IMG/VR virus record: IMGVR_UViG_3300010885_012813 | Coordinates: 1-36,905 of that record | DNA length: 36,905 bases | Origin: a virus | Strand: one strand, 5' to 3' | In this document: positions 1 through 36,905 of the stretch, piece by piece | How the letters are laid out: each line of letters begins with the position of its first letter | Numbering within the stretch: the first letter of the stretch is position 1 | Translations under genes and position numbers: made by a program | Notes under the pieces: model-generated | The model's input: the letters and a program-made list of their open reading frames with translations, nothing else | Told to the model about the DNA's origin: nothing | Database searches by the model: none

Positions 1-1712
1 GTTGCTGATAATGTTACATCAGTTGTTGCTGATAAAGCAACTCCACCTGTTGAAGAAATTGTTCCTGATGATGCTGAAGATATAGATAATGCTCCAAAAT
101 CAACACCGCCATTAAATGTAGCCGTGCCAGCTACTGTTAAAGTGCTATTCATATAAACAGGTGGCTGGAAACGCCATCTATCATTTGATCCATCATAATA
201 AAACAATGAAGAGTTTTTTATTCCTGCATAATAAGGAACAAAATGAACACCATTAGATGAATTTGCAATAATTCTTACTCCATATTCATCGTTTTGATTT
301 ACAAAAAGACTTTCTTTAATATTAACAGTTCCTGGCGTTGATCCAAAACTTCCAGAAGTAGAGTTTACTGTAACAACATTTCCAAATAAATTAAAAGTAC
401 TAATACCATCTATTACGTCAGAAACATCAAGAACTACAAGTTCCTCTCCCTTTCCATTGATTTTAAAATCCCCATATCTAGTTGGGCTAAAGATGCCTCC
501 AGTTCCTGCAAAATTAGTAAAACCTGTACCAGTAGCGGTAAATCTATATGTTGTTCCAGCAGTTACTGTTGTTATTGCAGATACAGTAACAGTCTGATTA
601 TAATTTCCACCAGTTACGCCCTCAATAGTAACCTGCTTACCAACAGCAACTAAGTGATCAGAACTACTGTAAGTAAAAGTTGCACTTGTTGCAGAGTTAT
701 AAGAAGCTGAAGTTAATAAAAATTCGTCATAGCCATATCCTACATCAATGCTTATCCCAAAATTATTTAACTGACTTATACCACTTGAAGCAATTCCATT
801 TTTATCGTTAAACCAAAGTCCATATTTATTCAATCCAGAGGTAGATTGATAAATAGGATCTGGATAGGTGCTATCATAATTGTGTACATACAGTCCTGGA
901 TATCCGACAATAGGATCACTTTTTGCTGCAAGAGAAATAAAAACTTTATCTATTACTGCTGTTCCGTTTGGAGTAACTGGAGTAGAAGCAACATTTGTTG
1001 CTGTTTTACTATATGTAAAAGTGGTAGGAGTTGGAACAGTGTTAATTGTATATGGACCACCATTAAAAGTAGCATCAACTCCAGATATTGTTACTACGTC
1101 TCCAGCAATAAATAAGTGATCAGAGCCTGTGGTGAGGGTTGCTTCATTACTAGTAAGTTGTTTATTAGTTACTGTAGCTTCCCAATTATTAATTCCACTA
1201 ACTCCAGAAGTACCTATATCAAAAGTTCCAAAACTTCCTGAGGTTGCTTCAACTAATCCTCTAACGGCAACATTTGAAAATATTGAATTTCCTTCTGTTG
1301 TAATTGCCCATCCAGAAGTTCCTAGTGCTTTATTAAGCCAGTCATCTTTTCTTATTGATAACTGTGTTCCATCTGTAAATGTATTTCCTGAAACTAAAAT
1401 AGTTTTTGATTTTTCTATTTTATCTTCTATGTAATATACTTCATAGGAAACGGTAGCAGTTGTAGAAGGATCAATGTTTTCATAAATTCTTGTAATTAAA
1501 CAAAATGATTGACCTATAAGTATATCTCTTCCAGGAATTATATCTGCGGTAGTAGCAGTTGGATAATTAATAATAGAGTCTGGGATAACACCGTCAAAAT
1601 TTACAGAAGAAATTGTAGATAAAAGTTTAATAGCATTTCCTGTTGGATCTGGGATAGCCTCTAAAGGCTGGAACTGTGATAACGGATAACTATCTTGTGT
1701 CTCATTTGCCAT
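1..1712 (-). CDS. Tail fibre / minor tail protein, C-terminus cut by window edge
   Basis: An open frame starts at the ATG at 1712 (MANETQDSYPL) and runs off the left edge after about 570 codons without a stop. An AGGAG ribosome binding site lies 9 bases before the ATG, and the previous gene stops 2 bases upstream. The protein is rich in Thr, Ser, Gly and Val with little charge, as in beta-structured fibres. Two copies of a repeated beta module are visible, coded at about 949-1177 (SDHLFIAGDVVTISGVDA, then VPTPTTFTYSK) and 482-719 (SSDHLVAVGKQVTIEGV). Near the left edge the text becomes fibre-shaft-like (NLTV-type strands, SSTGGVALSATT). It is the last gene of the tail-tip cluster seen here. 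I infer a fibre or host-contact protein; no catalytic motif is visible. Confidence 0.75.
   Translation of the reverse strand, partial: MANETQDSYPLSQFQPLEAIPDPTGNAIKLLSTISSVNFDGVIPDSIINYPTATTADIIPGRDILIGQSFCLITRIYENIDPSTTATVSYEVYYIEDKIEKSKTILVSGNTFTDGTQLSIRKDDWLNKALGTSGWAITTEGNSIFSNVAVRGLVEATSGSFGTFDIGTSGVSGINNWEATVTNKQLTSNEATLTTGSDHLFIAGDVVTISGVDATFNGGPYTINTVPTPTTFTYSKTATNVASTPVTPNGTAVIDKVFISLAAKSDPIVGYPGLYVHNYDSTYPDPIYQSTSGLNKYGLWFNDKNGIASSGISQLNNFGISIDVGYGYDEFLLTSASYNSATSATFTYSSSDHLVAVGKQVTIEGVTGGNYNQTVTVSAITTVTAGTTYRFTATGTGFTNFAGTGGIFSPTRYGDFKINGKGEELVVLDVSDVIDGISTFNLFGNVVTVNSTSGSFGSTPGTVNIKESLFVNQNDEYGVRIIANSSNGVHFVPYYAGIKNSSLFYYDGSNDRWRFQPPVYMNSTLTVAGTATFNGGVDFGALSISSASSGTISSTGGVALSATTDVTLSA
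482..719 (-). repeat. Repeated beta module, second copy in left-edge fibre
   Basis: The coded peptide begins LTSASYNSATSATFTYSSSD, continues HLVAVGKQVTIEGVTGG, and ends in RFTATGTGFTNF. It keeps the H-L-x(4)-G-x-x-V-x-I-x-G-V core of the module but has a shorter connection to the last strands. Confidence 0.55.
949..1177 (-). repeat. Repeated beta module, first copy in left-edge fibre
   Basis: This is the clearest copy: SDHLFIAGDVVTISGVDA, then FNGGPYTINTVPTPTTFTY. It shares the peptide ISGVDA and the segment TPTPTTFT-type end with the copy in the tail-terminator-like gene at 17686-17883. The DNA is also similar there (for example tgtaaaagtggtagg against tgtaaaagtggttgg), so the two copies may have diverged recently. 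Confidence 0.65.
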
Positions 1713-1713
1713 T

Positions 1714-2535
1714 TTATAATACTCCTGCCGAAGATACTATTATATCATTTATACTTGAAACTTTAACAGAGTCTTTTTTAAGCATTGGGAAATATCCTAT
1801 CCAATTATCTTCTGCATCCTTATAATATCTAACAATAACATATCTAAATTTATAATTGCTATCTCCTAATCTAGTTTTTATATTTGCTCTTTTTTTACTA
1901 AGATTTGGATATGCTGGAACGGTTGTTGTAAAAAGTGTACCACCATTAGAAATGTCTGCATCAACATATTTTAGAATCTTATCTTCAGCTTCGTATAAAA
2001 AGAAAACAACATCTTTTAATGTTTCTGTCCATTCAAGATCATTTTTAACACCTGGTGGAATAGTTATAGTTGCATTATAGTAGGCATCGAATCTTGTGGT
2101 TTCAGTTAAAGAAATTGTTCCAGTATCTGCTACTTTATTAAAGTTTGCTCCTTTTTTAACTACCTTTACTACTTTTGCATTTGGTACACTTGTTATTACA
2201 TAAGATCCATTTAAACTAGAAATACCCATTCCACTAAGAGATATTTTATCTTTTACTTTTAATCCATGGCTAGTAGTTGTCCAAAGAGTTACTATGTCAT
2301 TTGTTCTTTGTCTATGAGAAACTGTATCTGTATATGTTGTTTTTATAACCTTTTCTTTTACTAGTTCTTTTCTTACACTTGGAGCATAAGAAGCTAAAGA
2401 AATAAGTCTAGGAGCCTTTGGTGTTTGAATATTAATAGATCTACTAGATGAACCTTTTTTACTGTCAAATGGATTGGAATACTTTAAAGTGATTGTACGT
2501 TTTCCTGGTTTTAGGTTTGGTATTGTAATATCCAT
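1714..2535 (-). CDS. Minor tail protein with an inserted beta module
   Basis: This 273-residue protein starts at an ATG that overlaps the stop of the preceding gene (TAATG at 2535), so translation is probably coupled. Residues 1-45 form a short beta-rich start (ITIPNLKPGKRTITLKY) that looks like a fibronectin or Ig-type strand pattern. Residues about 76-144 match the repeated module seen in other virion genes here (TSHGLKVKDKISLSGM, then LNGSYVITSVP). The remainder (residues 150-273) is a beta-rich domain with many aromatic residues (YKFRYVIVRYYKDAEDNWIGYFP), suggesting an Ig-like fold. It sits among tail-tip genes. I do not recognise a named family; a baseplate or fibre-attachment role is inference. 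Confidence 0.7.
   Translation of the reverse strand: MDITIPNLKPGKRTITLKYSNPFDSKKGSSSRSINIQTPKAPRLISLASYAPSVRKELVKEKVIKTTYTDTVSHRQRTNDIVTLWTTTSHGLKVKDKISLSGMGISSLNGSYVITSVPNAKVVKVVKKGANFNKVADTGTISLTETTRFDAYYNATITIPPGVKNDLEWTETLKDVVFFLYEAEDKILKYVDADISNGGTLFTTTVPAYPNLSKKRANIKTRLGDSNYKFRYVIVRYYKDAEDNWIGYFPMLKKDSVKVSSINDIIVSSAGVL
2104..2310 (-). repeat. Repeated beta module, copy in 273-aa tail protein
   Basis: Residues 76-144 of the surrounding protein follow the pattern T-x(1-3)-H-G-L...D-x-I-x-L-S-G-M...L-N-G-x-Y-x-I-x-S-V-P that recurs at 482-719, 949-1177, 17686-17883 and 19997-20221. This copy has diverged most in its last strands, where valine and lysine replace the TPTTFT segment. Confidence 0.6.
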
Positions 2536-3473
2536 TATTGATTAAATCCTAAAACTAAATAGTATTCAATTGTAATAGGTTCTCCTGCTGACTTTTGAAT
2601 AGGAGTCCCAAGGGCTGTTCTAGAAACTAATCCATAGTTTACATCTATGTTATCTGTGTCATCAAACTTAATTCCATCTAATACTAAACCAGTAGTTGTC
2701 ATTGTAATTGATATCTTGTTTATGTTTTCCCAGGCAGGGGTGCCTGTTGCTAAAATTTCATCTTTTGTACAACTTAATATTTGATATCCTCCAGATGATA
2801 TAGTAAAAGTTTTTGAATAATAATTTGAATCATCTGTTTCAAATTTAATAAGTAGGGATCCGCTTGTTCCAGTTGGGTCAACTGCTAATTTAAGTAAATC
2901 CTTATCGCTAAATTCTGTAAAGTTTTTATAAAATATAGTGCTAAAAACTGTTGAGCCAGGATCGATGTAAACTGCTTCGTTTCCAATTCTATAAGTTCCA
3001 TTAGCAATATCTGCAGAAATCATTCTTGATCCACTTACTTTTGATGATAGTTCTGTGCTTCCCTCCGTCCAGCCATCATCGCTTTCTCCATTAAATAAAA
3101 GTAAGTCTGAAAACTGAACAATCTGATCTTGAATAGATTCTGGATAAAGACCTACCTCGTAAATTGTATATTTTAATGGATCATTAATTGTTGTTTTAAA
3201 AACCAGTGCGTCTACATTGTCTGTTCTATCTAATGTTGAAACTTGTACGGGTGACTGACCTATTGAAAATCCCATATTGTTTAAATCAATTAATTTATCT
3301 GAATTTAATGCTGGATTAGATTGACCATCAACTCCAATAACAATAGATCCTCCCACTGAAGGAATAAGACCTAGTAAACTTTTAATAATAAGAGATCTTC
3401 CAACTATTGTTAGAGAGTTGTTTTGTTCACATACAAGAGTGTCTCCCTTATAAATTCTATAAAAACCTCTCAT
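2535..3473 (-). CDS. Tail tip / baseplate structural protein, family not recognised
   Basis: The gene codes 312 residues from an ATG at 3473, 6 bases after the stop of the upstream gene; an AAGGTGG sequence lies about 14 bases before the ATG, which is a long spacing. The N-terminus (RIYKGDTLVCEQNNSLTIVG) followed by GGSIVIGVDGQSNP and a segment reading YEVGLYPE is typical of phage structural proteins that form a trimeric or ring-shaped base, but I cannot name the family. The middle (about residues 130-250) looks like a jelly-roll carbohydrate-binding domain (SRMISADIANGTYRIGN and YYSKTFTISSGGYQILS). It ends with GEPITIEYYLVLGFNQ. The 3' end overlaps the next start by one base. Role in the tail tip is inferred from position. 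Confidence 0.7.
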   Translation of the reverse strand: MRGFYRIYKGDTLVCEQNNSLTIVGRSLIIKSLLGLIPSVGGSIVIGVDGQSNPALNSDKLIDLNNMGFSIGQSPVQVSTLDRTDNVDALVFKTTINDPLKYTIYEVGLYPESIQDQIVQFSDLLLFNGESDDGWTEGSTELSSKVSGSRMISADIANGTYRIGNEAVYIDPGSTVFSTIFYKNFTEFSDKDLLKLAVDPTGTSGSLLIKFETDDSNYYSKTFTISSGGYQILSCTKDEILATGTPAWENINKISITMTTTGLVLDGIKFDDTDNIDVNYGLVSRTALGTPIQKSAGEPITIEYYLVLGFNQ

Positions 3474-3479
3474 AATATA

Positions 3480-4013
3480 CTATTTTACCACCTTAATTTT
3501 AATTTCTGTTTCACCTAGTGTAAAGCTAATAGATATTCTCATGTCATAAAATGGATTATTGTTTTGATCATATTTTATAATTCCTGGATAAAATGTTCCA
3601 GAATCTGGATCTATTTTTCCAAAAGACCTTGACGACAGACCATTTTTTGCTTTTGAAGATAATGTCTTTCTTTCTATAAGACCTGCAATTTTACTTATTT
3701 TTTCAAGATACTTAGCACTAACCCTATCAGCTTGTGGATTTGGTGCTTTAGGTGACTGCGGAATTGTTCTATCATTAAGCCTTGTTATATCATCATTTGC
3801 TGGAATAATTGATTCTGGAATGGATTTTACAGTACTAGCAGTAAAAGTATTCAACATTTGTTCTCCAGTTTTTATAAGAGACATTTGAAATTGATTAATT
3901 ACTTCTTTATATTTTTCATCAACATTAGGATCATTAAATACTTTACTTGACCCTGCAGGAGTTATAGTTTTTGCTGAAGCCTTAGCTCTTGATGTAAAGT
4001 ACTTAGATGGCAT
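3480..4013 (-). CDS. Tail-tip-associated protein of unknown function
   Basis: I take the ATG at 4013, which overlaps the stop of the upstream gene as TAATG and has GGGAG 8 bases upstream. A GTG at 4022 is also in frame but lies directly against that GGGAG and is less likely. This gives 177 residues. The N-terminal half is basic and alpha-helical (MPSKYFTSRAKASAKTITP, then VDEKYKEVINQFQMSLIKTG). A proline-rich linker follows (TIPQSPKAPNPQ). The last 50 residues are beta-rich (TFYPGIIKYDQNNNPFYDM, then SISFTLGETEIKIKVV). No known motif is recognised. Its place between the large tail-tip protein and the next structural gene suggests a virion or assembly role. Confidence 0.7.
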   Translation of the reverse strand: MPSKYFTSRAKASAKTITPAGSSKVFNDPNVDEKYKEVINQFQMSLIKTGEQMLNTFTASTVKSIPESIIPANDDITRLNDRTIPQSPKAPNPQADRVSAKYLEKISKIAGLIERKTLSSKAKNGLSSRSFGKIDPDSGTFYPGIIKYDQNNNPFYDMRISISFTLGETEIKIKVVK

Positions 4014-7000
4014 TATGGACACTCCCTAAGAATCACAGAAGTTGTTGGACCTGATTCGCTTACTTCTCTATTAATTTCAGCAACAACATATGTTTTATTT
4101 CCAATATCTTTTGCTGAGTAACCTGCGTCTGAGTAAAATACCCCTACCTTATCTCCTAGTTCTAGGAGCGGATTACAGAAAGCTGAAATACTTAATTCTT
4201 TTCTTTCTTGAGATGCATTTTTAACTATCCACTGCATCATTGCTTTTGCCTGTCTTTCAGTTGCAATATACTCAGATGCAACACTTACTGAAACATCTCC
4301 ATACATTTGTTTATTTTGATATAGCTGATTTTGAAAAATATCATATTCATTATTATCTTCAAGATCTTCAATATATTGCTTTAGGCTTATTTCTCCATCT
4401 GCAACGTAATCCAACTTAATACCGCTAATAAATAATGGGGTCAAAGAATCCTCTCCAATGGTTATAGTGGAATTAGATGTATTGTATACCCAAAACTTTG
4501 CACCAAAGGCATTTGAATTGTAGTTCTTAACAAGATAGTCTGAGTTTACAGATGAAAAATCTATCATTGAGGAAGTAAATGTTGGAGAATCAAACTTAAC
4601 ATCAAACTTTTTAATTTCCCTAACCATGGTAGCAAAGTCTTCAAAGTAAACTTTTTTATTGTTTTGTGATCCTAAAGCAGCCATTCTTATTGCATTACCT
4701 ACAGTTTTTTGCTTATATCCTAATGAATCTTCAAAAGATGATTCAATTTTGTTTTTTGCATTAGAATAAGCATATGCATGATCATAAATTGCTTGACTAT
4801 CATCTCTAACAAATATTCCAATCCTATTTGTCTTTGGTAGCTTTGTTGCTTTTTTGTCAATAGCTGTAAATAGTTTTTCTCCCTGCCAGTACACAGTAAA
4901 TTGTAAATTTCCTCCTACTTCTTTGCAAGATAAATCTAACTCAAAGATTGAAGCAGTAACACCGTCTGTTATAGATTTTGAATTATTAGAAACACTTCCA
5001 ATAAAACTTGTTGTGCTTATATTGGCTTTTGCCACACCCAAAACAAAGCACTCTGTTGTGGTTGAGGTGGTTGTCATTCTATAAAGTCTAACGTTTCCGT
5101 TTTTAGGTGGGACTGGATTACCTGGCACAACTGGTTCATCTTGACCATCTTTTGATGGAGCAACTTCAAGAAAGTACCCACTCATATATTTACCATCACT
5201 AGTAGAACTTCCAGAGTCCGTTAGGTGCATTGCTATTCCTGCAATATGAGATGAGGTATCCTTTTTTGCATCACCATCAGTCATTACAAGTCTCATTCTA
5301 GTTCCCATCATTTCTGGTATGGCTTCTAGTTTATTTGAATATCCGTGAATAAATCTTTGACCATAATCATCTATTTTTAGACTAGGCACTGCTACTCCTG
5401 GCGTTCCACTTGATTTTTTTAAACTTGATGGTCCAGAAAGTCTGGCATACCCTGACTGATTTCCATTAATACTATAAGATAAAGAAGCTTTTGTGTTTTG
5501 TAACTTACTAAAACCTGCATCACCAATTACTGTTGACATTGGCTCCCAGTCATCATTAAAGTCTGATGAGGATCTTGCTATATGATTTTGAGCACTAGTT
5601 CCATTTTGAGCTCTACCATCACTTGTTATTGTGTACTTAAAATTATTATCTAAAAGAGTTGGCTTTCCAGAAATCTTAAAGTTCATATAAACAATAAGTG
5701 CCGTAGGTAATATCTTTGATCCACTAGGAACAGTTCCTCTAAGAGACTCAAGTTCATCTTGATTAAAAATAAATCTAGAATATGATTTTTCTGGCTCTGT
5801 AACTTTAACTAAAAATCCATTGTACTTAATGACTTCATTATTAATATAGACATACCCTTCATATTTGTTAGATTGTAGGAATAGGTATGCTGAGTCATTA
5901 TCTATATTAATTAATAAATCATTGTCTGTATATCCAATATTTTGATAAGCAGAATCAAAAGATTTTCTTATTGCTTCTTCTTCATTTATAGCAGGAATTG
6001 TTTTTCCAGCCAGTACGTTTTTTGGTCTACCGTTGTTTGACATACTTTTTTCTAGAATTGCTGAAATTAAAACTGACTGAGAACTATCTGATTGAGTTGC
6101 TTCCCATAACAATCCTGGTACATAAGAAAGTTCTGTCAATACCGTAGTTGGGCTAGTAGATGCTTTATCAATAAGTTGCTTTCTTTTTTCATTATCTAGT
6201 TCTTCTGCAAGTGCCGTTGGCTCCTTTTTAATATTAATAATTTTATACTGCACGACACCATCGGTAACTGGTGGAATTGAAGTTTCATTAATTGACTCAA
6301 TGTTAGAAAATTTACCATTAACATAAGAATATTCATCATCACCAAGTATTGAATTATTTCCAATAAACCAGTAGTTTTTACCTTGTATTTCTGCAGAATT
6401 TCTATCAAATGCTGTTCTAGAAGATATTCTATCTTTTGTCATAACCACAAAATTATTATCTGCATCCATAAACATTGATAGTTGGGAAGAGGTAGCAATA
6501 TCATTTAATGCTTCTGCTACAGTAACATCATTTGAGCAATAAAAGAAATTCATTTCTGGATCAATACCATCTTTTGTTTCAAAATAAAATTTATTGTATC
6601 CAATATTATCTAATAGCATTCTAATTGCTAAAGATGACTTTAATGGATTCTTATATCCAATTAGTAAATTAGGTGCCTGAGTTTCTCTAAAAAACTTAAT
6701 ATAATCCTCTAAATTAACAGATGTAGTAAACTCTGAACCTTGAGACCATTGTGTAGAATACATAGTTTTAATTGGAATAGCATACTCACTTATACCAACA
6801 ACAATTATTTGATAAAATGAAAATTTAACATTTGCTCTTAGCATTGTTTCTAACTCATAATTTTTTGGATCAGAATCTTTTACATATGTAAAAATAGAGT
6901 TTGGATTCATTTTATCAAATATTCTAGTTTCATTAGATAAAGATACGTTACCGCTGGAACTTACAATTGATCCTAGTGGCAATCCATATTGGCTATCACC

Positions 7001-7915
7001 AATGCTTGAGTTCATAGAAAAAGACATAACATGGTTTGTCATATCTACAACTAATCTTGGAGATATTTCAATAAGCTCTAGAGGTGTATAGGCAGTAGAC
7101 ATTGAATATACTAGGAATCTTATACCCTTCATTTCTACAGCCTGTGTTGTACTATCTGTAAACTCAGTTAAATAAGATTGTACATTTAATGAATTTACAA
7201 AATACCAATTTGTTCCATTATAAGATATTTCAATTTTTCCATCTTGACCATAAGTTGAAACAGATCCTGTGGCATCTACTGCTGTTACCCAGCTATTGTT
7301 TGGAGTTAAATACTGAATTTTAAATCTAGTTACATAACCTTTATCTTTTTGAGTTTTAATTGTTATTTTGTTAGCCTTAAAACTATTAGAATAAACAACA
7401 AAAGGATTAGCATTTTGTATATTTAAAGAAGAGTTGGATAATCCAACATTTTTATTACCTAAACTTCTATAAGAATTCCAATATTTAAAAGACGATTCTG
7501 CTGAAACAGGATATAGTCTAGTTTCTGAATTAGAAAAGTTTGCTTGTTTAATATAGCTATTGCTTGATACTAATTTTTTATTAGTGCCATTTTGGGCAAT
7601 AGCATGAACAAGACCAGCATCTGGTCTATTTGGCTTAAAACATTCTTTTAAGGGACTTACCTTTGACCTATCATCATTATCTGTATAAATATTACCTACA
7701 TCATCTGAACCAAAAGTATTTTTATCATTTCCATTGTCCCAGCCAGAATTGTCATAAACTGATGAAGCTGAGGAAGGGCTGCCAGTATAGCAACCAATTT
7801 TTGCAATTGGATAATATGAATTCATATTAAATTCAGCAACTACAACATGAGATGACTTTAGAGATGCTTCTGTATCAAATAATGAATCTACAGAACTATT
7901 TCCTGTGGTTTTCAC
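4013..7915 (-). CDS. Large tail-tip protein with lectin-like domain
   Basis: I choose the GTG at 7915, whose G is the last base of the upstream TAG stop (TAGTG). GGAGG lies 4 bases before it. An ATG at 7948 would overlap the upstream gene by 34 bases and has no good ribosome binding site. The product is 1300 residues. The N-terminal third is beta-rich (KYWNSYRSLG, then ITIKTQKDKGYVTRFKIQYL), resembling tail-tip proteins of actinophages. Residues about 785-1055 look like a concanavalin/LamG-type sandwich (YARLSGPSS, GYFLEVAPS, FTVYWQGEKLF, RIGIFVRDD). The C-terminus (ELSISAFCNPLLELGDKVGV) matches the domain that closes many tail-hub proteins. As the second gene after the tape measure it probably forms the hub or spike. 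Glycan binding is inferred only from fold appearance. Confidence 0.8.
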   Translation of the reverse strand: MKTTGNSSVDSLFDTEASLKSSHVVVAEFNMNSYYPIAKIGCYTGSPSSASSVYDNSGWDNGNDKNTFGSDDVGNIYTDNDDRSKVSPLKECFKPNRPDAGLVHAIAQNGTNKKLVSSNSYIKQANFSNSETRLYPVSAESSFKYWNSYRSLGNKNVGLSNSSLNIQNANPFVVYSNSFKANKITIKTQKDKGYVTRFKIQYLTPNNSWVTAVDATGSVSTYGQDGKIEISYNGTNWYFVNSLNVQSYLTEFTDSTTQAVEMKGIRFLVYSMSTAYTPLELIEISPRLVVDMTNHVMSFSMNSSIGDSQYGLPLGSIVSSSGNVSLSNETRIFDKMNPNSIFTYVKDSDPKNYELETMLRANVKFSFYQIIVVGISEYAIPIKTMYSTQWSQGSEFTTSVNLEDYIKFFRETQAPNLLIGYKNPLKSSLAIRMLLDNIGYNKFYFETKDGIDPEMNFFYCSNDVTVAEALNDIATSSQLSMFMDADNNFVVMTKDRISSRTAFDRNSAEIQGKNYWFIGNNSILGDDEYSYVNGKFSNIESINETSIPPVTDGVVQYKIINIKKEPTALAEELDNEKRKQLIDKASTSPTTVLTELSYVPGLLWEATQSDSSQSVLISAILEKSMSNNGRPKNVLAGKTIPAINEEEAIRKSFDSAYQNIGYTDNDLLINIDNDSAYLFLQSNKYEGYVYINNEVIKYNGFLVKVTEPEKSYSRFIFNQDELESLRGTVPSGSKILPTALIVYMNFKISGKPTLLDNNFKYTITSDGRAQNGTSAQNHIARSSSDFNDDWEPMSTVIGDAGFSKLQNTKASLSYSINGNQSGYARLSGPSSLKKSSGTPGVAVPSLKIDDYGQRFIHGYSNKLEAIPEMMGTRMRLVMTDGDAKKDTSSHIAGIAMHLTDSGSSTSDGKYMSGYFLEVAPSKDGQDEPVVPGNPVPPKNGNVRLYRMTTTSTTTECFVLGVAKANISTTSFIGSVSNNSKSITDGVTASIFELDLSCKEVGGNLQFTVYWQGEKLFTAIDKKATKLPKTNRIGIFVRDDSQAIYDHAYAYSNAKNKIESSFEDSLGYKQKTVGNAIRMAALGSQNNKKVYFEDFATMVREIKKFDVKFDSPTFTSSMIDFSSVNSDYLVKNYNSNAFGAKFWVYNTSNSTITIGEDSLTPLFISGIKLDYVADGEISLKQYIEDLEDNNEYDIFQNQLYQNKQMYGDVSVSVASEYIATERQAKAMMQWIVKNASQERKELSISAFCNPLLELGDKVGVFYSDAGYSAKDIGNKTYVVAEINREVSESGPTTSVILRECP

Positions 7916-8442
7916 TATACCTCCACCAAAGAAATATTTACATTCCAAAGATCGTAGTCTTGACCCCTTTTAGACACGGAAAAATCAAAAGATTGAAAAA
8001 ATACATGATACTTTTCTGCCGAAACCTCTATTTGATCTGATTCGTTTGTATCATATACAAGCAACATCCAAAAGTCTCCAGTATTTGCCTCATGCCAATT
8101 TTTAATGTCTAGACCTGCACCAAAAGCGTCTGAGGTATGAAACTTTGTACTACTTCCTTTTCTTGATGGAATATCTGACCAAGAAGTTGAGAATGAGTTT
8201 TTGTCTGCAACATGATATGAACGCATGGTGCCATCAATCATTCTTCTTTTATACTCAATTCTTTCTGGATTAATTTGTAAAGGGCTCCTATTGTCATCTG
8301 TTAGATATAGGGTAGTTCCACCTTTAAAGTCCCATTTATTTGCATTATTGCCACTACCTTCAAATGGCTCTGTTGTAGAAAAAACAATAAGGGAAGGTCT
8401 TGTCCATTTTTTATTTAATAATGCTCCTGAACTATATGCCAT
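7915..8442 (-). CDS. Distal tail protein-like
   Basis: This 175-residue protein follows the tape measure directly, with its ATG inside the tape measure stop (TAATG at 8442). That is the usual place of the distal tail (Dit) protein, the ring joining the tube to the tip. Supporting text includes PERIEYKRRMIDGTMRSYH, then FSTSWSDIPSR, and a C-terminal beta stretch with FFQSFDFSVSKRGQDYDLWN. These have the Dit-like pattern of an N-terminal strand set that sits on the tube and a domain facing outward. It ends VEV then TAG, overlapping the next start. Family assignment rests on synteny plus general appearance, not on a diagnostic motif. Confidence 0.7.
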   Translation of the reverse strand: MAYSSGALLNKKWTRPSLIVFSTTEPFEGSGNNANKWDFKGGTTLYLTDDNRSPLQINPERIEYKRRMIDGTMRSYHVADKNSFSTSWSDIPSRKGSSTKFHTSDAFGAGLDIKNWHEANTGDFWMLLVYDTNESDQIEVSAEKYHVFFQSFDFSVSKRGQDYDLWNVNISLVEV

Positions 8443-11400
8443 TATCCTATGCTCCTGCTAAACTTTCTTCTATTCATTTCTGAATTAATTAATTGGGCTG
8501 CTCTATCTGCTGCCTGTTTAGGATCATTAACACCATTTACAGTAACATTAATTTGTGGTGAACCTGATGCCATGCTACCATTTATTATACCACCGTTAGC
8601 CATTGCTGGAACATTGTATTTGACAGGAACAACTTTTCCACCTGAGCCATAAGGCATTACGATCTCAGGACCATTTTCACCAACCATATAAGGCTTGTTC
8701 ATTGTCATTGATCCACCAAACTTGCGACCAAGTAAGGATGACACTCCATCATTTTTAACTTGATTATAAATTGCTGCAGTAGTTCCCATTGCTATTGCAA
8801 TCTTATCAAGATTAGGAGCAACCTCGTCTGGAATAACTGTAGTTGTTGCTGCACCACTAACATCATTAGGCAAGGTGTCTTTTCCACCAAGACCGTCTTC
8901 TCCACGCAAGTACGCTGCAACTTGAGATGCTGCTGATTTACTTAGATTTGGATTACCAATTTCAATAGCGTGAATGTGCTTATTATTTGCACCAAACTGG
9001 TCTCTATTCCATGCAGCAAATCCTGCTTTTCTAAGTGCTTCTACTGCGGTAATTGGGAATAGTTGAGATCCACCAGCATAATAAGCATCAAAGACACCAC
9101 CACCAGTATGTGTTGATCCAGAGAATTTATCTGCTTTAAGGTACCCACCCTTAACAATGTTAAAGCTTTCTCCCCATTGTTTTTCAGCAATACTAATCTT
9201 TGATTTAGTGCTAGGATCAAGAACTAACCCACCATCTGCAAACTTTTGTTCATTAATTGCATTCATCATTCCAACACCGTACTGGTCTACTGCAGATGCT
9301 TGAACAACATATTCTCCATTTGATAAACGAGCAGGAATTAAATCAGCCTTTGGTCCACCTGCACCTGATATGTATCCACCTGATGCATATTTTGGAGATT
9401 TAGAGCTTATTTTTTCCCTATTACTATAACTTCCACCGACACTTGTAAAATTTTCTCCTGGATTCTGTGCCTTAGACTCCATAAACTTTCTTCCTTCAGC
9501 AATAGCTTGTTCTACTGTTGCATCTGGATGAGCCAGTAAATAATTTACTGCTGCTGTGGTTGCACCCACCTTATTAGCCTCAATATCAACAGTTGCAAAT
9601 CCCTCTACAATTCCATCATATGCTGTTCCAGACATTGTAGAAATTTGTTGTAGTGCTCCTTGTTGTCCCTGTAATCCCTTCATGATGTCACCATTGGTTT
9701 TAATATATTCTACTCTTTGAGCTTCAATACCCTTTAAATTATTTTTATGTGTTTCCTCTTCTGCTGCAGCAAGCTCTTGTTGCTTTTCAATTTCTTCTTG
9801 CTTTGCATCTACTGCTGCTTGTCGTCTTTCATCAATTGCTTTAATCTCAGATTCAAAACCGAACTGTTGTGCTGCTCCAGCCATCTCTTGTTGTGACTGA
9901 ACAAATCCAAATACATCTCCACTAGCAAGAGATTTTAAGCCACCAACTGCGGTATCTCTTTGTTGTTGTGCAAAGCTATCTGCTCTTTGTTCGTCTTGAA
10001 GAGCCTTGATATAAGCATCAGCACTTTTATTAATAGCTTCAATTTCTTTTTGTTTTTGCTTGATAAAATCTTCGTGTGCTTTTTGAGCATTTTCATATCT
10101 AGTATTTTCAGATTCAACTGCATTATCATTAGCAACCATTTGAGAATCAAATAATGCTTGTTGTGCTGTTATTTCTTTATTTATTTCTTCAATTCTTTTT
10201 TGTGCATCTTTTTGCATCTCAACAGTCATATTGATTTTTATATTTTTATCTTTTGCTATTGGGTCAATGATTGATTTAACCTTGTCAACATCATCTTCTG
10301 CAATAGCCACTTGTATTTCTACTAACTGGTTGGCTGTGAGAGCGTCTGATTTAAGTAATGTATCAATTTCTGCACCTAGTTCTATTTTATCTACATCTCC
10401 TGATGTAAACAGTGTTTGTAAAGCTTGTCCAATTCCAGACTTAGTTCCATAATTTGCTGCTGCTGCGGTTGCGAGTGCTTCTGCTGCTAATACCAATTGA
10501 TCTGAATTAAATCCTCTCATATTGGTAATTAAATTATTTAATGCTTCTAATTGATCTTCTGGTGGAGCATATGAAACTACATCCATAGATGCTGTAATTG
10601 CTTCTTTAAAAGCCTCTCCTCCACCAGTAGCACCAGTGTTTATGTTTTTCAATCCTTCTAGTTGTGCTTCCTGAGCAAGTTTAAATACTTCATTAAAATT
10701 ATCACTATTCATTTTTTCAAGAGTTGGCTTAAGATCTAGAAGAGCTGATATTGTTTCGTCTCCAGCGTCCATAGCAATTACTCTAATAATTTCATTTGCA
10801 TCTTGTGCACTTACACCCTTTTGTCTTAAAGTAGCATACTTGGTTAATAGCTGTGATGTTATTTGCTGATTTGAACGATTAACTGATTCATTTGTATTTG
10901 ACACTATCTCTGGTGCAATTGGTTGAGTAACGGGTTGTCCATTTTCTGTAACTGCTTGTCCTGTAACTGCTTCAACTCCTGAAAGCGGTTCAACTGGAAG
11001 TGTAGTAGTATATTGAACTCCAGACTTTCTTAATTCAGATATTCTAGTTTCTTTTTCTTGAAGATCTGCAATGAACTCTGCATTATCTTCTAGAATTGCT
11101 TGTTTCTTTTCTTCATCAACAATAATTGATGAAGTTACTGAACTAGAATTAATTCCTATTTGCTTAGTAAGTTCTGCATTTTGCTTTAATTGATCAGATA
11201 GTTTTGTCAACTCATAGCCATAGGCTTGTGCCGTTCTTTCTCCTACAGAAAAAGCTTGCTCTGTTGCTTTTCTTGCTTCTTCAACTTCTTTTTTATATTT
11301 TGACCATGCAAATGCTGCACCAGCCACCACAGCTGCTATTGCTAGTCCAGGACCAGACATTAATGCACCCATTGCAAATCTTCCTAAACCTCCAGCTATT

Positions 11401-14400
11401 TGACCAGCACGAGCGGTTCCACTTGCTGCTGCCATTGGAGCTCTACCAGAAATTGCTGCTGCTGCTCCAGCTCTTTTAGCAGCTCCTCTTTGTAAAAGGT
11501 TTCCTGCTCCACCTGCTGCTCCAGTTGCGTTGTTTTTCATCATTATCATTTGGAAAGCAGACATAACTCCAGTTAGGGCTGAGAATCCCATTATAACGTT
11601 ATTTATTGCAGGTGGCAAACCTGCCATACTAGTTACCATTCCAATAGCCATTGCAGCACCAGAAACAGCACCTGTCTTCATACCACCCATTCCTGACATT
11701 CCAGAACTTTGTCTAATTTGATTAGAGTCACCGCCTTCTTGGAATCTAGGTGCTTTATTAAAGTTAATATCATGCAATAGACCACCATACTTCATAGCAG
11801 CCTTTTTGTTAACTACAAATTCTCCTGGTTCAAGTAGGGCAGGTATTCTATCTCCTTCGCCACGCCCTGGAACAAATGGACTTTGAATTGCTCCACCATT
11901 TTGTTTCATATTAATTTCGAGCATTTTAGTTTCTAAGTTGCTTGATAAAGATTCTACCTGACCCTTTGGACGGAACAATAATGTTTCTAATTCACTTACT
12001 GGTTTACCCATAAATTCTTGAATAATTGCTCTTTCAGAAATTTCAAGACCTGATTGCTTTGCTGAATCAAGTTTAAACATTACTGCTCTTAATAGACCTT
12101 CTTCAATTTTTGCCTTATGTGATTCTAGTTTTTTAACATCACTTTCAGACATTTTTGGATCTACAAATTTTCTATACCTACTTGCTTTTGACTCAGAAGA
12201 AAATGATGCAAAGTCATCAAATTGCAATTTTGGACCGAATACACTTTCATCAATTTTTCCTTCTTGAACAGACTTTAAAACTTTTCTTACAAGGTTTCTT
12301 GATCCTGGAGCAAATTCTTCTAAAGCCTTTGTTACATCAATTGCAGTGCTTCTTGTAAGAGTTCTACTCCTTAGCTTACCCATCAATGCTTTTAATCTTT
12401 CCCTAGATTCCGCATCATCTGGGAACTGGTAAGCACCTCTTAATACTGTACTTTTATTTTTTCTAAATGATTGGGTTTGACCTGCAATCCATCTAGTCAT
12501 AATTTCTTGATCTTTATCAGCAAACTGTTCAGTTGTTACGCCCTTACGAGAGGCTCTAATATAATCTCTTCCCATAGACATTCCAAAATCATCAGCTTCT
12601 TGTCTTGTCTTAAATGGATAGGTATGCTCTGGTGGCATTACTCCTGGTCTATAACCACCCCTATTTGTATAATATACTGGTGGCAGTGGACCAATAAATG
12701 GTTCTTCATTTAATCCCTTTATATAACGAAATTTGCCACCAAGATTCATTTCAGCTATGCCACCAGATTGTCTCCTAATTAAATATGGAAGAATTCTTGA
12801 ACTAGTTGACTGTGCTCTAGAGGTTTTTTGAACTAATCTTTTTAATCCAGTTGTACCAACATTGCTAGATGACCCTGCTGGCAATGCAAATCCTCTTAGT
12901 CTTCCACTAACTATTTCATTTGCTGTAAAAGATGCTAAGGATGATCTTAATGATGGTCCGTCAGGTGAATTATTAATAATATTGGTTAATTGATCCCTAT
13001 ATGGACTATTTGTTGGTATTCCCTGAATCATTAATCTTCTTGAGTTCTCTCTTATCTCTGAGTCAGATCTTCCACCTCCAGTAAAGTACTCTAGTTCTAA
13101 TAGGGCATTTCTTGCATTTACTCCTTGATTTTTTAACCCAGAGATTGCAGTTCTAAATATTTCTGCTTCTCTTTGTGTTGTTGGCAATCCAGATTCCAGA
13201 ACTCTTCTAAACTCTGATCCTTCTTCAAATCCTCCATAATTGCTAGTAATTGTTCTTATTGCATCTTCAGTAAAGGCATTACCACCCCTTTCTGAGCTTT
13301 TAATAATTGTAGAACCAAGAAGTCTGTTTAAAAATGCTGGACCAAAAACAGAGGATCCGTGATACCCCTCAGTTACAACTTGACTTCCAGATGGTACACT
13401 AACTCCTAACAATCTTAATTGATCTGCAACATCTTTTCCAGTAGCAATATGACTTAGGTCTAGACCTGATGGAGACATTCTGCTTCTAGTTGACTCTAAG
13501 TTTAATCCCCATGAGTGAGAATTTGCTACATTGGATGAAGACGAAGTATTTTGTGACTGCCTTGTTGTTGTATTAATTTCAAAAGCACCTGGACCACTTA
13601 CTCTATCGAAAGTTCCTCCATCATCATATCCTTTTATTCTTCCACCATTTTTAAATCTAGGAGTACCATTGTTCATATCCTCTAGAACTCCACCGTATTG
13701 CTTTGCTGCATTACGATTTACAACAAACTCACCAGGCTCTAGTAATGCTTTTACTTTATCTCCACTACCAGAACCAGGGACCCACGAACCTTGTTGTCTT
13801 CTAATTGGTGTTCCTCTAGGTGGAACTCCACCTCTTCTTGGATTAGTAATCAGAGGGGTGCTTGAAAAGGCACCTGGAGTTGCAGATCTTTGTGCAATAA
13901 GAGTTGAATTATAGTCTCTCATTAACTGAACTAATCTATTCATTGCAGTAGCTTGATTTTGAATAGATACTGTTAGAATATCTGTTGCTTTTGCTGCTGC
14001 AATTTGTTCATCATCTAGCAAACTAAATTGTTTTGTTGGAAGTCCAGAAAGTTTTCTACCTAAGTTAACAAATCCCATTGCACCTTTAGTTACATAACCA
14101 AGAAAGTTAGCAAGTACACCAGTAATCATAACTACTGGTCCTGCAATTGCAGTTAGTCCTGTTGCAAACTTTAAAAAATTCTTAACTGGCTCTGGAAGCC
14201 CCTTACCAATTTCTACAACTCTTTCCATAAAATTTGCAAACTTTTCCATAAATGGAATAACTGATCTTGTAAGAGTTTCTCCAACTGGGAGGAGTGCTGC
14301 TTTAATAGACTCCATAGATCTTTGGAATCTCATAGATGTGGATTCTGTCAAAGTCTTAATTTCAGAATCAGCAATCTTTGCAAGATCTTCAGAAGAAGCA

Positions 14401-15800
14401 CCCATCAATTTCATAACTTCAACTGTTTGTGATCCTTGTGCATTAAGGTTATCAAATAATGCAGAAATTCTAGCAAACTGGTATTTACCAAAAAGCTGTT
14501 CAATAATTTTTGCTTTACCAAAGTCATCTAGTGTTTGCAAAGATGATTGGAATTCTAAAAGTGTAGGCATTAACTGACCCTTGTTTCTTGTTACAATTCC
14601 TTGAAGATCAATACCATATTGTTTTGCAATTGCTGATGCACTCTTTGTTGGGTTAATTAAAGATGCAAGACCAGACTTTAATGCGTTAGCACTTTCAGCA
14701 GCATTGATACCACCTTCTTTCATTGCTACAAGCAAAACAGCAAGATCTTTTACATCTCCACCAAGGGATTCCATAACTGGTCCAACCTTTGGAATTGCTG
14801 TAGTTAAATCTTGCAAAGATACAGAGGTTTGGTTTTCTACTGCGTTAAGAAAGTCAATAGACTCTGCAAGTTCTTTGGTGCTCATGTTAAAAGCATTTTG
14901 AAGAGATAGAGTTGTTTGCATAGCATCTTGTCTATCAAGTTCACCAAGAACTGCTAGTCTAGATGTTTCTTTAACAGAGTCAACAAGTTTTTTACCTTCA
15001 AGACCAGTTGCTGCTAAATCTGCAGCAAGACCTGCGGTTTCTTTTGCTGCTATACCATAGTTCTTGGCAATATCAATTGCAACTGCTTGAATTGCATTTC
15101 GCATTTCCATAGATGCTTCTTTTGTTGTTCCAACAAGGTCTGCACCATATACTTTTTGGAATCTTGTTAATTCTTTATCAACATCGTTAAATGCTTTGAT
15201 TGTTGTTGATGCAAAGATGGTCATAGGTACTGTAAGACCTACTGTAAGCTGTCTACCTGCCCATTGTGTATTCTTACCCCAGTTAATGAGTGAGGTTGCA
15301 CCATCTTGAATAAGTCTATTAAATATATCAAATTGCTTTCTAGCAACCTGTAACTGATTATTCATATCAGTCATATCAAGTCGCATTGGGGTTATAAGCA
15401 TACCCTTGCGTCTTCCCTCGGCATCCATGCCAAGTTCAACTAATTGTCCTTTTGTTCTTCTTATCTGATCTTCAGCAAGCTTTCTAGCATTACTATTTGC
15501 AGAAAATGCTCTACTTGCTTCTCTATAGTAGTCTCTTAGTTTTAATTTACTTCTATCAAGAGACTTTCCGAAGTTATCTAGATCAGATGTAATGGTTACG
15601 GTTCTAGAACTAAAACCACCAATTTGTCCTGCTGCAGACGAAAAGGTATTGGCTATGTCATTTCTTAAAACTCTAGCATTTTTATCTAGTGAGTTAAAAG
15701 AATTGTTAAGGACACTAAGCTCTTTTGAAAGAGCCTTGATTTGTGATAGGGCTGACCCAAAATTGGCATCATAATTAAATGTTGCATTCACATCAGCCAT
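8442..15800 (-). CDS. Tape measure protein with embedded domains
   Basis: At 2452 residues this is the largest gene. It starts at an ATG overlapping the chaperone stop (TAATG). Long helical, Ala/Leu/Lys-rich N- and C-terminal parts and hydrophobic segments (about residues 545-585, 1375-1420 and 1480-1505) are typical of tape measures, which set tail length and enter the cell envelope. Three copies of an LLEPGEFVVN-type repeat (about residues 667-710, 1304-1343 and 2144-2180) bracket an unrecognised 600-residue insert. That insert contains YHGS at 813-816 and GGNAFTED at 839-846. Near the C-terminus STHTGGGVFD (H2231, D2238) and KHIH (H2277) resemble the zinc site of M15-type peptidoglycan peptidases. 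The gene name is certain; both embedded enzyme activities are inference. Confidence 0.96.
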   Translation of the reverse strand: MADVNATFNYDANFGSALSQIKALSKELSVLNNSFNSLDKNARVLRNDIANTFSSAAGQIGGFSSRTVTITSDLDNFGKSLDRSKLKLRDYYREASRAFSANSNARKLAEDQIRRTKGQLVELGMDAEGRRKGMLITPMRLDMTDMNNQLQVARKQFDIFNRLIQDGATSLINWGKNTQWAGRQLTVGLTVPMTIFASTTIKAFNDVDKELTRFQKVYGADLVGTTKEASMEMRNAIQAVAIDIAKNYGIAAKETAGLAADLAATGLEGKKLVDSVKETSRLAVLGELDRQDAMQTTLSLQNAFNMSTKELAESIDFLNAVENQTSVSLQDLTTAIPKVGPVMESLGGDVKDLAVLLVAMKEGGINAAESANALKSGLASLINPTKSASAIAKQYGIDLQGIVTRNKGQLMPTLLEFQSSLQTLDDFGKAKIIEQLFGKYQFARISALFDNLNAQGSQTVEVMKLMGASSEDLAKIADSEIKTLTESTSMRFQRSMESIKAALLPVGETLTRSVIPFMEKFANFMERVVEIGKGLPEPVKNFLKFATGLTAIAGPVVMITGVLANFLGYVTKGAMGFVNLGRKLSGLPTKQFSLLDDEQIAAAKATDILTVSIQNQATAMNRLVQLMRDYNSTLIAQRSATPGAFSSTPLITNPRRGGVPPRGTPIRRQQGSWVPGSGSGDKVKALLEPGEFVVNRNAAKQYGGVLEDMNNGTPRFKNGGRIKGYDDGGTFDRVSGPGAFEINTTTRQSQNTSSSSNVANSHSWGLNLESTRSRMSPSGLDLSHIATGKDVADQLRLLGVSVPSGSQVVTEGYHGSSVFGPAFLNRLLGSTIIKSSERGGNAFTEDAIRTITSNYGGFEEGSEFRRVLESGLPTTQREAEIFRTAISGLKNQGVNARNALLELEYFTGGGRSDSEIRENSRRLMIQGIPTNSPYRDQLTNIINNSPDGPSLRSSLASFTANEIVSGRLRGFALPAGSSSNVGTTGLKRLVQKTSRAQSTSSRILPYLIRRQSGGIAEMNLGGKFRYIKGLNEEPFIGPLPPVYYTNRGGYRPGVMPPEHTYPFKTRQEADDFGMSMGRDYIRASRKGVTTEQFADKDQEIMTRWIAGQTQSFRKNKSTVLRGAYQFPDDAESRERLKALMGKLRSRTLTRSTAIDVTKALEEFAPGSRNLVRKVLKSVQEGKIDESVFGPKLQFDDFASFSSESKASRYRKFVDPKMSESDVKKLESHKAKIEEGLLRAVMFKLDSAKQSGLEISERAIIQEFMGKPVSELETLLFRPKGQVESLSSNLETKMLEINMKQNGGAIQSPFVPGRGEGDRIPALLEPGEFVVNKKAAMKYGGLLHDINFNKAPRFQEGGDSNQIRQSSGMSGMGGMKTGAVSGAAMAIGMVTSMAGLPPAINNVIMGFSALTGVMSAFQMIMMKNNATGAAGGAGNLLQRGAAKRAGAAAAISGRAPMAAASGTARAGQIAGGLGRFAMGALMSGPGLAIAAVVAGAAFAWSKYKKEVEEARKATEQAFSVGERTAQAYGYELTKLSDQLKQNAELTKQIGINSSSVTSSIIVDEEKKQAILEDNAEFIADLQEKETRISELRKSGVQYTTTLPVEPLSGVEAVTGQAVTENGQPVTQPIAPEIVSNTNESVNRSNQQITSQLLTKYATLRQKGVSAQDANEIIRVIAMDAGDETISALLDLKPTLEKMNSDNFNEVFKLAQEAQLEGLKNINTGATGGGEAFKEAITASMDVVSYAPPEDQLEALNNLITNMRGFNSDQLVLAAEALATAAAANYGTKSGIGQALQTLFTSGDVDKIELGAEIDTLLKSDALTANQLVEIQVAIAEDDVDKVKSIIDPIAKDKNIKINMTVEMQKDAQKRIEEINKEITAQQALFDSQMVANDNAVESENTRYENAQKAHEDFIKQKQKEIEAINKSADAYIKALQDEQRADSFAQQQRDTAVGGLKSLASGDVFGFVQSQQEMAGAAQQFGFESEIKAIDERRQAAVDAKQEEIEKQQELAAAEEETHKNNLKGIEAQRVEYIKTNGDIMKGLQGQQGALQQISTMSGTAYDGIVEGFATVDIEANKVGATTAAVNYLLAHPDATVEQAIAEGRKFMESKAQNPGENFTSVGGSYSNREKISSKSPKYASGGYISGAGGPKADLIPARLSNGEYVVQASAVDQYGVGMMNAINEQKFADGGLVLDPSTKSKISIAEKQWGESFNIVKGGYLKADKFSGSTHTGGGVFDAYYAGGSQLFPITAVEALRKAGFAAWNRDQFGANNKHIHAIEIGNPNLSKSAASQVAAYLRGEDGLGGKDTLPNDVSGAATTTVIPDEVAPNLDKIAIAMGTTAAIYNQVKNDGVSSLLGRKFGGSMTMNKPYMVGENGPEIVMPYGSGGKVVPVKYNVPAMANGGIINGSMASGSPQINVTVNGVNDPKQAADRAAQLINSEMNRRKFSRSIG

Positions 15801-16470
15801 TATCCATCACTCCTTAACATTGCATAACCAATTCCCATGTCTGGACTTAATCCAAGCTCTGCTGCCCCAGCAAGGTCTTCGTTGTTGGTCAGCTTTGAAA
15901 TTGCCCTTGCCTTTACTTCTTGAAAAGTCGATGGCTTGTCTGTAGAGTCAGAAGAAGAATCAGAATCTAAGTCTACTCCCTGCATTGCTGCAAGGAATTT
16001 ATTTTTTCTATTTTCCACTTTGTAAATTGCTTTTAACGTTGCTGTTAACTCAGGCATTGAGATGTTTTCCTCAAGTTCTTCGTAATCTTTCCAATGTCCA
16101 AGCAAAAATACTTCTGCCTCTAGCTCCGCAAGATCTAGTTCGTTCCAACCAGTTCCTGAGCCATCGCTACGAGGTTTGGGTCGTTCAGCTTGATTTCAGC
16201 AGCCACCTCCAAGATTTTATACATTGTTTGGATGTCAAGTGCATTTTCAAGTGCTTCTCTATCTCCAGCAAGTTCTGCGTTGTATTGCTTAAAAGCAATC
16301 TGGGTGCAATTGATTAGGATGTTTAAGAAATCATCTTCGTCTTTTGACTCCTGTGCTTTTTGCCATTCTTTCATTAGTTCTCTTAAGTTCTTTAGGTTTA
16401 AAGGCTTAATATTTACAATTGTGCCATCTAGAAGCTCTAGTTCAACACTTTCGTATACTTTCGTTGCCAT
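15800..16470 (-). CDS. Tail assembly chaperone GT, -1 frameshift fusion
   Basis: Siphophages make a long chaperone by a -1 ribosomal shift near the end of the short one. Here the first 99 codons (16470 to 16174) are read in the frame of the short gene. After slipping on C-CCA-AAC, reading resumes at the C at 16174, gives PRSDGSGTGWNELDLAELEA and continues to the stop at 15800. The product would be 223 residues. The second frame is open from before the slip site and has no good start of its own (only TTG codons). Its text MPELTATLKAIYK, then FLAAMQGVDL is the recurring motif of chaperone T-domains in actinophages. The fusion stops at TAATG, where the tape measure it chaperones begins. Confidence 0.82.
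16135..16470 (-). CDS. Tail assembly chaperone G (short form)
   Basis: The start is the ATG at 16470 (MATKVYESVELELLDG), with AAGGAGA six to seven bases upstream; a longer frame to 16539 has no ribosome binding site. The product is 111 residues, largely helical, with an acidic middle (EWQKAQESKDEDDFLNIL). It sits between the major tail protein and the tape measure, the fixed place of gpG-type chaperones, which bind the tape measure and recruit tail tube subunits. A fraction of ribosomes should shift to the -1 frame at 16174-16180 to make the longer GT form. A -10 box (TATAAT, 16496-16501) lies just upstream. Confidence 0.88.
   Translation of the reverse strand: MATKVYESVELELLDGTIVNIKPLNLKNLRELMKEWQKAQESKDEDDFLNILINCTQIAFKQYNAELAGDREALENALDIQTMYKILEVAAEIKLNDPNLVAMAQELVGTN
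16174..16180 (-). other. Programmed -1 frameshift slippery heptamer C-CCA-AAC
   Basis: In the frame set by the ATG at 16470 the heptamer reads C CCA AAC, which fits the canonical X-XXY-YYZ rule. It lies 13 codons before the stop of the short chaperone, and the -1 frame is open through to the tape measure. I did not find a convincing strong stem-loop just downstream by eye. Confidence 0.82.
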
Positions 16471-16495
16471 ATTTTTCTCCTTTGGATTCTCTTTA

Positions 16496-16501
16496 ATTAT
16501 A
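16496..16501 (-). promoter_or_regulatory. Putative -10 box (TATAAT) for chaperone / tape measure genes
   Basis: TATAAT lies 25 bases upstream of the chaperone ATG, between the hairpin that follows the major tail protein and the AAGGAGA site. Transcription would start about 19 bases before the gene. No good -35 match is seen, so this is a proposal. Confidence 0.4.
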
Positions 16502-16520
16502 TAGCATTTATCGTTATAAC

Positions 16521-16554
16521 ATAATAGGGTAGGCATCACTGCCTACCCTATTAT
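16521..16554 (-). terminator. Hairpin terminator after major tail protein
   Basis: A perfect 14-bp stem (ataatagggtaggc against gcctaccctattat) with a 6-base loop lies 23 bases past the major tail protein stop. The stem is GC-rich in the middle, unlike its surroundings. It lacks a clean run of U on the minus strand, so it may be a partial terminator or an mRNA-stabilising hairpin. Confidence 0.65.
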
Positions 16555-16576
16555 ACATTATTTAATTATATTATAT

Positions 16577-17227
16577 TTAACCGAAAACTCTATCAATGAT
16601 TTTTCCGTATGGTGCGCCAGTAGCGGTCGATGGTAGAAGTCTGAATGATACAGGGAAAACTGTAGCTTCATTTCTTCTAACGCCAACTGATACTGTGTCC
16701 ATGGAAAGAGCACGATAACCTAAGTAAACTCTTTCTACTTTCTTGGTATTACTTAGATTCTTTGATTCTGGACCTGGACCAACAATTGCGATTGAGCGTT
16801 CTATTGGAGTAATTCCAAGAGCACCTCCATCAATTGTTAAGCTTTGAATAGCTGCTGATGAAGCTCCAGTAAGATCTGATGCATCTGCTCCAAGAACAAG
16901 TAGCATGTTTTCAAGTGTTGCTTCTGTTAAAGTTGTGTTAAGCATTACTCTCTGACCTTGCTTAAAAATCTTAGCAACGTCAAGAAGTTGATCAACCTGC
17001 ACTTCACCGAAATCTGGTTCAAAAGAAAGTTCTGAGCCTTCTGATGTGAAACCAACGTTTCTCCATTTTGAGGAGTTAACGTTTACATCGTCTTGTAGAG
17101 TTACTGTTGAAGCAGCTAAAGTTCCTGATGATGGTAAATCATCTTCGTTATATTGTGTGTTTACTACAGCTCCTACATAAAGAGCACCAGCACCAACAAT
17201 AATATTTTTTGCATTACCTATTGCCAT
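16577..17227 (-). CDS. Major tail protein
   Basis: I take the ATG at 17227 (MAIGNAKNIIVGAGALYVG), giving 216 residues. AGGAGGTG, an 8-base match to the 16S rRNA 3' end, lies 11 bases upstream; the in-frame ATG at 17251 lacks such a site. Text such as NVGFTSEGSELSFEPDFGEV, then VDQLLDVAKIFKQGQRVML and TLTEATLENMLLVLG is typical of HK97-like tube proteins of actinophages. The gene lies between the tail terminator-like gene and the chaperones. The tube subunit is made in large amounts, which fits the strong ribosome binding site and the hairpin that isolates its transcript. A 5-bp palindrome (17229-17241) lies between the ribosome binding site and the start. Confidence 0.92.
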   Translation of the reverse strand: MAIGNAKNIIVGAGALYVGAVVNTQYNEDDLPSSGTLAASTVTLQDDVNVNSSKWRNVGFTSEGSELSFEPDFGEVQVDQLLDVAKIFKQGQRVMLNTTLTEATLENMLLVLGADASDLTGASSAAIQSLTIDGGALGITPIERSIAIVGPGPESKNLSNTKKVERVYLGYRALSMDTVSVGVRRNEATVFPVSFRLLPSTATGAPYGKIIDRVFG

Positions 17228-17313
17228 AGTGTATTTTACACCTCCTGTCATGTATATATTTATACGACTTGCTGTGGTCTTGCTTCCTCAACTTAATAGT
17301 ATCATAACTACAC

Positions 17314-18036
17314 TTATGATTTAGTGTAATCGTAAGTTAATATCAAAGAAGTGACAAATTTAGGCTTAAAACTATCAATTCTTTTCTCATCAACCATATA
17401 ATTAGATTGTTCGCACTTTATATATTTGAATTTAATTTCATCGTCTTTAATATATTCATTTACTGCCTGGGCTGAAATATCAAATTTTTTCAATGTTTCA
17501 TGGATAAAATTTCTGAAATAGTAAATTTGAGGCAACTCCCCTACTATAGTATAAACAGCTTTTTCACAGTCAATAAACCACTGAGTGTTAGATGGTGGAG
17601 TAAATAGGAAATCATATATTACGAACGGTGTAATTTCTGTATTTGCACCAGAGTTTTCTGCTACTGGATAAAATGGAAATAATCCTATTTCTTTGACTGT
17701 ACCTCCTCCTGCTGCATTTGACCCTAATGTTGGTTTGGCAATTGTAAAAGTGGTTGGCGTTGGAGTTGAAAGAACTCTATGATTTTTATTATAATAAGCA
17801 TCAACCCCAGAGATTTTACATAGCTGATTAGCTATAACTCCATGTGCTGCTGTAGTTGTAACTGTGGAAACTTCTCCTGCGTATGTTATACCAGAAATTG
17901 TTGAGGTTGTTCCATTTAAAGAATAGTTTTCAACATTAATTACACCAGTATCTACTGCTGTTCCATCTACAAGACCCGATGCTAAATCCCAAATATACTT
18001 GTTGATTAATTGAATGGGTAACTTATTATAAGTCAT
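17314..18036 (-). CDS. Tail terminator-like protein with inserted beta module
   Basis: The gene codes 240 residues and starts at a TAATG overlap with the previous gene. Its place just before the major tail protein is that of the tail terminator, the ring that ends tube growth and docks the head. The core is split: residues 1-45 (KLPIQLINKYIWDLASG) and residues 118-240 (PFVIYDFLFTPPSNTQWFID, then KAVYTIVGELPQIYYFRNFI and FVTSLILTYDYTKS). Between them, residues about 52-117 carry the beta module found in other virion genes (AAHGVIANQLCKISGVDAYY, then TPTPTTFTIAK). Removing it would leave about 170 residues, closer to the usual size for a terminator. Role is inferred from order and the C-terminal domain. 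Confidence 0.72.
   Translation of the reverse strand: MTYNKLPIQLINKYIWDLASGLVDGTAVDTGVINVENYSLNGTTSTISGITYAGEVSTVTTTAAHGVIANQLCKISGVDAYYNKNHRVLSTPTPTTFTIAKPTLGSNAAGGGTVKEIGLFPFYPVAENSGANTEITPFVIYDFLFTPPSNTQWFIDCEKAVYTIVGELPQIYYFRNFIHETLKKFDISAQAVNEYIKDDEIKFKYIKCEQSNYMVDEKRIDSFKPKFVTSLILTYDYTKS
17686..17883 (-). repeat. Repeated beta module inserted in tail terminator-like gene
   Basis: The coded segment shares ISGVDA and TPTPTTFT with the copy at 949-1177, more than 16 kb away. The two DNA segments are also alike where they code the last strands. The module interrupts a small head-tail joining protein, which points to insertion of a movable domain. Confidence 0.65.
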
Positions 18037-18764
18037 TACTTTAATCTCCTAACAATATTATTTGCTGATTTTGCTGCCTCTGATGCCATACCTTCTATTT
18101 TACCAGCAGAAACTCTAGCAAGTGCAATTCTTGATTCATTTGCAATTCCCTTTTCAATTCTTTCAAAGAATCCTAAGTCAGCTAGTGCTGCACCTGCCAT
18201 TGAAGTCATAAAAGTATTAAAAGTTTTTACAAATGCTCCACCAACATCTGATCCTCCAGGTTCTGCTACAAATATTGTTTTCTTTGTATAGAATTCTCCT
18301 TCATACTCAAATCTTAGATATTCTGCATTTCTGGCTGTAATGTTAAGGGGTATTTGATTTTCCATAACGTATGCTTTATTTTTAAATACATATCCACTTT
18401 CTTGTGGCATTGTTGAAGGCAAAAAAGTATATGCTAGATTTGGCTTAATTGAAGATGAAGATATGGATGACTGAAAAAGCCTTCCTTCTTTATCCCCTAC
18501 CATTCCTGGCTCATAGATATGATGAAATTTAGAATGATTAATTCTTGCTAGATTATCTACATATGCTTCAAAATAAATAGCAATCATTTTTAATCCTGCC
18601 ACTTGAATTCTTGATTTATCTTGATTATTTATTCTATTAATAAGTTCTGAATTAAACAAAACACTAGCAGCTATTTTTTCTGTTATGTTGCCTGTTCTTA
18701 TATGCTTTCTTGATTGAGGCTTTACAAGTGCCTTTAGTGGCGTTGTATCTATACTTCTAGCCAT
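18036..18764 (-). CDS. Head-tail joining protein (connector module)
   Basis: This 242-residue protein begins at a TAATG overlap (18764) and ends at another (18036), so it is translationally linked on both sides. It lies between the stopper-like and terminator-like genes, where HK97 gp10-like neck proteins are usually found. The N-terminal half is helical (IQVAGLKMIAIYFEAYVDNL). The middle has a beta section (NAEYLRFEYEGEFYTKKTIF). The C-terminus is a long helix rich in Ala and Arg (ANESRIALARVSAGKIEGMA). No catalytic motif is seen. The neck assignment is from gene order; I do not recognise a specific family from sequence. Confidence 0.62.
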   Translation of the reverse strand: MARSIDTTPLKALVKPQSRKHIRTGNITEKIAASVLFNSELINRINNQDKSRIQVAGLKMIAIYFEAYVDNLARINHSKFHHIYEPGMVGDKEGRLFQSSISSSSIKPNLAYTFLPSTMPQESGYVFKNKAYVMENQIPLNITARNAEYLRFEYEGEFYTKKTIFVAEPGGSDVGGAFVKTFNTFMTSMAGAALADLGFFERIEKGIANESRIALARVSAGKIEGMASEAAKSANNIVRRLK

Positions 18765-19207
18765 TACTCTGTCTCCAGAGTTTGGATTTCCTGCCTATAT
18801 AGTACTGTTTCATATTCTAAGACTCTACCGTCAAAATCAATGATAGGGGTGCTTCCACGGGGTTCAAAAATAGTTGCTCCCTGAACACCACCACTTGTTG
18901 TAATGACCCCAGATTCGCTCCAGATGACACCTGAGGCATTCCTAATTGATACCACTCTATCCTCTGAACTTATTGGATCTGCCGTTCTAACTTTAACAAT
19001 ATTACTAATTGCAGTTAGATAATTTTTAATATCAACAGCACTAGAGTTTTGAGAAATTGTATCTCTAACAATACCCTTTGCTAAACAGTCTATTGTAGAG
19101 GATAGAGTCCAAATATTTTGAAAGGTTCCACTATTTACATCCTGTATTTTTCTAGGACTATAGATATCTGCCTTCATTGTGTATGAAGCATGAGCTAGAC
19201 AACCCAT
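18764..19207 (-). CDS. Head-tail stopper-like protein
   Basis: The product is 147 residues from the ATG at 19207, three bases after the preceding stop, with a weak GGCGGTG upstream. A second in-frame ATG at 19177 (MKADIYSPRK) is possible. The opening MKADIYSPRKIQDVNSGTFQ, then WTLSSTIDCLAKGI has the pattern of phage stopper proteins (short strand, a turn describing a mixed D-x-x-x-G segment, then a strand ending in C-x-A-x-G). The stopper plugs the portal-adaptor channel before tail attachment. It follows the adaptor gene and precedes the neck and terminator genes, the normal order. Confidence comes from pattern plus synteny. Confidence 0.72.
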   Translation of the reverse strand: MGCLAHASYTMKADIYSPRKIQDVNSGTFQNIWTLSSTIDCLAKGIVRDTISQNSSAVDIKNYLTAISNIVKVRTADPISSEDRVVSIRNASGVIWSESGVITTSGGVQGATIFEPRGSTPIIDFDGRVLEYETVLYRQEIQTLETE

Positions 19208-19210
19208 ACA

Positions 19211-20359
19211 CTACACCGCCCAAAGGTCAAGTCTTTTGTAGGGTGCAATTAGAGATTCTACTATAACGCTTCCAATTCCCATACCAGGCTGGAACTCTAC
19301 TGTATAAGCATCATTTTTAACAGACTTTACTCCACGATTCTTATAATTAAAATCAGAGCATAGCATATCATTTACAAGTTCTATTGTGGCTTGATTAATG
19401 TCATTTGGAACATATTCCCATCCGTATTCACCACGAATTAAATATAAACTATTTCTTTCAAAATATCCTAAGGAATTAAGAACACTAGTATCAGACCATT
19501 CAATAATGTTTTCGCCCTCCCATACAACTTTTAGGGAGTTTTTTCCTTTTGTAACAGCAAACGGGTAATCTAAAAGATTAATCTCTGGGTCTGCTGTAGT
19601 GTCATAAATTATTTCATCATCTTTAATAATCTTGTCAAAGGACTCAATTCTTTCTCCAATATACAGTACATCTGCTCCTTGACCTAGAACACCAACTGTT
19701 TTGTATTTAAAGCTAAAGTTGTCACTGATTCTTGAATTAATATAAAGTCTTGCTTTTCTTTCTAATTTTACTAACTCTGCTTCGGTAATTTCACCAAATC
19801 CTGGGGTGTCATTTACAATTTCTAATCCAGCATATTCTGCTATTTCTGTTGTTGTAGCGTATGGTCTAATAATGCTTGCATAAATTTCATCTTCAGTGTA
19901 AGATGATGCATCAATAATTTGAATTTCAATTCTTAATCTTCTATCATATGAAGTAACATCTTGATTTAAAATTAAATTAAAACTACTTGTTGTCTGTCTT
20001 GCTAAACCTGATTGTGTTGCTACAGCCGTTCCAACTGTATTGTTTGTTACAGTAAATTGTGAACTTGATCTAGTTGCAATTACAACATTTTCTTTGTTAA
20101 GAGTTGCACCAGTAGTTGTAGATAATCCAGTAATAGTGACAATATCGCCAACAACAAAGGTATTTGATGCAGTGTAAGTAATAGTTGTTCCATTTCCAGA
20201 TGCTGCTGTAACAATTGCTGTTTTTGCTAGTGACTCATCTGACTGAATATATTCTTCTAAATCAAGATCATAAACACTAAAAACAACAGCATCGGTACCT
20301 AGTGGTGCTGTATATGGAATACTTAAAACATCACCTTGGGTTCTTAGATACTCTTTCAT
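19211..20359 (-). CDS. Head-tail adaptor with N-terminal extension and beta module
   Basis: The gene codes 382 residues, beginning at TAATG (20359). Residues about 165-382 resemble gp6-like adaptors: a helical part (YATTTEIAEYAGLEIVND, then LVKLERKARLYINSRISDNF) and a long loop and strand region ending with INQATIELVNDMLCSDFNYK, typical of actinophage adaptors. The first 150 residues are extra. They start with LRTQGDVLSIPYTAPLGTDA and include a copy of the repeated module at about 47-121 (NTFVVGDIVTITGL, then SSSQFTVTNNT), followed by strands that continue the first domain (RLRIEIQIID). So an N-terminal beta domain appears to have been interrupted by the module. The adaptor ring binds under the portal. 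Confidence 0.78.
   Translation of the reverse strand: MKEYLRTQGDVLSIPYTAPLGTDAVVFSVYDLDLEEYIQSDESLAKTAIVTAASGNGTTITYTASNTFVVGDIVTITGLSTTTGATLNKENVVIATRSSSQFTVTNNTVGTAVATQSGLARQTTSSFNLILNQDVTSYDRRLRIEIQIIDASSYTEDEIYASIIRPYATTTEIAEYAGLEIVNDTPGFGEITEAELVKLERKARLYINSRISDNFSFKYKTVGVLGQGADVLYIGERIESFDKIIKDDEIIYDTTADPEINLLDYPFAVTKGKNSLKVVWEGENIIEWSDTSVLNSLGYFERNSLYLIRGEYGWEYVPNDINQATIELVNDMLCSDFNYKNRGVKSVKNDAYTVEFQPGMGIGSVIVESLIAPYKRLDLWAV
19997..20221 (-). repeat. Repeated beta module inserted in adaptor gene
   Basis: Residues 47-121 keep the V-G-D-x-V-x-I-T-G-L core and a final F-T-V strand but have lost the H-G pair (N-T-F instead). The flanking sequence on both sides (FSVYDLDLEEY before, FNLILNQDVTSYD after) looks like one split domain. 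Confidence 0.5.
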
Positions 20360-20781
20360 TAAACATTAACGCCATAGAATGTTGCAACTTCTTCTGGAGT
20401 AGCCTCCCTTACTTCGTCTTTTGCTCTCCTTAAAATGTCATCTGCAACGGATCTTGAAAACATCTTAAAAGGCTCATCTATTGTAAAAATAATTCCATTT
20501 CCAACATTGTAAGCACCTCTTGGGTATACCATTTTTAATACTACTTTATCTTGAGTGATAGTTTCAACTGGTGCTTTTTCTATAACCTTTATTTCTTTTT
20601 CTACTTTTTCTGCCTCTTTAATTCCAAATGAATATTCTAGGTCTTTTAAATATTTTTCTTCTGTAATCCCTGCTTTTTCAATTAGCTTAATAATATCAGC
20701 TTTCTTTGCAGTCTTTGGATATTCAACATCATACATCATGCAGATGCTTTTTAATTCGTAAACAGTTTTATTGTTAAACAC
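20359..20781 (-). CDS. SAP/HeH-like domain protein downstream of capsid
   Basis: Start is the GTG at 20781, with GGAGG five bases upstream. The product is 140 residues. Residues 5-38 (VYELKSICMMYDVEYPKTAK, then KADIIKLIEKAG) form a helix-extension-helix of the SAP / HeH / Rho-N-like type, a small nucleic-acid or protein binding fold that often sits beside capsid genes in phages. A charged linker (EAEKVEKEIKVIEK) leads to a beta-containing C-terminal part (VVLKMVYPRGAYNVGNGIIF). The gene follows the capsid terminator and overlaps the adaptor start. Its role is unknown; a head-completion function is inferred from location. Confidence 0.68.
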   Translation of the reverse strand: MFNNKTVYELKSICMMYDVEYPKTAKKADIIKLIEKAGITEEKYLKDLEYSFGIKEAEKVEKEIKVIEKAPVETITQDKVVLKMVYPRGAYNVGNGIIFTIDEPFKMFSRSVADDILRRAKDEVREATPEEVATFYGVNV

Positions 20782-20799
20782 AAAATCCTCCTATCATAA

Positions 20800-20805
20800 A
20801 TTATA
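20800..20805 (-). promoter_or_regulatory. Putative -10 box after capsid terminator
   Basis: TATAAT, preceded by GTG, lies 18 bases upstream of the GTG start of the connector module and directly after the terminator U-run. No -35 match is seen. It would restart transcription of the connector genes. Confidence 0.4.
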
Positions 20806-20818
20806 CACTAAAAATAAA

Positions 20819-20844
20819 ACAGGGGCTACCTAAGTAGCCCCTGT
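20819..20844 (-). terminator. Rho-independent terminator after major capsid gene
   Basis: A perfect 11-bp stem (acaggggctac against gtagcccctgt) with a 4-base loop is followed on the minus strand by TTTTATTTTT. It lies 15 bases beyond the capsid stop. This is the clearest terminator in the window. Confidence 0.88.
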
Positions 20845-20858
20845 CTTTAATAGATAGA

Positions 20859-21917
20859 TTAAGCATCACGAAGTGCGTATGCAATCGCTGACTTTTCTTC
20901 TAGTGCTACACCCATACGGACGTATACTGTGTACTCTACTGTGTCCTTCTTTGGCTTGAATTCACGATGTACGGTTACATCACGCTGGAAGCCCCAGATT
21001 CTGTTGCTAGGTAGAGTTAGATCGACATAATAGTCTGGATACAAAGGTACTTCTACAACTGGTAATCCGAAGATTAGGTATTGTGAACCTGACGGTCCAC
21101 CAATCTGTGGAATTACACCATCGATTACACGGGTAGCAACCTGATCAGGAACTGTTCCGATGTTTCTCAACTCGGAAAGCAATTCTGATAGATGCTTGCT
21201 ATTCATGTAGAACTTAAGGTCCTGACGGCGAGCCTTGAACTTACGAGGCAATGCATTGTAGATTGCTTCGATAGCGTCCAAGCCAAGTGTCGTTGTTGCA
21301 CCATCGCTTGCTTCAGGAGAAGACTCCCAAATGTTAGCCATTGTTGCAGATGCAGCAGCAGCAACGTGTGTTCCCGAAATACTTGCATTAAGTGTCTGAC
21401 TGACAAATCCTGTAAGAGTATTAAGGTATGTACCATTTGCTAGGCTTGAAGTACCTCCTGAATTACCATTGATAGCAATGTCCTCAAGATCGTTTCCGAA
21501 CTGAGTTGCCATCAAGCGAACGATGTGATCCTCAAGCTGCTCACCTTCAATGTTATCCTCTAGGGATTCTGTTGAAAGTTCGTAGTCTAGACGGAACTTT
21601 GTTGTTGTAAGTTCGATTTTTGTAAACGCTGGAGCTGCATTGCTTCCTGTTTGCTCTGCCTGTGTTGCCTTAGCAACAAGACGTGTGCCAACACGAACCT
21701 TATCAAGTTCCATTGTATTTGCTCTCATTACAACTCTACGACCATCATTGGCGAGAACCATCTCGTCAAAAATATAGTCGATAAACTGACTTGACTGCTC
21801 TGGGTTTAATACACCACCAGCATCATTAGAATTACCCTGTGCTGTCATTGCACCTGGGGATTGTAATGGAGATAGCACTGTACCACTTGCTGCAGCCTTT
21901 TCGATAATATCACTCAT
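20859..21917 (-). CDS. Major capsid protein, HK97 fold
   Basis: The product is 352 residues from an ATG at 21917 with AGGAAGGTG 11 bases upstream. It has the order of HK97-type capsids: an N-terminal arm with low complexity (SPLQSPGAMTAQGNSNDAGG), then EQSSQFIDYIFDEM, an E-loop region (VRVGTRLVAKATQAEQTG), a spine helix area (EGEQLEDHIVRLMATQFGND), and a C-terminal A-domain with GSQYLIFGLPVVEVPLYPDY and a final RMGVALEEKSAIAYAL. It follows the protease-scaffold gene. The DNA is visibly less AT-rich here than in the fibre genes, with more C- and G-ending codons, as expected for a highly expressed gene. It is closed by a strong terminator. Confidence 0.95.
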   Translation of the reverse strand: MSDIIEKAAASGTVLSPLQSPGAMTAQGNSNDAGGVLNPEQSSQFIDYIFDEMVLANDGRRVVMRANTMELDKVRVGTRLVAKATQAEQTGSNAAPAFTKIELTTTKFRLDYELSTESLEDNIEGEQLEDHIVRLMATQFGNDLEDIAINGNSGGTSSLANGTYLNTLTGFVSQTLNASISGTHVAAAASATMANIWESSPEASDGATTTLGLDAIEAIYNALPRKFKARRQDLKFYMNSKHLSELLSELRNIGTVPDQVATRVIDGVIPQIGGPSGSQYLIFGLPVVEVPLYPDYYVDLTLPSNRIWGFQRDVTVHREFKPKKDTVEYTVYVRMGVALEEKSAIAYALRDA

Positions 21918-21945
21918 TTTATTTATTTCACCTTCCTTTTCATTT

Positions 21946-22527
21946 TTAATTTAGATACTCTGCGGAGCCGAGGAAGCGTCCACCCCACGTTGATTTTTTC
22001 ATCGTGGTAGCCTTCTCTGGAGAATTTTCCAATTCGCCAGACTTCTTTACTGCTGTATCCTCTTCTACAGCTTCCATTCTTCCGTTGATAGAAGAGATTG
22101 CATTTGTGATATCTGCTAGTGCTTTATTTAGATCATCGTTTTTTGATTCAATTGTTGAGATTTTATCAGTCAAAGCCTTTGTAACTTCTGCTACTGTATT
22201 TGTTACAGCAATCATTGTTTCATTATTCTTTGCTACGGATCCTTCTAGAGTACTTGAAACAAAATCTTTAATTTCGTTCAAAGCCTTTTCAATATCAGTT
22301 GCCTCACCATCTTCGGTGGAAGGTTCTTCAGTTACTTCTTCTGTAACTTCTTCGGCTGCATTTGCAACCTCTGCATCTTCAGAAACTTCGTCAGACTTAG
22401 ATAGTTCTTCTGTTGCTGCTTCTTCAGATACTTCTGTACCTTCTGAAACTTCTACATCTTCAACTACTTCATCAACGGTTACTTCTTCTACAGTTTCTAC
22501 TTTTGTGTCTTCTGTGTTTTCAGCCAC
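21946..22527 (-). CDS. Possible nested in-frame scaffold protein
   Basis: An in-frame GTG at 22527 (Val396 of the long protein) is preceded by AAAGGAGGTG, a ten-base match to the anti-Shine-Dalgarno, with seven bases between GGAGG and GTG. The product would be 193 residues: VAENTEDTKVETVEEVTVDE onward, then the coiled-coil region, that is, just the scaffold part without protease, zinc cluster or Tudor domain. In phage lambda the scaffold Nu3 is made from an in-frame start inside protease gene C, so the arrangement has precedent. The site falls exactly at the domain border. Use of the start is inference; the site itself is read directly. Confidence 0.55.
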   Translation of the reverse strand: MAENTEDTKVETVEEVTVDEVVEDVEVSEGTEVSEEAATEELSKSDEVSEDAEVANAAEEVTEEVTEEPSTEDGEATDIEKALNEIKDFVSSTLEGSVAKNNETMIAVTNTVAEVTKALTDKISTIESKNDDLNKALADITNAISSINGRMEAVEEDTAVKKSGELENSPEKATTMKKSTWGGRFLGSAEYLN

Positions 22528-23712
22528 TTCAACACCTCCTTTGATAATTTGGTTGGCAACTGACTGTGTTTCAATTGCCTTTTTTACTACCTCATTTGGC
22601 AGTAAGCCTATGTTTGTTCCAAGTGATTTAAGAACTTTTGTGGTCCAAGACCTTAGTGTTTTCATTTTATGCCCTACTTTTGTATCTGTTGGCTTCCATG
22701 AATTTCCTTCTTTTCTATAAACTGTAATAACTACTGCAGGGTCTTCTGGGGTACCAGTTACACTTACAGAAGAGTTAGGTACATTAATTTTACCATTATT
22801 TACTACTCTTGTTACTTTTCCACGAGCAGTTCCACCTGAAGAGTTCCACTGTACAAAATCTCCAACAGAGAATGAACCTTTATACATTTCTTTTTCTTTA
22901 CCCTTTTTATTCTTAAGCTCTGACTTATACTTTTTATTTTGATCTGGGTACTTGTTTGAAGTCTCTTCATTTGTTACAACGTTTCGTGCTTTTGTAATCA
23001 TTTCAAATACAGACTTAGCTACATTTTCTTGTGTAACTTCATCAATCCAACCGATTGATTTTAGATCATCCCCACAGTTTGCACATGAATGTGCTTCATT
23101 TTCATCTGTGTATGCAAGTTCGTCTGTCTCACACCAAAAAACGTTTTGAATATTTGACTTGTTAAAAATACCATCTGCAATTGATCCACCTTGTAGATCT
23201 TTTTGAATAGAAAAAATGTTTGCAAGTTGATTTGCAGGAGAATCAACAAGAGAAAGCTCTACTAGATCATAGTCTTTAATAATTCTAACAGTAGATTGTG
23301 ATTCTGAATCCATTACTGGCTCTGAGTCTTTTACATTACCGCCAATTGAAAATCCAGTTAGAGTTCCATCTAGGACCATTTCCCAAATATCAGTTGCACC
23401 CTTTGAGATATAAGCATCAACATAAACGCCATTATATTGCTTGTTTGTATTTGCATCAAAAAAAGATTCTGTTCTAAAGTTTACAACTTTACCTGCTGGA
23501 ATTGGCTGATGCATTAAACGCACATTTCCTCTAAAGTTTTCAAATGCTCTTTGGGATGCCTCTGCAGTTACTCTATCTCCTTGACGGTCAATATTGTCAA
23601 GTGTTGCAAAACCAGATACAATTCTTTTTTCTACATCTACCTTTGAGATAGGCATGGTCAAAGTTACCTGATGACCATTAGTAGTAAGAGATGCTTTTTG
23701 TAAATCTACCAT
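21946..23712 (-). CDS. Prohead protease fused to Tudor-like domain and scaffold
   Basis: The gene codes 588 residues. Residues 1-170 are an HK97/XkdF-type maturation protease: H68 (RLMHQP), S122 (GFSIGG) and E152 (VELSLVD) fit the His-Ser-Glu triad of that family. Next comes a small likely zinc cluster (C194, H208, C210, C213). Residues about 279-352 (FSVGDFVQWNSSGGTARGKV, then PEDPAVVITVYRK) look like the Hva1/DUF2945 Tudor-type barrel. From about 396 the protein is very acidic and then coiled coil (residues about 470-560), as in scaffolds. A strong ribosome binding site inside the gene may give a separate scaffold. The start has no Shine-Dalgarno; TATAAT lies nine bases upstream, so a very short leader is possible. 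Confidence 0.88.
   Translation of the reverse strand: MVDLQKASLTTNGHQVTLTMPISKVDVEKRIVSGFATLDNIDRQGDRVTAEASQRAFENFRGNVRLMHQPIPAGKVVNFRTESFFDANTNKQYNGVYVDAYISKGATDIWEMVLDGTLTGFSIGGNVKDSEPVMDSESQSTVRIIKDYDLVELSLVDSPANQLANIFSIQKDLQGGSIADGIFNKSNIQNVFWCETDELAYTDENEAHSCANCGDDLKSIGWIDEVTQENVAKSVFEMITKARNVVTNEETSNKYPDQNKKYKSELKNKKGKEKEMYKGSFSVGDFVQWNSSGGTARGKVTRVVNNGKINVPNSSVSVTGTPEDPAVVITVYRKEGNSWKPTDTKVGHKMKTLRSWTTKVLKSLGTNIGLLPNEVVKKAIETQSVANQIIKGGVEVAENTEDTKVETVEEVTVDEVVEDVEVSEGTEVSEEAATEELSKSDEVSEDAEVANAAEEVTEEVTEEPSTEDGEATDIEKALNEIKDFVSSTLEGSVAKNNETMIAVTNTVAEVTKALTDKISTIESKNDDLNKALADITNAISSINGRMEAVEEDTAVKKSGELENSPEKATTMKKSTWGGRFLGSAEYLN
22533..22542 (-). promoter_or_regulatory. Internal ribosome binding site AAAGGAGGTG
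   Basis: This is the longest Shine-Dalgarno match I noticed in the window and lies within a coding frame (codons for KGGV). It sits at optimal distance from the in-frame GTG at 22527. Confidence 0.6.
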
Positions 23713-23749
23713 AACATTTTAATTATATAACACATTTGTTATTATAGTG

Positions 23750-25321
23750 TTAGGCTTGTTGTCTACCTTCACCTTGAGGCACTCTAGATCCTGTTCCACT
23801 GTCAGCAGCGTTAGCATCTCTTTGTTGATCTCTTAGTCTATTTCCATTAGCCTGAGTTCTTTGTTCAGCCTGACCTTGTGCTGTTAGTTGAACTGGTTCA
23901 TCTCCAGATGGTAGTGCTGTCATGCCTTTTCTTGATCTAACTTCATTAGGCAAGTAGACTCCCATTCTTAGATAACGCTCATCAATCTTTGATTGAGTAT
24001 CTTCATCTGTAAGTGTAAGTTCATTGAACTTAAGCTTAAACATATCTGTTTTTTCTGAAACAATTCTGTTTATAGACTTTTCTAAAGTATCTTGTTCTGG
24101 ACGACATACTTGATCTTTAAAGGTTCTATCTGCTTCACGAGCATTAGCAAGAGAAATATTTTCTGCTGTCCCAACCTTTGAAATTGGTACTCTATGAGCC
24201 ATTAAGATTTCACTTAGATTAGTTTTTCTATAATTGTTAAAAGAAGAATCCTGAATTCCATTTTCAACTGGCTCCATCTTAACATCAATCTTTTGACCAT
24301 TTTCATCACCAGGAATTGGAATTACTAGTGTTCTGTGTGATTGACCACGAAGATTATTTTGGAAGAATTCAAATAACTTAGATTCAGCATCTTTTGAAAG
24401 CTTTGCTCCCTTGATCCAGAAGATATATCTTGGAGTTGCTTTATTTTCAAAGTATTCAAGGTTAAATCTAGAAGCAAACTCTGTACCTGCCATTGCATTT
24501 TTTGCTGCAACAATTGGAGGAATTCCATAGTAAGTATTAGTTGGGGTATAAGACTTTAAGTGAATAATTTCGTTTGGACGAGTATCTACACCAATTGGAT
24601 TTTGCTGAGAATTATCTTGAAAGTTTCTAAAGAATACTGATTTTCCATTTACAATTTGAACAAATCCATCACGAAGTCTACGAATTCTAACAGTAGCTGC
24701 TGGAATATGACCAATGTAACCAATTTCTCCTGTTACCTTTCTTCCAATTTCTAAGTATCCGTTTCCAGTAGCTTCTTTATCAATATAAGCCTTTATTAAA
24801 GTTGCAGTAAAAGTATCTTCATCGTTTCTTGATTCTAGCCATTCTTCAATCTCAAGCTTTGTTCTATCAAGCTTACGTCTTTTTCTAGAAAGTTGATCTG
24901 GATCTGTTGTTTCTTCAAGCATTTGTAATACTTGAAGTGTTGGTTCAAGATTATAACCTAAGCCAACAATGTTAGCTACCTTTGCATTAATTGCAGAAAA
25001 GTTTGCAGAAGAAACTTCATAAATCTTAGCAAGAGAAATTAAATTGTATGGTGGCTCAACAACGTCAAAAAGACCATATCCATATTTATCTGGGACCAGT
25101 TGCTTAGAATCTGAATCTTGACCACTTAAAGAGTTTTGATCTGCTTTCTCAAGTTTTCTTTTAGCATTTCTTTTAAAATTATGTCCTAATCCAGAAAGCT
25201 TTACCAGTTCATCTGCACTCTTTGCAAAATCATCTATATCTCCGTTTCCAACCAAAGAGTTAGACTTTTCAATATTGTCCATTCCAATATCTCTACCACT
25301 AATCTCATACATTTCTTGCAT
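23750..25321 (-). CDS. Portal protein
   Basis: I take the ATG at 25321 (MQEMYEISGRDIGMDN), which has AGAGG nine bases upstream, giving 523 residues; a GTG at 25354 would add 11 residues without a better site. It overlaps the previous gene by 17 bases. Portal features: LFDVVEPPYNLISLAKIYEV, then a helical EEWLESRNDEDTFTATLIKA and DKEATGNGYLEIGRKVTGEI, the PTNTYYGIPPIVAAKNAMAG segment, NYFENKATPRYIF-like text, ANSLANAREADRTFKDQV-like helices and LPNEVRSRKGMTALPSGDEP near the C-terminus. This is the SPP1/PBSX portal pattern. The dodecameric portal is the DNA gate. The C-terminal 40 residues are Gln/Arg-rich and probably disordered. Confidence 0.94.
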   Translation of the reverse strand: MQEMYEISGRDIGMDNIEKSNSLVGNGDIDDFAKSADELVKLSGLGHNFKRNAKRKLEKADQNSLSGQDSDSKQLVPDKYGYGLFDVVEPPYNLISLAKIYEVSSANFSAINAKVANIVGLGYNLEPTLQVLQMLEETTDPDQLSRKRRKLDRTKLEIEEWLESRNDEDTFTATLIKAYIDKEATGNGYLEIGRKVTGEIGYIGHIPAATVRIRRLRDGFVQIVNGKSVFFRNFQDNSQQNPIGVDTRPNEIIHLKSYTPTNTYYGIPPIVAAKNAMAGTEFASRFNLEYFENKATPRYIFWIKGAKLSKDAESKLFEFFQNNLRGQSHRTLVIPIPGDENGQKIDVKMEPVENGIQDSSFNNYRKTNLSEILMAHRVPISKVGTAENISLANAREADRTFKDQVCRPEQDTLEKSINRIVSEKTDMFKLKFNELTLTDEDTQSKIDERYLRMGVYLPNEVRSRKGMTALPSGDEPVQLTAQGQAEQRTQANGNRLRDQQRDANAADSGTGSRVPQGEGRQQA

Positions 25322-25640
25322 TTTGGAATACCTCTCTCCAGTTATCTGTATCACCGTAAGGTGTTAATCCTTCAGCCATTCTATCAATATCTTCTCTGGA
25401 TTGTGTTTCAGATGATCTACCAACTCCTGGCATAAATACTGCTTTGCCTTCTGGCTTTCCCCAGTATGCTGCAGCATCTGCTAACTGTTTCATCTTTGTA
25501 ATATCATATTTTCGAGCAGGAACATTTAAAGTATTACCCTGATCATCTTGAAAGGTAGTCCCATTTGGTAACTCCCATACATAAATTCCATATTCTGCAC
25601 GACTTTGTACAGCTTGTACTTTGTTTTTAGGTTTTGACAT
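25305..25640 (-). CDS. Small conserved protein preceding portal
   Basis: The gene codes 111 residues with ATG at 25640. There is no ribosome binding site: an extended -10 (TGG-TATCAT) lies exactly six bases before the ATG, so the mRNA is probably leaderless. The text EYGIYVWELPNGTTFQDDQG, then KQLADAAAYWGKPEGKAVFM resembles a family of unknown function that precedes portals in actinobacteriophages. It ends with NWREVFQNARNV and overlaps the portal start. It heads the portal-protease-capsid operon. No enzymatic motif is seen; a DNA packaging or portal-partner role would be guesswork. Confidence 0.75.
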   Translation of the reverse strand: MSKPKNKVQAVQSRAEYGIYVWELPNGTTFQDDQGNTLNVPARKYDITKMKQLADAAAYWGKPEGKAVFMPGVGRSSETQSREDIDRMAEGLTPYGDTDNWREVFQNARNV

Positions 25641-25655
25641 ACCACAATGATACCA
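25641..25655 (-). promoter_or_regulatory. Extended -10 leaderless promoter, head operon
   Basis: TGG-TATCAT-TGTGGT then ATG at 25640. Same layout as 33375-33389, 30818-30832 and 36364-36378. The expected transcription start is the A of the ATG. No -35 match of note. Confidence 0.6.
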
Positions 25656-25689
25656 TTTTTTATATATTATTGCTATTGCTTATCAAAAA

Positions 25690-28600
25690 TTATTCTGAAT
25701 CAGTCAAATCTGATTCTTTGTATGAAACTATTTTACTTAAAACACTAACCTGACTGTAAGTTCCATCTGATTGTTTTTGTAAAAATTCTTTTTCATTTTG
25801 ATCACCGTTTTGAACATATATTAAATCCCCTGTTAATATGTCTGCTGCCTCTAGTGAAGTATCGGGTGTAAATGTAGCAACTCCATTAGAGAATCCAACT
25901 GAGTACACCCCTCTATTTGCTGATGAAGTTTGATTTGCTAATAATACCGTAACTGGAGAAGCAAGGGTAGGAGCACTAATGCTATCAATTTCAATAAGAT
26001 CTATATCATTAGAATAATTTATTTGATTAGAAGAAAGAGTATAATTTTCTGTTGCTGCCAAAGATACTGTGGATTTAATTGAATTTTGACCTGGAATAAG
26101 TTCGTATTCTAAATTATCATTCCTAACCTCTTTGTCATAAAAATTAACATTAAGAAAAATAAATGAAAGATTAATTCCTGTTTGATTAGATAAAACATTT
26201 TTATTTATAGTAATAGTGTTTCCTACAATATTTGTTACGTTTGTTCCAGTTTCAATTCCTGTTCCAAGCACTCTCATTCCTAAAGCAATTCCAGTAGAAC
26301 TTGCAACTGTAATTGTAGTTGGAGAACCTGTAGTAAAAGTTCCAGTTGTAAATATTGAGTCTTTTACTGGCTCTGAGTAAGATGAGTAGAATAGATTGTA
26401 ATACTTTAAAGCTTCAGTTGCTGTCAGTTTAGGTCCAAGAAAACATAGGTTATCAATATAAAAAGTTCCTGTTGTTGATGAGGAGTTTCCTATTTCAATT
26501 GCAGTTCCATTTACGGTATCTATAGTTATTGGATTATCTAAAGCAATAATATAATGATTCCATTCATTAGTTTCTGCACTTGTTGTTGCTGTTCCATTTA
26601 CATAAATATTTCCAGTAACTGCAGTACCTGCAATTGCTACCGTTCCAGATGTTTGTCTAATTATAACTGGATCAGAATAGATAAATCTACACTGAGATGA
26701 AGTTGTAGGTTTTGCAGTAAACATAATTGTGCTAATGCCATCACTTGTCTCTGTTCCAATGCCTTTTGATAAATAATTTATAGTTCCGTACTGGTCCCCA
26801 ATTTTTAGACCAGTTGCATTTCCATAGTACATAGAAGGAGTTTTATTTACTTCTGGTAAATATAAATCTTGTCCAGATTTTGCTGTGATGGTTATGTTTT
26901 GATCACCAATATCTGACCTCATCTCAACAGATGAATTTATTGAATTAAATACATTAAGATTAAGATATTGTAAAACTGGAGGAGATACTTCATAGTCATC
27001 TGACTTTAGTGTTATATCAAATCTAATAACATGATCTGTTATTGCTTGACCTAATAATCCTTTTATCGGATCACCACTTAAAATTTCCTGGGTTGCTATA
27101 AGTTCTGATGTTTGATTATATACAGTAGCTTCTAGCGTAACAAAACTATCTCCTGTAACTTCTCCATAACCTAAATCTATTCTATGTGGTAAAACATTTG
27201 TAGTTCCAAAAAAGTTGGTACCAAGATAGAACTTAGCTTTTCCCTTTGTGTATCTAATCAATCTTTTTTCATTACTTGGAGTTATTTTGTAGTTATAGTC
27301 ATAGTTTTCAAATGCACTAAAGTTGGCTGGAATAGATGATGAATCTTTTAAAGCACCAATTAAATTAAGTTTTCCAGTAAACCTATTAGTTACTATTTCG
27401 TTTGACGGAATAATTTCAGTATTGGCAAATGGGCTAATAGTTTCTGCTCCAAAGGATATGGATGAAGAAATTAGTGGTAGCTCTAATTCTGTATTAGTTG
27501 ATATATACTGATTCGAAGAAGTCTGTAAAAATAAACCTAAAACATTATCTAATTCATAAAAACCTAAATATAAATTTCCAGTTATCTGTGTGTTACTTGA
27601 TAAGATAGTTGTATCAGGTTTTGTAGTTCCATCTATGTAATCTGTTGAATAATAAATTTTATATTCTGATCCTACCTTTTCAGCATAAACAGATAAACCT
27701 GCATCTGTTGATGAATCTATTTTAAATAATAATTGTTTTGTTGTCCAAGTAACTCCAGTAAAGTCAAATTTAGATATCATTCCATTTGGAAAAGAACTAA
27801 CCTTATCTGAAACATATAAAGATGTTCCATGAGGAAAAGATATTTCTCCATTATTTGCTCCATACATAGTTTCATAGCTAACATCTGAAAAAGTAACATG
27901 TTCTATTGTTGAATAGTTATTTGTTGTTAAATATCCATCTCTTTGAACCTCTAGGCTACCATCTTCAATAAGTAAATTATTAAGCCAGGAGGATTCGGTG
28001 TTATATGATAAAGAGTAAAGTTTAGATGTATTTTCCATATGCATAGAATACATTGTTCCAGCTTTTGATGATATTGAAAATTTAGAAATATCATAACCTA
28101 CACCATAAATAAAATGTCTTTTAGATATTGTAGGAGTAAATTCATAGTTATAGATTGCAACACTATCTACATAAATTCCTATAGACGAGCTTCCAAAAAA
28201 ATCAAAATACTCATCAGAGGAATTATATACTTTTGTAAAATACTCTAAATCTACTATTGGAGCTGAAGACTCAACACCATTTACAAATAAGCTAATTCCT
28301 TTTGGATTATAGCTAATTGCAACGTGAAGTGGCTTGTTAAAATTATCAATTGGTAAAGAGGTCGATACAGTATTCTGATCACCTAGCTTAAATATTAAAT
28401 AGTTATCTTTAACATAAAGACCTGTAGAGCTATTTGGTTTTTTTACAATTGTTATTTCACTTGTTGTAGAATTTGTTATCTTAAGCCAGAACTCTAGTGT
28501 TGAAGTATATTGTCTGTTTGCAGAAGACATTTTATCTAAAGAAGGAATCCTAAGGCAGGCTACGTTGTTTTCTATTAACTTTATACATTGACCACCACCG

Positions 28601-28773
28601 TAAACAAGGGGTACTTTGATTCTTTTTACATTTGCTCCACTAGCACCTAAATAGGTTCCATTGTAGGAGTTTCCTAATAAAAATTTATCATTTTGTACAG
28701 AGGTTCCACTAGTTTCATTTAAGCTCCATACGGAGACTGGTGAATCTTCTAAAATTAAATCAGTATAAGACAT
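25690..28773 (-). CDS. Large LamG-type structural protein
   Basis: The gene codes 1027 residues with an AGAGGT site 4 bases before the ATG at 28773. Residues about 80-240 are a LamG/concanavalin-type sandwich (YTSTLEFWLKITNSTTSEI, then LHVAISYNPKGISLFVNGVE and SIGIYVDSVAIYNYEFTPT). A second similar sandwich lies at about residues 640-770 (FTAKPTTSSQCRFIYS and NEWNHYIIALDNP). A segment FTTGSPTTITVASSTGIALG, with TGIETGTNVTNIVGNTITIN, is a module often repeated in phage fibres. The C-terminus has VTVLLANQTSSANRGVYSVG, a common fibre element. It lies between nrdJ and the head operon, away from the tail tip. A virion surface or glycan-binding role is likely; the exact location is unknown. Confidence 0.8.
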   Translation of the reverse strand: MSYTDLILEDSPVSVWSLNETSGTSVQNDKFLLGNSYNGTYLGASGANVKRIKVPLVYGGGQCIKLIENNVACLRIPSLDKMSSANRQYTSTLEFWLKITNSTTSEITIVKKPNSSTGLYVKDNYLIFKLGDQNTVSTSLPIDNFNKPLHVAISYNPKGISLFVNGVESSAPIVDLEYFTKVYNSSDEYFDFFGSSSIGIYVDSVAIYNYEFTPTISKRHFIYGVGYDISKFSISSKAGTMYSMHMENTSKLYSLSYNTESSWLNNLLIEDGSLEVQRDGYLTTNNYSTIEHVTFSDVSYETMYGANNGEISFPHGTSLYVSDKVSSFPNGMISKFDFTGVTWTTKQLLFKIDSSTDAGLSVYAEKVGSEYKIYYSTDYIDGTTKPDTTILSSNTQITGNLYLGFYELDNVLGLFLQTSSNQYISTNTELELPLISSSISFGAETISPFANTEIIPSNEIVTNRFTGKLNLIGALKDSSSIPANFSAFENYDYNYKITPSNEKRLIRYTKGKAKFYLGTNFFGTTNVLPHRIDLGYGEVTGDSFVTLEATVYNQTSELIATQEILSGDPIKGLLGQAITDHVIRFDITLKSDDYEVSPPVLQYLNLNVFNSINSSVEMRSDIGDQNITITAKSGQDLYLPEVNKTPSMYYGNATGLKIGDQYGTINYLSKGIGTETSDGISTIMFTAKPTTSSQCRFIYSDPVIIRQTSGTVAIAGTAVTGNIYVNGTATTSAETNEWNHYIIALDNPITIDTVNGTAIEIGNSSSTTGTFYIDNLCFLGPKLTATEALKYYNLFYSSYSEPVKDSIFTTGTFTTGSPTTITVASSTGIALGMRVLGTGIETGTNVTNIVGNTITINKNVLSNQTGINLSFIFLNVNFYDKEVRNDNLEYELIPGQNSIKSTVSLAATENYTLSSNQINYSNDIDLIEIDSISAPTLASPVTVLLANQTSSANRGVYSVGFSNGVATFTPDTSLEAADILTGDLIYVQNGDQNEKEFLQKQSDGTYSQVSVLSKIVSYKESDLTDSE

Positions 28774-28789
28774 AGTTACCTCTTATACA

Positions 28790-30733
28790 TTATACCGCTT
28801 TAACAGTACCAAAATCACTTATTTCACAAGATCCAGCAACACAAGCCAAATCTTGAACACTTGTTGTTGCATCAAATGTTTCATAAATTTCTAACCATTT
28901 CCAGTCAAGGTCTGTAGGAGTTTCTGATAAAAGAATTTCATATTCTCCCTTTGTAATTTCTTGATAAGGAGCCTGTTGATAAGTATGCTCTGAGTAAGGC
29001 AAGAAAGATACACCTGACATTTCATCAATATGTTGATATACCCAAGCACCAACTGCCATCCATTCATTTTCTTTTACAGATACTGTGATAGAAGGCTTAT
29101 GTTCTGCCCAATGACGTTGATATGTAAGCCAGATATCTAAATGTTGTACTGCAGTCAAATGTTCACGAAGCTTTGCACCTTCAGGAGCAGCGATAGGAAA
29201 AGTAAACACCATAGTATCATTTGGCTTCATTACATCTGGCTCATGCTTTATACCCATATCAACTAAGAAAGATGTAATTGGATCTTTCATGTCTCCACGA
29301 ATTGTACGAGCGTAATATTGCGAGTGCCATGGGTGCATTCCTGAAGAAGCATTTACTAGCTGAGAAACTGTTCCAGATGGCTTTACGCATGTAATAGCTG
29401 CTGCTTGATTAATGCCAATTTTCTCTGACCATTCTTTATTTACAACAACAGAGAATTCTCTTAACTCATCTAGCCATGCTGATAAAAGGTCAACGCCTTT
29501 AGATCCATTAAGAACTGGGTGAGATAGTTGACCTGTAAGAGAAAGACCTAGTAATCTTTCTTCTTCAGAATTCTTTTGCCAAATCTTACGAAGATATTTA
29601 AATCTAGTAAATGTAGATTGAATAGTTCCAAGAATTGCAGCGAGTTCTACTTTTGCCTTAAGATCCTCAAGGGTATCTGTATCACGAACAATAACTTCTG
29701 TAAGGTTACAAAACTGATTTGGTCTTAAGATAATCTCTGAACATGGATTAGTTCCAAATTCTGCTGTGTGATCTCTACGACCATTTTTTGACGCAACTCT
29801 TTGTGCAGCCTCACGACTAAAAATTCCACGCTCTCCAGACTTTGAATCATACAAAGCTTTCCACTCATCCATAAATACTTCCATGGTTGGGCGAGTATTA
29901 TATACTGCTGAGTTGTTGGCTAGTGCTCTTTGACCGCTATATTCCCACCAGGAACCAGACTTAGCTGCTGCCATGTTTCGGTCTTCCAAGTCTGATAACG
30001 AGATCATCGCTGAACGGCGAACACCGCCAACAACAACAACTTCTGCAATCTTGCACATTAAGTCGTGTGCTTCAAGTGGAGTTAATTTCCTACCTGCTGC
30101 ACCCTTAATGAGAGAAACAGAAAACTTAAATAAACGATCTAGTGGTTCTGGACCTGATGCACGACCACCAAATGTTTTTAGACGAGCACCTGCAGGACGA
30201 ACCTGAGACATATCCCAAGATGGTACTTGACCTTGCCACAAAAGTGCAAGTAGTTCTTTTAATGAACGTGCCCAACCAGCCTTGGAATCTTCTACAACAA
30301 TTGTTGTATCTGTATTTTCAAAATGCTCAGAAATCTCTGGTAGTTGATTTACATAACGGGATTCAACAGAATATCCAACTCCAGTTCCACACATTAGGAT
30401 GTACATACCCTCATCAAATGATCTTAAACTATCAACTGGCATATAAGCACAGTTATAGATACATGTGCTATCTCTATCAAGGGCAGGTCCTGCTGTCATA
30501 AGACCACGCATAGATGGCATAACCTTTGTTTCTAAAATAGCATTACGAAGTTTTGATTTAACATCTTGTGATAGCTCAAAGTTATTATGCTTTTTAATTG
30601 CATCTGTTACATAGTCCATATAACGATCAACTGTTTCATCCCAGTTTTCTCTACGACTATCTTCTTCTCTCCATCTTGCATATCTTGTCTTATGGATTAC
30701 TTGCTGGTATGCCGTTGGCAAAGAAACTATCAT
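28790..30733 (-). CDS. nrdJ: Ribonucleoside-triphosphate reductase, class II
   Basis: This 647-residue protein converts ribonucleotides to deoxynucleotides using adenosylcobalamin. I take the ATG (GGAG 11 bases upstream), not the GTG 12 bases earlier that touches GGAG. It matches monomeric RTPR (Lactobacillus leichmannii type) in key residues: N329-P-C331-S-E333 with thiyl-radical Cys, Asn and Glu; C342 eleven residues later as the second redox cysteine; C91 or C95 (TCIYNC) for the partner cysteine; the KPSGT phosphate loop (451-455); and the C-terminal C631-x4-C636 pair for re-reduction. It is shorter than the 739-residue bacterial enzyme. A sigma70-like promoter lies upstream. Presence suggests cobalamin availability in the host. 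Confidence 0.96.
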   Translation of the reverse strand: MIVSLPTAYQQVIHKTRYARWREEDSRRENWDETVDRYMDYVTDAIKKHNNFELSQDVKSKLRNAILETKVMPSMRGLMTAGPALDRDSTCIYNCAYMPVDSLRSFDEGMYILMCGTGVGYSVESRYVNQLPEISEHFENTDTTIVVEDSKAGWARSLKELLALLWQGQVPSWDMSQVRPAGARLKTFGGRASGPEPLDRLFKFSVSLIKGAAGRKLTPLEAHDLMCKIAEVVVVGGVRRSAMISLSDLEDRNMAAAKSGSWWEYSGQRALANNSAVYNTRPTMEVFMDEWKALYDSKSGERGIFSREAAQRVASKNGRRDHTAEFGTNPCSEIILRPNQFCNLTEVIVRDTDTLEDLKAKVELAAILGTIQSTFTRFKYLRKIWQKNSEEERLLGLSLTGQLSHPVLNGSKGVDLLSAWLDELREFSVVVNKEWSEKIGINQAAAITCVKPSGTVSQLVNASSGMHPWHSQYYARTIRGDMKDPITSFLVDMGIKHEPDVMKPNDTMVFTFPIAAPEGAKLREHLTAVQHLDIWLTYQRHWAEHKPSITVSVKENEWMAVGAWVYQHIDEMSGVSFLPYSEHTYQQAPYQEITKGEYEILLSETPTDLDWKWLEIYETFDATTSVQDLACVAGSCEISDFGTVKAV

Positions 30734-30785
30734 TTTTAAATTCACTCCGTTTATTTTTTAAATTCCCAAATATGGGGTAAGTACT

Positions 30786-30814
30786 ATTGTACATCAACTA
30801 GCGTTAGTGGTCAA
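30786..30814 (-). promoter_or_regulatory. Sigma70-type promoter for nrdJ
   Basis: TTGACC (30809-30814) and TACAAT (30786-30791) are separated by exactly 17 bases on the minus strand, about 50 bases upstream of the nrdJ ATG. This is the best full -35/-10 pair seen for a minus-strand gene. Confidence 0.65.
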
Positions 30815-30817
30815 GTG

Positions 30818-30832
30818 TGCTATTATAGTTTT
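30818..30832 (+). promoter_or_regulatory. Extended -10 leaderless promoter for zinc-ribbon gene
   Basis: TGC-TATTAT-AGTTTT then ATG at 30833. The -10 lies just outside the divergent nrdJ -35 box, so the two promoters are back to back within about 40 bases and may interfere. No ribosome binding site precedes the ATG. Confidence 0.6.
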
Positions 30833-31057
30833 ATGTTAACAATACAAGAAGTGCACAAATATATGAACTTAGCAAGTGATGGGTTTACAAAAAAAATTCT
30901 TTGTGGAAATGATTCAGATCACACTAGTTTACTTCCGTCACTTAATGAACAAGATGAAGTATATTTTTATTGTCTCGGATGCAGTTATAAAATAACACCT
31001 GGATATAAAATGGAAAGATATATAAAATTTGTTTTAGAAAGCTTTACTAAGAACTAA
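30833..31057 (+). CDS. Small zinc-ribbon-like protein
   Basis: This is one of two small plus-strand genes. It codes 74 residues (MLTIQEVHKYMNLASDGFTK start) and has a probable leaderless mRNA. The pattern C24-x5-H30 (LCGNDSDH) and C47-x2-C50 (YCLGCSY) suggests a single zinc ribbon, followed by ITPGYKMERYIKFVLESF, probably a helix. Small proteins of this type with CGN...H...C-x2-C are found in actinophage genomes without known function; binding to nucleic acid or to a host protein is possible. Its 3' end overlaps that of the convergent structural gene by 11 bases. It is coded against the surrounding late operon. Confidence 0.7.
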   Translation: MLTIQEVHKYMNLASDGFTKKILCGNDSDHTSLLPSLNEQDEVYFYCLGCSYKITPGYKMERYIKFVLESFTKN

Positions 31058-31379
31058 CATCAGATACTACAACAACTGGACCGTAAAGAATTGTTGATAC
31101 AACTCCAGAGTTAGTCATCTGAACATCGTACTCATACTTCTTGCCACCAGTTAATTTTGCTGACTCTGTTGCAGGTAAGGTCAATAGAACTGTTCCATTT
31201 GCTGCATTTTCAATTGTATAGGTAAACGATGCAATTGCAGTTGACTTACCTTTTTCTTTAATCTGAGCAATAAAGGTATGACTCGTAATATTATAGTTAG
31301 ATGCTCCTGAGTCAAGATTTAGTCTAAAAGCAAAGGTATCTCCCTTATAGATTTTGAATGGCTTGTATCCTGGAAGCAT
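31047..31379 (-). CDS. Small Ig-like fibre/baseplate protein
   Basis: The product is 110 residues, starting one base after the stop of the fibre gene. It reads as one beta sandwich: FKIYKGDTFAFRLNLDSGAS, then HTFIAQIKEKGKSTAIASFT, a turn, VLLTLPATESAKLTGGKKYE and YDVQMTNSGVVSTILYGPVV. This resembles the small N-terminal BppU/fibre-anchor type of domain that links fibres to the baseplate; the similarity is general. It overlaps the convergent plus-strand gene by 11 bases at its 3' end. It is probably the last gene of the fibre operon. Confidence 0.68.
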   Translation of the reverse strand: MLPGYKPFKIYKGDTFAFRLNLDSGASNYNITSHTFIAQIKEKGKSTAIASFTYTIENAANGTVLLTLPATESAKLTGGKKYEYDVQMTNSGVVSTILYGPVVVVSDVSS

Positions 31380-31380
31380 T

Positions 31381-32832
31381 TTAGCCTACTACTACCACTG
31401 TGTACTGACCAGATGTTGGTGTGTTATTAGTATTGATTGTGACAGCACTTGTAGTGGAGTGTAAAATTTCTACTTCAACTTCTGCATAAGGTGATGCGGT
31501 TTCATAAACAGATACTGTAACTGATCTTGTACTAAGGCTATGGGTTACGGTAAATGTCTGAGCTGCTCCGTCACCAATAGTTGTTGTGTACTTTTTTGTG
31601 TATCCATCAGTTGTAAGTTTTGATTCAAGTGCAGAAATATCTACTGCAAGACCTGACCCAGTAGAGAGGTATGGATTAGATGATGCTAGAAGAACTGCTG
31701 CGGTTATTGTACCTGCTGATCCAGCATTATCAGTATATGTAAAATCAATAGTTGTTGAATCTGTTAGTGATGTTGCAACAGTATCTTCTACATACTCTTG
31801 TAATCCTGTAATGTCACTAGTTGAGTGTGTGTGACCAGCCAAAGATAGTGCTGTTACTGTTGCAGCACTTCCACTGTCTCCAGGAGTTGCTACATACCAG
31901 CCATTTGCTGTTTCATTCCAGTAAAGAGAAGCGTTAGTATAAGTTCCACGCTCAATTTCAATACCTGCATCTAATGATGGTGTTGTAGTAACGTTGCTAT
32001 TCAAAACAATAAGATTATCTTCTACAAGAAGAGTAGCTGTGTTAAGCGTTGTTGTATCTCCACTTACAGTAAGGTTTCCAGGAACAGTAAGGTTTCCTGA
32101 ACCATCAAAAAGTGCTACTGTTCCAGAAGCATTAGGAAGAGTAATTGTATTATCTTGAACTGTTGGATCTACAACAGTAAGTGTTGTTTCAAATGCGTCT
32201 GCGGTTGCACCTTCAAATACGATTGAAGTAGGAAGACTAACAGTTCCAGTAAATACTGGATTGTTAATTGGGGCATATGTACTAGAAGCAGTTGAGGTTG
32301 TTAAGTATGTTGATGTATCAAGAGAATATGTATTTGCTGCTGTTTTTACTAAGAAACCCGATGTTCCTGCAAGACCAGCAATAGAAGTAAGGTCTGCATC
32401 TAGTGGTTGGTATACAGAAGAAAGACTTGGAATATCTGCTGCGACTAGTGCTCTAAATGTTGGAGCTGCTGCGGTAGCTCCAGTTGATGGACCAGCAAAT
32501 ACATAGTTTGGTGATTGTGTGTCAAGTGTTAAGGTTAGATCTCCAGTAGATGTAATAGGTGAGTTAGTAACTCCAAACACATTTCCTGCTGCAGTATCAA
32601 ATGCAAGACCTACAGAAGTTACAGAACCAGAAGATATTTCATCATAGTGGGCTAACTTTACCCAGGAAGTTCCATTATAAAACTCAATTCTATCTGTACC
32701 AGTTGTGGTATAGATCATCCTTCCAGTAAAATTACTTGTAGGAGCAGTATTGTCTGCGTAATCCTCTAGTCTAAAATTCTTAGCCTTATTTCCTGCAAGG
32801 TTAAGATCTACTAAGAACTTCTTCTCAGCCAC
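31381..32832 (-). CDS. Tail fibre protein
   Basis: The gene codes 483 residues from a GTG at 32832, preceded by GGTGA six bases upstream. The N-terminus (KKFLVDLNLAGNKAKNFRLE, then GRMIYTTTGTDRIEFYNGTS) is the common start of fibres in marine and freshwater phages. The segment PNYVFAGPSTGATAAAPTFR, then ALVAADIPSL and strands such as GNLTVPGNLTVSG are shaft repeats. The C-terminal domain (residues about 415-483: GAAQTFTVTHSLSTRSVTVS, then TNNTPTSGQYTVVVVG) resembles the C-terminus of the next upstream fibre, suggesting a shared tip fold. It likely binds the host surface. Confidence 0.82.
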   Translation of the reverse strand: MAEKKFLVDLNLAGNKAKNFRLEDYADNTAPTSNFTGRMIYTTTGTDRIEFYNGTSWVKLAHYDEISSGSVTSVGLAFDTAAGNVFGVTNSPITSTGDLTLTLDTQSPNYVFAGPSTGATAAAPTFRALVAADIPSLSSVYQPLDADLTSIAGLAGTSGFLVKTAANTYSLDTSTYLTTSTASSTYAPINNPVFTGTVSLPTSIVFEGATADAFETTLTVVDPTVQDNTITLPNASGTVALFDGSGNLTVPGNLTVSGDTTTLNTATLLVEDNLIVLNSNVTTTPSLDAGIEIERGTYTNASLYWNETANGWYVATPGDSGSAATVTALSLAGHTHSTSDITGLQEYVEDTVATSLTDSTTIDFTYTDNAGSAGTITAAVLLASSNPYLSTGSGLAVDISALESKLTTDGYTKKYTTTIGDGAAQTFTVTHSLSTRSVTVSVYETASPYAEVEVEILHSTTSAVTINTNNTPTSGQYTVVVVG

Positions 32833-32858
32833 TATAAATCACCGTTTTTCATAAAAAT

Positions 32859-33374
32859 TTAGCTTAAATAAGCTGTACCACTTATCGCACTATTCATAAC
32901 AATTATAGCAGTGTTTGCATTTGTATAAGAAACGTGAGTTTCAACAGAATTGTTACCACTATCAAATACTGTAATGTTTGGATAAAAGTTTAAATTATGA
33001 TTAATTGTCCAAATATATGATCCTGCAAATGGACCAGATGTTTGAATAGCTGGAATACTTGCTTGTGTAAAAACAAACCTAACGTGATTTACTGGATTTG
33101 CACTAATATCTGGATAGTCAATAATCACATGACCAATTTTTCCATTTACTGACTGAACTGGAGATACAGTATCACCAAGTGAAACTTCAACTATAATATT
33201 TTCCTGATTGTCATCAATAGCAATATTTGAGATAGGACTTTGGTCTTGAATTGTAACTACATCAACTTCTGGGATTGTATTAACAGCAATAGAGTCAATA
33301 TTTTCAACAGGTTCAACTGTAATACTTGTAATGCTATTTAAAACTTCTACTGTAATTGAATCTGGGGCTGGCAT
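32859..33374 (-). CDS. Fibre-associated protein with VNGKIGHV motif
   Basis: The product is 171 residues starting at ATG 33374. TGG-TATAAT-CAAAAT directly precedes it and there is no Shine-Dalgarno, so a leaderless mRNA is likely; the -10 box includes the stop codon of the upstream glycosyltransferase. The first 80 residues repeat short strands (SITVEVLNSITSITVEPVEN, then IDSIAVNTIPEVDVVTIQDQ). SPVQSVNGKIGHVIIDYPDI is a common fibre-joint motif. The last 65 residues (YIWTINHNLNFYPNITVFDS, then TNANTAIIVMNSAISGTAYL) are a small beta domain seen in fibre tips. It heads the fibre operon. Role inferred from motifs and neighbours. Confidence 0.75.
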   Translation of the reverse strand: MPAPDSITVEVLNSITSITVEPVENIDSIAVNTIPEVDVVTIQDQSPISNIAIDDNQENIIVEVSLGDTVSPVQSVNGKIGHVIIDYPDISANPVNHVRFVFTQASIPAIQTSGPFAGSYIWTINHNLNFYPNITVFDSGNNSVETHVSYTNANTAIIVMNSAISGTAYLS

Positions 33375-33389
33375 ATTTTGATTATACCA
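33375..33389 (-). promoter_or_regulatory. Extended -10 leaderless promoter for fibre operon
   Basis: TGG-TATAAT-CAAAAT then ATG at 33374. The upstream gene ends GTA-TAA and its stop codon lies inside TATAAT, so the promoter overlaps the coding end. No -35 match of note. Confidence 0.62.
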
Positions 33390-34326
33390 TTAAACGGGCT
33401 TCAACCGAATCAAAATGTTCTTTAATTACACTTTCCCATGACCAGTTTTTATGTACATCAAATGCAGATTCATAGTGTCTATTGTTTAACATATCTATAT
33501 TATTTTCTGCATATTTCATTAATTCTTTAAAATGTTCAAAGTCTGGCTTAAACATTTTTCCAGGGTGGGTCTGTTGCCAAGGATTGTATGTTAATTTTGA
33601 ATTGATAACTAAGTCTGGCATGTAATAATCATAATCTGCCCAGCCACTTGTGAGTATCACTGGCATACCAGTTGCAAGTGCTTGCAAAGGAATTAATCCA
33701 AACCCCTCTCCCCAAGATGGGTATAGCAAAACATCGTGGTTATGCATTATATTGATAAGTTCTTCATATGTTGTGGTTTCTTCTATAACATTAATGTTTG
33801 GCTCATTTATTTGTGGAACATTGCACCCACGATAAGATTTTATGGTTAAAGTAACATCACTACGACCTTGATACAAATCTAAAAATGCTTCAATTGTTTC
33901 ATGTAGATTTTTTCTAAGTGCTGGATACCCAATATGAAGAAACTTTAAAGCTCCATCATTTAACCTTTTTTTAGGTACAAATCTTTCATCTACTCCGTGG
34001 TGAAATACATAAATTGGTTTTTCAATGTATTTTCCAAAAACTGATTTACAAAAATTGTTTGGAACCCAAAGCTCGTCAATTAAGTCAAGTTTCTCTAGCC
34101 ATCCATCTTTTAACTCAGTTGACTCCCAAGCAGTATATCCAATCTTATATGAATCTGGATTTTTAAATTTATAAAATTGAGGGTGTGCAAATGTAATTTC
34201 AAACTTAGAAGCACGATCCATTAAAACGCTATGTCCAGTTTTGGGAATGTTAGACAAAAGTTTAAGTGTTGCATATCCATATCCTGTGTGTGATTTGGAA
34301 TCACAATTATTCATTGAAAATTTCAA
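33382..34326 (-). CDS. Glycosyltransferase, GT4-like (copy 1)
   Basis: This gene codes 314 residues from a TTG at 34326 with AGGA just upstream; the choice is supported by the paralogue, which also starts MKFSM. The protein looks like a GT-B fold enzyme that moves a sugar from a nucleotide donor. The C-terminal half has HDVLLYPSWGEGFGLIPLQA, the GT4 donor-site region. The usual second glutamate of the EX7E motif is Gln215 (E207-x7-Q215). HHGVDERF (109-116) and NEPNI are shared with copy 2. The gene sits in the fibre operon next to its paralogue. Targets could be virion proteins or a host glycan; the substrate is unknown. Confidence 0.85.
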   Translation of the reverse strand: MKFSMNNCDSKSHTGYGYATLKLLSNIPKTGHSVLMDRASKFEITFAHPQFYKFKNPDSYKIGYTAWESTELKDGWLEKLDLIDELWVPNNFCKSVFGKYIEKPIYVFHHGVDERFVPKKRLNDGALKFLHIGYPALRKNLHETIEAFLDLYQGRSDVTLTIKSYRGCNVPQINEPNINVIEETTTYEELINIMHNHDVLLYPSWGEGFGLIPLQALATGMPVILTSGWADYDYYMPDLVINSKLTYNPWQQTHPGKMFKPDFEHFKELMKYAENNIDMLNNRHYESAFDVHKNWSWESVIKEHFDSVEARLMV

Positions 34327-34331
34327 TGTTC

Positions 34332-35297
34332 CTACTTTTTTGTTTTAGTTTGATATAAACGATCTTCAACGGAATCAAAATGTTCTTTAACTAAACGCTT
34401 CCAATTGTATTTATCGTGTAATTGATCTGCTAACTGCAATTGATTATTCTGAAGAGTATCTAAATTAGAAACTGTGTGTTGAATTAATCTAATAAAGTCT
34501 TCATGGTCTGGCTTAAACATTTTACCAGGATGCAAATCTTGCCAAGGGCTTTCCTCTAGGGTTGATGATATTAATAAGTCTTGAGAAAATTCTGTATAGT
34601 CAGCCCAAGCTTCTGTAATTATAGATGGGGTTCCAGTTGCCATGGCTTGTAATGGAATTAGACCAAATCCTTCACCCCAGGATGGGTAGAGTAATACATC
34701 GTGGTCAATCATCATTGAATGGACTTCGGCATAAAGTAAGTTTTTATCAACAAACTTAATATTTGGCTCATTTATTTCTATTTTTTTAGAATTTTCATAA
34801 CCTTTAATTGTTAACTCATGATCTTTAGATCCTGCATACAGTTCTAAAAAAGAATCAATTACATGAGGAATGTCTTTTCTAACTGCAGGATGACCCATAC
34901 TTAAAAACTTTACTTTATCTGTGCGTTGCTTTTTTTCAGGAGCAAATGTTGAATCTACACCATGATGGAATACATAGACTTCTTTATCTGTATGATTCTC
35001 AATAACATTTTTCATAAAATTATTTGTTACCCATACTTCGTCACATTTCTGATTAATAATATCTGCCCAGCCATCTTGAAGTTCTGTGGATTCCCAGGCT
35101 ATGTATCCTACTTTACGAGAATTTGGATTATCTGAAAACTTAAAATTTTGAGGGTGATTAAAGCACAATTCAAGTTGTGCATCTTTTTCAGAAATTAATT
35201 GATGCCCAGCTTCAAGTATATTTCTAATTATTTTAGATGTTGCGTAGCCATACCCAGTTTGCAATAAACCTGCAACATTTGCCATGCTAAATTTCAT
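34332..35297 (-). CDS. Glycosyltransferase, GT4-like (copy 2)
   Basis: The gene codes 321 residues and starts at TAATG (35297). It aligns along its whole length with the next gene, sharing blocks such as TGYGYAT, AWESTEL-DGW, VFHHGVD, YPSWGEGFGLIPLQA, HPGKMFKPD and VKEHFDSVE; by eye about 40-50% of residues are identical, so the pair arose by tandem duplication. It carries the same E-to-Q change in the EX7E motif (E209-x7-Q217). The N-terminal halves differ more, as expected if acceptors differ. Retention of both copies suggests different acceptors or linkages. No signal peptide or membrane segment; probably cytoplasmic during assembly. Confidence 0.85.
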   Translation of the reverse strand: MKFSMANVAGLLQTGYGYATSKIIRNILEAGHQLISEKDAQLELCFNHPQNFKFSDNPNSRKVGYIAWESTELQDGWADIINQKCDEVWVTNNFMKNVIENHTDKEVYVFHHGVDSTFAPEKKQRTDKVKFLSMGHPAVRKDIPHVIDSFLELYAGSKDHELTIKGYENSKKIEINEPNIKFVDKNLLYAEVHSMMIDHDVLLYPSWGEGFGLIPLQAMATGTPSIITEAWADYTEFSQDLLISSTLEESPWQDLHPGKMFKPDHEDFIRLIQHTVSNLDTLQNNQLQLADQLHDKYNWKRLVKEHFDSVEDRLYQTKTKK

Positions 35298-35602
35298 TAA
35301 TCTTTTCTTTGCTCTAGTTGTTCCAAACGTTTTTCAATTCTTCCAATAGCGTCTTTAATAGATGTTCCAGAATTTGGTCTCATTTCGTATGAAACACATT
35401 TTAATTCTTGTTCAATTATACGCATTCTTTCTTGCATTCCTGGACGACCTTGAAATCCTGGTCTTGCTTCTTCACCGAAATAATCATCAAGGAAGTGTAT
35501 AAATCTTTTAACCACAATCGTGGCTTTACGAATACCTACTGCAATAACTCCAATAGCAGTTACTGTAGCTGCTAACATTATTAAAAAGTTAGTGGATTCC
35601 AT
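35297..35602 (-). CDS. Small membrane protein with coiled coil, late gene
   Basis: The product is 101 residues. Residues 6-27 (LIMLAATVTAIGVIAVGIRK) are a single membrane helix with few charges. The rest is polar: a Phe/Arg-rich link (FIHFLDDYFGEEARPGFQGR), then MQERMRIIEQELKCVSYEMR and PNSGTSIKDAIGRIEKRLEQ, a coiled coil. The PNSG-x-S-x(2)-D-A-x-x-R-I-E pattern is common in actinophage membrane proteins (DUF2746-like) found near holins. TATAAT lies five bases before the ATG and GGGAG 13 bases before. It may help lysis or signalling at the membrane; that role is inference. Confidence 0.7.
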   Translation of the reverse strand: MESTNFLIMLAATVTAIGVIAVGIRKATIVVKRFIHFLDDYFGEEARPGFQGRPGMQERMRIIEQELKCVSYEMRPNSGTSIKDAIGRIEKRLEQLEQRKD

Positions 35603-35627
35603 ATTTAATTATACACTCCCAAAAAGA

Positions 35628-35963
35628 TTACTTCGAAGAAGTCTTCTTTGCTGTGGATTTCTTTTCTGGTGTTTCAGCCTTCTTTACTGGTGATGGCTTA
35701 ACAACTGGCTTGGTTTGAACCTTCTTTACTGCCTTAGTTACTTCAGCAGCAACTTCCTCAGGTGTTGAATTACCAGAAATCTTACCAAATGCAATATCGT
35801 TCTTATTGAAGTAACGAATTGCTACTGGTGCAATAGCTGCAACAAAAGCATTTAGATACAAATATGGATCTGTAACTCCTGCAAGATAAAGTGCAATTGA
35901 AGCACCAATGAACGAGCGTCCATAGGACTGCAACATTGCTAGATTTTCTTTTGATAAAGTCAT
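35628..35963 (-). CDS. Holin-like membrane protein
   Basis: The gene codes 111 residues with AAGGAAGAG three to eleven bases before the ATG at 35963. Residues about 15-31 (SFIGASIALYLAGVTDP) and 33-51 (LYLNAFVAAIAPVAIRYFN) are two hydrophobic helices separated by a short turn. The C-terminal 45 residues are Lys/Pro-rich (KPVVKPSPVKKAETPEKKST), a positively charged tail as in many holins. A SYGRSFIGASIALYLAG-like opening occurs in actinophage holin-class proteins. It is the first gene of this late block, followed by the other membrane protein. No endolysin is next to it, so the lysis role is likely but not proven. Confidence 0.68.
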   Translation of the reverse strand: MTLSKENLAMLQSYGRSFIGASIALYLAGVTDPYLYLNAFVAAIAPVAIRYFNKNDIAFGKISGNSTPEEVAAEVTKAVKKVQTKPVVKPSPVKKAETPEKKSTAKKTSSK

Positions 35964-35984
35964 TGACTCTTCCTTTTCTTTTTG

Positions 35985-36110
35985 TTAATATATATCATAT
36001 ATATGTTATATATAATATATATTTAATATAGTTATATAATTATATATTAAATATATTACTATATTCATATAATAATTAATTACTATATTTATTTATATAT
36101 AATTACTATT
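35985..36110. repeat. AT low-complexity stretch, possible unwinding or regulatory element
   Basis: Only about seven of 126 bases are G or C. The text alternates tata/atat with several TATAAT-like boxes on both strands. Such stretches occur at phage origins, upstream of strong late promoters (UP-like A/T tracts) or at DNA ends; I cannot choose among these. Confidence 0.55.
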
Positions 36111-36196
36111 ATACACAGAAAAAAAAATAATGCAACGGCTTTTTGAAAAAAGCTTTTATTGTTATAAACTTGTTATTAAAACTCTTATCTCCTGGA

Positions 36197-36337
36197 TTAA
36201 AATATTTTATTTCGGCTTTTAATAAAATAAATATACACGGCTACGGCGATGGCGAAAATGAGAACTACAAACAGCACACCTATATGATAAAAACTCCCCT
36301 GCTTGCTTCCTATGCCCTCACAGAGGGATATAAGCAA
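36197..36337 (-). CDS. Tentative small single-pass membrane protein
   Basis: On the minus strand a 46-residue frame from a TTG codes ISLCEGIGSKQGSFYHI, then GVLFVVLIFAIAVAVYIYFI and KSRNKIF. The hydrophobic run with a positive tail is a textbook membrane segment, and the local DNA (36238-36310) is richer in GC than the surroundings, which suggests selection. Against it: no ATG, no ribosome binding site, and the start lies in the hairpin at 36303-36337. The plus-strand frame over the same bases looks less like a protein. Treat as a candidate. Confidence 0.28.
   Translation of the reverse strand: MLISLCEGIGSKQGSFYHIGVLFVVLIFAIAVAVYIYFIKSRNKIF
36303..36337. other. Imperfect hairpin upstream of plus-strand gene
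   Basis: Three stacked stems pair: ttgctt with aagcaa, tat with ata, and ccctc with gaggg, around an aca loop. It is GC-rich against a very AT-rich background. No U-run follows on either strand, so it is not an obvious terminator. It may be an operator or RNA structure. Confidence 0.4.
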
Positions 36338-36343
36338 TAAGAG

Positions 36344-36378
36344 TTCACAAATATAAATTGCTGTGATATGATTTGAAC
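36344..36378 (+). promoter_or_regulatory. Full promoter with extended -10, leaderless
   Basis: TTCACA (36344-36349), 17 bases, TGA-TATGAT (-10 at 36367-36372), then TTGAAC and ATG at 36379. It has a good -35, extended -10 and exact six-base spacing to the start codon; no Shine-Dalgarno. Confidence 0.65.
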
Positions 36379-36579
36379 ATGGAAAATGATATGAATGAAA
36401 ATCTGGGAACGGTAAATTACATTATGCTAGGGAGAATATATGATCTTCTTGTCCTATTATGTGATGCACAAGGCAAATCCGAGGATGTTTTGAAATTAAT
36501 GGAATTACACAGACAGGGACATTTAATGAGTCCTCTTCCGTCATTAGCTGCATATGATGATAATGGCAATACAAACTAA
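36379..36579 (+). CDS. Small conserved protein, function unknown
   Basis: This gene codes 66 residues on the plus strand (MENDMNENLGTVNYIMLGRI). An in-frame start six bases earlier (36373) falls within the spacer after the -10, so the ATG at 36379 is preferred. NYIMLGRIYDLLVLLCDAQG is an amphipathic helix, followed by KSEDVLKLMELHRQGHLMSP, a second helix, then LPSLAAYDDNG. I have seen this helix pair and L-H-x-x-G-x-L-x-x-P-x-P pattern in small actinophage proteins without known function. No membrane segment or zinc motif. A weak 6-bp hairpin (gaagag/ctcttc) and a T-run follow at about 36600-36627. Confidence 0.62.
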   Translation: MENDMNENLGTVNYIMLGRIYDLLVLLCDAQGKSEDVLKLMELHRQGHLMSPLPSLAAYDDNGNTN

Positions 36580-36679
36580 AATAGTTAATTTATGCCAGAA
36601 GAGTTCCTCTTCGTCTACCCGTTTTTTTAAAAAATAAAATAAGCAGTTTATGGAGTCATGCTTAGGACTGTTACTACTA

Positions 36680-36905
36680 TTATACCTTTTTATGATTTTT
36701 AAAATCATTAATTTCGATAGCTTTAGGTTTCTTTTCATCTGGAACTACCTTTTCAATAGAAATAAGTAGCATTCCATCAACAAGATGAGATTCTTTTGTA
36801 ACCATATGTTCAGCTAGAGAGAATGTTCTTGTAAACTTTCTACCAGCAATACCTTTATGTAGATATTCACCATCTGTATCTGGAAGTTCTCCAACTACCG
36901 TCAAA
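36680..36905 (-). CDS. Small heat shock protein Hsp20, N-terminus beyond window
   Basis: The frame is open to the right edge; 74 residues of the C-terminus are seen. LTVVGELPDTDGEYLHKGIA, then GRKFTRTFSLAEHMVTKESH, LVDGMLLISIEKVVPDEKKP and KAIEIN match the alpha-crystallin domain of IbpA-type Hsp20 (strand, Y-x-GIA-x-R-x-F-x-R-x-F-x-L, then A/V-x-L-x-x-G-x-L-x-I and the I-x-I tail motif). Hsp20 holds unfolding proteins. Phage versions are known, mainly in myoviruses and cyanophages, possibly aiding virion protein folding. The true start and upstream signals lie outside. Confidence 0.9.
   Translation of the reverse strand, partial: LTVVGELPDTDGEYLHKGIAGRKFTRTFSLAEHMVTKESHLVDGMLLISIEKVVPDEKKPKAIEINDFKNHKKV

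Follow-up and report, generated by a model that had tools for sequence, protein, structure and literature searches.

A conserved internal start site suggests a scaffold protein nested in the S78-type prohead protease gene of Stanwilliamsviridae and their uncultured relatives

The virus record IMGVR_UViG_3300010885_012813, of which the whole stretch of 36,905 nt was analysed here (hereafter, the window), carries a head-assembly module on its minus strand in the gene order portal, protease/scaffold and major capsid protein (MCP). The central gene of this module (21946-23712, minus strand), with an ATG start at 23712 and a stop ending at 21946, encodes a 588-residue protein that we interpret as a fusion of a prohead (S78-type) protease and a scaffold. 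Residues 3-270 of this protein match the head maturation protease profile phrog_9427 with an E-value of 1.3e-121, and the Pfam family Peptidase_S78 scores above the cut-off, as does S78_2. The PHROG 9427 match spans both the protease and the scaffold parts, and the scaffold part alone is matched with an E-value of 4.1e-18. A Pfam search of the open reading frame (ORF) found no S49/ClpP-type peptidase domain, as a homologue of the S49-type gpC of phage lambda would have. Profile matches identify the next gene upstream as that of the portal protein (23750-25354, minus strand) and the next gene downstream as that of an HK97-fold MCP (20859-21917, minus strand), which has a Shine-Dalgarno (SD) start, AAGGAAGGTG. 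Among the ORFs of the window and their profile matches, no separate scaffold gene is found between the portal and MCP genes. The closest cultured relatives of the window are Streptomyces phages of the Stanwilliamsviridae (~45% identity), along with Rhodococcus phages, and these would point to an actinobacterial host. Just upstream of the portal module lies a gene for a 1027-residue protein with a LamG-like (Laminin_G_3) domain (25690-28773, minus strand), and an annotated LamG protein occupies the matching position in Coruscant; a ribonucleotide reductase gene (28790-30745, minus strand; phrog_367, with a match to a B12-dependent insertion domain) also adjoins the structural genes.

The domain anatomy of the 588-residue protein was delineated with the help of an AlphaFold2 model built on 68 homologues (the window and IMG/VR rows only). 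The protease core (residues 1-170; 23203-23712, minus strand), with invariant His68, Ser122 and Glu152/Asp157, is modelled confidently over about residues 21-160, with a pLDDT of about 90 over residues 21-150. It is followed by a three-cysteine, putatively zinc-binding element of the form C-x15-C-x2-C (residues 190-225; 23038-23145, minus strand), which also has a pLDDT of about 90 and whose Cys194, Cys210 and Cys213 are invariant in 13 diverse homologues. A Hva1_TUDOR domain (Pfam PF11160, E-value 2.8e-08; residues 284-330; 22723-22863, minus strand) is a clade-specific insertion, which is modelled as a folded Tudor domain over residues 286-349 and ends near residue 350. This domain is present in one clade only (13 of 81 representatives, with one gain on the tree), and the Streptomyces and Rhodococcus versions of the protein have the cysteine element and lack the Tudor domain. 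In the Roseobacter phage CRP-811, a fusion of protease and MCP that bears the annotation of a major capsid protein (positions 2081-4531 of its locus) has a Hva1_TUDOR-like domain on its N-terminal side, so that a small domain of this type is joined to a head-maturation module there in a different order.

The C-terminal part of the protein is of a different character. A stretch of acidic composition with a pLDDT mostly below 50 (residues 396-472; 22297-22527, minus strand) lies within a region of disorder that the model extends from residue 358 to 472, and is followed by coiled-coil helices of moderate confidence (residues 473-553, as helices 473-492 and 497-553; 22054-22296, minus strand). The protein ends with a conserved tail (TAxKKSG ... 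WGGRFL; 21949-22053, minus strand), which is disordered in the model after the coil and is proposed to contact the capsid protein; its Thr553, Ala554, Lys557 and Ser558 are invariant and its Trp576, Gly578 and Phe580 nearly invariant among 77 homologues. Acidity, a helical coil and a conserved C-terminal tail are features of scaffolds, and the likeness is one of anatomy. A sequence search of the PDB with the window protein returned nothing meaningful, a PDB search with the family profile returned generic coiled coils only, and no PDB fold matched the AlphaFold model at E <= 0.001.

The original prediction was that a ribosome binding site, TTGAA and an in-frame GTG within this gene open a free scaffold of 193 residues, and these elements are indeed present. 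The minus strand reads AAAGGAGGTG-TTGAA-GTG at 22525-22542, in frame within the 588-codon ORF (context around 22527, ATTATCAAAGGAGGTGTTGAAGTGGCTGAAAAC): the octamer AAAGGAGG at 22542-22535 is followed by TG, TTGAA and the GTG at 22527-22525, which is codon 396 (Val396) and is replaced by ATG or TTG in some relatives. The internal SD (AAGGAGGTG; 22533-22541, minus strand), which is conserved in homologues, has a duplex energy to the anti-SD of -15.5 kcal/mol, the strongest among the tested starts of 27 window ORFs, and no internal in-frame start of these ORFs other than the nested GTG reaches -10 or lower. The octamer occurs once in the window against 1.66 occurrences expected by chance over both strands, and this count by itself is not surprising and proves nothing. 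The nested ORF (21946-22527, minus strand) shares its stop with the long ORF and encodes a proposed free scaffold of 193 residues with a mass of 20.7 kDa and a pI of 4.05, comprising the acidic stretch, the coil and the tail. As predicted, both the Tudor domain and the C-x15-C-x2-C cluster lie upstream of the GTG, and the short form would lack them. The placement of the GTG where the protease/Tudor part gives way to the acidic coiled-coil part holds as regards the border itself; the coil, on the other hand, begins later, at residue 473 of the model, and the GTG falls within the disordered linker.

A first scan of homologues with the whole protein yielded 56 usable loci, all of which have AAGGAGGTGTT..RTG at the border, while the encoded residues vary (Lys or Glu before it and Val or Met at the start). 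To avoid bias, the scan was repeated with the protease domain only, by which most of 133 distinct full-length homologues were fetched; the homologues come mostly from metagenomes and include many that are related to one another. An SD of 6-9 nt with an in-frame start at the border is found in 132 of the 133, the sole exception having the G.U-pairing variant GAAGGGGGTAATACAATG (AAGGGGGT...ATG), and the reading frame is open through the site in every one. As a control, synonymous codons were shuffled within each gene, which keeps the protein and its codon usage. An SD of at least 7 nt with a start is present in 75 of 81 non-redundant representatives as compared to 16% in the shuffle, an SD of 6 nt with a start in 80 of 81 as compared to 20%, and such sites are found within the protease part in none of the 81. 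Thus, the retention of SD and start in 132 of 133 homologues against 16-20% in the shuffle rules out chance. The element is shared by the Streptomyces phages of the Stanwilliamsviridae (with the internal start at codon 267 in Comrade and codon 250 in Coruscant) and by Rhodococcus phage Grayson, and Rhodococcus phage Francesca has a weaker site (AAGGAG, spacing 11). The nested start occurs with or without the Tudor domain, and the confinement of the latter to one clade indicates that the core mechanism does not include it. Eleven loci that matched the Tudor domain only, none of them with an internal SD start of -10 or lower, were not counted as homologues, and the contig L206, whose acidic stretch is frameshifted, was set aside. 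In that contig (L206:3600-3860) the stretch reads as QQK/HQQ repeats and the MCP downstream is interrupted, and it is either a sequencing error or a degraded copy. Four homologues of ~750 residues, in which extra domains are inserted after the cysteine element and ahead of the nested start, still keep the internal SD.

The conservation could in principle belong to the peptide, the K/E-G-G-V border being, for example, a self-cleavage site that frees the scaffold and the SD a by-product of its GGA-GGT codons. Gly-Gly-Val is invariant in the clade of the window and prohead proteases often cut themselves from their own scaffold, which would speak for such a site. The codons, however, are conserved beyond what the peptide demands. 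No pair among 29 non-redundant homologues of the Tudor clade differs in its Gly-Gly-Val codons, as compared to an average codon identity of 0.65 for other conserved residues. In the wider set of 81 representatives, GGA encodes the first Gly under the SD in 37 of 37 cases (background, 31%) and GGT the second in 34 of 37, though Gly codons are variable elsewhere. Moreover, the SD is kept in two registers, as aAA GGA GGT (Glu/Lys-Gly-Gly) in 37 representatives and as AAG GAG G.. in 43, where the AAGGAGG is kept and the peptide is a different one (KEV, KEE, KEG or KED in place of GG, in 43 of 80). On the tree of the protease domain, in which counts are minimum changes, the switch of register is a single event, so that the two registers do not amount to many independent trials; there are at least 5 changes of spacing and no fewer than 12 of the start codon, the latter among ATG, GTG and TTG and with exchange of Val and Met, while the distance from SD to start stays mostly at 7-10 nt. 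The maintenance of the SD in two registers together with at least 12 changes of start codon indicates selection on a nucleotide signal and not on the peptide, and a cleavage peptide, which appears already largely refuted by the register switch, is a very improbable explanation. The synonymous-drift comparison suggested with the original prediction came out in its favor, as relatives keep GGAGG and the start, and no full-length homologue has lost the ribosome binding site while retaining the protein.

A nucleotide signal need not be one for initiation, and an internal SD might instead slow elongating ribosomes at a domain border in aid of folding or stimulate frameshifting. Its location in a linker between folded domains would suit such a role, which nevertheless has no need of a start codon. 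When strong SDs were located without requiring one (n = 77), an in-frame ATG, GTG or TTG was found 4-12 nt downstream in 75, against a start-codon background of 2.9% per codon; 1 of the same 77 sites has an out-of-frame start and 2 have none. These in-frame starts also tell against a cleavage peptide, and the spacing suited to initiation, the repeated exchange among three start codons and the open frame in all 133 full-length homologues leave pausing or frameshifting the least probable of the alternatives weighed here. We thus favor initiation at the nested start, which would give a second product from the same gene.

The strengths of the starts in this module are unevenly distributed. The nested start has a median anti-SD duplex energy of -13.0, as compared to -13.8 for that of the MCP and -2.6 for the own start of the protease, and the nested start is the stronger of the two starts of the protease gene in 80 of 80 representatives. 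In the window, a TATAAT -10 box (23722-23727, minus strand) precedes the protease ATG by 9 nt, an SD is lacking, and the start is predicted to be leaderless or near-leaderless. Among the representatives this box most often begins at -15, and a near-consensus -10 box is found at 92.5% of 80 protease starts, as compared to 11% in shuffles and 0 of 65 MCP starts; conversely, all 65 of the 65 MCP starts have an SD of at least 5 nt, against 6 of the 80 protease starts. Shell et al. reported that mycobacterial genes divide into leaderless and leadered ones according to whether they have a -10 hexamer or an SD, two features that exclude each other, and that leaderless ATG and GTG starts are efficient in these bacteria (PMC4633059). 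The protease start has the leaderless pattern of that study, a -10 box directly upstream of the start codon and no SD, and this suggests translation from a leaderless or near-leaderless mRNA. The Loccivirinae versions have TGATATTAT at -15 to -7 of the protease start, which would put the start of the mRNA at the ATG, and the leader in the window would be 0-3 nt long. Counting the protease, three start codons of the window have TATAAT boxes 5-9 nt before them, the other two being at 33374 (TATAATcaaaat-ATG, minus strand) and 35602 (TATAATtaaat-ATG, minus strand), and all three boxes are candidate leaderless or near-leaderless promoters. A promoter for the short form is unsupported, a near-consensus -10 box being found upstream of the nested start in 8 of 80 representatives.

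The arrangement resembles that of lambda C/Nu3 (PMC8508860, in the part citing Shaw and Murialdo 1980), where the 3' part of the protease gene likewise encodes the scaffold in frame, the locus lies between the portal and capsid genes, and the two products have a common stop (NC_001416: C 4418-5737, nu3 5132-5737). An internal in-frame initiation site, the same stop, an N-terminal prohead protease and portal and MCP flanks are all found in the window. The two differ in that lambda C is an S49 peptidase whereas the window protease belongs to S78, and in that lambda has a strong SD at the start of C (-12.0) and a weak one at the annotated nu3 start (-6.9), while this order is reversed in the window family and, unlike in lambda C, a -10 box stands in place of the SD at the protease start. 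A protease-scaffold fusion with a 3'-coterminal scaffold-only product is also seen in herpesvirus UL26/UL26.5, where an internal transcript of its own gives the short form; the present family differs from it in having no conserved promoter upstream of the nested start. HK97 similarly encodes a prohead protease of the S78 type ahead of an HK97-fold MCP, and its scaffold is the N-terminal (delta) domain of the MCP and not part of the protease gene (PMC10275583). The capsid maturation proteases of the Stanwilliamsviridae (for example, gp27 of Streptomyces phage Comrade) are direct homologues with 45% identity, an internal SD and an in-frame start, and differ in being without the Tudor domain.

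We hypothesize, with a probability of roughly 0.87, that one gene gives rise to two 3'-coterminal head-assembly proteins, a protease-scaffold fusion and a free scaffold, in the manner of lambda C/Nu3. Initiation at the ATG at 23712 would yield the 588-residue protease-(Tudor)-scaffold fusion, and initiation from the internal SD and GTG at 22542-22525 an acidic, coiled-coil scaffold of 193 residues that shares the C-terminal tail. Matching the MCP in the strength of its initiation signal, the free scaffold would be made in bulk and co-assemble with the capsid protein, which the tail would contact. Fewer long forms would enter the procapsid by means of the shared coil and tail, bringing in the protease, which would later digest the scaffold and itself. 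What the comparisons show are the sequence signals, their position and the selection on them across a large family; production of the short protein, its role as scaffold, the ratio of the two products and the leaderless or near-leaderless mRNA of the protease start are what we infer. Its identification as the scaffold draws on anatomy, position and strength of initiation, and the product might instead regulate or inhibit the protease, or serve as an internal protein of the head, being made from the nested start without being the major scaffold. It is in keeping with such a role that the short form has no sequence match to a proven scaffold, the PHROGs search with the nested product alone having returned phrog_9427 and weak coiled-coil noise only. 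Nonetheless, an acidic, coiled-coil product encoded C-terminal to the protease and between portal and MCP, initiated as strongly as the capsid protein and with no other scaffold candidate between these genes, makes a role other than scaffold unlikely, though less so than either of the alternatives to initiation.

The two modes of initiation may also set the ratio of protease to scaffold from one gene, the fusion through a leaderless or near-leaderless start with its conserved promoter box and the free scaffold through the strong internal SD. The short form might then also come from mRNAs that read through from upstream; on these the protease start, for lack of an SD, would be nearly silent, and the choice of transcript would control the dose of protease; we consider the odds of this proposal to be about even. 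The HK97 prohead, with 415 copies of the MCP and about 60 proteases (PMC12749128), illustrates that the protease is needed in fewer copies than the structural proteins.

In the open-access literature we found no report of a nested scaffold in this S78 protease family, and the records of relatives examined in the databases annotate a single protease product. The nested ORF is probably the scaffold gene that was missing in the Stanwilliamsviridae and in a large uncultured group of their relatives, hidden in these records inside the 'capsid maturation protease'. The logic of lambda C/Nu3 is known, but the S78 class, the reversed SD strengths and the lack of an earlier report lead us to regard this as a variant of the lambda-type arrangement, which extends that logic to a different class of protease with comparative evidence of selection on the start site. 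The split of initiation modes, with a -10 box and no SD for the protease and an SD for the scaffold and the capsid protein, was unexpected. Elsewhere in the window, the gene at 16577-17251 (minus strand) has a listed start with a poor SD and, 8 codons downstream, an ATG with a strong SD (-14.2), which is probably the true start.
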